A stretch of 36,718 bases of DNA from an uncultured Myxococcales bacterium. GTDB taxonomy: Bacteria > Myxococcota_A > Polyangia > Palsa-1104 > JAEUJZ01. Each line of letters starts with the position of its first letter. Position 1 is the first letter of the stretch. The stretch covers positions 1-36,718 of the forward strand of contig CALMML010000382.1 of assembly GCA_937868485.1 (NCBI GenBank), read 5' to 3'. A program made the position numbers and the translations under genes. The notes under the pieces were generated by a model. That model did no database searches. It saw only the letters and a program-made list of their open reading frames with translations, and was not told the DNA's origin. Below are positions 1 to 36,718 of the stretch, one piece after another.

Positions 1-57
1 TAGAGCACCGGCTTTGCAAGCCGGGTGTCGTGGGTTCGAATCCCATTTCCTCCACCA
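1..57 (+). tRNA. tRNA-Ala(UGC), 5' end cut by window edge
   Basis: This is the 3' three quarters of a tRNA. The anticodon stem pairs bases 8-12 with 20-24 around a seven-base loop whose anticodon is TGC at 15-17, which reads GCA (Ala). A five-base variable loop (25-29), a T arm (30-46) with TTCGAAT in the loop, the acceptor strand 47-53, discriminator A54 and an encoded CCA (55-57) follow. The acceptor strand has T at 51, the position equivalent to U70, which fits the G3-U70 identity pair of tRNA-Ala. The acceptor 5' strand and most of the D arm lie outside the window. Confidence 0.93.
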
Positions 58-70
58 GGCGGATGGCTGA

Positions 71-616
71 TTAGTTGTCTCGTCCGAGACGCTCTCGGAT
101 GGTGGCGCGGGTCGCTTTGTCAATCTGGGGTCGCGGCTTTTGGTCGATCTGACGAGGCTCAGTCGGCGCTTTGAGACTCTCGTCTCGCTTGCCGTTGTCT
201 CGAAGCTCTTTGGCCGTTGCTCTCAGCTCTTGGCGAATCGCTTCACGGATGCGTCGCTCCGCTTGCTCGGTCGCCTGCGTCAGATCGGGTCGATGTTCCT
301 TCGCTTCCGTGCGAGCCTGACCCGAAAGTCCCTCGCGGAGCTGACCCGGATTCGTCGGTCGAACGTCATCTTTGGGCTCAACCTGGCGATTCGTCGGTTC
401 GCGCAGCTCCGCCGGTCGAGTGGGCGGATTCACAGGACCTTTCGTCGGTAAGCGCGGCGCTTTGGCTGGATCATCAACCACTGTCACCGTCGAATACGTT
501 CGAACTTGCGGTGGCTTGGTCGCTTCTTTGTCCTTCGCTGGCGAGCTTTGAGCCAGCGCTGCGCTCGTCAGACACAGCATCAGCCCGACGGAACTTACAA
601 AAAGACGCGCACTCAT
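71..616 (-). CDS. Small secreted charged protein of the ECF sigma operon
   Basis: I do not recognise a family. The 181-residue product starts with a clear signal peptide (hydrophobic stretch about residues 4-20, ending SAALAQ). The mature part is low-complexity and very hydrophilic: Pro/Lys/Arg-rich to about residue 100, then a helix-prone segment rich in Glu, Arg and Ala (around RRIREAIRQELRATAKELR). It is likely periplasmic and largely disordered or helical. The ATG at 616 overlaps the stop of the anti-sigma gene in an ATGA, so the two are translationally coupled. A longer frame reaches 760 but would lie inside the anti-sigma gene and bury the signal peptide, so I rejected it. As the third gene of a sigma/anti-sigma operon it may sense or respond to envelope stress; that role is inferred only from position. 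Confidence 0.75.
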   Translation of the reverse strand: MSARLFVSSVGLMLCLTSAALAQSSPAKDKEATKPPQVRTYSTVTVVDDPAKAPRLPTKGPVNPPTRPAELREPTNRQVEPKDDVRPTNPGQLREGLSGQARTEAKEHRPDLTQATEQAERRIREAIRQELRATAKELRDNGKRDESLKAPTEPRQIDQKPRPQIDKATRATIRERLGRDN

Positions 617-1320
617 GACGGAACGACCTCGAGGAGCACTTCGTGACGGACGGTGACATCGCGGCCTTTGGCGTGCGCGGTGACTCGATAGCGACCGGGA
701 CGAATGCCGCGAACAGCGACGGGAACGGGATTGGATCCAACAGAGAGTGAGCCTTTCCACGCAATCTGTCTTTCGGGAATGGCTGCACCTCCGTCGACAA
801 ACTCTAGCTCGCCGGGCAGGCTGACCTCGAACTCGACATCATCGACGGAAACGTCCGCGACAAAGTCGAGCTGAACCACCGCGACGCGCTGACTGGGAAT
901 CCGAAACGACGCAGCGACGGTTTCTTCGGGCACGAAGACGCGCGCGGTGGCTTCTCCTCGCTGACGAAGGGGAACGAGCAGGAGCGTGACGATTGCAACC
1001 GCGAGCGCGGCACCAGCCAGCAGCCTCGGTGGACTGTCAAAGCCAACGCGCTCTAAAAACCACCACAGTCGCGTCGTCAGCGGCAGCTTCGGAGGCGGCT
1101 GCGCGCGCAGCTTTTCGTGAAGCGCTCGCTGGAAATCCGACGGAAGTTGTAGCTGTTTTCCTGCCTCGCGCAGCAGTCCGACCGTCTGACGAAGCTCTGT
1201 CAGGTGTTGCTGACAATCGGGACAATCGGCCAGATGCGCTTCGACTTCGGTTCGACTCGGGCGTGACAACTCTCCACTGAGCAGCGACGGTAGAAGCTTG
1301 TTGCAGTCCGCGCACTTCAT
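613..1320 (-). CDS. Zinc-finger anti-sigma factor, membrane-anchored
   Basis: The 235-residue protein has an N-terminal zf-HC2-type anti-sigma domain: C3 and C6, then the diagnostic H29-x3-C33-x2-C36 zinc site. A linker follows, then one transmembrane helix at about 99-118, then about 115 residues outside the membrane that look like a beta-sandwich (alternating hydrophobic strands, FEVSLPGELEFVDG). In this family the cytoplasmic zinc domain holds the cognate ECF sigma factor until a signal reaches it through the membrane part. Start and stop overlap the neighbouring genes by ATGA at both ends (1317-1320 and 613-616), so sigma, anti-sigma and the third secreted protein should be made together. 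The signal sensed cannot be read from the sequence. Confidence 0.9.
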   Translation of the reverse strand: MKCADCNKLLPSLLSGELSRPSRTEVEAHLADCPDCQQHLTELRQTVGLLREAGKQLQLPSDFQRALHEKLRAQPPPKLPLTTRLWWFLERVGFDSPPRLLAGAALAVAIVTLLLVPLRQRGEATARVFVPEETVAASFRIPSQRVAVVQLDFVADVSVDDVEFEVSLPGELEFVDGGAAIPERQIAWKGSLSVGSNPVPVAVRGIRPGRYRVTAHAKGRDVTVRHEVLLEVVPS

Positions 1321-1916
1321 GATCTTTTTCCTTCGCCGAGGCCGCCTTTGGCGAGCAGCACTTCACGCAGCGCTTCTCGTCCACGATTGAGCCGAGACTT
1401 GACGGTGCCGACCGGTGTCTCGACGATGGCTGCCACTTCTTCGTAGCTCATCCCCTGAATGTCGGCCAGTACCAGCACGCTGCGATACGCTTCGGGAATC
1501 TCGGCCAGCGCGCTCCAGAGCTGAGACTTACGCTCGTGCGCCAAGAGCACCGCTTCGGGATTGCTGGTCGCTTCGCCCATGTCGCGCTCTGGCGTGGCAT
1601 CCAGCGGCTGTTCTCGCTTTCGTTCTTTGCTGCGTCTGCTCTTGGCGTGATCGAGAACGATGTTGCGCACAATCCGAAACATCCACGTCTGAAGCGATGA
1701 CTGGAAGCGGAAGCCGCCCAGTGATCGATAGATCCGCAGCATGGCATCTTGCGTCACGTCGCTGGCTAGCTCTGGGTCGCTGACAAACGCGCGCGCGAAG
1801 CTGTGGATCTTGGTCTGATACATCGCCATCAGACGCTCAAACGCAGCGATGTCACCGAGTTGAGCTTGGCTGATCAGTGCTGCGACATCGGGGCCGCTGG
1901 CTGATTCATCGCTCAC
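1317..1916 (-). CDS. ECF-family RNA polymerase sigma factor
   Basis: The protein has sigma region 2 (about residues 20-92, including DVTQDAMLRIYRSLGGFR and FQSSLQTWMFRIVRN) and region 4 with its helix-turn-helix (about 130-187, GMSYEEVAAIVETPVG then TVKSRLNRGR). No regions 1 or 3 are present, as expected for the ECF group (199 residues). I chose the GTG at 1916 because GGAG lies six bases upstream and the protein then starts just before region 2. An in-frame ATG at 1988 would add 24 Arg/Pro-rich residues, has no ribosome site and lies only about 15 bases from the -10 element at 2005-2008. The gene overlaps the anti-sigma gene by ATGA. The promoter at 2005-2030 has the ECF pattern, so the factor probably activates its own operon. 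Confidence 0.92.
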   Translation of the reverse strand: MSDESASGPDVAALISQAQLGDIAAFERLMAMYQTKIHSFARAFVSDPELASDVTQDAMLRIYRSLGGFRFQSSLQTWMFRIVRNIVLDHAKSRRSKERKREQPLDATPERDMGEATSNPEAVLLAHERKSQLWSALAEIPEAYRSVLVLADIQGMSYEEVAAIVETPVGTVKSRLNRGREALREVLLAKGGLGEGKRS

Positions 1917-2004
1917 GCTCGGCTCCGCGCTGGGTCCGGGCCGGTCTGCGGTCCTGGGACGGATGGGAAGTCGCACGGCTGCATGCATGGGGCTTGGTCA
2001 GTGA

Positions 2005-2030
2005 GACGAGGCGCGCGGGCCGTTGGTTCC
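2005..2030 (-). promoter_or_regulatory. Candidate ECF-type promoter of the sigma operon
   Basis: On the minus strand GGAAC (2030-2026) is followed by exactly 17 bases and then CGTC (2008-2005), with T before CGTC. This is the classic ECF -35/-10 pattern. It lies upstream of the sigma gene, with a leader of about 80 bases to the GTG at 1916. The same elements with the same spacing occur on the plus strand at 2184-2209. The pattern match is seen; use by this sigma factor is inferred. Confidence 0.6.
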
Positions 2031-2138
2031 AGACCGTCGCTTGTTCGGTGGCGATCGGCTGTTTGAGCGAACCCACAAGCATGAGCAAGGCGCACATCTT
2101 ACCCGCAATCAGCAGAGAAAGCGCACGAACAATAACCT

Positions 2139-2167
2139 ATTTAAGTGTATTTTCTAATACATTTCAA
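2139..2167 (-). promoter_or_regulatory. Possible housekeeping promoter with inverted repeat in its spacer
   Basis: In an AT-rich patch unlike its surroundings, the minus strand reads TTGAAA (2167-2162), 17 bases, TTAAAT (2144-2139), close to a sigma-70 promoter pointing at the sigma operon. The spacer contains the inverted repeat TGTATT-N4-AATACA (2146-2161), which could be an operator. AT-rich patches produce such matches by chance, so confidence is limited. Confidence 0.35.
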
Positions 2168-2183
2168 AGGATGCGAGTTTGTC

Positions 2184-2209
2184 GGAACAAAGGTCTGGGC
2201 TGTTTCGTC
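2184..2209 (+). promoter_or_regulatory. Candidate ECF-type promoter of the helical secreted-protein gene
   Basis: GGAAC (2184-2188), a 17-base spacer and CGTC (2206-2209) reproduce the elements found on the other strand at 2005-2030, including the A-rich bases after GGAAC and the T before CGTC. A transcript starting near 2216 would carry a leader of about 55 bases to the ATG at 2273. The promoter therefore points at the secreted helical-protein gene, diverging from the sigma operon. Confidence 0.6.
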
Positions 2210-2272
2210 AGACCTCGCAAAACGGCTCGCTCAACCCTGAACTGAATCACTGAGCCATAGGAGGAACCCAAG

Positions 2273-2788
2273 ATGCGAACGAACAATAAGGCGGCTTTCA
2301 CTTTTGCGATGGGAATGATGCTGGGCGCTCCGGTTGCGTTTGCGCAGACCGTGGCAGCACCGGCTCCGGCACCGAGCGCTCCGGCACCGGGCGCTCCGGC
2401 ACCGGCTGCTGATGTGAAGGCGGGTCGTGCAGAAGTGAAGGCTGGCAACGCGCAGATTGCTGCGGACAAGGCTGCCATCAAGGCTGATCGCGCCGAGATC
2501 AAGGCCGACAAGAAGGAAATTCAGGCCGATAAGAAGGAAATCCGCGAGGACAAGAAGGCGCTCAAGGATGCGCGCGCCACGGGTGACAAGGAAGCCATCA
2601 AGGCGGCCAAGGCGGAGCTCAAGGCGGACGTCAAAGAGCTGAAGGCCGACAAAAAGGAGCTGAAGGCCGACAAGAAGGAACTTCAGCACGACAAGCGCGA
2701 GATGAAGCACGACGTCAAGGAAGCCAAGCGCGATGCCAAAGATGCCAAGCGCGACGCCAAAGATGCTGCCAAGCCTGCGGCTCCGTAG
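2273..2788 (+). CDS. Secreted Lys/Asp/Glu/Ala-rich single-helix or coiled-coil protein
   Basis: The 171-residue protein has a signal peptide (about 1-24, ending VAFAQ), a Pro/Ala linker built of APAPS/APAPG units (about 26-46), and then a long, almost uninterrupted charged helix made of degenerate seven-residue units of the type KADKKEL, ending in KRDAKDA repeats. The helical part has no Cys, no Pro and no aromatic residues. Charged i to i+4 pairs suggest a stable single alpha-helix or a coiled coil. It is likely periplasmic or exported; a structural, spacer-like or desiccation-protein-like role is possible, but I recognise no named family. AGGAGG lies nine bases before the ATG. The ECF-type promoter at 2184-2209 suggests control by the adjacent sigma factor. 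Confidence 0.8.
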   Translation: MRTNNKAAFTFAMGMMLGAPVAFAQTVAAPAPAPSAPAPGAPAPAADVKAGRAEVKAGNAQIAADKAAIKADRAEIKADKKEIQADKKEIREDKKALKDARATGDKEAIKAAKAELKADVKELKADKKELKADKKELQHDKREMKHDVKEAKRDAKDAKRDAKDAAKPAAP

Positions 2789-2809
2789 TCTGACGCAGCG
2801 GACTGTGCG

Positions 2810-3103
2810 CTATCTGCGTACGACGCGGAAGTCTCGATATTCCCCAGTCGCGTCTTCGTAACGAACATCGACCGCTGCCACTTGTGCGGCGGGCGGACCC
2901 AGCTTGCACCAGGCGATCAGCGACTCGAGATCGGGCGATCGTCCTTCGGCAATCAGCTCGACATCGCCCGTCGGTAGGTTGCGCACGGTTCCATGCAGAC
3001 CGAGCACGCGCGCTTTTTCACTCGCGGAGGAGCGGTAGTAAACGCCCTGAACTTTGCCGCTGATGCGCAGCTGGATTCGTCGATGTGACAGCGTGTTTTC
3101 CAT
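2810..3103 (-). CDS. acyP: Acylphosphatase
   Basis: This 97-residue protein is the normal size for acylphosphatase, a small cytoplasmic enzyme that hydrolyses the carboxyl-phosphate bond of acyl phosphates. The signature GKVQGVYYR (16-24) supplies the phosphate-binding loop with catalytic Arg24 (the usual form is GxVQGVxFR). VRNLPTGDVE (40-49) carries the catalytic Asn42, followed by the typical GDVE strand. The fold ends with the expected YRDFRVVRR strand. AAGGAG lies seven to eight bases before the ATG. It is convergent with the helical-protein gene, with about 20 bases between their stops, and appears to be a single-gene unit. Confidence 0.95.
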   Translation of the reverse strand: MENTLSHRRIQLRISGKVQGVYYRSSASEKARVLGLHGTVRNLPTGDVELIAEGRSPDLESLIAWCKLGPPAAQVAAVDVRYEDATGEYRDFRVVRR

Positions 3104-3455
3104 CGCGAGACTCCTTGTTGTGGCGTGTGATGTGTTCTGCCGTGCCCGGCTACCGAGTCATTCGATGACACAGCTCCTGCAATGTAATGCCCGTTAATTG
3201 ATTTTCTTCCCATGGGGCAAGCTTGTGTGGCGGGCTGGATGCCAGGGTCGTTTTCGCCTCACTGATTGTCTACTCAAGAGTTGCACTGCTTGGGGCTGAC
3301 TGGTGAAAAAAGCGAGCAGTTGTCGGCGGTAAGCATCATGCGGACCTGGGTCCCACATGGGCTTGGCACGGATTCCGCAAAGACCCAAAAGCGAGTGTGC
3401 GGGCGACTTGCTCGCCACATCTTCCACAAGCACACAAGCTGATAGGAGAATCACC
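3104..3455. other. Intergenic region between acyP and the small Lys/Glu protein gene
   Basis: These 352 bases hold no open frame with coding character. They contain the ribosome site of acyP (just after 3104) and a possible sigma-54 promoter at 3364-3378, and end in TAGGAGA (3443-3449), the ribosome site for the ATG at 3456. I see no RNA gene or repeat. Confidence 0.6.
3364..3378 (+). promoter_or_regulatory. Possible sigma-54 (RpoN) promoter
   Basis: TGGCAC (3364-3369), five bases, then CCGC (3375-3378) keeps the invariant GG and GC of the -24/-12 sigma-54 pattern with correct spacing, though the -12 box is CCGC rather than TTGC. A start near 3390 would give a leader of about 65 bases to the ATG at 3456. 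No enhancer-binding site was recognised. Confidence 0.3.
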
Positions 3456-3704
3456 ATGAAGAAGCTTTCCACCCTGTTCGCGTTCGCCTTCGCTCTCTCG
3501 CTCACCGCTCCGGTTCTCGCCGAAGAGACCGCCAATGCCCCCGCCAAGGAAGAGAAGGGCGCCGGCGAGAAGAAGAAGGAAGAGAAGAAGCCTGAGAAGA
3601 AGACCGTGAGCGCGGCCAACGACGAGGCGAAGGCCGAGAAGGCTGAGAAGCCGGCCAAGAAGGGCAAGAAGGCCGCCAAGGAAGAGAAGAAGGAAGAGAA
3701 GTAG
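3456..3704 (+). CDS. Tiny secreted Lys/Glu/Ala-rich protein
   Basis: The 82-residue product has a textbook signal peptide (MKKLSTLFAFAFALSLTAPVLA, cleavage about 22/23). The remaining 60 residues are almost only Lys, Glu and Ala with a few Pro and Gly (KEEKGAGEKKKEEKKPEKK and similar). It has no Cys and no recognisable domain. It should be disordered or helical in the periplasm. TAGGAGA precedes the ATG by seven bases; an in-frame upstream extension to 3357 hides the signal peptide and was rejected. A strong terminator follows at 3760-3790, so this is probably a monocistronic, possibly abundant transcript. Its composition resembles the secreted helical protein at 2273-2788, but no ECF-type promoter was found here. 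Confidence 0.75.
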   Translation: MKKLSTLFAFAFALSLTAPVLAEETANAPAKEEKGAGEKKKEEKKPEKKTVSAANDEAKAEKAEKPAKKGKKAAKEEKKEEK

Positions 3705-3759
3705 TCTCTCCTTCGACTGACAACACGTAGGCTTCCTACGTAAAGTTGGTCGCAAAAAA

Positions 3760-3790
3760 GCCTGCTCCAGCGATGGAGTGGGCTTTTTTT
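3760..3790 (+). terminator. Rho-independent terminator after the small Lys/Glu protein gene
   Basis: A 10-bp stem pairs 3760-3769 with 3774-3783 (two G-T wobbles) around the loop GCGA and is followed by seven T (3784-3790). Six A at 3754-3759 precede the stem, so it could also act leftwards. It lies about 55 bases after the stop at 3704. Confidence 0.9.
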
Positions 3791-3898
3791 ATTTGTGCTC
3801 CATGTTTCGCGTCGTGATTGCCTGATTCAGCGTTTGGGCACATTGCTTCGTATGCGCTTTGATTCGCCTCTTTCCTCTGATGTGTAGCTGTGTATGGT

Positions 3899-4567
3899 AT
3901 GTGCGTGAGGGCTTGGTTTGTCGCGTTTGGGATCGTCGCCGCGGCTTGTGGGCCAGAGGTTGGCTCACTGAAGCTGTCGGCGGTTTCACCGAAGTCGGTC
4001 ACGGTCGCGCACGAGGTCGTCATTCCGCTGCTGGCTGATACGAGCGGCCCGGAATCGCTGCAGTGGCAGTGGCAGTCGTCGGATCGTCCTGAGCTGGCGA
4101 CGCGTCTCAGTCGTCCCACACTGAGTGCGTATAGCGGTGGTCGGGCGCTGTGGCGTTTTACTCCGCTGGCGAGTGATGTGGGCCCGCTGTCGGTTGAGTT
4201 TTCGGCGCAAAGTGGAGAGCTATCTGGCTCGCTGGGTCTGCGCTTTGTCATCGAGCCAGGCGGCGATCCACCCCTGTTTCGGGAGCCAGTGGGCGAAGGG
4301 ACGACGCTCGATCTGCGCGCGATGGCCTGCGTCGCGGTGTCCGTGGTGGTGGAGTCGAGCAGTGCGCCGCAGGTGGAGCTGTCGCTGGTCAGTCCTCCGC
4401 CGAATGCCGAGATCGTTCAGACCGATGAGCTGGGTGGCAAGCTGGTGTTCTGTCCGTCGATGAGCCAAGCCGCCGCTGAGACGATCTATCCGCTGCTGCT
4501 GCAGGCTGTGTCGGGTCCGCATGTCGTACACAAAAGCTATGTGATCGTGCTGCGGAGGTCGGCATGA
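3899..4567 (+). CDS. Lipoprotein of unknown function, coupled to the protease-like gene
   Basis: The 222-residue product begins with a lipoprotein signal (FVAFGIVAAAC, lipidated Cys17 from the ATG at 3899). The rest is a beta-rich protein with repeated strand patterns (VTVAHEVVIPLLAD, ALWRFTPLASDVGPLSVEFSAQ, VAVSVVVESS) reminiscent of tandem Ig-like or cadherin-like domains; no catalytic motif is visible. A GTG at 3890 would add three residues; the ATG is preferred, though neither has a good ribosome site. The stop overlaps the next start by ATGA (4564-4567), so this lipoprotein and the metzincin-like lipoprotein are coupled and probably act in one envelope complex. No named family was recognised. 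Confidence 0.75.
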   Translation: MCVRAWFVAFGIVAAACGPEVGSLKLSAVSPKSVTVAHEVVIPLLADTSGPESLQWQWQSSDRPELATRLSRPTLSAYSGGRALWRFTPLASDVGPLSVEFSAQSGELSGSLGLRFVIEPGGDPPLFREPVGEGTTLDLRAMACVAVSVVVESSSAPQVELSLVSPPPNAEIVQTDELGGKLVFCPSMSQAAAETIYPLLLQAVSGPHVVHKSYVIVLRRSA

Positions 4568-6633
4568 AGCGTCTTGTCGTGTGGCTTTTGTTGGTTTCGT
4601 TTGCGTGTGCGCCGAGTGGACCGCCGCTGGCCGCGCTCGATCCGGGCCTGTCCGATCTATCGATCGTGGAGGTCTTTCCGACGACGCTGCTGCCTGCTTC
4701 GCTGCTGCTGATACGCGGTCAGTCGCTGCCGAGTCCGTCGGAAGGATCGATGTATTTGCTGCTGAGTGGAACGAGCAAGACGCCGGGTGGTCTGCCTCGC
4801 AACTTGGAGGTTCGACTGCGCGCCGAATACGTGAGCCATACCGAAGCGCAGGTTCGCGTCGATACCGAGTTTTTGCAGCAGCTCGGTGGCAACAGCATTG
4901 AGTTCGACGGTCACGCCAAGATCGTGGTCGCGAGCGTGATTGACCGGCTGGAACATGTGTCAGAGCCGGTGTCGGCCAAGCTGCAGATCGTTCCAAGCTT
5001 GTCGCCGCGACTCGATGTGGTGGAGCTACAAGGTCCGCAGCGGACGACGGGTAAGATCCATTCCAATGACTGGCTGACGGTGCGTGGCGATGGCTTTCTG
5101 CTGGGCGACGGGGAGGGCGATACCGTTGCGCTGGTGAGCGGCTGTTTTCTCCCCGAAGGCGTGAGCGAGCCGTGTGCTCAAAATGGTCGCGCGGTGCGAG
5201 AGCTGGAACTGCCAGTTCGTCCGCTCAGTCGGGTCGATCGAACCAGTGCGATCCTTCCGTATTCACCGACGATTCATGGCGTGATGCCAGGCACGTTTTC
5301 GGGCTCGATACGGCTGCGCAATCAGCCGCCGGGAAGCACGATGCGGACGCTGTCGTCGAGTCGCTCGCTGTCGGTTGCGCAAGTTCGCCCGGAGCTGACG
5401 GGCATTTCACCGAGCGCCGCGAGCCTGGGTCAATACGTCGAGATGCAAGGTGCGGGCTTTATCGGTGGTCTGCCTGGACAAGCGACGCTGGTTCGTCTGC
5501 AAGGACAGTTTTCTCTCGAAGGTTCGCCGGTCAATATTCCGGTCGATACCGAGATCGTGGTTCAGTGGCTGCCGCGCTTTCCAAACGGGCCGGTCGGTCG
5601 CTATGTGCTCGATGAAACCGATGCGCTGGGCCAAGCGCTGGAGCCACGAGGCGGACTGCGAGAGGCTGCCGGCGTGTTTGTCGGAACCGGGACGATGACG
5701 CTGCGCTACGGGCGAGAGTCGGTCGCCAGCAAGCCAACGCCGCTGCGGATTGCGCTGCTTCGTCCCAAACAAGTCGTCGTCGTGCGCTTTTTGTCGTCGT
5801 ATCAAGACAGCTTGCGCTTGTTTGGGCTGCGTGCCGTCGACAATGCCGTTCGTGCGCGGGTGCTGGAAGTCGCTCGTCGTGACTACGCAGGCATCAACAT
5901 TGAGTTTCGCGAAGGCGGTGAAGACTCGGCGTTACCGACGGACTTTGCCCACTATGCGCAGGTTGATATCGGTGGGCCGGATCCAAACGGGCTCGGTTAT
6001 CTTGGCTACGACAACACGCCGGGACGAGACATGCAGAATCGACGGCTCTACGATCGGATCGGCGGCGTCAATGCGGTGACGCAGAACGACGGTGCGCCGG
6101 GGTACGGCGGTGTATTTGCGGAGCAGCTGCTCGGCTTTTCCAGTCATCCAGGGACCGTGACTGCGATCAAGTCTGCGCCGGGAGAAGCGGAGCTGTTTGA
6201 CCAAGTCTTCGATCCGCTGCGACCGGATGTGGGCGGGACTCCAGCGACGGTGCGAGAAGCGACACTACTGCCCGCTTTGTCGTCGGGAAGCATCTGTCCG
6301 GCGAGTCACGACGATCGCTCTCATCAAGTGGCCTGCGCGATCTTTGTGTTGGGCAGCCTGATTGGGACGACGATGACGCACGAGCTGGGACACAGCCTCG
6401 GACTGGCGAATCCGTCGAATCCGAACGGCTCGTATCACAACCAGGGCAGCCTGCGCGGACGGATCATGAACCCAGGATCGCTGCGTAGCTTCAGTGAACG
6501 AGCAGAGCTTTCACCGTCGGGGCCCGCACTGTTTTGTGACAGTGACTATCAGTATTTGCGAAGGATTTTGCCGGGATCGCAGCTTCCACCGTCGGTGGAG
6601 CGACAGCCTTGTCTGGACACTCCGACGATGTAG
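4564..6633 (+). CDS. Large lipoprotein with IPT/TIG-like repeats and a metzincin-like zinc protease domain
   Basis: The 689-residue protein has a lipoprotein signal (LLLVSFAC, Cys15). Three segments look like IPT/TIG-type Ig domains, each ending in a G-x-G/D-x-F pattern (about 31-57, 150-185 and 276-303). The C-terminal third carries HELGHSLGLAN: H606, E607 and H610 are the first two zinc ligands and the catalytic Glu, and G613 is the metzincin glycine. The third ligand position (616) is Asn instead of His or Asp. A Met-turn-like IMNP follows (M635), and H625 lies between. This suggests a surface or periplasmic peptidase of metzincin type, perhaps with a shifted third ligand, or an inactive relative. 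It is coupled to the upstream lipoprotein gene. Confidence 0.8.
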   Translation: MKRLVVWLLLVSFACAPSGPPLAALDPGLSDLSIVEVFPTTLLPASLLLIRGQSLPSPSEGSMYLLLSGTSKTPGGLPRNLEVRLRAEYVSHTEAQVRVDTEFLQQLGGNSIEFDGHAKIVVASVIDRLEHVSEPVSAKLQIVPSLSPRLDVVELQGPQRTTGKIHSNDWLTVRGDGFLLGDGEGDTVALVSGCFLPEGVSEPCAQNGRAVRELELPVRPLSRVDRTSAILPYSPTIHGVMPGTFSGSIRLRNQPPGSTMRTLSSSRSLSVAQVRPELTGISPSAASLGQYVEMQGAGFIGGLPGQATLVRLQGQFSLEGSPVNIPVDTEIVVQWLPRFPNGPVGRYVLDETDALGQALEPRGGLREAAGVFVGTGTMTLRYGRESVASKPTPLRIALLRPKQVVVVRFLSSYQDSLRLFGLRAVDNAVRARVLEVARRDYAGINIEFREGGEDSALPTDFAHYAQVDIGGPDPNGLGYLGYDNTPGRDMQNRRLYDRIGGVNAVTQNDGAPGYGGVFAEQLLGFSSHPGTVTAIKSAPGEAELFDQVFDPLRPDVGGTPATVREATLLPALSSGSICPASHDDRSHQVACAIFVLGSLIGTTMTHELGHSLGLANPSNPNGSYHNQGSLRGRIMNPGSLRSFSERAELSPSGPALFCDSDYQYLRRILPGSQLPPSVERQPCLDTPTM

Positions 6634-6678
6634 CGCTGCGCGGGGACGGAAGCGACTGCGCGGATTCAGACCGGGCGG

Positions 6679-7494
6679 TTACTTGCCCGAGAACTGCGGC
6701 GGACGCTTCATCAAAAAGGCGCTGACGCCCTCGATGAAGTCTTGTGACTGAAGCAGCTTGAGCTGACCGCGCACTTCGTTTTCGAGCGCTGCGTCGAAGC
6801 TGCTGCCCAGTCCGGCGTAGAGCGCATGCTTGATTTCAGCCATCACCAGCGGCGGACCAGCGGCAATTCGCTCGGCAAACGCGAGTGCATCGGCTTCGGT
6901 TTCGACGATGCGGCTGAGCAGCCCGATGCGCTGCGACTCTTCCGCTTCGACGATGTCGCCGGTCAGCATCAGATCGAACGCGCGTCCGAGCCCCACCAGT
7001 CGAGGCAGCGTATAGGTTCCTCCACCGTCGGGCATCAGTCCGCGCTTGATGAAGATTTCGCCAAACCGCGCCCGCTTGGTGCCAATGCGAAGATCGCAGG
7101 CCAGCGCCAGATCACAGCCAAAGCCCGCAGCCACTCCGTCGAGGAATGCAATCACCGGCTTCGGCAGCGACGTCAGCGCCCGCACTGCTGCGTGAAAGTA
7201 GTTGCGCATCCGGTTTTCGGTCTGCGCGGCAAAGTCCGCCGTTCCTGCTTGCACCAGGCTCATCGCGGCTTTGAAGTCGAGTCCCGACGAAAATGCTTCG
7301 CCTTTGCCCGTCAGCACCACTGCTCGGATGTTGTCGTCGGTGCCGGCTGCTTGTACTTCGTTGATGATGGCTTGTAGAAGCTCCAGCGTCAGGCCGTTTT
7401 TGGTCTGAGGCCGGTTCATGGCCAAGATGCGGACTGCGCCTTGGGTGGAAACGAGCAGGTCGCTCGTCGGGGCTTGGCTTGGTTCGGTGCTCAT
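6679..7494 (-). CDS. Enoyl-CoA hydratase/isomerase family protein (crotonase fold)
   Basis: The 271-residue length and motifs are those of the crotonase superfamily, cytoplasmic enzymes acting on acyl-CoA thioesters. The oxyanion hole is formed by AFSSGLDF (67-74) and GVAAGFGCDLA (120-130). The two catalytic Glu of classical enoyl-CoA hydratase are not conserved: the Glu144 position is Asp128 and the Glu164 position is Phe148. Instead Asp156 in GLMPDGGGTYTLPRLVG matches the single acid of PaaG-like isomerases. It is more likely an isomerase or other crotonase than a beta-oxidation hydratase. The ATG overlaps the stop of the membrane-protein gene by ATGA, so it is the last gene of a kinase-transporter-crotonase operon. 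Confidence 0.88.
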   Translation of the reverse strand: MSTEPSQAPTSDLLVSTQGAVRILAMNRPQTKNGLTLELLQAIINEVQAAGTDDNIRAVVLTGKGEAFSSGLDFKAAMSLVQAGTADFAAQTENRMRNYFHAAVRALTSLPKPVIAFLDGVAAGFGCDLALACDLRIGTKRARFGEIFIKRGLMPDGGGTYTLPRLVGLGRAFDLMLTGDIVEAEESQRIGLLSRIVETEADALAFAERIAAGPPLVMAEIKHALYAGLGSSFDAALENEVRGQLKLLQSQDFIEGVSAFLMKRPPQFSGK

Positions 7495-8639
7495 GGTGTG
7501 GGCTTCTCGCTGCTGGATTCGGGGGCGGTTGCAGCGGCAGTTGGACTCGCTGCGCCTCGGTAAAACGTGGTGTTAGTGTAGGCGGCTTTGAGCCGAGGCC
7601 ACAAGGCTTTGAGCACAGCCGCAGCCGGAACCGCGAGGAGCAGTCCCGCGTACCCGAGCAAGCTGCCGCCGAGTGAGAGTGCGAAGATGACGCCCACCGC
7701 CGACAGGCCAATGCGACCTCCGACGGCACGCGGCGTAATCAGCAGTGCATCAAGAAGCTGAACCGCTCCAAACGTCGCCAGCACACCGAGGATTGGCGCG
7801 GCTCCTGCCGTCGAGACTTCGAGAAGCGCAACCAGCAGCGCCGACATCAGTCCAATCATGACTCCGACGTAGGGAACAAACGCGAGCAGTCCCGCCGTGC
7901 AGCCAATGACGATGGCGAGCGGAATGCCCGCGATCGACAGCCCAATCGAGTACAGCGCCGCTTGGATGATCATCACGGTCAGCTGTCCTCGCAGCCAGCT
8001 TCCCAGCGCGCTGTAGATGTCGTCCATGATCTCGACGACAAGCGGCTGATGGCGAGGCGGAATCAGCACCCGCAGGTTTTCTCCGATCGTCGGCATGTCC
8101 ATCAGAAACGACACGGTAAAGACCGGCACGAGCAGCGCGGCGACCAGGTACTTGAACAGGCCCGCGACGCTCAAAATCGCCGTCCCGAGCGCGTCAGAGA
8201 TCTGTCCCATCGCACCGCGCACCCAGTCGGTTAGCTGCGTCGTTAGAAGCTTCAGCCAGTCACCGATGCTGTTGGCTCGGTACTTGAACACCTTCCCGAG
8301 CAGCGGCAGCACCTTGCGGTCGATCAGTCCCTGATACGTCGGAAGCTGCGCCGAAAAGCGCTCGATTTCACCGCGCACCAGATACGGAATCGTCAGGCTG
8401 ACCGCCGTCATCAGCCCGAGCAGAATCAGCAGCATCACGCCAACGGCCAGCCAGCGAGGAACGCGACGCTCCTCCAGCGCAGCCACCGACGGATTGAGCA
8501 AAAATGCCAGCACCAGCGCCAGCGCCACCGGCGTCAGCACCAGCGACAGCCGAGACAGCACCGACCAGGAAATCACCAGCAGCAGCAGGTAACACAGCAC
8601 CCGAAAGAGCAGCAGGCTCAGGCGGCGATCATCGAGCAT
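7491..8639 (-). CDS. AI-2E family (PerM/YdiK-like) membrane protein
   Basis: The 382-residue polytopic protein matches the AI-2 exporter (UPF0118) superfamily in size and layout: two N-terminal helices (about 8-52, with the Pro of LAFLLNPSVAALEERRVPRW), a third helix (about 63-86), a long amphipathic segment (about 88-170), then a run of helices containing IPLAIVIGCTAGLLAFVPYVG and the conserved GGRIGLSAVGVIFALSLGG. Members export or import small solutes, AI-2 in one studied case; substrate cannot be inferred here. It starts 18 bases after the stop of the Ser/Thr kinase gene and overlaps the crotonase gene by ATGA, so it sits in the middle of a three-gene operon and could be a target of the kinase. 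Confidence 0.9.
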   Translation of the reverse strand: MLDDRRLSLLLFRVLCYLLLLVISWSVLSRLSLVLTPVALALVLAFLLNPSVAALEERRVPRWLAVGVMLLILLGLMTAVSLTIPYLVRGEIERFSAQLPTYQGLIDRKVLPLLGKVFKYRANSIGDWLKLLTTQLTDWVRGAMGQISDALGTAILSVAGLFKYLVAALLVPVFTVSFLMDMPTIGENLRVLIPPRHQPLVVEIMDDIYSALGSWLRGQLTVMIIQAALYSIGLSIAGIPLAIVIGCTAGLLAFVPYVGVMIGLMSALLVALLEVSTAGAAPILGVLATFGAVQLLDALLITPRAVGGRIGLSAVGVIFALSLGGSLLGYAGLLLAVPAAAVLKALWPRLKAAYTNTTFYRGAASPTAAATAPESSSEKPTP

Positions 8640-8657
8640 AGGGACGGCCTCAGTCGG

Positions 8658-9719
8658 CTAGAGCAAGAACATGTAGATGGCGACGGCAATGGCACACGTA
8701 AAGACAAACACTGCGGCGGCCAGCAGGATCGTAAAGAGCTGCTGCCGTTTCTGAAGCTTCTTTTCCATCGCCGCTTGGTTGATCACGGCGGTGCGTACCG
8801 CTTCATCGAGTCGGCCCGTCGCGGCATACGGATCGACGAAGACTTCAGGCAGCTTGGGCGGCGGCGCGCCGTCTTTGATGCTGCGCAGGCTCTGCATCAG
8901 CAAATCGGCGCGTGGTCGTCGCTGCGGTTCTTTGGAAAGCAGCCGATCGAACAGCTCCGTCAGCGCGGGCGGCACACCTTGAAGCTGCGGCGCGGGCTGG
9001 GTGGTGTGTGCGACGGCCAGCTCGGCGAACGTGCGACCGCTAAACGGCAAGTGTCCCGACAGAAGCTCGAAGCCGAGTACACCCAGCGCATAGATATCCG
9101 ACGGAGGTCCGAGGTTGCTTTCTCCGCGAAACTGCTCGGGCGACATGTACGCCGGGGTGCCAAGCAGTGCGCCCGTCATCGTGAGCTTTTCCGCCGCATC
9201 CAAGAACTTGGCGACGCCGAAGTCGAGCACGACCGGATAGTTTGGATTGCCGTTGCGCTCGATGATCTGGATGTTTTCAGGCTTGAGATCGCGATGAACC
9301 ACGCCCGCTCGATGTGCTGCCGACAGCGCGTCCGCGATGCTGATCAGCACTTGCATCGAGATTTCGTAGCCGATCGCGCCTTCTTCTTGTCGATCGCGCA
9401 GGCTCTTACCGGGCAGATATTCCATCGCGATGAACGGAACACCGTCGTCCAGCTCACCGTGCAGAAACACCCGCGCGACGTGAGGATGATCGATCTTCTG
9501 CGTCACCAGCGACTCGCGCCGGAAGCGCTCGACGACCTCGGGCACCTTGGCCCACTGCGTGTGCAAGACCTTGATGACCGCCTCTCGCTGTCCCGCCGTG
9601 GCCTGTGGGTCCAGAGACTCCGCCAAGTAGACATCGCCGAAGGTGCCGCGACCCAAGCTCTTTAACAGCTTGAACCGGCCCTTGCTAATCGTCTCACCAA
9701 CACGCGCTGCTTCACTCAT
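8658..9719 (-). CDS. Ser/Thr protein kinase with C-terminal membrane anchor
   Basis: This 353-residue Hanks-type kinase keeps every catalytic element: glycine loop GRGTFG (23-28), Lys50 in VIKVLH, HRDLKPEN with Asp144 and Asn149, DFG at 166-168, and GTPAYMSPEQ in the activation segment. The kinase domain ends near 275; a short juxtamembrane linker and one helix (about 328-350) follow, ending almost at the C-terminus, so there is no external sensor domain. I chose the ATG at 9719 because the kinase fold begins 16 residues later; an open frame upstream to 9923 runs into the neighbouring gene. It is the first gene of an operon with the AI-2E-type membrane protein and the crotonase. Confidence 0.95.
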   Translation of the reverse strand: MSEAARVGETISKGRFKLLKSLGRGTFGDVYLAESLDPQATAGQREAVIKVLHTQWAKVPEVVERFRRESLVTQKIDHPHVARVFLHGELDDGVPFIAMEYLPGKSLRDRQEEGAIGYEISMQVLISIADALSAAHRAGVVHRDLKPENIQIIERNGNPNYPVVLDFGVAKFLDAAEKLTMTGALLGTPAYMSPEQFRGESNLGPPSDIYALGVLGFELLSGHLPFSGRTFAELAVAHTTQPAPQLQGVPPALTELFDRLLSKEPQRRPRADLLMQSLRSIKDGAPPPKLPEVFVDPYAATGRLDEAVRTAVINQAAMEKKLQKRQQLFTILLAAAVFVFTCAIAVAIYMFLL

Positions 9720-9777
9720 CGAACCTGTCGCAGGGTAGCACGTCTTCGGTTTTGCATAAACCGCTCTGATGTTCTGC

Positions 9778-10149
9778 TTATGCGGGCGGCGACTCGTAAC
9801 AAGCGCTCGCTTTGAACACGCGGCCTTCGGAATCCAGCCAAAAGGACTCGGCCACCACACCGCGATGTCCGCGATAGACCAGCGTGATGGCATCGACCCC
9901 TGAAAGCACATGCAGCAGGTCAAAGTGTAGGTTGGGAATCAGCGCCAGACCTTTGGACCAGTACGCGCGCACGGACTCTTTTCCGTGAAGCTGGCCGCTC
10001 GGCACGCCAGCAATCTTGACAATCAGCGGCGACGAGAACTCAAAGTCCTCACGGTAGTGACAAAGGATCGCGTCAAGATCGTGAGCATTCCAGGCTGCGA
10101 TCCAGCTCTGCGCAAACGTGAGCGCTGCATCCGATGTGATCGTTGGCAT
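9778..10149 (-). CDS. SnoaL-like / NTF2-fold protein
   Basis: The 123-residue protein has the hallmark start of the SnoaL/ketosteroid-isomerase-like group: AQSWIAAWNAHDLDAIL, then HYREDFEFSSPL, and later KESVRAYWSKGLALIPNLHF. These small cone-shaped barrels are enzymes or binding proteins for small hydrophobic ligands; no specific catalytic pair can be assigned. It lies 58 bases upstream of the kinase operon on the same strand and may be cotranscribed with it. It diverges from alkB across an 87-base gap that holds a perfect inverted repeat. Confidence 0.85.
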   Translation of the reverse strand: MPTITSDAALTFAQSWIAAWNAHDLDAILCHYREDFEFSSPLIVKIAGVPSGQLHGKESVRAYWSKGLALIPNLHFDLLHVLSGVDAITLVYRGHRGVVAESFWLDSEGRVFKASACYESPPA

Positions 10150-10153
10150 CTCG

Positions 10154-10178
10154 ACATCCTAACCAATCGATAGGATGT
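10154..10178. promoter_or_regulatory. Perfect 8-bp inverted repeat, candidate operator
   Basis: ACATCCTA (10154-10161) and TAGGATGT (10171-10178) are exact reverse complements separated by nine bases. The repeat lies just upstream of the SnoaL-like start (10149) and about 60 bases before the alkB ATG. Its position between divergent genes suggests a repressor or activator site. An RNA hairpin in a leader is the alternative. Confidence 0.5.
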
Positions 10179-10236
10179 GCTGCGCCACTTGTTGCGCGCG
10201 CTGTTCTTCGCGCACACTGGCAGAAGAAATCACGCG

Positions 10237-10926
10237 ATGACGCTTCCTTTGTTTCCTGATGAATGGGCGAAGTCCGGTTCCGATTCTGCGTCCGATTCTG
10301 AACGGGAAACAGAGTCCTTGGCCGACGGTGCGATGATTCTGCGAGGCCTTGCGTGTTCGGATCAGCTGCTGCTGTGGCGCGAGCTGTTGCACGTCATTTC
10401 GCAGGCTCCGCTTCGTCGCATGCTGACACCGGGAGGTCTTCCCTTTTCGGTCGACACCACAAGCTGCGGACAGGTTGGCTGGATCTCGGATCGCAGAGGC
10501 TATCGCTATGTGGATCGCGACCCGATTTCTGGAGCTGCGTGGCCTGCGCTTCCCGATTCCTTTTTGAAGCTTGCGACCGTCGCTGCGCAGCGTGCTGGAT
10601 TTCCGTCGTTTGTTCCCGATTCCTGTCTGATCAATCGCTATCAGTCAGGATCCAAGATGTCGCTTCATCAGGATCGAGATGAGCGTGATGTTGCGGCTCC
10701 GATTGTCTCTGTTTCCTTGGGACTGTCCGCCGTGTTTCTGTTTGGCGGACTGACCAAAGCAGACAAAGTGCACAGAGTCCGTCTGTATCACGGTGATGTG
10801 GTGGTCTTTGGGGGTCCGTCTCGTCTACGCTTTCACGGCATTTTACCACTTACGCTGCGCGACGAAAACGGACACTCCCTAACCGGCCCCTATCGGATCA
10901 ACCTGACGTTCCGTACGGCACGTTAG
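10237..10926 (+). CDS. alkB: AlkB-like 2-oxoglutarate/Fe(II)-dependent dioxygenase
   Basis: AlkB enzymes repair alkylated bases by oxidative demethylation. This 229-residue protein carries the AlkB core NRYQSGSKMSLHQDRDE with iron ligands His144 and Asp146, the third ligand His200 (RFHGILPL), and 2-oxoglutarate/substrate arginines Arg220 and Arg226 (RINLTFR). The His-to-His spacing of 56 residues equals that of E. coli AlkB. The first 35 residues are a variable acidic/Ser-rich extension. I chose the ATG at 10237; an in-frame GTG at 10177 lies inside the inverted repeat and adds no family-like sequence. It converges on an unrelated lipoprotein gene eight bases away. Confidence 0.95.
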   Translation: MTLPLFPDEWAKSGSDSASDSERETESLADGAMILRGLACSDQLLLWRELLHVISQAPLRRMLTPGGLPFSVDTTSCGQVGWISDRRGYRYVDRDPISGAAWPALPDSFLKLATVAAQRAGFPSFVPDSCLINRYQSGSKMSLHQDRDERDVAAPIVSVSLGLSAVFLFGGLTKADKVHRVRLYHGDVVVFGGPSRLRFHGILPLTLRDENGHSLTGPYRINLTFRTAR

Positions 10927-10934
10927 GAATCAGG

Positions 10935-11495
10935 TTAGTTCGGCCACGCACCCATTCGGACACAGTTTTCGACGTAGACTTTGCTGACGCGGGTGTCGTT
11001 GGGAATGTAGACCTGATTGATGGCAGATCGGTCGTACAGCATCATCATGCACTGTGCGCTCTGACCGGGTCCCACGACGTAGCGCGCACCGACTTTGAGC
11101 GAGCACGCGGTGAGCTGATTCAGATCGCTCCACTCTGGACAGATTGCGTTATCCGCGCGGTATTTTTCGACGGGTCCAGTCGGCTTAGAAAACGACCACC
11201 AGCGACCAAACTCGGTGTAGTCCTTGGCGGAATTCCACACGCGATACACGGTGACAGACTGCATCGCTTCCAGCACGCGACCCGCACACAGCTTGCCTTC
11301 TCCGCTCTTGCCGAGCGCTTCTTGAAGCAGCGCCGCATCGTCCACTTGGGTGGATCCTTCAGGGGACGAGTCAATGTATCCGGTACAGCTTTGTCCATCG
11401 AGCGGGCTGACGGGAAGTGGCTCCATCATTTCGCCGCCACAGCCACCCGCAACAGAGATCACCAAACAACCAAGGAACGAGAAGGCATTTTTCAT
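10935..11495 (-). CDS. Lipoprotein of unknown function
   Basis: The 186-residue product has a lipoprotein signal ending VAGGC (Cys19), followed by a flexible linker and a compact domain with several Cys (in DGQSCTGY, KLCAGRV, NAICPEW, TACSLK, AQCMMM, VENCV), so disulfides are likely. The pattern VYRVWN, GRWWSFSKPTG, NQVYIPND faintly recalls the Arg / aromatic-Ser / third-strand layout of ADP-ribosyltransferase folds, but no catalytic Glu stands in the expected third motif; I regard this as a weak lead only. No ribosome site is obvious before the ATG. It is a single-gene unit between alkB (convergent) and an AT-rich gap. Confidence 0.7.
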   Translation of the reverse strand: MKNAFSFLGCLVISVAGGCGGEMMEPLPVSPLDGQSCTGYIDSSPEGSTQVDDAALLQEALGKSGEGKLCAGRVLEAMQSVTVYRVWNSAKDYTEFGRWWSFSKPTGPVEKYRADNAICPEWSDLNQLTACSLKVGARYVVGPGQSAQCMMMLYDRSAINQVYIPNDTRVSKVYVENCVRMGAWPN

Positions 11496-11799
11496 GCGCG
11501 CATCGTTGAAGAGTCCATCCAGACTGTCAACAGCGCTGAAGATGAAAGTTCATTCGCAAAAAGAGGCATTTTATAGGACTCATATCTGTTGCTACATCGC
11601 GTGATGAATAAGAGTCATCAAAAATGCTTCATATGAAGGAACGGTCTGTATAGGAATTTATCGCACAAGTCGTTCCAGAACCGCGCTATGGTTCCGTAGG
11701 GGAATCAAACGGATCGAAGACGGGAATTGTAAGGGATGCTCGCTTGGTCGATAATTACAGGTTGGCGCAACGGGTTACAGCGTAGGAATCGGCTCTGAA
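11496..11799. other. AT-rich divergent intergenic region
   Basis: This 304-base gap is clearly AT-richer than its surroundings and has no credible gene. It holds GAACC-N7-GGTTC (11678-11694), a spaced GGAACG (11638-11643) / CGTTCC (11671-11676) pair, and a good sigma-70 promoter at 11727-11755 aimed at the PEGA kinase. I found no promoter match for the leftward lipoprotein gene. Confidence 0.6.
11727..11755 (+). promoter_or_regulatory. Candidate sigma-70 promoter of the PEGA kinase gene
   Basis: TTGTAA (11727-11732), a 17-base spacer and GATAAT (11750-11755) match the housekeeping pattern at four of six and five of six positions. Transcription would begin about 35-40 bases before the ATG at 11800. 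Confidence 0.6.
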
Positions 11800-13059
11800 A
11801 TGGAAGGCAAGCGACTCGGTAAGTACCGAATCCTGCGCGAGCTGGGGCGCGGCGGAATGGGTGTCGTGTACGAAGCAGAGCACGACCAAGTTCGTCATCG
11901 CGTGGCGATCAAGGTGATTGATCCACTGCTGGCGCGAAATCCAGAGCAAGCTGCGCGTGTCCGCGTCGAAGGAATTGCCGCAAACCTGCCTCGTCATCCG
12001 GGCATTGTGCAGGTGCTAGAGACCGATCATCTCGATGGCACTCCCTACATCGTGATGGAGCTGGTGTCGGGTCAGTCCCTGCGTGAGATCCTGCTTCACT
12101 GCGGTGGCCGGCTGGAAACGCAGCGCGTGATGCGGCTTGGCAAACAGCTGGCGGATGCGTTTGCCGCTGCGCATGACGTCGGCATCGTACACCGCGACGT
12201 CAAGCCGGAAAATGTCATGTTGACTGAGGACGCGGCGGTGGTGGCGGGAGAGCGGACCAAGGTGCTCGACTTTGGCATCGCGCTGGTTCCCAAAGATGCG
12301 CTGATGATCTCGCAGCAGTCGCTCGCGCATGAGAGTGATCCCGGCCAGTTTGCGGGGACGATTCCGTACATGGCTCCTGAGCAGCTTGATGCGCAGGGAT
12401 ACGGTGCGATCTCTGCGAAGACGGATGTCTATCAGCTTGGTGTGCTGCTGTATGAACTGCTGAGCGGAGAGACTCCGTTTTCGTACACGGGACAGCAAGG
12501 CTACGCGCTGATGATGTGTATCGTGCAGCAGGAACCCAAAGCGCTGACGGCGCTGCGTCCAGAGGTTCCGTGGGAACTGACCCAGCTGATTCATCGCATG
12601 CTGGCGAAAGATCCTGTTCAGCGTCCATCGATGCGTGAGGTTTTGTCTGCGCTGCGACAGATTGAGCCGAGTGGGTTTGGTCCGCTGCAAGAGGTCTCGC
12701 CAAGTCGGGTTGGACTGGAACTTAGTCGTCGCTCGCAGCTTCTGCTGGGCGTTCTGTGTTCGGTGCTGGCTTCTGCACTGGTGTGGTGGCTGTGGCCGGA
12801 TTCCCAAACGGTGACGTGGCACCTGGACAGCATTCCGTCCGGTGCAGACGTACTGAATCAGTCGGGACAGGTGCTCGGTAGGACGCCGTGGGAAGAGGTG
12901 AGAGCGCGCGATATCGGTCACAAAGAGCTGCGTGTTCGTCTGTCTGGATATCGAACAGAGGCACTCCTACTCGACTCTGGACGCGACTATCGGCGCAGCT
13001 TGCGGCTTACCAAGTCGGACGGAAGCTCGCCTGATAGTCCGCAATCGACAGCGAGATGA
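11800..13059 (+). CDS. Ser/Thr protein kinase with membrane helix and PEGA domain
   Basis: The 419-residue protein has a full kinase domain: GRGGMG (16-21), Lys38, HRDVKPEN with Asp133 and Asn138, DFG at 157-159, and GTIPYMAPEQ. A hydrophobic helix (about 313-333) crosses the membrane, placing the C-terminal PEGA-type beta domain (about 338-405: IPSGADVLNQSGQVLGRTPWEEV and ELRVRLSGYRTE) on the periplasmic side, where PEGA domains are thought to bind peptides or glycans. A typical envelope-sensing myxobacterial kinase. Its last 53 bases overlap, antisense, the end of the pyrophosphatase gene, so the Ser-rich C-terminal tail is encoded opposite ppa. Confidence 0.95.
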   Translation: MEGKRLGKYRILRELGRGGMGVVYEAEHDQVRHRVAIKVIDPLLARNPEQAARVRVEGIAANLPRHPGIVQVLETDHLDGTPYIVMELVSGQSLREILLHCGGRLETQRVMRLGKQLADAFAAAHDVGIVHRDVKPENVMLTEDAAVVAGERTKVLDFGIALVPKDALMISQQSLAHESDPGQFAGTIPYMAPEQLDAQGYGAISAKTDVYQLGVLLYELLSGETPFSYTGQQGYALMMCIVQQEPKALTALRPEVPWELTQLIHRMLAKDPVQRPSMREVLSALRQIEPSGFGPLQEVSPSRVGLELSRRSQLLLGVLCSVLASALVWWLWPDSQTVTWHLDSIPSGADVLNQSGQVLGRTPWEEVRARDIGHKELRVRLSGYRTEALLLDSGRDYRRSLRLTKSDGSSPDSPQSTAR

Positions 13060-13666
13060 TGTGACGTGCTTCATCGGCATCGTAGATGTCGGTGATCTCG
13101 ACGCGGCGAGCGGTCTGACTGGAACCATTTGGTGCAGGCATGTCCTTGTAGGTCAGAAAGTAGTGACGCAGTCTTTCGATCAAGCTGCGAGGACAATCTG
13201 CAATGTGTCGGAAGGCTCCGTACGCGGGATCATCACAGAGCACCGCGAGGATTTTGTCGTCCGCTTCGTTTCCATCAAACATCCGATAACCACCAATCGG
13301 ACGTGCGTGAACCAGGACTCCGCCGTGGTTGATGGTGCGCTCGCTCAGCACACAGATATCGAGCGGATCACCGTCGCCTACAATGCTGACGCGTGCGGTC
13401 TTCTGTGCGGCAAACTCTCCGCAGCGCTGGCCGCAGTACGTCTGTGGGATGAATCCGTACGGAGCCGGGCACTGTGACGAATATTTTTGCGGACGATCCA
13501 GTTTGAGGTGGCCGCTACGCTTATCTACCTCATACTTGACGGTGTCAGTTGGCACCATCTCGACGAACGCGGCGACAATGTCAGGCGCGCGCTCACCAGC
13601 AGAGATTCCGTGCCAGGGGTGAGCTTGATAGGGAACAACGGGGGTTGGGTGTTGGGGGTCGCTCAT
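13007..13666 (-). CDS. ppa: Inorganic pyrophosphatase, family I
   Basis: The enzyme hydrolyses pyrophosphate to phosphate with Mg2+ in the cytoplasm. The active site is intact by comparison with E. coli: Glu36, Lys44, Glu46, Arg58, Tyr70, the DGDPLD signature with Asp98, Asp100 and Asp103, then Asp131, Asp136, Lys138, and Tyr173-Lys174. At 219 residues it is longer than E. coli PPase: an N-terminal extension and about 18 extra residues between Tyr70 and the DGDPLD loop, containing Cys78 and Cys82. Its 3' end overlaps the kinase gene on the other strand by 53 bases. It diverges from the surface-protein operon with a 228-base gap. Confidence 0.95.
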   Translation of the reverse strand: MSDPQHPTPVVPYQAHPWHGISAGERAPDIVAAFVEMVPTDTVKYEVDKRSGHLKLDRPQKYSSQCPAPYGFIPQTYCGQRCGEFAAQKTARVSIVGDGDPLDICVLSERTINHGGVLVHARPIGGYRMFDGNEADDKILAVLCDDPAYGAFRHIADCPRSLIERLRHYFLTYKDMPAPNGSSQTARRVEITDIYDADEARHIISLSIADYQASFRPTW

Positions 13667-13733
13667 GCTCAGTTCTGTCTCAATAGGAATGAAGTGCGGA
13701 CAGGGGTCCGTGTCCCTTCCTTATCACATTTGG

Positions 13734-13768
13734 GAGCCCGAGGCTCTCTCGGAACGCTCGTCGAGCGT
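13734..13768. promoter_or_regulatory. Two inverted repeats between ppa and the surface operon
   Basis: GAGCC-CGA-GGCTC (13734-13746) is followed by ACGCTCG-T-CGAGCGT (13754-13768), a perfect 7-bp palindrome around one base. Both lie in the divergent promoter region, about 70-100 bases upstream of ppa and 130-160 bases upstream of the surface-protein gene. They could be operators; no clear promoter boxes were found beside them. Confidence 0.35.
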
Positions 13769-13894
13769 GCGTTGTGGCTCTGGCTCGGATGTCGAATTCG
13801 AAACAACAGTGGGGAAACAAGGACGTTTTTTGCTGAATTGTGCGACAGCACACCGTATCCTCAACTTCTCTCTTCCAAACAGGAGTACCGTTCC

Positions 13895-16051
13895 ATGCAT
13901 GTAGGCCCACCGCGTCAGCGAAACAGAGTCTTAGGCTGGCTTCTGGCATCTGTCCTTCTGACGATATCGCTTTCGGTCGCAGCGACTGCATCTGCTGCGC
14001 CCAAGCTTCGGTTCCAGACCGATGTCAAAGGCGATATTGTGACCATCGGTAACGCGCTGGGTCAGGAATGTCGAACCCTTGATACCAAGGGCGAGACGGT
14101 TCCGGTTCCTGTGGTCGGAACGGTTGGTGCGTGTGGTGATGCGATCACTTTGGGAGACAGTGCTCCCGACGTGCTGTGGCGTTCCGAAGACAACTCGGCG
14201 CGCGCGGACAACGCGATTCCGATCGATCAAGCGCGTAGCACGGCCGTCCTGGCGATTCCGCAAGGCTCGCAGGTTCTGTATGCACGGCTGTATTGGGGCG
14301 GAAACCTGGGGGAAGACATCGCGCTGGCGGCCAGTGCGGTGACGCTGGAAAAGCTGGGCAGCGGTGGCGGTTCTGCAACGCTGGTTCCCAACGCGAACAC
14401 CGACGTTTCGACGACGGTTGGCGGCGGCGGCGGTCTCGTTTATCAGAGCTCGTACGATGTGACTGCAATTGTGCAGCGCTATGGCATGGGCTCGTACCGA
14501 CTGAGCAACAGCGTTCGTCGCAGCATCGTCAACCGCGATGAAGACGTTCAGTTCAATGCCTGGTCGATGGTTGTTGTGTATCGCAACGACAAAGAGCCCG
14601 TTCGCAACATCGTGATCTATGACGGGCTCGACGCGGTCGACTACGGTCGTTCGGTCAGCCTGGGCGTGATTGGCTTCCGCGTTCCCGAAGGTGGCGTCCC
14701 GCAAGGTCGTCTCGGTGTGATTGCCTATGAAGGAGACACCGACAAGAAGGACTCGCTGATGTTTAACAACATGCCGGTGGCGGACGTTCACAATCCGGCA
14801 GACAACATCTTCAACAGCTCGCGAACGATGTCGGGCGTGGCGGTTTCCGTCGCGGGAGACCTTCCGCAGCTTACTGGAGCGGCGGGCAGCATGTCGGGTC
14901 TGGATCTCGATCAGATCGATATCTCGTCGATGCTGAAGGCCAACGACATCCAGGCTTCGATTCAGGCGAACTCGGTGGATGACGTGTACTTCGTCGGTGC
15001 GCTGTTTACGGCGATTCGTAGCCGCAAGCCGGTGATTGATACGACGCTGACTGCGGATCCGGGGGCGGTTCGTCCGGGCGATACCGTGACGTTTACCTCG
15101 ACGACCAAGAACATTGGTGACGACGAAGGAACTGGCATTGTGATTCGTCACCCGCTTCCCGACGGAATGAGCTACGTGCCGGGCTCGATCGTGTTTGTGA
15201 GCGGTCCCGAAGCGTCGCAAAACGGTCCAAAGAGCGACAAGCCGAGCGACGACCAGGCGGAAGTGGTGACCGACCCGATGACGGGCAAGCCGGTGCTGGT
15301 GATTCGCATTGGCAAGGGTGCAAACGGAAACCAGGGTGGCAGTCTCTCTCCGACGGATGCTCCGGTGGTGGTGCAGTACAAGCTGAAGACGGAACCGAAC
15401 GCGATGATGCGGATTCCGACGCAGAGCACGACGACGACGGGCACCGCTGGCAATCCGGCGCTTCCTCCGTCTTCGTTCCCCTCGGGCAACGGTGAGCAGC
15501 CGGGCGCTCCGACGGTGGTGAATGTTCCCAACACGACGGCGGATCTGCGCGTGACCGTGACCAAGACCCCGGAGCAGCCGCAGCCTGGTGATCCGGTTCG
15601 TTACGGCATCGACGTCACCAACGTGGGCACGGCTGCGGACCCCGGTCCGATTCACGTCACCTTCAAGGTTCCGCCGAGCGGAGTGATTGACTCGGTGACG
15701 CCTGGCCCAGGCTGGACTTGTACGCAGCAGGATCGCGTGGTGCGCTGCACCCGTCAGGAACCGCTGAAGCCCGGTGAGTCCTCGCACGCGGTGGACATCT
15801 CGGTCCGCAATCCGAATCCGCCCAGCGCGGACAACGAAGTGACTGCGCAGGTTGGTTCCGACGGCGCGATTGATCCGAATCCGGCGGACAACATTTGGAA
15901 CGAATACGCGGCCAACCGTCGCATCGCCGGTGGTGGCATTGGCTGCTCGGTGGGCACGCACGGTAGCGCTTCGTCTTGGTATGCGCTGGCAGCCATGGCG
16001 ATGCTCTTGGTCGCTGCGTTCCGTCGCAAACTGCTCGGGCACAGCAAGTAA
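13895..16051 (+). CDS. Surface protein with DUF11-type repeats and MYXO-CTERM-like sorting tail
   Basis: The 718-residue protein has a signal peptide (cleavage near Ala34), a roughly 340-residue beta-rich N-terminal domain (including YARLYWGGNL and NAWSMVVVYRN), and two DUF11-like repeats: about 380-480 (TLTADPGAVRPGDTVTFTS) and 547-665 (TKTPEQPQPGDPVRYGIDV). The end resembles the MYXO-CTERM signal: GGIGC with Cys684, a hydrophobic helix (about 692-709) and a terminal Arg/Lys cluster. Such proteins are exported and processed at the C-terminus for display on the cell surface. AGGAG lies nine bases before the ATG; an open frame upstream to 13487 overlaps ppa and is not used. The OmpA gene follows after 12 bases. 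Confidence 0.9.
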   Translation: MHVGPPRQRNRVLGWLLASVLLTISLSVAATASAAPKLRFQTDVKGDIVTIGNALGQECRTLDTKGETVPVPVVGTVGACGDAITLGDSAPDVLWRSEDNSARADNAIPIDQARSTAVLAIPQGSQVLYARLYWGGNLGEDIALAASAVTLEKLGSGGGSATLVPNANTDVSTTVGGGGGLVYQSSYDVTAIVQRYGMGSYRLSNSVRRSIVNRDEDVQFNAWSMVVVYRNDKEPVRNIVIYDGLDAVDYGRSVSLGVIGFRVPEGGVPQGRLGVIAYEGDTDKKDSLMFNNMPVADVHNPADNIFNSSRTMSGVAVSVAGDLPQLTGAAGSMSGLDLDQIDISSMLKANDIQASIQANSVDDVYFVGALFTAIRSRKPVIDTTLTADPGAVRPGDTVTFTSTTKNIGDDEGTGIVIRHPLPDGMSYVPGSIVFVSGPEASQNGPKSDKPSDDQAEVVTDPMTGKPVLVIRIGKGANGNQGGSLSPTDAPVVVQYKLKTEPNAMMRIPTQSTTTTGTAGNPALPPSSFPSGNGEQPGAPTVVNVPNTTADLRVTVTKTPEQPQPGDPVRYGIDVTNVGTAADPGPIHVTFKVPPSGVIDSVTPGPGWTCTQQDRVVRCTRQEPLKPGESSHAVDISVRNPNPPSADNEVTAQVGSDGAIDPNPADNIWNEYAANRRIAGGGIGCSVGTHGSASSWYALAAMAMLLVAAFRRKLLGHSK

Positions 16052-16063
16052 GGAGCCTTGATC

Positions 16064-17959
16064 ATGACGTTTTTGACTCGTACTTCGCTGTGTTTGCTGT
16101 TCGGCGCGCTGTGCGTTTCGTCCAGCGCGCAGGCTCAGCCCAAGCAGGGCTTTGAGCTCAACCGCTATCAGCCAACCGCCGCTGGTGAGTGGTCGTTTGC
16201 GGTCGATCATCCCTGGTATTCGTCGACGCGCTATTTCGCAGCGGGTGTGACGCTGAACTACGCGCATGCACCGCTCGTCGCTGGTAGCCAGGAAGTGGAT
16301 GGCGTCTTCCGCGAGACGCAGTCGCTCATCGACCATCACTTCATTGCGCACGTTGATCTGGCGGGATCGTTCCTGGATCGCGTGCTCATCACGGCGTCGC
16401 TGCCAATCGTGCTAGCAAGCAGTGGAGACCCGGCGTTTGCGGCGGGCTCGTCGATTGGAGACCCGCGCATTGGCGCCAAGGTTCGTCTGTACGGTCAGCC
16501 GTATCAGAGCGCGTTTTCGGCCAGCTTGGGACTCGACGTGTGGGTTCCGCTGCGTGCGATCACCGACGATCTCGATGTGACCTCGAGCGACCAAGCGGTT
16601 CGTCTGCTGCCCAAGCTGATCCTCGGCGGCGTGTGGAAGAAGCTGCTGTGGTCGGGAACCTTGGGCTTTTTGGCGCGCTCGGAAGCAGTGACGGTGGCTC
16701 CGGCGGGCTTTGCGTCCACCCTGGGTCGCGCAGCGTCGGAAATCCAGATTGGTCTGTCGGGCGCGTACTACGACGAAGTGCGACGCTTTGCGGTCGGTCC
16801 TGAAGTGCTGCTTACGACGGCTGCGACGGGAGAAGACTCCTTTTCGCGCTTCGGAACCAGCTTGGAAATGCTGCTGGCTGGTCACTACAACATCAAGAAC
16901 ATGATTCAGACGGGCCTGGCGCTCGGTGCGGGCTTTGTCCGTCAGCCGGGAACGCCGGACTTCCGCGCGCTGTTCCGACTGGCGTATGCGCCGCTTCCAG
17001 AGCGTAAAAACGATCGCGATGGAGACGGAATCCTCGATGCAGAGGATGCTTGTCCAGACGTGAAGGGCATTCGCACGGGCATTGCCGCGACCCATGGCTG
17101 CCCGCCGCCGCAAGATCGTGATCGTGATGGAGTGCCCGACGAAGCAGACCTGTGCCCCGACACGCACAAGGGCGCGACGCCTGATCCGCAGCGACTGGGC
17201 TGCCCGATGGCTGCACCCGAGCTCGATCGCGATGCCGACGGAATCCTTGACAAGGACGACCTGTGTCCCGATCTGCACAAGGGCGCGGTTCCCGATCCGG
17301 CTCGAATCGGCTGCCCGGCCCCGGATACCGACATGGACGGCGTGCAGGATCCTCGTGACCTGTGCCCGATCGTGCCCGCTGGCATGTATCCAGATCCGCA
17401 GCGACTGGGATGTCCGCTGCCCGATCGTGACAAGGACTCGGTGCCGGATAAGTTCGATGCATGCCCGGATAAGCCCGGTGCGCCGCATCCCGATCCGAAG
17501 AAGAACGGCTGCCCTGGCTTGCTCGAGGTTCGTGGCGGTCAGATCGTCATCCTCAAGCCGGTGTTCTTCGCGACGGACCGAGACGTCATCCTGCCGGAGA
17601 GCTTCCCAGTTCTTCAGGCGGTGGCCAACGCGCTCAAGGCGACGCCAGGCATTCGCATGGTTCGCATCGAAGGTCACACCGACAGCCAAGGCGTGCGGAT
17701 CTACAACGTGGATCTGTCGCAGCGTCGGGCTCGTAGCGTGATGAACTGGCTGGTGCAGAACGGCATTGATGCGCCGCGTCTGTCGGCAGAAGGCTTCGGT
17801 CCGGATCGTCCGATCGACACGAACAAGACGATTGCCGGTCGCGCCAAGAACCGTCGCGTCGAGTTCCACCTGGCCGACGGAGCCAACTCCGCGGTTCAGA
17901 CGAGCTCGCCTTCGCAGTCTGCTCCTGCCACGCAAGCGCCTCCTTCCGCCGCCCAGTAG
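16064..17959 (+). CDS. OmpA-family outer-membrane protein with five thrombospondin type 3 repeats
   Basis: The 631-residue protein has a signal peptide (SSAQAQ), a beta-barrel-like N-terminal part (about 30-310) with alternating amphipathic strands, five Asp-rich calcium-binding TSP3 repeats (317-484, of the form DRDGDGILDAEDACPD, each with two Cys), an OmpA C-terminal peptidoglycan-binding domain (about 495-605, with RIEGHTDSQG and LSQRRARSVMNWL) and a Pro/Ser/Ala tail. It probably tethers the outer membrane to peptidoglycan. The ribosome site AGGAG (16051-16055) begins at the last base of the previous stop codon; I chose the ATG at 16064 rather than a TTG at 16058. It is cotranscribed with the surface-protein gene. 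Confidence 0.93.
   Translation: MTFLTRTSLCLLFGALCVSSSAQAQPKQGFELNRYQPTAAGEWSFAVDHPWYSSTRYFAAGVTLNYAHAPLVAGSQEVDGVFRETQSLIDHHFIAHVDLAGSFLDRVLITASLPIVLASSGDPAFAAGSSIGDPRIGAKVRLYGQPYQSAFSASLGLDVWVPLRAITDDLDVTSSDQAVRLLPKLILGGVWKKLLWSGTLGFLARSEAVTVAPAGFASTLGRAASEIQIGLSGAYYDEVRRFAVGPEVLLTTAATGEDSFSRFGTSLEMLLAGHYNIKNMIQTGLALGAGFVRQPGTPDFRALFRLAYAPLPERKNDRDGDGILDAEDACPDVKGIRTGIAATHGCPPPQDRDRDGVPDEADLCPDTHKGATPDPQRLGCPMAAPELDRDADGILDKDDLCPDLHKGAVPDPARIGCPAPDTDMDGVQDPRDLCPIVPAGMYPDPQRLGCPLPDRDKDSVPDKFDACPDKPGAPHPDPKKNGCPGLLEVRGGQIVILKPVFFATDRDVILPESFPVLQAVANALKATPGIRMVRIEGHTDSQGVRIYNVDLSQRRARSVMNWLVQNGIDAPRLSAEGFGPDRPIDTNKTIAGRAKNRRVEFHLADGANSAVQTSSPSQSAPATQAPPSAAQ
17012..17515 (+). repeat. Five tandem thrombospondin type 3 repeats (coding)
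   Basis: Five units of 32-37 codons each begin D-x-D-x-D-x-(I/V)-x-D, continue to a CP pair and end in GCP. They are degenerate at DNA level, so they are an old protein repeat rather than a recent tandem duplication. The Asp spacing is that of calcium-binding TSP3 units, here forming the stalk between barrel and OmpA domain. Confidence 0.85.
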
Positions 17960-17975
17960 CGGTCTCGGCTTGGGT

Positions 17976-17999
17976 CTGCTGCCTGTTATCGGGCAGCGG
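17976..17999 (+). terminator. Ten-bp stem-loop after the surface operon
   Basis: Bases 17976-17985 pair with 17990-17999 (two G-T wobbles) around the loop TTAT. The hairpin is strong and starts 17 bases after the OmpA stop, but no T-run follows, so it may be a Rho-type pause, an mRNA-stabilising hairpin or an attenuator before the Lgt-like gene rather than a standard terminator. Confidence 0.45.
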
Positions 18000-18072
18000 A
18001 CCCGGCCAATCTCGCCGCGAACGTCACAAACGGGGCTTGAACCGGCCCCATCATCGTTTATCCTGCCCAGAC

Positions 18073-19023
18073 ATGCTTTCGGCGCTGATTCCCTATCCGC
18101 AGTTGCCCTCGCTGCCGCTCATCGATGACTCGCTGGCGATTCATCCATTCGGAGTCCTGGTTGCGACGGGTATTTTGGTTGGTGCGTGGCTGACCGTGCG
18201 ACGCGGCCAAGTCCTTGGGCTCGACGAAGAGAAGGTCAAGAACATGATCTTCTGGTCGGTGCTCACCGGGTTTTTGGTTTCGCACGTTTCTGACGTGCTG
18301 ATTTATCAAAAACACCCGACGCTGAAGGCGACGGTGATGGCGCTTCTCGATCCTCGCTCGGGTCTGTCGTCGATGGGCGGCTTCGCTGGCGCGGTGCTCG
18401 GGCTGTGGATCTGGTGTCGTCTGAACGGAGAGCGCGTGCTGCCCTATGCCGACTCGTTGGCCTATGGACTGGCGACGGGCTGGTTCTTTGGTCGAATGGG
18501 CTGCTTCGTCGCGCACGATCATCCCGGCGAGCTGATGGCGCAGACCGATCCGCTCTACTTTCTCGGCGTCGATTATCCGTGTGCAATGGCCCACTGTCCG
18601 CCCAAGGGAACCGGCCTGTTTCACATCGGTGCGGAGTTTCGCCGTCACGACATGGGCTTTGAAGAAGGTCTGTTTGCGGCGACGCTGGCGGCGGGCTATC
18701 TGCTGTGGGGCATGTTCCGGCCTCGGCTGGGCGTGTTTGTGGCGTCGATTGCGACGCTGTACGGACCGATTCGCTATGCGCTCGATCGGCTGCGGGTGCG
18801 GGATGTCGCGGGCGCTGATCCTCGGACGCTGGGTCTGACGCCAGCGCAGTATGCGGCGATCCTGGTGACGCTGATTGGCTTGGTGCTGTGGGTCTACGTG
18901 CTGCGCGAGCCAGCGACGGCTCCGGCGCAGAGCGCGGCGTCCGCTCCGAGTGAACCTGCTCCCGTTACGCCCGCTTCGGACGCTTCCCCGGCAGCCGCTG
19001 CGGACGAATCTGAACCCAGCTAG
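18073..19023 (+). CDS. Divergent prolipoprotein diacylglyceryl transferase (Lgt) family membrane protein
   Basis: Lgt moves diacylglyceryl from phosphatidylglycerol to the lipobox Cys of preprolipoproteins. This 316-residue polytopic protein follows the Lgt plan: N-terminal helices with IHPFGVLVATGIL, the glycine segment SSMGGFAGAVLG, the signature-like GRMGCFVAHDHPGE (140-153), and a C-terminal LYGPIRYALDRLR with LTPAQYAAIL. Key residues differ from E. coli: the HGG histidine position is Met101 and the GRIGN Asn is Cys144, while Arg141 is kept. A Pro/Ala/Ser-rich tail of about 30 residues ends it. The ATG at 18073 has no clear ribosome site; a TTG at 18037 is possible. It could be a second, specialised Lgt, perhaps linked to the preceding surface genes; whether the housekeeping enzyme lies elsewhere is not visible. 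Confidence 0.8.
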   Translation: MLSALIPYPQLPSLPLIDDSLAIHPFGVLVATGILVGAWLTVRRGQVLGLDEEKVKNMIFWSVLTGFLVSHVSDVLIYQKHPTLKATVMALLDPRSGLSSMGGFAGAVLGLWIWCRLNGERVLPYADSLAYGLATGWFFGRMGCFVAHDHPGELMAQTDPLYFLGVDYPCAMAHCPPKGTGLFHIGAEFRRHDMGFEEGLFAATLAAGYLLWGMFRPRLGVFVASIATLYGPIRYALDRLRVRDVAGADPRTLGLTPAQYAAILVTLIGLVLWVYVLREPATAPAQSAASAPSEPAPVTPASDASPAAAADESEPS

Positions 19024-19050
19024 GTCAAGCTTGCAGCGATGACACTGGGT

Positions 19051-19095
19051 GTTTTCGCTGGGCTGTTTTCCACTAGATCCCGCTGTTTTCCGCTG
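19051..19095. repeat. Short tandem repeat, 20-bp period
   Basis: GCTGTTTTCC occurs at 19062-19071 and again at 19082-19091, exactly 20 bases apart, each followed by a similar decamer ending in CCC. A partial third copy (GTTTTCGCTG, 19051-19060) precedes. It fills the short gap between the convergent Lgt-like and ATPase genes. Its role is unknown. Confidence 0.5.
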
Positions 19096-19134
19096 AGTCC
19101 CGCCCCAATCGCTACGATTCCGTGATGTTCCGCG

Positions 19135-20064
19135 CTATTTCGCAGCCGGGCTGAGCAAGAGTCGCTCGTAGTCGTGCACACTGCGCAAGATCGCCTGACT
19201 GCTCGTTGCCACAAGGAGCTGCGTATCGGGAAGCTGCTCGCGCAGCATCTGGATGAGTCCTGCTCGCCGCTGCTCGCTCCAGCTTGGTAACGGCTCGTCG
19301 ACAATCGCAATATCGGGCACCACTTCTCGCAAGGTCAGCTGCGCCGCCAGGTCCAGCACCGCGCGCTCGCTTTCGCTGAGCAAGCTGGCTGGCTGAATCC
19401 ACTGCGTCTGTCCCAGTGTGCGGAGCGATTCCTTCGTCTCAAGCTGCGCGGGCGCTTGTCCAAGAATCAGCCACGGCTCGTCGAGATCGCTTGCAAACAG
19501 CAGGGTGCGTCCCTGCGGATCGAGCCGTGCAAACAGCGTCCGCAGCCGCTGGAGCGCGGGATGCAGCGGCGGGCGAAGACCTTCTTTGCCGAGCCGCAGG
19601 CTTCGCCAGGTCAGCTGCTGAAGCTTGGTCTTGAGGTCCAGCGAGCTGCGCGCGCGCAGATACGCAATGCGACCCTTGGGCGGCCATGACAGACGCGGCG
19701 GCTCGGCGCTCTGCGTGACCTCGGTCACTGGACGCAGCCACGGTGAGTCAGCGGGACGTAACGACAGCGCGGCACCGACGGGCTTTACCCCATGATCCAG
19801 CTCGATGGCGATGCGTGCGCTCGACTGACCCTGCCGAATCAAGCGTGGACCGTACGCTTCGGACAGCATGCTTTCGTCGCCCAGCTCGCAGATCTGCGCC
19901 AGCGCGTCGAGCACCGCCGTCTTGCCGCTGCCGCTGTCTCCGAATAACACCGCCTGATCCAGCGCTTGCCCATCGAGATAGCTCATATCGAGCTGCAGCG
20001 ACGCGAGACAGCGCACGTTTTCCAGCGCGATCCGCCGCAGCCGCACCGCGTTCCCCCAAGCCAT
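19135..20064 (-). CDS. Small AAA/ABC-type ATP-binding protein (OLD/SMC-like)
   Basis: The 309-residue protein starts IALENVRCLASLQLDM, the usual first strands of SMC/RecF/OLD-type ATPases. It has Walker A GDSGSGKT (42-49), a signature-like LSESERAVLDLAAQL, Walker B DIAIVDEPLPSW and a final strand QLLVATSSQAIL. There is no long coiled-coil arm, no transmembrane part and no TOPRIM nuclease domain, so it resembles the stand-alone AAA_21/AAA_15 group. The substrate is unknown. I chose the ATG at 20064; an open frame upstream to 20334 has non-coding character and lies in an AT-rich gap. It diverges from the KGG-protein gene and appears monocistronic. Confidence 0.82.
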   Translation of the reverse strand: MAWGNAVRLRRIALENVRCLASLQLDMSYLDGQALDQAVLFGDSGSGKTAVLDALAQICELGDESMLSEAYGPRLIRQGQSSARIAIELDHGVKPVGAALSLRPADSPWLRPVTEVTQSAEPPRLSWPPKGRIAYLRARSSLDLKTKLQQLTWRSLRLGKEGLRPPLHPALQRLRTLFARLDPQGRTLLFASDLDEPWLILGQAPAQLETKESLRTLGQTQWIQPASLLSESERAVLDLAAQLTLREVVPDIAIVDEPLPSWSEQRRAGLIQMLREQLPDTQLLVATSSQAILRSVHDYERLLLSPAAK

Positions 20065-20334
20065 TTCTCTAAGGTACTGGAAAGTCCGCTGCTTGGACCA
20101 GACGAGCGCTCGGAAAAATGCACGAAATGACCCCTTGAGATGGGTAATCCGAGCCAATGCAGGGGAAATTTCAACATAAAGAATAGCCAAGGCTTCTATG
20201 TAGAATTGATGACTGATCAATGTTGATGCGAATTTTGTTGGTTTTGCGTCAGTTTGAAGATGATTTGTGTTGACTGATAAGTGGGTTGTTTGATTGACAA
20301 ATGGGCAGAGCTTTTTTGCAAAGGACTGCTCCAA
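20065..20334. other. AT-rich divergent intergenic region with inverted repeat
   Basis: This 270-base region, especially 20140-20334, is much richer in A and T than its neighbours. It contains the perfect inverted repeat ATTGAT-N5-ATCAAT (20205-20221) and several TTGA-rich boxes that could serve as promoters in either direction; no single promoter stands out. The ribosome site AAGGA precedes the KGG-protein ATG. Confidence 0.5.
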
Positions 20335-20925
20335 ATGATGGATGAAATCGAAACAAACGCTGCGCTAGACCCTGAAAAGACCGAAGAACAGCGACGGGAA
20401 GAAGAGGAATCAGCACCCGTGAAAGGGCGGATCAAACAGCGTCGTGGCTTTGCGGCGATGGACAAAGATGCGCATCGAGAGCTGGCTCGATCCGGAGGTG
20501 TGGCTGCGCATGCTTATGGGCTAGCGCATCGCTTTACGTCAGACCAAGCCAGAGACGCGGGAAAGAAGGGTGGGGCGAAGACCAGTAGCAACCGCTCGCA
20601 CATGGCGGAAATCGGGCGCAGAGGCGGCTTTGCCAAGCGAGGCTTTCGACAGGACGCACCTCGGCAGCTGCCGGAAGAGGTCCTGCCGACGGTACGGAAG
20701 CAGCAGCGAGGGAAGAACAGAAGCGAGCGACGGAGCGAAGAGCCGGTGCCGCAGTCAGGGGGCGAGACGCTGACGGACGATGGTCAGCGCGCCTCGGACA
20801 TCGCGGAGATAGTAGCGGGCCCGCAGATCCAGCAGCCCGGCTTCGTCGAGATCGCCGCTACGTCCGAGCGCTTGCCGTCGACGAGAGGTCAGCGAAAACG
20901 TACAGATCGCGGTCGCGACCGATAG
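20335..20925 (+). CDS. KGG-repeat stress protein with an unusual C-terminal extension
   Basis: The conserved core (about residues 36-104) carries three small basic Gly-Gly motifs, ARSGG (51-55), GKKGG (76-80) and RRGGF (95-99), embedded in RRGFAAMDKDAHREL and AYGLAHRFTSDQARDAG. This is the KGG (stress-induced acidophilic repeat) family of small hydrophilic general-stress proteins. An acidic 30-residue leader precedes it. After about residue 105 the sequence loses family character, and residues 141-196 are encoded antisense to the end of trmH, an overlap of 171 bases; the extension may result from loss of an earlier stop. AAGGA lies ten bases before the first ATG (20335). Confidence 0.78.
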   Translation: MMDEIETNAALDPEKTEEQRREEEESAPVKGRIKQRRGFAAMDKDAHRELARSGGVAAHAYGLAHRFTSDQARDAGKKGGAKTSSNRSHMAEIGRRGGFAKRGFRQDAPRQLPEEVLPTVRKQQRGKNRSERRSEEPVPQSGGETLTDDGQRASDIAEIVAGPQIQQPGFVEIAATSERLPSTRGQRKRTDRGRDR

Positions 20926-21513
20926 GTTCAGGCTTTCGGAAAAGCCATGCAGCGGAATCGCAAACTCGACATCGCAGAGCGCACGGGCGCTGTCGCTCAG
21001 ACCGGCGTGCTCGTTGCCCATCAGCAGCGCGATGGGCTTGTGCGGATCCAGCTCGGTGAGCTGCGTGGTGGCTCCGGGAACGGCTGCCGCCAGGGTAAAT
21101 CCGCGCTGACGCAGGGTCTCCAGTGCGGAATCGGTCGAGGGATGTTCGACGACATCCAGCCACTTGTCCGCACCTTGGGTGACCTTGTCCGATACCCGGA
21201 AGCGCTCGCGCGAGGCAATGATGCGGACCTCACGAAGGCCCATCGCTTCGCAGCTTCGCAGCACCGCGCCGCCGTTGTGGGGATCGTGCAGATCCTCGAG
21301 CACGACCACCACGCCAGACAGACGAGACGCAGCCACTTCATCGATTCGCGCCGCTCGACGTTCATCAACGAGCGGACGAAGCAGCTCGATGATGGCTTGC
21401 GGCGATGCGATCGCGAGCGCGGCTTCTTCGTCGCTTCGTCCCTGCGGCGTAAACTCGGTTCCGTAATAGCGCTGCGGCAGGATGCCGACCAGCTTGGGCT
21501 GGGGACGGGCCAT
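20755..21513 (-). CDS. trmH: TrmH/SpoU family 2'-O-ribose RNA methyltransferase
   Basis: The 252-residue protein contains the three SPOUT motifs: motif 1 VLEDLHDPHNGGAVLRSCEAMG, motif 2 HKPIALLMGNEHAGLS and motif 3 IPLHGFSESLNLSVATAIC, which together form the knotted AdoMet site. Overall order and spacing resemble tRNA (Gm18) methyltransferase TrmH, with an N-terminal extension of about 60 residues; rRNA methylation is an alternative. It starts three bases after the pfkB-type kinase stop, so it is the last gene of the mtnP-pfkB-trmH operon. It uses AdoMet, while mtnP salvages another AdoMet by-product. Its 3' end is overlapped by the KGG gene. Confidence 0.92.
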   Translation of the reverse strand: MARPQPKLVGILPQRYYGTEFTPQGRSDEEAALAIASPQAIIELLRPLVDERRAARIDEVAASRLSGVVVVLEDLHDPHNGGAVLRSCEAMGLREVRIIASRERFRVSDKVTQGADKWLDVVEHPSTDSALETLRQRGFTLAAAVPGATTQLTELDPHKPIALLMGNEHAGLSDSARALCDVEFAIPLHGFSESLNLSVATAICTFSLTSRRRQALGRSGDLDEAGLLDLRARYYLRDVRGALTIVRQRLAP

Positions 21514-21516
21514 GGA

Positions 21517-22452
21517 CTACAGCACGAGGTCTTCGAAGTGCGTAAGCTGTCGGAACGCGCGGAAGCGGTTGTCGATGATCGGATGGGTCAGCGAGCGGAA
21601 CCGATCGAGGCTGAAGTCTTCGCAGCAGAAGCTGGCCATGGTGCTGCCGCAGATCATGGCGCGACGGACGATGCTGCCGTCGAGATGCCCGCCTTTCCAG
21701 GTGCGCGACAGGTAGCCCATAAAGCCTCCGGCGAAGCTGTCTCCCGCGCCGGTTGGATCGACCACTTCGGTGAGCGGCAGCGCCGGGGCGGCGAAGATGT
21801 GCTCTTCGTGAAACAGCAGTGCGCCCGCATCGCCACGCTTGACGACGACGTTCTTTGGTCCGAGTCGCTGAATCGCTTGCGCGGCATGCACCAGGTTGTG
21901 CCGTCCCGACAGCAGGCGCGCTTCCTCGTCGTTGAGGAGCAGAAAGTCCACGCGTCGCAGCACTTGCAGCAGCGCTTCTCGGCTGCCGTTGATCCAGAAG
22001 TTCATCGTGTCGAGTCCGACCAGCTCGACGTTTTTCATCTGATCGAGCACGCGAAGCTGGAGCACCGGATCGATGTTGCCGAGGAACAGCAGGCGCGCCG
22101 ACGCATGCGCAGGGCTGAGCTTGGGTTCAAAGCCCGCGAACACGTTGAGCTGCGTGTCGATCGACGTGCGCTTGTTGAAGTCGTCGGAATAGCGTCCGTG
22201 CCAGCGGAAGGTCTTGCCGGAGTGGCGCTCGATGCCTTGGGTGTCGACGCCGAGTCGTCCCAAAAACTGGCCGTGCTCTTCGGGAAAGTCTTCCCCGACG
22301 ACTGCAACCAGGCCAACCGAGGTCAAAAACGAGCTGGCTGCCGTAAAGTACGATGCAGAGCCGCCCAGGACTTCAGTCCGAGTGGCCGCTTGGGTCTCTA
22401 CAGTATCGAGAGCAACCGAACCAACGACGAGCAGATCAAGCTGAGAACTCAA
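21517..22452 (-). CDS. PfkB-family carbohydrate/nucleoside kinase
   Basis: The 311-residue protein has the ribokinase fold: the N-terminal GSVALDTV and GGSASYFTAA segments and the C-terminal PfkB signature DPTGAGDSFAGGF with the anion hole and catalytic Asp. It phosphorylates a sugar or nucleoside hydroxyl; the substrate is not evident. The start is TTG at 22452, supported by AGGAG five bases upstream; no ATG fits the fold. It sits 56 bases after mtnP and three bases before trmH. Next to methylthioadenosine phosphorylase, a substrate derived from methylthioribose or adenosine is conceivable, but this is only a guess from context. Confidence 0.9.
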   Translation of the reverse strand: MSSQLDLLVVGSVALDTVETQAATRTEVLGGSASYFTAASSFLTSVGLVAVVGEDFPEEHGQFLGRLGVDTQGIERHSGKTFRWHGRYSDDFNKRTSIDTQLNVFAGFEPKLSPAHASARLLFLGNIDPVLQLRVLDQMKNVELVGLDTMNFWINGSREALLQVLRRVDFLLLNDEEARLLSGRHNLVHAAQAIQRLGPKNVVVKRGDAGALLFHEEHIFAAPALPLTEVVDPTGAGDSFAGGFMGYLSRTWKGGHLDGSIVRRAMICGSTMASFCCEDFSLDRFRSLTHPIIDNRFRAFRQLTHFEDLVL

Positions 22453-22508
22453 GGGTGCTCCTTGTGGCCGAAGCCAAACAACGGGTGTCGCGCTACGTCC
22501 ATCATCCC

Positions 22509-23384
22509 TTATGCGGGCTGCGGAGTGGTGCGACCGATGATGAGCTGAAGACGCGCATGGTCTTGCGGCGAGATATCGTGGGTCATGATGGCGTTGTCCG
22601 TCGCTCGACTACACGCACAAGTCCGAGGCGGCTTTTTGCCAAGCAGCAGTGCGGCACGACGGACCACTTCACGCGCCAGCGAGACATTTCGCTTGAGCAC
22701 CGCGACGACGGCATCGACGGTGACGGCCTCTTCTTCTTCGCGCCAGCAGTCGTAGTCGGTCGAAAGTGCCAGCGTCGCATAACAAAGCTCGGCTTCACGG
22801 GCCAGCTTCGCTTCGGGCAGCGCCGTCATGCCGATGATGTGAGCGCCCCACGAGCGATACATGTGCGACTCAGCGCGCGTCGAAAACGCCGGACCTTCCA
22901 TCACGACGAGCGTGCCGCGCGGATGAACCGTGGTTCCGCAGCCTTCGACTGCACCGAGGAGAACATTGCGCAGCTCGTGACAAAATGGCTCGGCGAACGA
23001 GACGTGACCGACGACGCCTTCACCGAAGAAGCTGCTGCGACGTGCTTTGGTTCGATCGATCAGCTGATCGGGCAGCACGACGTGACCGGGAGCGATCTCT
23101 TCGCGCAGCGAGCCAACCGCTGACACCGACAGGACGTACTCGGCACCAAGCTGCTTGAGCGCGTGGATGTTGGCCGCGTAGGGAACTTCACTCGGCGTCA
23201 GACGATGTCCGCGTCCGTGCCGAGGCACAAACACCAACCGAACGTCATCCAGATCGCCAACGATCAGCTTGTCTGACGGTGCACCGAACGGCGTCTCAAC
23301 CGCCTGTTCATGAACGTTTGTGAGCCCCGAGAGCTCGTAGAGACCGGAACCACCGATAACGCCAATCACTCTGCGTGCTGACAT
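22509..23384 (-). CDS. mtnP: S-methyl-5'-thioadenosine phosphorylase
   Basis: MtnP cleaves methylthioadenosine with phosphate to adenine and methylthioribose 1-phosphate, salvaging the by-product of polyamine and other AdoMet-using pathways. The 291-residue protein shows the family landmarks: VIGVIGGSGLYELSG, PRHGRGHRLTPSEVPYAAN, SAVGSLREEI, EGPAFSTRAES and MTALPEAKLAREAELCYA, ending in STDYDCW; the TDYD pair is typical for MTA rather than guanosine/inosine phosphorylases. About 40 Cys/Thr-containing C-terminal residues are less conserved. It is the first gene of the mtnP-pfkB-trmH operon and diverges from hemF with a gap of only 64 bases. Confidence 0.93.
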   Translation of the reverse strand: MSARRVIGVIGGSGLYELSGLTNVHEQAVETPFGAPSDKLIVGDLDDVRLVFVPRHGRGHRLTPSEVPYAANIHALKQLGAEYVLSVSAVGSLREEIAPGHVVLPDQLIDRTKARRSSFFGEGVVGHVSFAEPFCHELRNVLLGAVEGCGTTVHPRGTLVVMEGPAFSTRAESHMYRSWGAHIIGMTALPEAKLAREAELCYATLALSTDYDCWREEEEAVTVDAVVAVLKRNVSLAREVVRRAALLLGKKPPRTCACSRATDNAIMTHDISPQDHARLQLIIGRTTPQPA

Positions 23385-23448
23385 GCGGGGGCGCTTCTAA
23401 CACACAGCGGAAAGCGAGGTCAACGCGGCAGCGCGGCTGGCGCGACCC

Positions 23449-24450
23449 ATGTGGCAGAATGTACTGATGACGACACCGAAGACCGATTCCGGCAAAGAAG
23501 CGAGTGAGCAGCGGGCGGCGACGCAGCTTCGTCCGGTGGCTGAAGGCTTTGATCTCGACGGGCTTTCGCAGCGGGCAAGCGACACGGTGCAGCTTCTTCA
23601 GCGTGAGATCTGCGCGACGATCGAAAAACTCGATGGAAGTGCGACGTTCCGGCTCGATTCCTGGCAGCGCTCCGGTGGTGGCGGTGGACTCACGGGCATC
23701 TTGAGCGACGGTCGCGTCTTCGAAAAAGCGGGCGTCAATACCTCGGTGGTTCACGGTGAGCTGTCCAAAGAGATGCAGAGCTCTCTGCCCGGCGACGGAG
23801 CGAGCTTCTTTGCGACCGGGGTTTCGCTGGTGCTTCATCCGCAAAATCCGTATGTTCCGACGACGCACGCCAACTTTCGCTTTCTTCGTCGTGGACGGAC
23901 GGCCTGGTTCGGTGGTGGCGCGGATCTGACGCCGTACTATCCGTTTGTCGAGGACGCAGCGCACTTTCACCGTCAGCTCGCGCACGCTTGCGACCGGCAC
24001 GATCCGCGGTTTTATCCGCGCTTCAAAGCCTGGTGTGATGACTACTTTTATCTACGTCACCGTCAGGAAACTCGTGGCGTGGGCGGCATCTTTTTTGACT
24101 ATCTGCAAGCCGACGATCCGCAGGTGCTGCCGTTTTGGGAAGCCGCTGGGCAGGCGTTTTTGCCCGCGTATGTTCCGATTGTGGAGCGTCGCAACGATCT
24201 GCCGTTTGGCGAGCGTCAGCGACGGTTTCAGCTGTATCGACGCGGACGCTATGTCGAGTTCAACTTGCTCTACGATCGCGGGACGGTGTTCGGGCTACGC
24301 ACCGACGGACGAGTTGAGTCCATCCTGATGTCTTTGCCGCCGCTTGTGCGCTGGGATTACGACGTGCATCCCGAGCCAGGCAGCGAAGAAGCGCGTCTGT
24401 CGGACTTTCTACGTCCGCGTGACTATCTGCGCGAGGTCGCTGGATCATGA
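23449..24450 (+). CDS. hemF: Oxygen-dependent coproporphyrinogen III oxidase
   Basis: HemF decarboxylates coproporphyrinogen III to protoporphyrinogen IX using O2, a late step of heme synthesis. The 333-residue protein contains the conserved SGGGGGLTGILSDGRVFEKAGVN, HANFRFLRRG followed by AWFGGGADLTPYYP, RGVGGIFFDYL and GRYVEFNLLYDRGT, with the usual ending LRPRDYL. The ATG at 23449 is used here; the ATG at 23467 (six residues shorter) is equally possible because neither has a ribosome site. Its stop overlaps the symporter start by ATGA. Its presence implies aerobic heme synthesis. Confidence 0.95.
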   Translation: MWQNVLMTTPKTDSGKEASEQRAATQLRPVAEGFDLDGLSQRASDTVQLLQREICATIEKLDGSATFRLDSWQRSGGGGGLTGILSDGRVFEKAGVNTSVVHGELSKEMQSSLPGDGASFFATGVSLVLHPQNPYVPTTHANFRFLRRGRTAWFGGGADLTPYYPFVEDAAHFHRQLAHACDRHDPRFYPRFKAWCDDYFYLRHRQETRGVGGIFFDYLQADDPQVLPFWEAAGQAFLPAYVPIVERRNDLPFGERQRRFQLYRRGRYVEFNLLYDRGTVFGLRTDGRVESILMSLPPLVRWDYDVHPEPGSEEARLSDFLRPRDYLREVAGS

Positions 24451-25709
24451 AAAAGCTGGGGTTGACGACGTGGATCTTGATCGCGCTTGTTGCGGGATCT
24501 GCCGTCGGTGCGTATCTGGGCGGACACTTGGGCGTGACGCCTCCGGATTTTTTGCCGAAAGCGTCGTCGCTGGAGTGGATGTCCAAGACGTTCATTCGGC
24601 TGATCAAAATGCTGGTGTCGCCGATCATCTTTTCGACGCTGGTTGTCGGACTGGCGGGCGCGGGTGACAAGCACATCGGACGGCTGCTGCTCAAGGCGCT
24701 GTCGTGGTTTTGGCTGGCGACGGCGGTGGCGATTGTGATTGGGCTCGGTGTGGCCAATACGCTCAAGCCTGGGCTCGGTGCAGTCGGGGGAACGGGCAGC
24801 TTTCCGACGCCAGCGAGCAAGCCGTTTTACGAACAGGTGGTCCCGACCAGCCTGATCGACGCGATGGCAAACAACGCGATCTTGCAGCTGGTGTTCTTTT
24901 CGGTGCTGTTTGCGATGGCGCTGGTTGCGATTGGTGACAAAGGCAAGCCGGTGCTGGCGGTGCTGCAAGGCGTCGCGGAAGCGATGTTCAAGCTGACGGA
25001 ATACGTGATGCGGTTTGCGCCGCTCGGTGTGTTTGCTGCGATGGTGGTTGCCGTCGGGACACAAGGTCCGGGCGTGATGGTTCAGCTGGGGAAGCTGGTG
25101 CTGGCGCTGTATGTTGCGCTGCTCTTGTTCGTCGCTGCGCTGCTGGTTGCGATGAAGCTCCTCACGGGGATTCGGATCGGTCTGGTGCTGCGCGAGCTTC
25201 GTGAGCCGCTGCTCCTTGCGTTTTCGACGACCAGCTCGGAATCGGCGCTGCCCAAAGCGATTGCGACGATGGAACGGCTTGGCGTCCCGCCGCACATCGT
25301 CGGGTTTGTGCTGCCTGCGGGCTATAGCTTCAACCTGGATGGCTCGACGCTGTACTTGGCGCTGGCGTCGCTGTTTATCGCGCAGGCCACGGGAAAGTAT
25401 CTGTCGCCGGGAACGCAGCTAGAGATGATGCTGACGCTGCTCGTCGCAAGCAAAGGTGTGGCTGCGGTGCCTCGCGCGTCGCTGGTGGTGCTGGCTTCGA
25501 CGTGTGCGACGTACGGTCTGAAAGTGGAGTGGATTGCGACGATCCTGGGCGTCGATGCGGTGATGGACATGGCGCGGACGATGGTGAACGTGCTTGGCAA
25601 CTGCATGGCCTCGATCGTCGTCGGAAAGTGGGAGCGTGTGATTCCACAAGACGCACCGCTGTACACCGGACAGCTGCCCAGCGCCTCGGCGCCAGCGACG
25701 GACGCTTGA
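24447..25709 (+). CDS. Dicarboxylate/amino-acid:cation symporter (DAACS, GltP/DctA-like)
   Basis: The 420-residue polytopic protein matches the glutamate/dicarboxylate symporter family. It has the re-entrant hairpin motif FSTTSSESALPKAI, the unwound helix GYSFNLDGSTLYLAL and the substrate-binding helix GVDAVMDMARTMVNVLGN. In the last, the Asp and Arg of DMART are the residues that hold acidic amino acids in Glt-type members. Acidic amino acid or C4-dicarboxylate uptake driven by H+ or Na+ is expected. It is translationally coupled to hemF (ATGA overlap). A link between the two could be glutamate supply for tetrapyrrole synthesis, which is speculation. Confidence 0.93.
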   Translation: MKKLGLTTWILIALVAGSAVGAYLGGHLGVTPPDFLPKASSLEWMSKTFIRLIKMLVSPIIFSTLVVGLAGAGDKHIGRLLLKALSWFWLATAVAIVIGLGVANTLKPGLGAVGGTGSFPTPASKPFYEQVVPTSLIDAMANNAILQLVFFSVLFAMALVAIGDKGKPVLAVLQGVAEAMFKLTEYVMRFAPLGVFAAMVVAVGTQGPGVMVQLGKLVLALYVALLLFVAALLVAMKLLTGIRIGLVLRELREPLLLAFSTTSSESALPKAIATMERLGVPPHIVGFVLPAGYSFNLDGSTLYLALASLFIAQATGKYLSPGTQLEMMLTLLVASKGVAAVPRASLVVLASTCATYGLKVEWIATILGVDAVMDMARTMVNVLGNCMASIVVGKWERVIPQDAPLYTGQLPSASAPATDA

Positions 25710-25740
25710 GAAGGTCTGACCGCTTCGCTACCGTGTTCGC

Positions 25741-27114
25741 ATGTGCAAAGTGAAGCTGTGGGGTGTGCCGCTGCTGCTTCTGCTGCTCTTGTCCTTTGGG
25801 GGAGAGTCAGCGCAAGCGAAGCCGTCACCGACGATAGCGGTCATGCCGTTTCGCGATCTGACGGGCAAGGGCAAGTCTCACATCGGCGAAGCGATTCGCG
25901 AGGTGGTGGCGAGCGATCTCAAGAGCCTGTCGGGCGTGCGGATTGTCGAGCGTGGCAGCCTCGATAAAGTGCTCAAAGAGATGCGTCTTCAGTCGAACCT
26001 CAAAGAGGTGGAAGACGACACGGCGGCCAAGCTGGGCAAAGTCGTCGGCGCGTCGGTGATTGTGATCGGTGCGTTTCAAGAAGAGTCGTCGCTGATTCGT
26101 CTGACTGCTCGCTTTGTTCGGGTGGAGACGAGCGAGATCATTGGCAGCGCGAAAGTCGACGGGAGCATCAAGCAGTTTTTCCGTCTGCAAGATCGGGTGA
26201 CGGCGGAGCTTTTGCGATCGTCGGGGCTGCCGCAGCTTGCCAAGCAAGTGGTCGACGGGACTGAGCAGCGACCGGACCTAAAGACGCTGGATGCGCTGGA
26301 TCTGTACGGACAGGCGGCGGTGGCGGAATCGGACGAGCAGCGCGTGGTGCTGTTGTCGTCGGCGCTGGCGATCGATCAGAACTTTTCCTATGCGACCAAG
26401 GATCTGGCGGCGCTCGAGGATCGGATGCGTACGTATCAGGCCGAGCAGAAGCGTGCGACGGATGCGCGGGTCGAGACGCTGCGCAAAGAGCTGGCGAGTA
26501 CGACGGACCGACAGAAAATCGACGCGCTGACGATGGAGCTTATGCGACTGCTTCAGGCTTCTCGGCGGTTTCATACACTGCGACGAGAAGCACGCGCGTA
26601 CTTGGAAGGGATTGCGCCGGGCTCGCCGCTGACGAGAGCGTTTGAAGAGACGTCGCTGATGCTGGCCAGCACGAGCATGCAGCTTCGGGACTGGGACTCG
26701 GTTCTGCGCGACGGAGAGTCGTTTATGCAGCGCGCGTCGAGTAGTTCATTTTTTGAGCCGGTTCGCCAGATGGTGACGCAAGCGATCGAGCAGAAACGGC
26801 AAGCGTCCGAGGGAAAACAGAAAGTGGTCGATTTTCTGAAGGCGCATCCGGGCGTGGTGAGCTGGGACTTGTGTCAGCTGGCGAGCGTCTATTCGTCCAA
26901 TCATCAGTTTCGCGAGGCGCAGCGTCTGTTTGAAGCGTGTCAGCGCGTCAGTGAAAAGCCGACGATCTCGGCGGTGCAAGGGCTGCTCATGACCGACATG
27001 ATGCTGGGCGATTTTGCGTCGATGCAGCGACACCTGAGCGAAGCCGAAAAGATCGACTTTGCGACGGCGCGGACGATGAAGACGACGTACTCCGTGATGA
27101 TTCCAAGCGACTAG
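25741..27114 (+). CDS. Secreted CsgG/TolB-N-like protein with helical C-terminus
   Basis: The 457-residue product has a signal peptide (Leu-rich, ending SAQA, about residue 26). Residues 30-165 look like the CsgG/FlgO/TolB-N type domain: IAVMPFRDLTGKGKSHIGEAIREVVASDL with SGVRIVERGSLDKVLKEMRLQ and a later VVGASVIVIGAFQ. The C-terminal half is helical and TPR-like (about 190-450), with a long charged helix around 220-265. No lipobox is present, so it is probably periplasmic. CsgG-like proteins help secrete or assemble surface structures. It is followed after nine bases by an unknown secreted protein, with the ribosome site AGGAG overlapping the stop, so the two form a pair. Confidence 0.8.
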   Translation: MCKVKLWGVPLLLLLLLSFGGESAQAKPSPTIAVMPFRDLTGKGKSHIGEAIREVVASDLKSLSGVRIVERGSLDKVLKEMRLQSNLKEVEDDTAAKLGKVVGASVIVIGAFQEESSLIRLTARFVRVETSEIIGSAKVDGSIKQFFRLQDRVTAELLRSSGLPQLAKQVVDGTEQRPDLKTLDALDLYGQAAVAESDEQRVVLLSSALAIDQNFSYATKDLAALEDRMRTYQAEQKRATDARVETLRKELASTTDRQKIDALTMELMRLLQASRRFHTLRREARAYLEGIAPGSPLTRAFEETSLMLASTSMQLRDWDSVLRDGESFMQRASSSSFFEPVRQMVTQAIEQKRQASEGKQKVVDFLKAHPGVVSWDLCQLASVYSSNHQFREAQRLFEACQRVSEKPTISAVQGLLMTDMMLGDFASMQRHLSEAEKIDFATARTMKTTYSVMIPSD

Positions 27115-27123
27115 GAGCAGGCG

Positions 27124-28158
27124 ATGCGGACGTTGGCAAAGACTGTTTGTGCGCTGGCTCTGCCGTTTCTACTCGCTGCGGAGAGTCAGGCTCCCGACGA
27201 AGGTCGAGCGATCTTGGCGGAGCGCGACGCGCTGATTCAGAAGATCGCAAATGGCGAGGACTACGAGCGCAGCGTCAATCGGTTCATCGAGCTGAAGAAG
27301 CGCTTTGAAAAGCTGGTCGTCGAGCTGAAGCTCAAACCCGACGGCGCACCCATCGATCGTCAGCGACTGGCGATGGAAAAGCAGCATCAGTATCAGCGAA
27401 CGCTCGATTTTCGCGTCGGTGAGCAGTGCCCGATGAACATCGATCCAGAAAAGCGTCGAAACGGCGAGGGCGGATCGGTGTTTCGTGCGGACTTTGGCAA
27501 GATCGTCGCGAAGAAGACGGTCAAGATTCCGGCCAAGTCGGGCTTCGATGAAGACGAGCAGATCGATGCGTTTCAGATCGCCTCGACGAAGTCCGGCCTG
27601 GTGGCATTCGGTGCCAAAGAGATGAAGACCCACGACGGCAAGCCGTTTACAGGCAGCGTCGGGGATACTGTGTTTTTGTGCTTCGCCAGCGTGTCCAGCC
27701 ATGGCTCGGGCAGCTATCTGCCAGCAGAGTTTCGCGACCGCGTGCTCGGGTCGGGCTTTGCGTCGCGCATCAAGGGTCCGCCGCGCATCGCGTTCAAGAC
27801 GAAGTGGAACCCGATTCATCTTGTCGGACGAAGTCTGCTGCGCTCGGTGGCGCGAGAAGGTCGCTGGCCGCTCGACGACGGCGTGACGGTGCTCAGTCAC
27901 CTGTTCATCGAGCGAGACCTGGGAAGCGGACGCTACGAAATCAGGCTCGATGAGCCGCACTCGCTGGGACGCGCGTCGGAGCTGACGTTTTTGCTCGACG
28001 TACCGAGTGGACTAAAAGGTCGCGAACGACTGGGCACAGGTGAGTGGGTGTGGGTTATCATGTCGCGCCCTGTGATTGACAAGCAGCTTCGTAAGCTCAT
28101 CCTCACCGCCGAAGACTTGGAAACAAGCTACGTCGATGCCGTCGATGAGCCCAAGTAG
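27124..28158 (+). CDS. Secreted protein of unknown function, partner of the CsgG-like gene
   Basis: The 344-residue product has a signal peptide (LALPFLLAAESQA, about 23 residues), a charged helical section (about 28-75) and a beta-rich remainder with many Lys/Asp pairs. I recognise no family and no catalytic motif. AGGAG lies six bases before the ATG and overlaps the stop of the upstream gene, so translation should be coupled. Codon use resembles the neighbours, so recent transfer is unlikely. A shared role with the CsgG/TolB-like protein in the envelope is inferred from the arrangement only. Confidence 0.75.
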   Translation: MRTLAKTVCALALPFLLAAESQAPDEGRAILAERDALIQKIANGEDYERSVNRFIELKKRFEKLVVELKLKPDGAPIDRQRLAMEKQHQYQRTLDFRVGEQCPMNIDPEKRRNGEGGSVFRADFGKIVAKKTVKIPAKSGFDEDEQIDAFQIASTKSGLVAFGAKEMKTHDGKPFTGSVGDTVFLCFASVSSHGSGSYLPAEFRDRVLGSGFASRIKGPPRIAFKTKWNPIHLVGRSLLRSVAREGRWPLDDGVTVLSHLFIERDLGSGRYEIRLDEPHSLGRASELTFLLDVPSGLKGRERLGTGEWVWVIMSRPVIDKQLRKLILTAEDLETSYVDAVDEPK

Positions 28159-28202
28159 GTGCAAGCGATCCGCTGCTGCAACACCTTGCCAAGTGAAAGC
28201 CC

Positions 28203-28523
28203 ATGCCGCGCATTACGTTTGAGCCGTTAGGCAAGACCATCGACTGTGGAGCGGATGAGACCGTGTTCGTCGCGGCTCGTCGCGCTGGAATCCTGCTTCC
28301 CACCGCGTGCGTAGGCCGAGGCTCGTGTGGTCTGTGCCGCGTCAAAGTGGTGTCCGGTGAAGAACAGCTGCCGCCGGTATCCAAGGCTGAAAAGTTTCAT
28401 CTGGGAAACACCTACTTCATCACCAAGCTGCGGCTTGCGTGTCAGCTCACCGCCACGGGGGATGTCACGCTGCAAATTCCAGACGCCATCGGTAAGAAGC
28501 TGCCGACGCTGTCTGGAAAGTAG
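28203..28523 (+). CDS. [2Fe-2S] ferredoxin
   Basis: The 106-residue protein is a plant/adrenodoxin-type ferredoxin of normal length. The cluster ligands are Cys36, Cys42, Cys45 (C-x5-C-x2-C in TACVGRGSCGLC) and Cys80 (LRLACQL). The fold motifs EPLGKTIDCGADETVFVAARRAGI and GDVTLQIP are intact. It would carry single electrons in the cytoplasm; the partner reductase and acceptor are not in the window. It lies 44 bases after the unknown secreted-protein gene and 30 bases before the HU/IHF-like gene, so cotranscription is possible. Confidence 0.93.
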   Translation: MPRITFEPLGKTIDCGADETVFVAARRAGILLPTACVGRGSCGLCRVKVVSGEEQLPPVSKAEKFHLGNTYFITKLRLACQLTATGDVTLQIPDAIGKKLPTLSGK

Positions 28524-28553
28524 CGATCGGCTCGCTCGACAAAGGAAACGCGG

Positions 28554-28958
28554 ATGAAGAAAGCCGACTTGGTGAGCAGTCTGTCGCAGAAGCACAAGCT
28601 GCCTCGACACAAGAGCCAAGAGATCATCGAAGACCTGTTTGAAGAGCTGTCGCAGGCGCTGGAACGCGGCGACAAGATCGACCTGCGTGGCTTTGGAACC
28701 TTTAGCGTGCGACGGGCCAAAGCACGGATCGGACGAGTGATTGCGACGGGGGAACGTGTAGACATTCCTGCGCGTAGCATTCCTGATTTTCGTCCCGGCA
28801 AAGAGCTGCTGGCGCGCTGCAATTCCTCTGCATCGGCAGCACAAGACACCACAGCGGGGCCAGCTTCGGCCAAGTCAATTTCCGACGGTGAACTGTCTTC
28901 CAAACCCGCGACTTTGCTCCCCGTCCGAAGAGCCGAACAAGATCGCCAAACTCTGTGA
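28554..28958 (+). CDS. HU/IHF-family DNA-bending protein lacking the intercalating proline
   Basis: The first 88 residues follow the HU/IHF plan: KKADLVSSLSQKHKLPRHKS, ALERGDKIDLRGFGTF, GERVDIPARSIPDFRPGKEL. The beta-arm tip, normally GRNPxTG with Pro63 wedging into the DNA, reads GRVIATG here: Val62 and Ile63 replace Asn and Pro. An extra C-terminal tail of about 45 Ser/Ala/Glu-rich residues follows, which ordinary HU lacks. It may bind DNA without normal kinking, or another hydrophobic residue may serve as the wedge. AAGGAAA precedes the ATG. The FHA-kinase gene starts 12 bases after the stop, so the two are probably cotranscribed. Confidence 0.9.
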   Translation: MKKADLVSSLSQKHKLPRHKSQEIIEDLFEELSQALERGDKIDLRGFGTFSVRRAKARIGRVIATGERVDIPARSIPDFRPGKELLARCNSSASAAQDTTAGPASAKSISDGELSSKPATLLPVRRAEQDRQTL

Positions 28959-28970
28959 TAGAGTAGTCAG

Positions 28971-30887
28971 GTGGCCAAGTTAGGTCCCGGCGCAAAGGTC
29001 GGGGATCAGTTTCACCTCATCCGTAAGATTGGCGAAGGCGGCTGCGGCGAGGTTTTCCTGGCGGAGCAGACGACGCTCGGCAGGCATACGGTCGTCAAGC
29101 TGATGCACCCGGAGCTATCACGCGACGCTTCCTACGTGGAGCGTTTCCGTCGAGAAGCCCGGCTTGCGGCCCGTCTTATCCATCACCATACCGCAGCGAT
29201 TTATGCCTTCGGTGAAACGCCCGACAAGGTGCTGTGGATCGCGATGGAATACATTGAGGGAGAGAGCCTGCACAACGTGCTCGCTCGTGAGTCGCCTCGG
29301 CAGATCGCCGAGCTACTCAATCCCGTTGCGGATGTACTCGATCGCGCGGCGTCGATGGGGATCATTCACCGCGACGTCAAGCCCGACAACATCATGGTTG
29401 CGCCAGACGGTGACGGACGACGAGCGGTCTTGCTCGACTTCGGTCTGGCCCGTCCGATGGAAGACAACGACAAGCTCACTGCGGTGGGCGTTGCCGTCGG
29501 GTCGCCAACGTATATGAGCCCGGAGCAGGTCTTTGGTCCGACGGTGGATGCCGCGACAGACCGCTACGCGCTCGGTGTGATTTTGTACATTGCCGTCGCC
29601 AAGAGGCCGCCGTTTAAGCACGAAGATCGTGTCCAGCTCGTGCTGATGCACAAGCGAAATCCGGTGCCGCCGCTGAACACGTTTGTGCCGAGCATTCCCG
29701 TCGGTCATCCGCTGGATCAGTTTTTCCAAAAAGCGATGGCCAAGCAGCCCGGCGATCGGTTTCCGTCGGCGCGGACGTATGTCGAAGAGTTTGTGCGGGC
29801 GATGGATTCCCAGCCGCTGCCCATCTTCGGTGAGTCGGGACGTTCGTCGACGAGCGGACTGCGGCAAGCGGATGTTCCTCGTCCGGCTTCTCCGCCTCCG
29901 ACGGCTGCCCCGGCTGCACCGCCGCCTCCGCCGCAGCGTCGACCCGGTGCGCCACCTCCGCCGGTTCCTGGCGCGATTCGCGCGACGCAGCCGCCTGCGC
30001 AGCTTGCCAAGATTGAACCGATTCAGCCGGCTCCCCAGGCACTTCGTTCGACGATACCGGCGATGGCTGCAATTGATCTCGGAAACCGAGGCGAGCAAGC
30101 TGCCCGAACCGAGCCTGCCAACGCGCGCAGCATCGAAGGGTGGGGCGCTCGCAAGCCCGCTCCGGCAGCGGCTCAGCCGATGCAACCCGTCGCTGCGACT
30201 GTGTCTCCGCAAGCCGAAGCGCCCAGCTCTGCGCAGGGACATCGTCGCTTGCTGGCGTTCGTCGGAAACTCAGGGGAGGCGCTGGATATTTTGTCGGCGC
30301 AGCAAGTCCTGCTCGGCAAGCATCGCGACTGTGACATTGTCTGCCGCGCGTTTCCCTCGCCGGACAATGACTCCATCACCCACGGTGTGAGTCGTCAGCA
30401 TGCGCGACTGCTGATCGTAAACGGCAAGCTGCTTATCGAGGATCTGCGCAGCCTAAACGGAACCTTCGTCGACGATCGACGCTTGGCGCTGGGTACGCAG
30501 GTGTCTTTGTCCGACGGTCAGCTGATTCGGCTCGGGCCGGTGCTGACGCTGGAAGTGCGGCTGCTCAAAGGGGGCGGGGCGCTGCTGCGACGAGTCGATG
30601 ACTATCACGGCAACTTCCCAGCGACGCTGCTGACCTGGAAAGAGTTTGCGCTGGGCGATCCGGTGATTGGCCTGGTGCCTCCGAGCGCGGACTCGGCGGT
30701 GCGCTGGGGTTCGATGCGCGTTCATGGCGACGGTCAGGATCTGTGGTGGTACGGACCCCAGGCTGTGCTGTGGCAGCGAGGCGGTCGTAGCATCAGCGGC
30801 GCACAAGCGATCCTTCCCGGCGACCGGCTGACCCTTGGTGCGACAACCATCGAGTGGGACGAAGGCCAAAAGCCCGGTCTTACCTGA
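28971..30887 (+). CDS. Ser/Thr protein kinase with C-terminal FHA domain
   Basis: The 638-residue soluble protein has a complete kinase domain: GEGGCG (21-26), Lys43, HRDVKPDN with Asp135 and Asn140, DFG at 156-158 and GSPTYMSPEQ. A long Pro/Ala-rich linker (about 285-415) follows, then an FHA domain (about 423-520) with LLGKHRDCD, SRQHARLL and the phosphothreonine loop SLNGTFVDD. About 115 further residues complete the protein, including a possible second beta domain (WWYGPQAVLWQRGG). No transmembrane helix is present. The start is GTG at 28971. The FHA part should bind phosphothreonine, perhaps recruiting substrates. Its stop abuts the stop of the DUF1552 gene with no gap. Confidence 0.95.
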   Translation: MAKLGPGAKVGDQFHLIRKIGEGGCGEVFLAEQTTLGRHTVVKLMHPELSRDASYVERFRREARLAARLIHHHTAAIYAFGETPDKVLWIAMEYIEGESLHNVLARESPRQIAELLNPVADVLDRAASMGIIHRDVKPDNIMVAPDGDGRRAVLLDFGLARPMEDNDKLTAVGVAVGSPTYMSPEQVFGPTVDAATDRYALGVILYIAVAKRPPFKHEDRVQLVLMHKRNPVPPLNTFVPSIPVGHPLDQFFQKAMAKQPGDRFPSARTYVEEFVRAMDSQPLPIFGESGRSSTSGLRQADVPRPASPPPTAAPAAPPPPPQRRPGAPPPPVPGAIRATQPPAQLAKIEPIQPAPQALRSTIPAMAAIDLGNRGEQAARTEPANARSIEGWGARKPAPAAAQPMQPVAATVSPQAEAPSSAQGHRRLLAFVGNSGEALDILSAQQVLLGKHRDCDIVCRAFPSPDNDSITHGVSRQHARLLIVNGKLLIEDLRSLNGTFVDDRRLALGTQVSLSDGQLIRLGPVLTLEVRLLKGGGALLRRVDDYHGNFPATLLTWKEFALGDPVIGLVPPSADSAVRWGSMRVHGDGQDLWWYGPQAVLWQRGGRSISGAQAILPGDRLTLGATTIEWDEGQKPGLT

Positions 30888-32198
30888 TTACGCAAGTCCC
30901 TGCATCGGTCCGGTGCCGTCATCTCCAAACTTACCGACCGGAACACCCACCGCGTTCAAGATGCTGGTGTACAGGTTGGCGATGGGCTCGCTGCGACGAA
31001 TGTGTCGTCCTGGCTTGACCGCGCCCGACAGTCGACCAGCCAGCAGGATGGGCAGGTTGCTGTGATCGTGTGAGTTTCCGTCGGCCACTTCGCTGCCAAA
31101 CATCACCAGCGAGTGATCGAGCAGCGACGCGCCATCCTCCTCTTTTACCGTCTGGAGCTGCTGGAGCAAGTACGCAAACTGCGCCACTTCCCAGGTATCG
31201 ATGGTCTGAAGCTGCGCTTGGATCTCGGGCTGGTTGCGATGGTGAGACAGCTCGTGGTGCGCACCTTTGACGTCGGGCAGAAAGTCATACGGCCTGCCGG
31301 ATCCACCGTTTCCGAGCATAAACGTCATCACCCGCGTCAGATCGCAGCGCAGCGCCAGCACCATCAGGTCGCTCATCATCTTGAGCTGCTCGCCAAGTCG
31401 CACATCGTCCGTCGGAGGCATCGGCGCATCGCAGCTGCCATTCATCGTCGCCAGCCGCTGCTCGACATCGCGCACCGAGTGCAAATATTCGTCGAGCTTG
31501 TCGCGATCGCTTCGTCCCAGCCGTCCGCGCAGCGACTGCGCATCACGCATCACAAAGTCGAGCACGCTGCGCCGATGTCGCGTTCGCTTTTCCTGCGCAT
31601 CTTTGCCTTTGGTTCCGTCGGAAAACAGCAGATCGAACAGCAGCTGCGGTCCGGCAATCTTGGCAAGCGGCGTCTTGGGTCCAATCCACGAAATGTTCTG
31701 GCTGTAGGCGCACGAATAGCCCGAGTCACAGCCGCCCACCGACGCGCCACCTTCCATCCCGAGCGGCAGCGACGCAAATCGCGTTCCTTGTCCCAGCTTG
31801 CTCGCCGCCACCTGATCCGCCGACACACCGAGCTTTAGCTCTGTCTCGCTTTTGAACGCGTGGGTGCAGGTCAAAAACGCGCTGGTTCCCCCGGCATGAT
31901 CGCCCGCTCCGTCGGGACGCCCCGGCAGATTGCTCAGCCCAGAGATCACGAGCAGCTCGCTCTTGAGCTTGTCGAGCGGCTTGAGGATCGGCGTCAGCGC
32001 GTAGTCGGTACCTTCGCTCGACGGAGTCCACGCCGGCATGTGAATCCCGTTTGGCACAAAGTAAAACAGCAGTCGCTGCGGCGCTTTGGTGACGGCGCGC
32101 GCCGACCGAGGCAGCAGGCTTTCAAACAGCGGCAGCGCCAGCATGGCACCGCTTGCTCTCAGAAACTGTCGTCGAGAAGCTTGCATGGGATGGCTCAT
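30888..32198 (-). CDS. DUF1552 family protein with Tat signal
   Basis: The 436-residue protein starts with a twin-arginine signal (SRRQFLRASGAMLALPLF) and continues with the DUF1552 hallmarks RLLFYFVPNGIHMPAW, LLVISGLSNLPG, DHAGGTSAFLTC and, near the end, LLDHSLVMFGSEVADGNSHDHSNLPILLAG, which resembles the metal-binding region of the alkaline phosphatase/sulfatase-like DUF1501 group. It is therefore exported folded to the periplasm; its biochemical activity is unknown. The start overlaps the stop of the DUF1592-type gene by ATGA. The pair is a recurrent arrangement in Planctomycetes and Myxococcota. Confidence 0.9.
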   Translation of the reverse strand: MSHPMQASRRQFLRASGAMLALPLFESLLPRSARAVTKAPQRLLFYFVPNGIHMPAWTPSSEGTDYALTPILKPLDKLKSELLVISGLSNLPGRPDGAGDHAGGTSAFLTCTHAFKSETELKLGVSADQVAASKLGQGTRFASLPLGMEGGASVGGCDSGYSCAYSQNISWIGPKTPLAKIAGPQLLFDLLFSDGTKGKDAQEKRTRHRRSVLDFVMRDAQSLRGRLGRSDRDKLDEYLHSVRDVEQRLATMNGSCDAPMPPTDDVRLGEQLKMMSDLMVLALRCDLTRVMTFMLGNGGSGRPYDFLPDVKGAHHELSHHRNQPEIQAQLQTIDTWEVAQFAYLLQQLQTVKEEDGASLLDHSLVMFGSEVADGNSHDHSNLPILLAGRLSGAVKPGRHIRRSEPIANLYTSILNAVGVPVGKFGDDGTGPMQGLA

Positions 32199-34249
32199 GG
32201 CGTGGCTCCTTCTTCTGGCTCACCGCGACGGGACACAAACGCATCAGACTGAATCAGCGAGAGCACCAGCTGACGCATCGCGCCACCAGCCGCGGTCAGC
32301 GACGAGGTCAGCGCTTCGACTCGTCCTTCGTCGGTGTCCGTCGGTGCACGACCAATGGCGTAGGTAAACAGCTTGCGAACCGCACAGCGCAGAAGCCGTG
32401 GATCTTGTGCAATCAGCGACGACAGCTCCTCGGAACCAGTGAAGGTCTTTCCGTTTTGTAGCTCTCCCGACGAGTCAATCGGCAGACCTTCATCCTTCGT
32501 GCGGAACTGTCCGACGGCATCGAACGACTCCAGACCGAAGCCGAGCGGGTCCATCAGCTTGTGACAGCCTGCGCACTCGGGCTTGCGACGGTGCTCTTCC
32601 AGCTTCTGACGAAGGCTGCCGCTGCTCATCGTGCTGCCCAGCTCTGTGGTGACACCCGGTGGTGGTGGCGGCGGTGGCGAGCACAGCAGCTGTTCCAAGA
32701 TCCACTTGCCACGCTTGACCGGCGACGTGCGTCCCGGATACGAGGTCATCGTCAGCACGCTGCCTTGCGTCAGCAGCCCTTGACGCGGTGTTCCCTGAAG
32801 CTGCGTCGCTTCCCACTTCACCTCGGGCGGCGGCCCCGGAATGCCGTAATAGCGCGCCAAGTCCGTCGTCAGATACGTCAGCGGCTCGGTGAGCAGCTTG
32901 TGCAGACCCAGCTCGCGACTGCCGAGCAGCGGCAAAAACTCCCGTACAAACAGCTTCGTCTCTTGCTTCATCTCTGCGCGCAGTCCGTCGGTAAACTGCG
33001 GAAAGCGCTTCACATCCGGCGACGCCGAGTCCAGCCCGTCGAGCGACAGCCACTGACTGGCAAAGCGCGACAGCAGCGTCTCTGCCTTTGGATCGTCGAG
33101 CATCCGACGGACTTGATCAACCAGCACGCTCGAATCAGCGCTCAGACGAGACTGCTCGGCCAGCCGCAGCAGCTCATCGTCGGGCATGCTGCTCCACAGA
33201 AAGTACGAAAGCCGCGTCGCCAGCTCAAAGTCCGTGAGCTTATGCGGTGTCAGCGACGAAGGATTTTCATCCAGCTCGACGCGATACAAAAAGCGTGGCG
33301 ACAGCAGCACCGCAAGCAGCGCCGGACGCAGGCCCGACACAAAGTCATCGCCTTCGCTCCAGGCTGACTCGCTCAGCGTGCGCAGCTCGCGGACTTCTTC
33401 GGGCGATACGCTCCGACGGAATGCACGACGAGCCAGCCTCGCGACGATCTGATCTGCACAGCTTCGCCACTCCGACGGATCTGGCGTGCTCGGCATGCAG
33501 GTGATGACGCGACGACGCAGGCTGTTTTCCGGGCTCGCGCTCGTTGGTCCGGTCAGTCGAAACCAAAACACCCCGAGGTTTCGATCCAGCGTCTTTTTCG
33601 GATCCTCGTCGGGAACATACAGATCATTGCCGAAGCCGAAGCTCACCATGTGCGTTCCGGCGGTCAGGCTCAGCTCAAACGAAACCGTCTGCGGACTGGC
33701 TTCCACCGCTGTGACAGACACCGTGCGAACCGTGGTTCCGTCGACGGCAAAGACCATCTGCGCTGGATCGGGCGGAGCTTGATCGCCAAACGCGCTCGCC
33801 GCGATCTGATAGCTGCCGGACTGCGGAACTTCCACGCGCAGCGGCATCTGCGCATTCGAGGCAAAGAAGATGTGATTTCTTCGTCGGTAACGCGCTTCCA
33901 CATCGCCAACTTGGAGCGCCACGCTCAGCGGATATCCGTCGGGACGAAGCACTTCATCGACCAGTGACTCGGCGGCGCGCAGATAGCGCTCGACGTGAGG
34001 CGCTGACACGCTGAGCACTTGCGCGACGTTGTCGAAGCCAAAGCCAATGTCGTCCGACGGAAACTGATCGGCGGGACGCTGGCTGGTGCCGAGCAGATCG
34101 CGCACGGTGTTGTTGTACTCGTCGCGATTCAGTCGATGCAGCGTCACGCGACCGGGATCGGGCTCCGCCTCTTTGGGCGAGCACGCCGACAAAGGACCAA
34201 GTCCCAGAAGCGAAAGGAGCCAAGCGCGCCAGCGACTCTGCGTGATCAT
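32195..34249 (-). CDS. DUF1587/1592/1588/1585 multi-domain lipoprotein
   Basis: The 684-residue protein has a lipoprotein signal (LGLGPLSAC, Cys23). The domains follow the known order: DUF1587 (LHRLNRDEYNNTVRDLLG), a carbohydrate-binding-like beta domain (PLRVEVPQSGSYQIAASAFG to LDRNLGVFWF), DUF1595 and DUF1592 (RRAFRRSVSPEEVREL, FLYRVELDE, TRLSYFLWSSMPDDELL), DUF1588 (RTSPVKRGKWILEQLLC and PECAGCHKLMDPLGFGLESFD) and DUF1585. There is one CxxCH, which could bind heme, but no separate cytochrome c domain as in many planctomycete relatives. Function is unknown; polymer attachment or redox roles have been guessed for the group. I chose the ATG at 34249 with GAGG upstream. Coupled to the DUF1552 gene. 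Confidence 0.9.
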   Translation of the reverse strand: MITQSRWRAWLLSLLGLGPLSACSPKEAEPDPGRVTLHRLNRDEYNNTVRDLLGTSQRPADQFPSDDIGFGFDNVAQVLSVSAPHVERYLRAAESLVDEVLRPDGYPLSVALQVGDVEARYRRRNHIFFASNAQMPLRVEVPQSGSYQIAASAFGDQAPPDPAQMVFAVDGTTVRTVSVTAVEASPQTVSFELSLTAGTHMVSFGFGNDLYVPDEDPKKTLDRNLGVFWFRLTGPTSASPENSLRRRVITCMPSTPDPSEWRSCADQIVARLARRAFRRSVSPEEVRELRTLSESAWSEGDDFVSGLRPALLAVLLSPRFLYRVELDENPSSLTPHKLTDFELATRLSYFLWSSMPDDELLRLAEQSRLSADSSVLVDQVRRMLDDPKAETLLSRFASQWLSLDGLDSASPDVKRFPQFTDGLRAEMKQETKLFVREFLPLLGSRELGLHKLLTEPLTYLTTDLARYYGIPGPPPEVKWEATQLQGTPRQGLLTQGSVLTMTSYPGRTSPVKRGKWILEQLLCSPPPPPPPGVTTELGSTMSSGSLRQKLEEHRRKPECAGCHKLMDPLGFGLESFDAVGQFRTKDEGLPIDSSGELQNGKTFTGSEELSSLIAQDPRLLRCAVRKLFTYAIGRAPTDTDEGRVEALTSSLTAAGGAMRQLVLSLIQSDAFVSRRGEPEEGATP

Positions 34250-34367
34250 CGTCCCTACCTCCGACTGGCGGATGTAGCGCGGCGGACAGCGTGCGGACAA
34301 GCCCAGGAATTGCAGAATTCGCAGCGAGCGCACAGTCTCACGGCGAGCGAATCAGCGAGGCTGGGAC

Positions 34368-36500
34368 TTACAGCGACGAAGCCGGACGCGACGGCAGCGC
34401 AAGCTGAGCGGTGGGCGCGCTGACTTGGCTTTGCTCTCGACGGAACACTGCATTGTACTGACGCAGCGACTGCTGCTGATGCTGGCGATACGACACGAGC
34501 GCTTCGTACTGCGCACGATGCGGACCACAGCCGAGCCGCTTGCGCTCTCCCGGATCGCTCTTGAGGTCATACGTCCAGCACGACCCGTCGCGCAGCGAGA
34601 TCTGGAGCTTTATCAAGTCTTGGCTTATCGACGACGACGTATCTTCGTTTCCGTACAAAAAGATGTATTTGCGACGGAAGCGATCTTGGAACAGCGACTC
34701 ACCTTGGACATGCTGCGGATCGTACTTTTGACCCAGCGCGTCGAGCAGCGTCGGCAAAAAGTCAACGTGACTGGTCGGCTCGGTCACCACGCGCGGCGCA
34801 AACAGCTTCGGATGCAGGATGAGCGCCGGTGTTCGGTAGTTTTCATTAAAGCTCTGTCGAGAGTGCGTGTAGTTGTGCGGATGCTGTCCGAACGCTTCGC
34901 CGTGATCGCCCGCAATCACAATCACCGTCTTGTCGAGCAGCCCCAGCTCGTCCGCTTTTTTGTAGATCCGCTCAAGCTGTCCGTCGAGATAGTGCAAGTT
35001 GTTGTAGTACAAGTGAATCGGCCTCGTCGGTGGCGTGACGTGCGATTCCTTTCCGTAGTCGGGATACGGCCAGTGCGCCAGGAAGCTGTAATAGACCGCG
35101 ACAAACGGCTCTTTGCGCTGCGCAGCGACGGACAGCTTCTGCAAAAACACCGACACCGTCTCGGCTTCGTCGCGCGCGTGGGCTCGTCCTCCGGGCGCGT
35201 TCTTGCGAATCGGCAGGTTGTGATACCCGACGAGATCCGAAAAGCCGCTGTGCAGCATATACGCGTGCGGGAAGTACCAGTCGAGCGACGCGGGCGTCAC
35301 CAAAAAGCGCTGATACTGCGACGGAAGATAGGTCGATAGCGACGGCAAATAGATGTCTTTTCGCACATCCCAGATGCCTACTTCGGGCATCACGTACAGG
35401 CCCGACATCAGCGAAAAGATGCCGCGCGGACTCGAGTTTCCCGCCGAGAAGTGGTTTTGCAGCCACAGTCCTTTGTCACACAGCGAGCGCAGAAACGGCA
35501 TCGCCAGCTTTCCGTTTGGCAGCGGCGACAGCGCATAGTCCGCGCCCGTGCTTTCCAGCAGCAGCACAATCACATTGAGCGGCTCTTGAGACGGACTGGG
35601 CTTTTTCTTGTGAATCGGTCGCTCGGCGTTGGAATAGACAAACTGCGACGACAAAAGCGCCATCGTCGGTCGTTTCGCATCCACCGGCAGCGCCAGGCTG
35701 GCACTGGTGTCTTCTTCGGCTTGCTGCGCGTCGGGAGCCTGCTCAAGCTGCGGATCTTCACCCGCTTCGTCTGGCGATCTCTGTCGGGTTGCGGCTGCGG
35801 CCACCGACACTCCGACGTGCGGCATCGTGCTCTGCGTCCGTCGGTGATTCCATAGCTCTGTCGCCACAAAGCCAAGCGGATGATGCAGCAGCGCTTCTTG
35901 CATCGGAGCCGCCGGAACGCGCAGCGCCCACGTCAGCAGTCCCACCGTCAGCACGCCGATTCCGCCCGCGACCACAAGCCGCGTCACCCGATGCAGCGTC
36001 TGCGCCAGATAGATCAGCCAAAAGCCACCAAGCGGCAGCAGCAGATACGGCAATTCACTGCGCGGCAGCAGCGCCCACGACTCACGGATCGCCGCCGGAT
36101 CGAGCGATTCCTTCAGCAGCGTCAGCGTCAGCCCCGAGTGCATCGCCACGATCGTTCCGTGCTGCGCCTGCGAAAGCATTCCGCACAGCAGCAGCAGCAC
36201 GCTCAGCAGCCCAAGTCCCAGCCGTCGCTGCCACGACGCGCGCAGCAGCAGACCCAGCCCGATTCCCCCAAGCCACACCACCGCAGCCACGCTCACCGAT
36301 AGCAGCGCATCGCTTCCGAGCTGCCGAAACAAGTCCGCTTGCGTCACGGGCTCGTCGGCCCACTGCATCGGATCTTGGATCGCACAGAGCAGCCGCAGAC
36401 GATAGCCATACGATCCCGCGAGCAGTGCGCCGAGCATCGCCAGCGCCACGGAAAGCCCTGGCGCAAGCTGCTTGTGCGAACGCTGCGCGACCGACCGCAT
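34368..36500 (-). CDS. Membrane sulfatase-fold enzyme (LtaS/MdoB-like phosphoglycerol transferase family)
   Basis: The 710-residue protein has five N-terminal helices (about 16-33, 64-86, 93-110, 149-168, 172-192), a Ser/Pro/Glu-rich linker (about 225-305), and a C-terminal alkaline-phosphatase-fold domain: Glu316 in NVIVLLLESTGADY, the nucleophile loop AGNSSPRG (353-360, Ser356 or Ser357), His476 in FLAHWPYPDYG and the metal pair Asp532-His533 in DHGEAFGQH. This layout is that of lipoteichoic-acid synthase and MdoB-type enzymes, which add phosphoglycerol or similar groups outside the inner membrane. In a Gram-negative a glucan, glycolipid or LPS acceptor is more likely. The ATG at 36500 was chosen because a longer frame (to 36605) overlaps the preceding gene. 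Confidence 0.88.
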   Translation of the reverse strand: MRSVAQRSHKQLAPGLSVALAMLGALLAGSYGYRLRLLCAIQDPMQWADEPVTQADLFRQLGSDALLSVSVAAVVWLGGIGLGLLLRASWQRRLGLGLLSVLLLLCGMLSQAQHGTIVAMHSGLTLTLLKESLDPAAIRESWALLPRSELPYLLLPLGGFWLIYLAQTLHRVTRLVVAGGIGVLTVGLLTWALRVPAAPMQEALLHHPLGFVATELWNHRRTQSTMPHVGVSVAAAATRQRSPDEAGEDPQLEQAPDAQQAEEDTSASLALPVDAKRPTMALLSSQFVYSNAERPIHKKKPSPSQEPLNVIVLLLESTGADYALSPLPNGKLAMPFLRSLCDKGLWLQNHFSAGNSSPRGIFSLMSGLYVMPEVGIWDVRKDIYLPSLSTYLPSQYQRFLVTPASLDWYFPHAYMLHSGFSDLVGYHNLPIRKNAPGGRAHARDEAETVSVFLQKLSVAAQRKEPFVAVYYSFLAHWPYPDYGKESHVTPPTRPIHLYYNNLHYLDGQLERIYKKADELGLLDKTVIVIAGDHGEAFGQHPHNYTHSRQSFNENYRTPALILHPKLFAPRVVTEPTSHVDFLPTLLDALGQKYDPQHVQGESLFQDRFRRKYIFLYGNEDTSSSISQDLIKLQISLRDGSCWTYDLKSDPGERKRLGCGPHRAQYEALVSYRQHQQQSLRQYNAVFRREQSQVSAPTAQLALPSRPASSL

Positions 36501-36537
36501 CGTCTCTTTATTTTCGCCTAAAACGACGGGCTTTTTG

Positions 36538-36718
36538 CTAGCGACGCTCACGACGACGGCGAGCCACGCTGCGCATCGTGACATCTTGGGCCAGCGCTGC
36601 CTCATCGCTTGTGGCGGCTACATCGTCGCTGGCATCGCTGATGTCATCGATCGGAACTTCGCCGCTTCGCTCGACCACCGGAACATCATCGTCAGCCGTC
36701 ACAGCGGCCACCACCGGA
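36538..36718 (-). CDS. C-terminal fragment of a leftward gene cut by the window edge
   Basis: Reading the minus strand from 36717, a frame stays open for 59 codons to a TAG at 36540-36538. The visible part is acidic and Val/Ala/Asp-rich (VTADDDVPVVERSGEVPIDD), then ends in a very basic tail (VARRRRERR). It lies 37 bases before the LtaS/MdoB-like start on the same strand, consistent with an operon. The start is outside the window, so family and length are unknown. Confidence 0.6.
   Translation of the reverse strand, partial: PVVAAVTADDDVPVVERSGEVPIDDISDASDDVAATSDEAALAQDVTMRSVARRRRERR

Follow-up and report, generated by a model that had tools for sequence, protein, structure and literature searches.

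The question raised by this locus is whether two promoter-like elements, which point away from each other between a sigma operon and a gene for an exported helical protein, are read by the sigma factor encoded next to them, and which genes this sigma factor controls. The two sites are very probably the on-switches of one sigma factor for its own gene and for the neighboring exported helical protein. The circuit is of the ordinary ECF kind; new are the promoter definition, the wider target set and the unusual, predicted helical-hairpin output. For an ECF sigma factor of an uncultured Myxococcota lineage, the closest named relatives of which are Myxococcales metagenome-assembled genomes, this yields a predicted promoter code as well as a list of testable targets. 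The window, i.e., the whole stretch of 36,718 nucleotides analyzed here, belongs to genome G000 (6.36 Mb). Orthologs of the operon are present in G001 and G002 of the same genus, in G003 and G004 of the same family and, more distantly, in G031 and G035. The features of the locus are collected in Table 1.

Table 1. Features of the sigma locus, in positions of the window.
Feature	Position	Strand	Sequence or evidence
Sigma-operon promoter, ECF-type (putative)	2005..2030	minus	GGAACCAACGGCCCGCGCGCCTCGTC; conserved in G001, G002, G003, G004, G035
Boxes of the sigma-operon promoter	-35 GGAAC 2030-2026; -10 TCGTC 2009-2005	minus	16-nt spacer
Hairpin-gene promoter, ECF-type (putative)	2184..2209	plus	GGAACAAAGGTCTGGGCTGTTTCGTC; conserved in G001, G002 and at the G003/G004 homologs
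Boxes of the hairpin-gene promoter	-35 GGAAC 2184-2188; -10 TCGTC 2205-2209	plus	16-nt spacer
Exported Lys/Asp/Glu-rich protein (hairpin protein)	2273..2788	plus	Signal-peptide-like start, Ala/Lys/Asp/Glu-rich body; no Pfam match
Shine-Dalgarno AGGAGG of the hairpin-protein gene	2259..2264	plus	Sequence; AGGAG conserved in G001, G002
ECF sigma factor, sigma-2 and sigma-4 only	1317..1988	minus	Pfam PF08281, PF04542; NCBIfam sigma70-ECF above cut-off
Membrane anti-sigma factor	613..1320	minus	Pfam zf-HC2 38.1 bits, above cut-off; NCBIfam antisigma below cut-off
Third operon gene, exported charged low-complexity protein	71..616	minus	ORF; conserved stretch like RTYSTVTVVDDPAKAPRLP
Perfect palindrome TGTATT-TTCT-AATACA	2146..2161		TGTATTTTCTAATACA; conserved in G001, G002

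The two sites and the sigma operon

The original prediction had described a pair of GGAAC-N17-CGTC elements, one on each strand, and both were found exactly as stated with a 17-base gap in each. They are the only exact N17 matches in the 36.7-kb window, and a scan with gaps of N15-19 gave two further GGAAC/CGTC matches with shorter gaps. The A-rich bases said to follow GGAAC are common to both sites (GGAACcAA and GGAACaAA). The claim of a common preceding T had to be given up, as the base before GGAAC is T at the minus-strand site but C at the plus-strand site and is not shared in register. Directly before CGTC a T is found at both sites, and the shared motif is therefore longer, i.e., GGAAC-N16-TCGTC. 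The transcript of the sigma operon is predicted to start at ~1998 on the minus strand with a leader of ~10 nt, and that of the hairpin gene at ~2216 on the plus strand.

The sigma factor is composed of regions 2 and 4 only, connected by a short linker (PF04542, residues 53-118; PF08281, residues 155-206). Against the NCBIfam equivalog model of RpoE (ECF02, TIGR02939) it scores 124.5 bits where at least 236 are required, and judged from its sequence it is an RpoE-like ECF factor and not RpoE itself. The sigma-4 recognition helix VGTVKSRLNRGRE was aligned with sigma-E and sigma-H structures, and its segment GTVKSRLNR corresponds in the alignment to GTVRSRIFR of E. coli sigma-E, for which the contacts R176, S172 and R171 were reported for -35G, -34G and -31C (PMC3397946). 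The sigma-4 domain of the window keeps the Arg and the Ser contacting the two G of GGAAC and has a Lys as the third residue (R171); Lys-Ser-Arg-Leu is invariant across all sigma orthologs (7/7). Moreover, comparison of the regions upstream of orthologs and targets points to recognition of an AAC-type -35 and a CGT-type -10 element, as is characteristic of ECF members.

The sigma stop codon shares bases with the start codon of the anti-sigma gene, and the start of the third gene overlaps the anti-sigma stop. Because the sigma and anti-sigma genes overlap, they are probably co-transcribed; their order is the same in G001-G003, G031 and G035 and is split in G004. Positive autoregulation of the operon from its own conserved promoter is predicted. 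In the anti-sigma factor a ZAS-like zinc-finger region with HLADCPDC at the N-terminus is followed by one hydrophobic helix and by a C-terminal domain predicted to be all-beta. The HxxxCxxC motif in the N-terminal domain, which suggests a factor of the ZAS type, is kept in G001-G004 and G035 and is absent from the G031 anti-sigma. A structural model of no more than moderate confidence (pTM 0.40) has helices in its N-terminal part, then a membrane-type helix and a beta domain (residues 138-233), and a fold search gave generic beta-sandwich matches only. For the third-gene protein no Pfam match was found; a stretch like that given in Table 1 is also present in the downstream gene of G003 and G004 and weakly in that of G031. 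Export of the operon and plus-strand proteins was read from the sequence without a dedicated predictor.

Classical autoregulated systems of an ECF sigma factor and a membrane anti-sigma factor are those of E. coli sigma-E and B. subtilis sigma-W (reviewed in PMC8103513). Like these, the window encodes a sigma-2/sigma-4 protein with an overlapping anti-sigma gene and has a promoter with an AAC-type -35 and a CGT-type -10 element upstream of the operon itself and of a small number of targets. Unlike these, its sigma factor falls below the NCBIfam cut-off for RpoE and for any other named ECF equivalog shown, the anti-sigma periplasmic domain and the targets differ, and a near-leaderless sigma mRNA is predicted. 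The -35 element of E. coli sigma-E is GGAACTT, and CGTC is a -10 element of ECF promoters (PMC3397946). Both the GGAAC and CGTC boxes and the Ser and Arg contact residues of the recognition helix are thus shared with sigma-E, whereas the motif of the window has a fixed T before CGTC, i.e., N16 to TCGTC, and a weaker preference for A after GGAAC where sigma-E has TT. In ECF41 systems (PMC3426412), too, the sigma gene and a single adjacent target share one promoter motif, in which the spacer has 16 bases and CGTC is present; however, these systems are characterized by TGTCACA and a fused C-terminal domain, whereas in the system of the window the promoter has GGAAC, the anti-sigma factor is a separate protein and there are more targets.

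Conservation in related genomes

The original prediction would not have held if the two motifs were not conserved in relatives retaining the sigma gene. This check was passed, as G001 and G002 have both promoters. When G001 is compared with the window, the identity of the 16-base spacers is only at chance level (0.19 and 0.25), and all ten box bases are fixed (10/10). GGAAC-N16-TCGTC is found 6-16 bp upstream of the sigma start in all five genomes of the family with a sigma ortholog, e.g., 15 bp before the start in G003 and 6 bp before an ATG in G004. In G035, a member of another family, the motif is located ~27 bp before the likely start, and upstream of the G031 sigma gene no copy was found with at most one mismatch allowed.

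The hairpin genes of the five genomes holding the window-type sigma factor carry the motif without exception (6/6). In G003 two hairpin genes, located on contigs C151 and C154, are unlinked to the sigma operon on C14, and the exact motif is present at both, 51 and ~80-90 bp upstream; with 36 exact sites in 9.2 Mb of this genome the chance is ~3e-4 per gene. In G004 the sigma and hairpin genes form a divergent pair on C170 with the motif at each, and the anti-sigma and third genes are found on C138 with their own motif copy. As each fragment has a copy, the parts apparently kept a promoter when the operon came apart, and a split operon with a promoter on each piece is a clean natural indication of the genes the sigma factor must control. 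Both places of this natural split of an ECF operon (C170, L129; C138, L089) are inside long contigs.

Other regulators, other sigma factors and chance

Next to the ECF motif, the palindrome located 22 bp upstream of the hairpin-gene -35 element might control the hairpin gene. TGTATT-N4-AATACA is perfect, is conserved in three genomes and occurs in two places in the whole genome compared to zero for the reversed control; it is probably the operator of a second regulator, and its conservation suggests that the hairpin gene is probably under another regulator too. It could even be that this regulator mainly controls the gene and that the ECF promoter is a minor input. However, the G003 and G004 hairpin genes lack the palindrome yet keep the ECF motif, a sigma-70-type promoter was not found there, and palindrome and ECF inputs can coexist, making such a subordinate role of the ECF promoter unlikely. 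The palindrome is part of an A+T-rich island with a local A+T content of up to 0.80, and other copies are also intergenic (G000:C153, G002:C64, G003:C5). An inverted repeat AGGTCTG/CAGACCT overlapping the plus-strand promoter was discarded, as it is not conserved in G001.

Alternatively, the sites might be genuine ECF promoters, with transcription of the hairpin gene and of the unlinked targets depending on a paralogous ECF sigma factor, or several of them, and with the adjacent sigma factor sharing these promoters only in part. At least ten further sigma matches of the ECF type were counted in the genome, and GGAAC/CGTC-like boxes are common to many ECF groups. However, the motif precedes the window-type sigma gene in five genomes as well as the split-off anti-sigma gene of G004, and in G000 the ten other sigma genes of the ECF type that were found all lack it just upstream. 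Moreover, hairpin genes with the motif are present in all genomes having the sigma factor (5/5), whereas G010 has a hairpin gene and neither a matching anti-sigma gene nor the motif. We therefore regard control by a paralog as very improbable.

Whole-genome counts of the motif were dropped as evidence. In G000 the GGAAC-N17-CGTC form is found 135 times compared to 143 for the reversed control, and the 10-base form GGAAC-N16-TCGTC 52 times compared to 47, i.e., there is no over-representation and the count alone is no evidence. For any one gene, the probability that a coding-strand site lies at most 160 bp upstream by chance is ~6.5e-4. Among the exact sites in G000, 7/52 are intergenic and at most 150 bp upstream of a same-strand start, compared to 3.1% of random window positions (P~0.001) and ~1.6 of 52 sites expected by chance. 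Pooling six genomes and leaving out the seeding sigma and hairpin pairs resulted in 17/171 compared to 5.4 expected (P~3e-5), which is a rough value since the counts were assembled by hand and the null is from one window. Sites with a base other than T before CGTC, used as control, are all inside genes (27/27). Neighborhoods were read for almost every exact site of G000 and G002 and for most of those in G001, G003, G004 and G005. That the two sites are chance, i.e., two short consensus-like strings in a G+C-rich genome, would agree with counts equal to the reversed control but is already contradicted by the conservation data, namely by the footprint within the genus and the recurrence of the motif before unlinked homologs in other genera, as well as by the intergenic enrichment, and its probability is negligible.

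Taken from the comparison of sequences, it is highly probable that both sites serve the ECF sigma factor of the window as promoters, driving its own operon, the hairpin gene and unlinked genes of exported proteins. An envelope signal would relieve the inhibition by the zinc-finger anti-sigma factor, and the freed sigma factor would bring RNA polymerase to GGAAC-N16-TCGTC. It would thereby raise its own operon and the divergent hairpin-protein gene, and moreover a few unlinked genes encoding a CxxCH protein and a lipoprotein with a beta-lactamase fold, to which sister genera add a cytochrome c/copper monooxygenase. The motif, the targets and the autoregulatory and divergent layout are supported by these comparisons, while the sigma/anti-sigma mechanism and the positive feedback would follow by analogy from the protein families.

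The hairpin protein and the wider regulon

The plus-strand output was originally described as an exported Lys/Asp/Glu-rich helical protein. Its helical nature stands in the predicted model; its shape has to be amended, as the prediction is of two antiparallel helices (residues 45-103 and 106-165) that form a hairpin rather than one rod. AlphaFold2 on a seven-sequence alignment gave block means of 87-96 over residues 61-160, and the turn Gly104-Asp105 joining the helices is invariant in this alignment. The family was found in 7/144 genomes of the class. A fold search in the PDB returned generic coiled-coil shapes only (E 0.15 or worse), no Pfam profile, those of Spy/CpxP and Metal_resist included, matched the hairpin protein or its G003 homolog, and the G004 homolog has a weak OmpH match only.

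Proteins of the Spy, CpxP, ZraP and CnrX type are small exported periplasmic helical proteins under envelope-stress-type control. The hairpin protein resembles them in being small, exported, helical and, by analogy, under control of the envelope-stress type; it differs in lacking those Pfam matches and in its long uninterrupted heptad-like charged helices. It might be a periplasmic protective or chaperone-like protein. A more specific reading is that it represents a new periplasmic family with two roles within a copper/heme-linked ECF regulon, namely protection of the envelope, perhaps through binding of copper-stressed or unfolded proteins, and feedback on the anti-sigma beta domain; this we consider quite unlikely. 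Downstream of the hairpin gene, the window encodes a further small exported Lys/Glu-rich protein (3456-3701) with no ECF motif upstream, followed by a strong terminator-like hairpin (3754-3789). An identity of this protein as HvfA was rejected, as the score of 18 compared to a cut-off of 95 was read as low complexity.

Of the originally proposed wiring, autoregulation and the adjacent target are supported by the conserved promoters. The single-protein output is not; as far as the motif sites indicate, the output of the sigma factor is a small envelope regulon of exported proteins. The gene of the secreted CxxCH protein is present in 3/28 genomes (G000, G002, G003) and has the motif in each (3/3), with spacer identities of 0.50 and 0.31 between genomes. 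For the beta-lactamase-fold lipoprotein, the motif is found in G000 and G002 with a spacer identity of 0.56. Among the sites read in G001, only the two cis sites were found and no further targets. The targets L154, L023 and L177, which were found in a single genome, may be chance matches; the putative target L023 scores 27.9 compared to the Metal_resist cut-off of 29.2.

The orthologs of the cytochrome c/copper type II monooxygenase in G003, G004 and G005, i.e., in three other genera, have the motif 3-24 bp before the called start, and in G005 it is also found upstream of an MbnP-MbnH-type gene pair (L267 1449-3347). In the genus of the window the monooxygenase was rejected as a target, as its orthologs sit behind another gene and lack the motif, and MbnP was rejected as a core target, as the motif is present only at the G005 copy and absent from the MbnP genes of G000 and G002. 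Since the motif precedes these genes in other genomes but not in this genus, copper or redox is a lead and not a result. The regulon may have its role in envelope stress, perhaps with a connection to copper or redox, and the recurring link to the cytochrome c/copper monooxygenase offers a concrete hypothesis for the stimulus. In G010 (L132) the hairpin gene (2373-2726) immediately follows a cytochrome c/copper monooxygenase gene (850-2202), without an ECF motif.

A second exported helical protein, rich in Arg and Glu (G000:C112, L265 4451-4816), has the motif 62 bp upstream and scores just under the Metal_resist (PF13801) cut-off. Finally, the gene of an outer-membrane efflux protein (G000:C379, L262 5820-9713) has the motif 78 bp upstream and is followed by genes resembling those of a VTC-domain protein, a small membrane protein and an HlyD-like protein.
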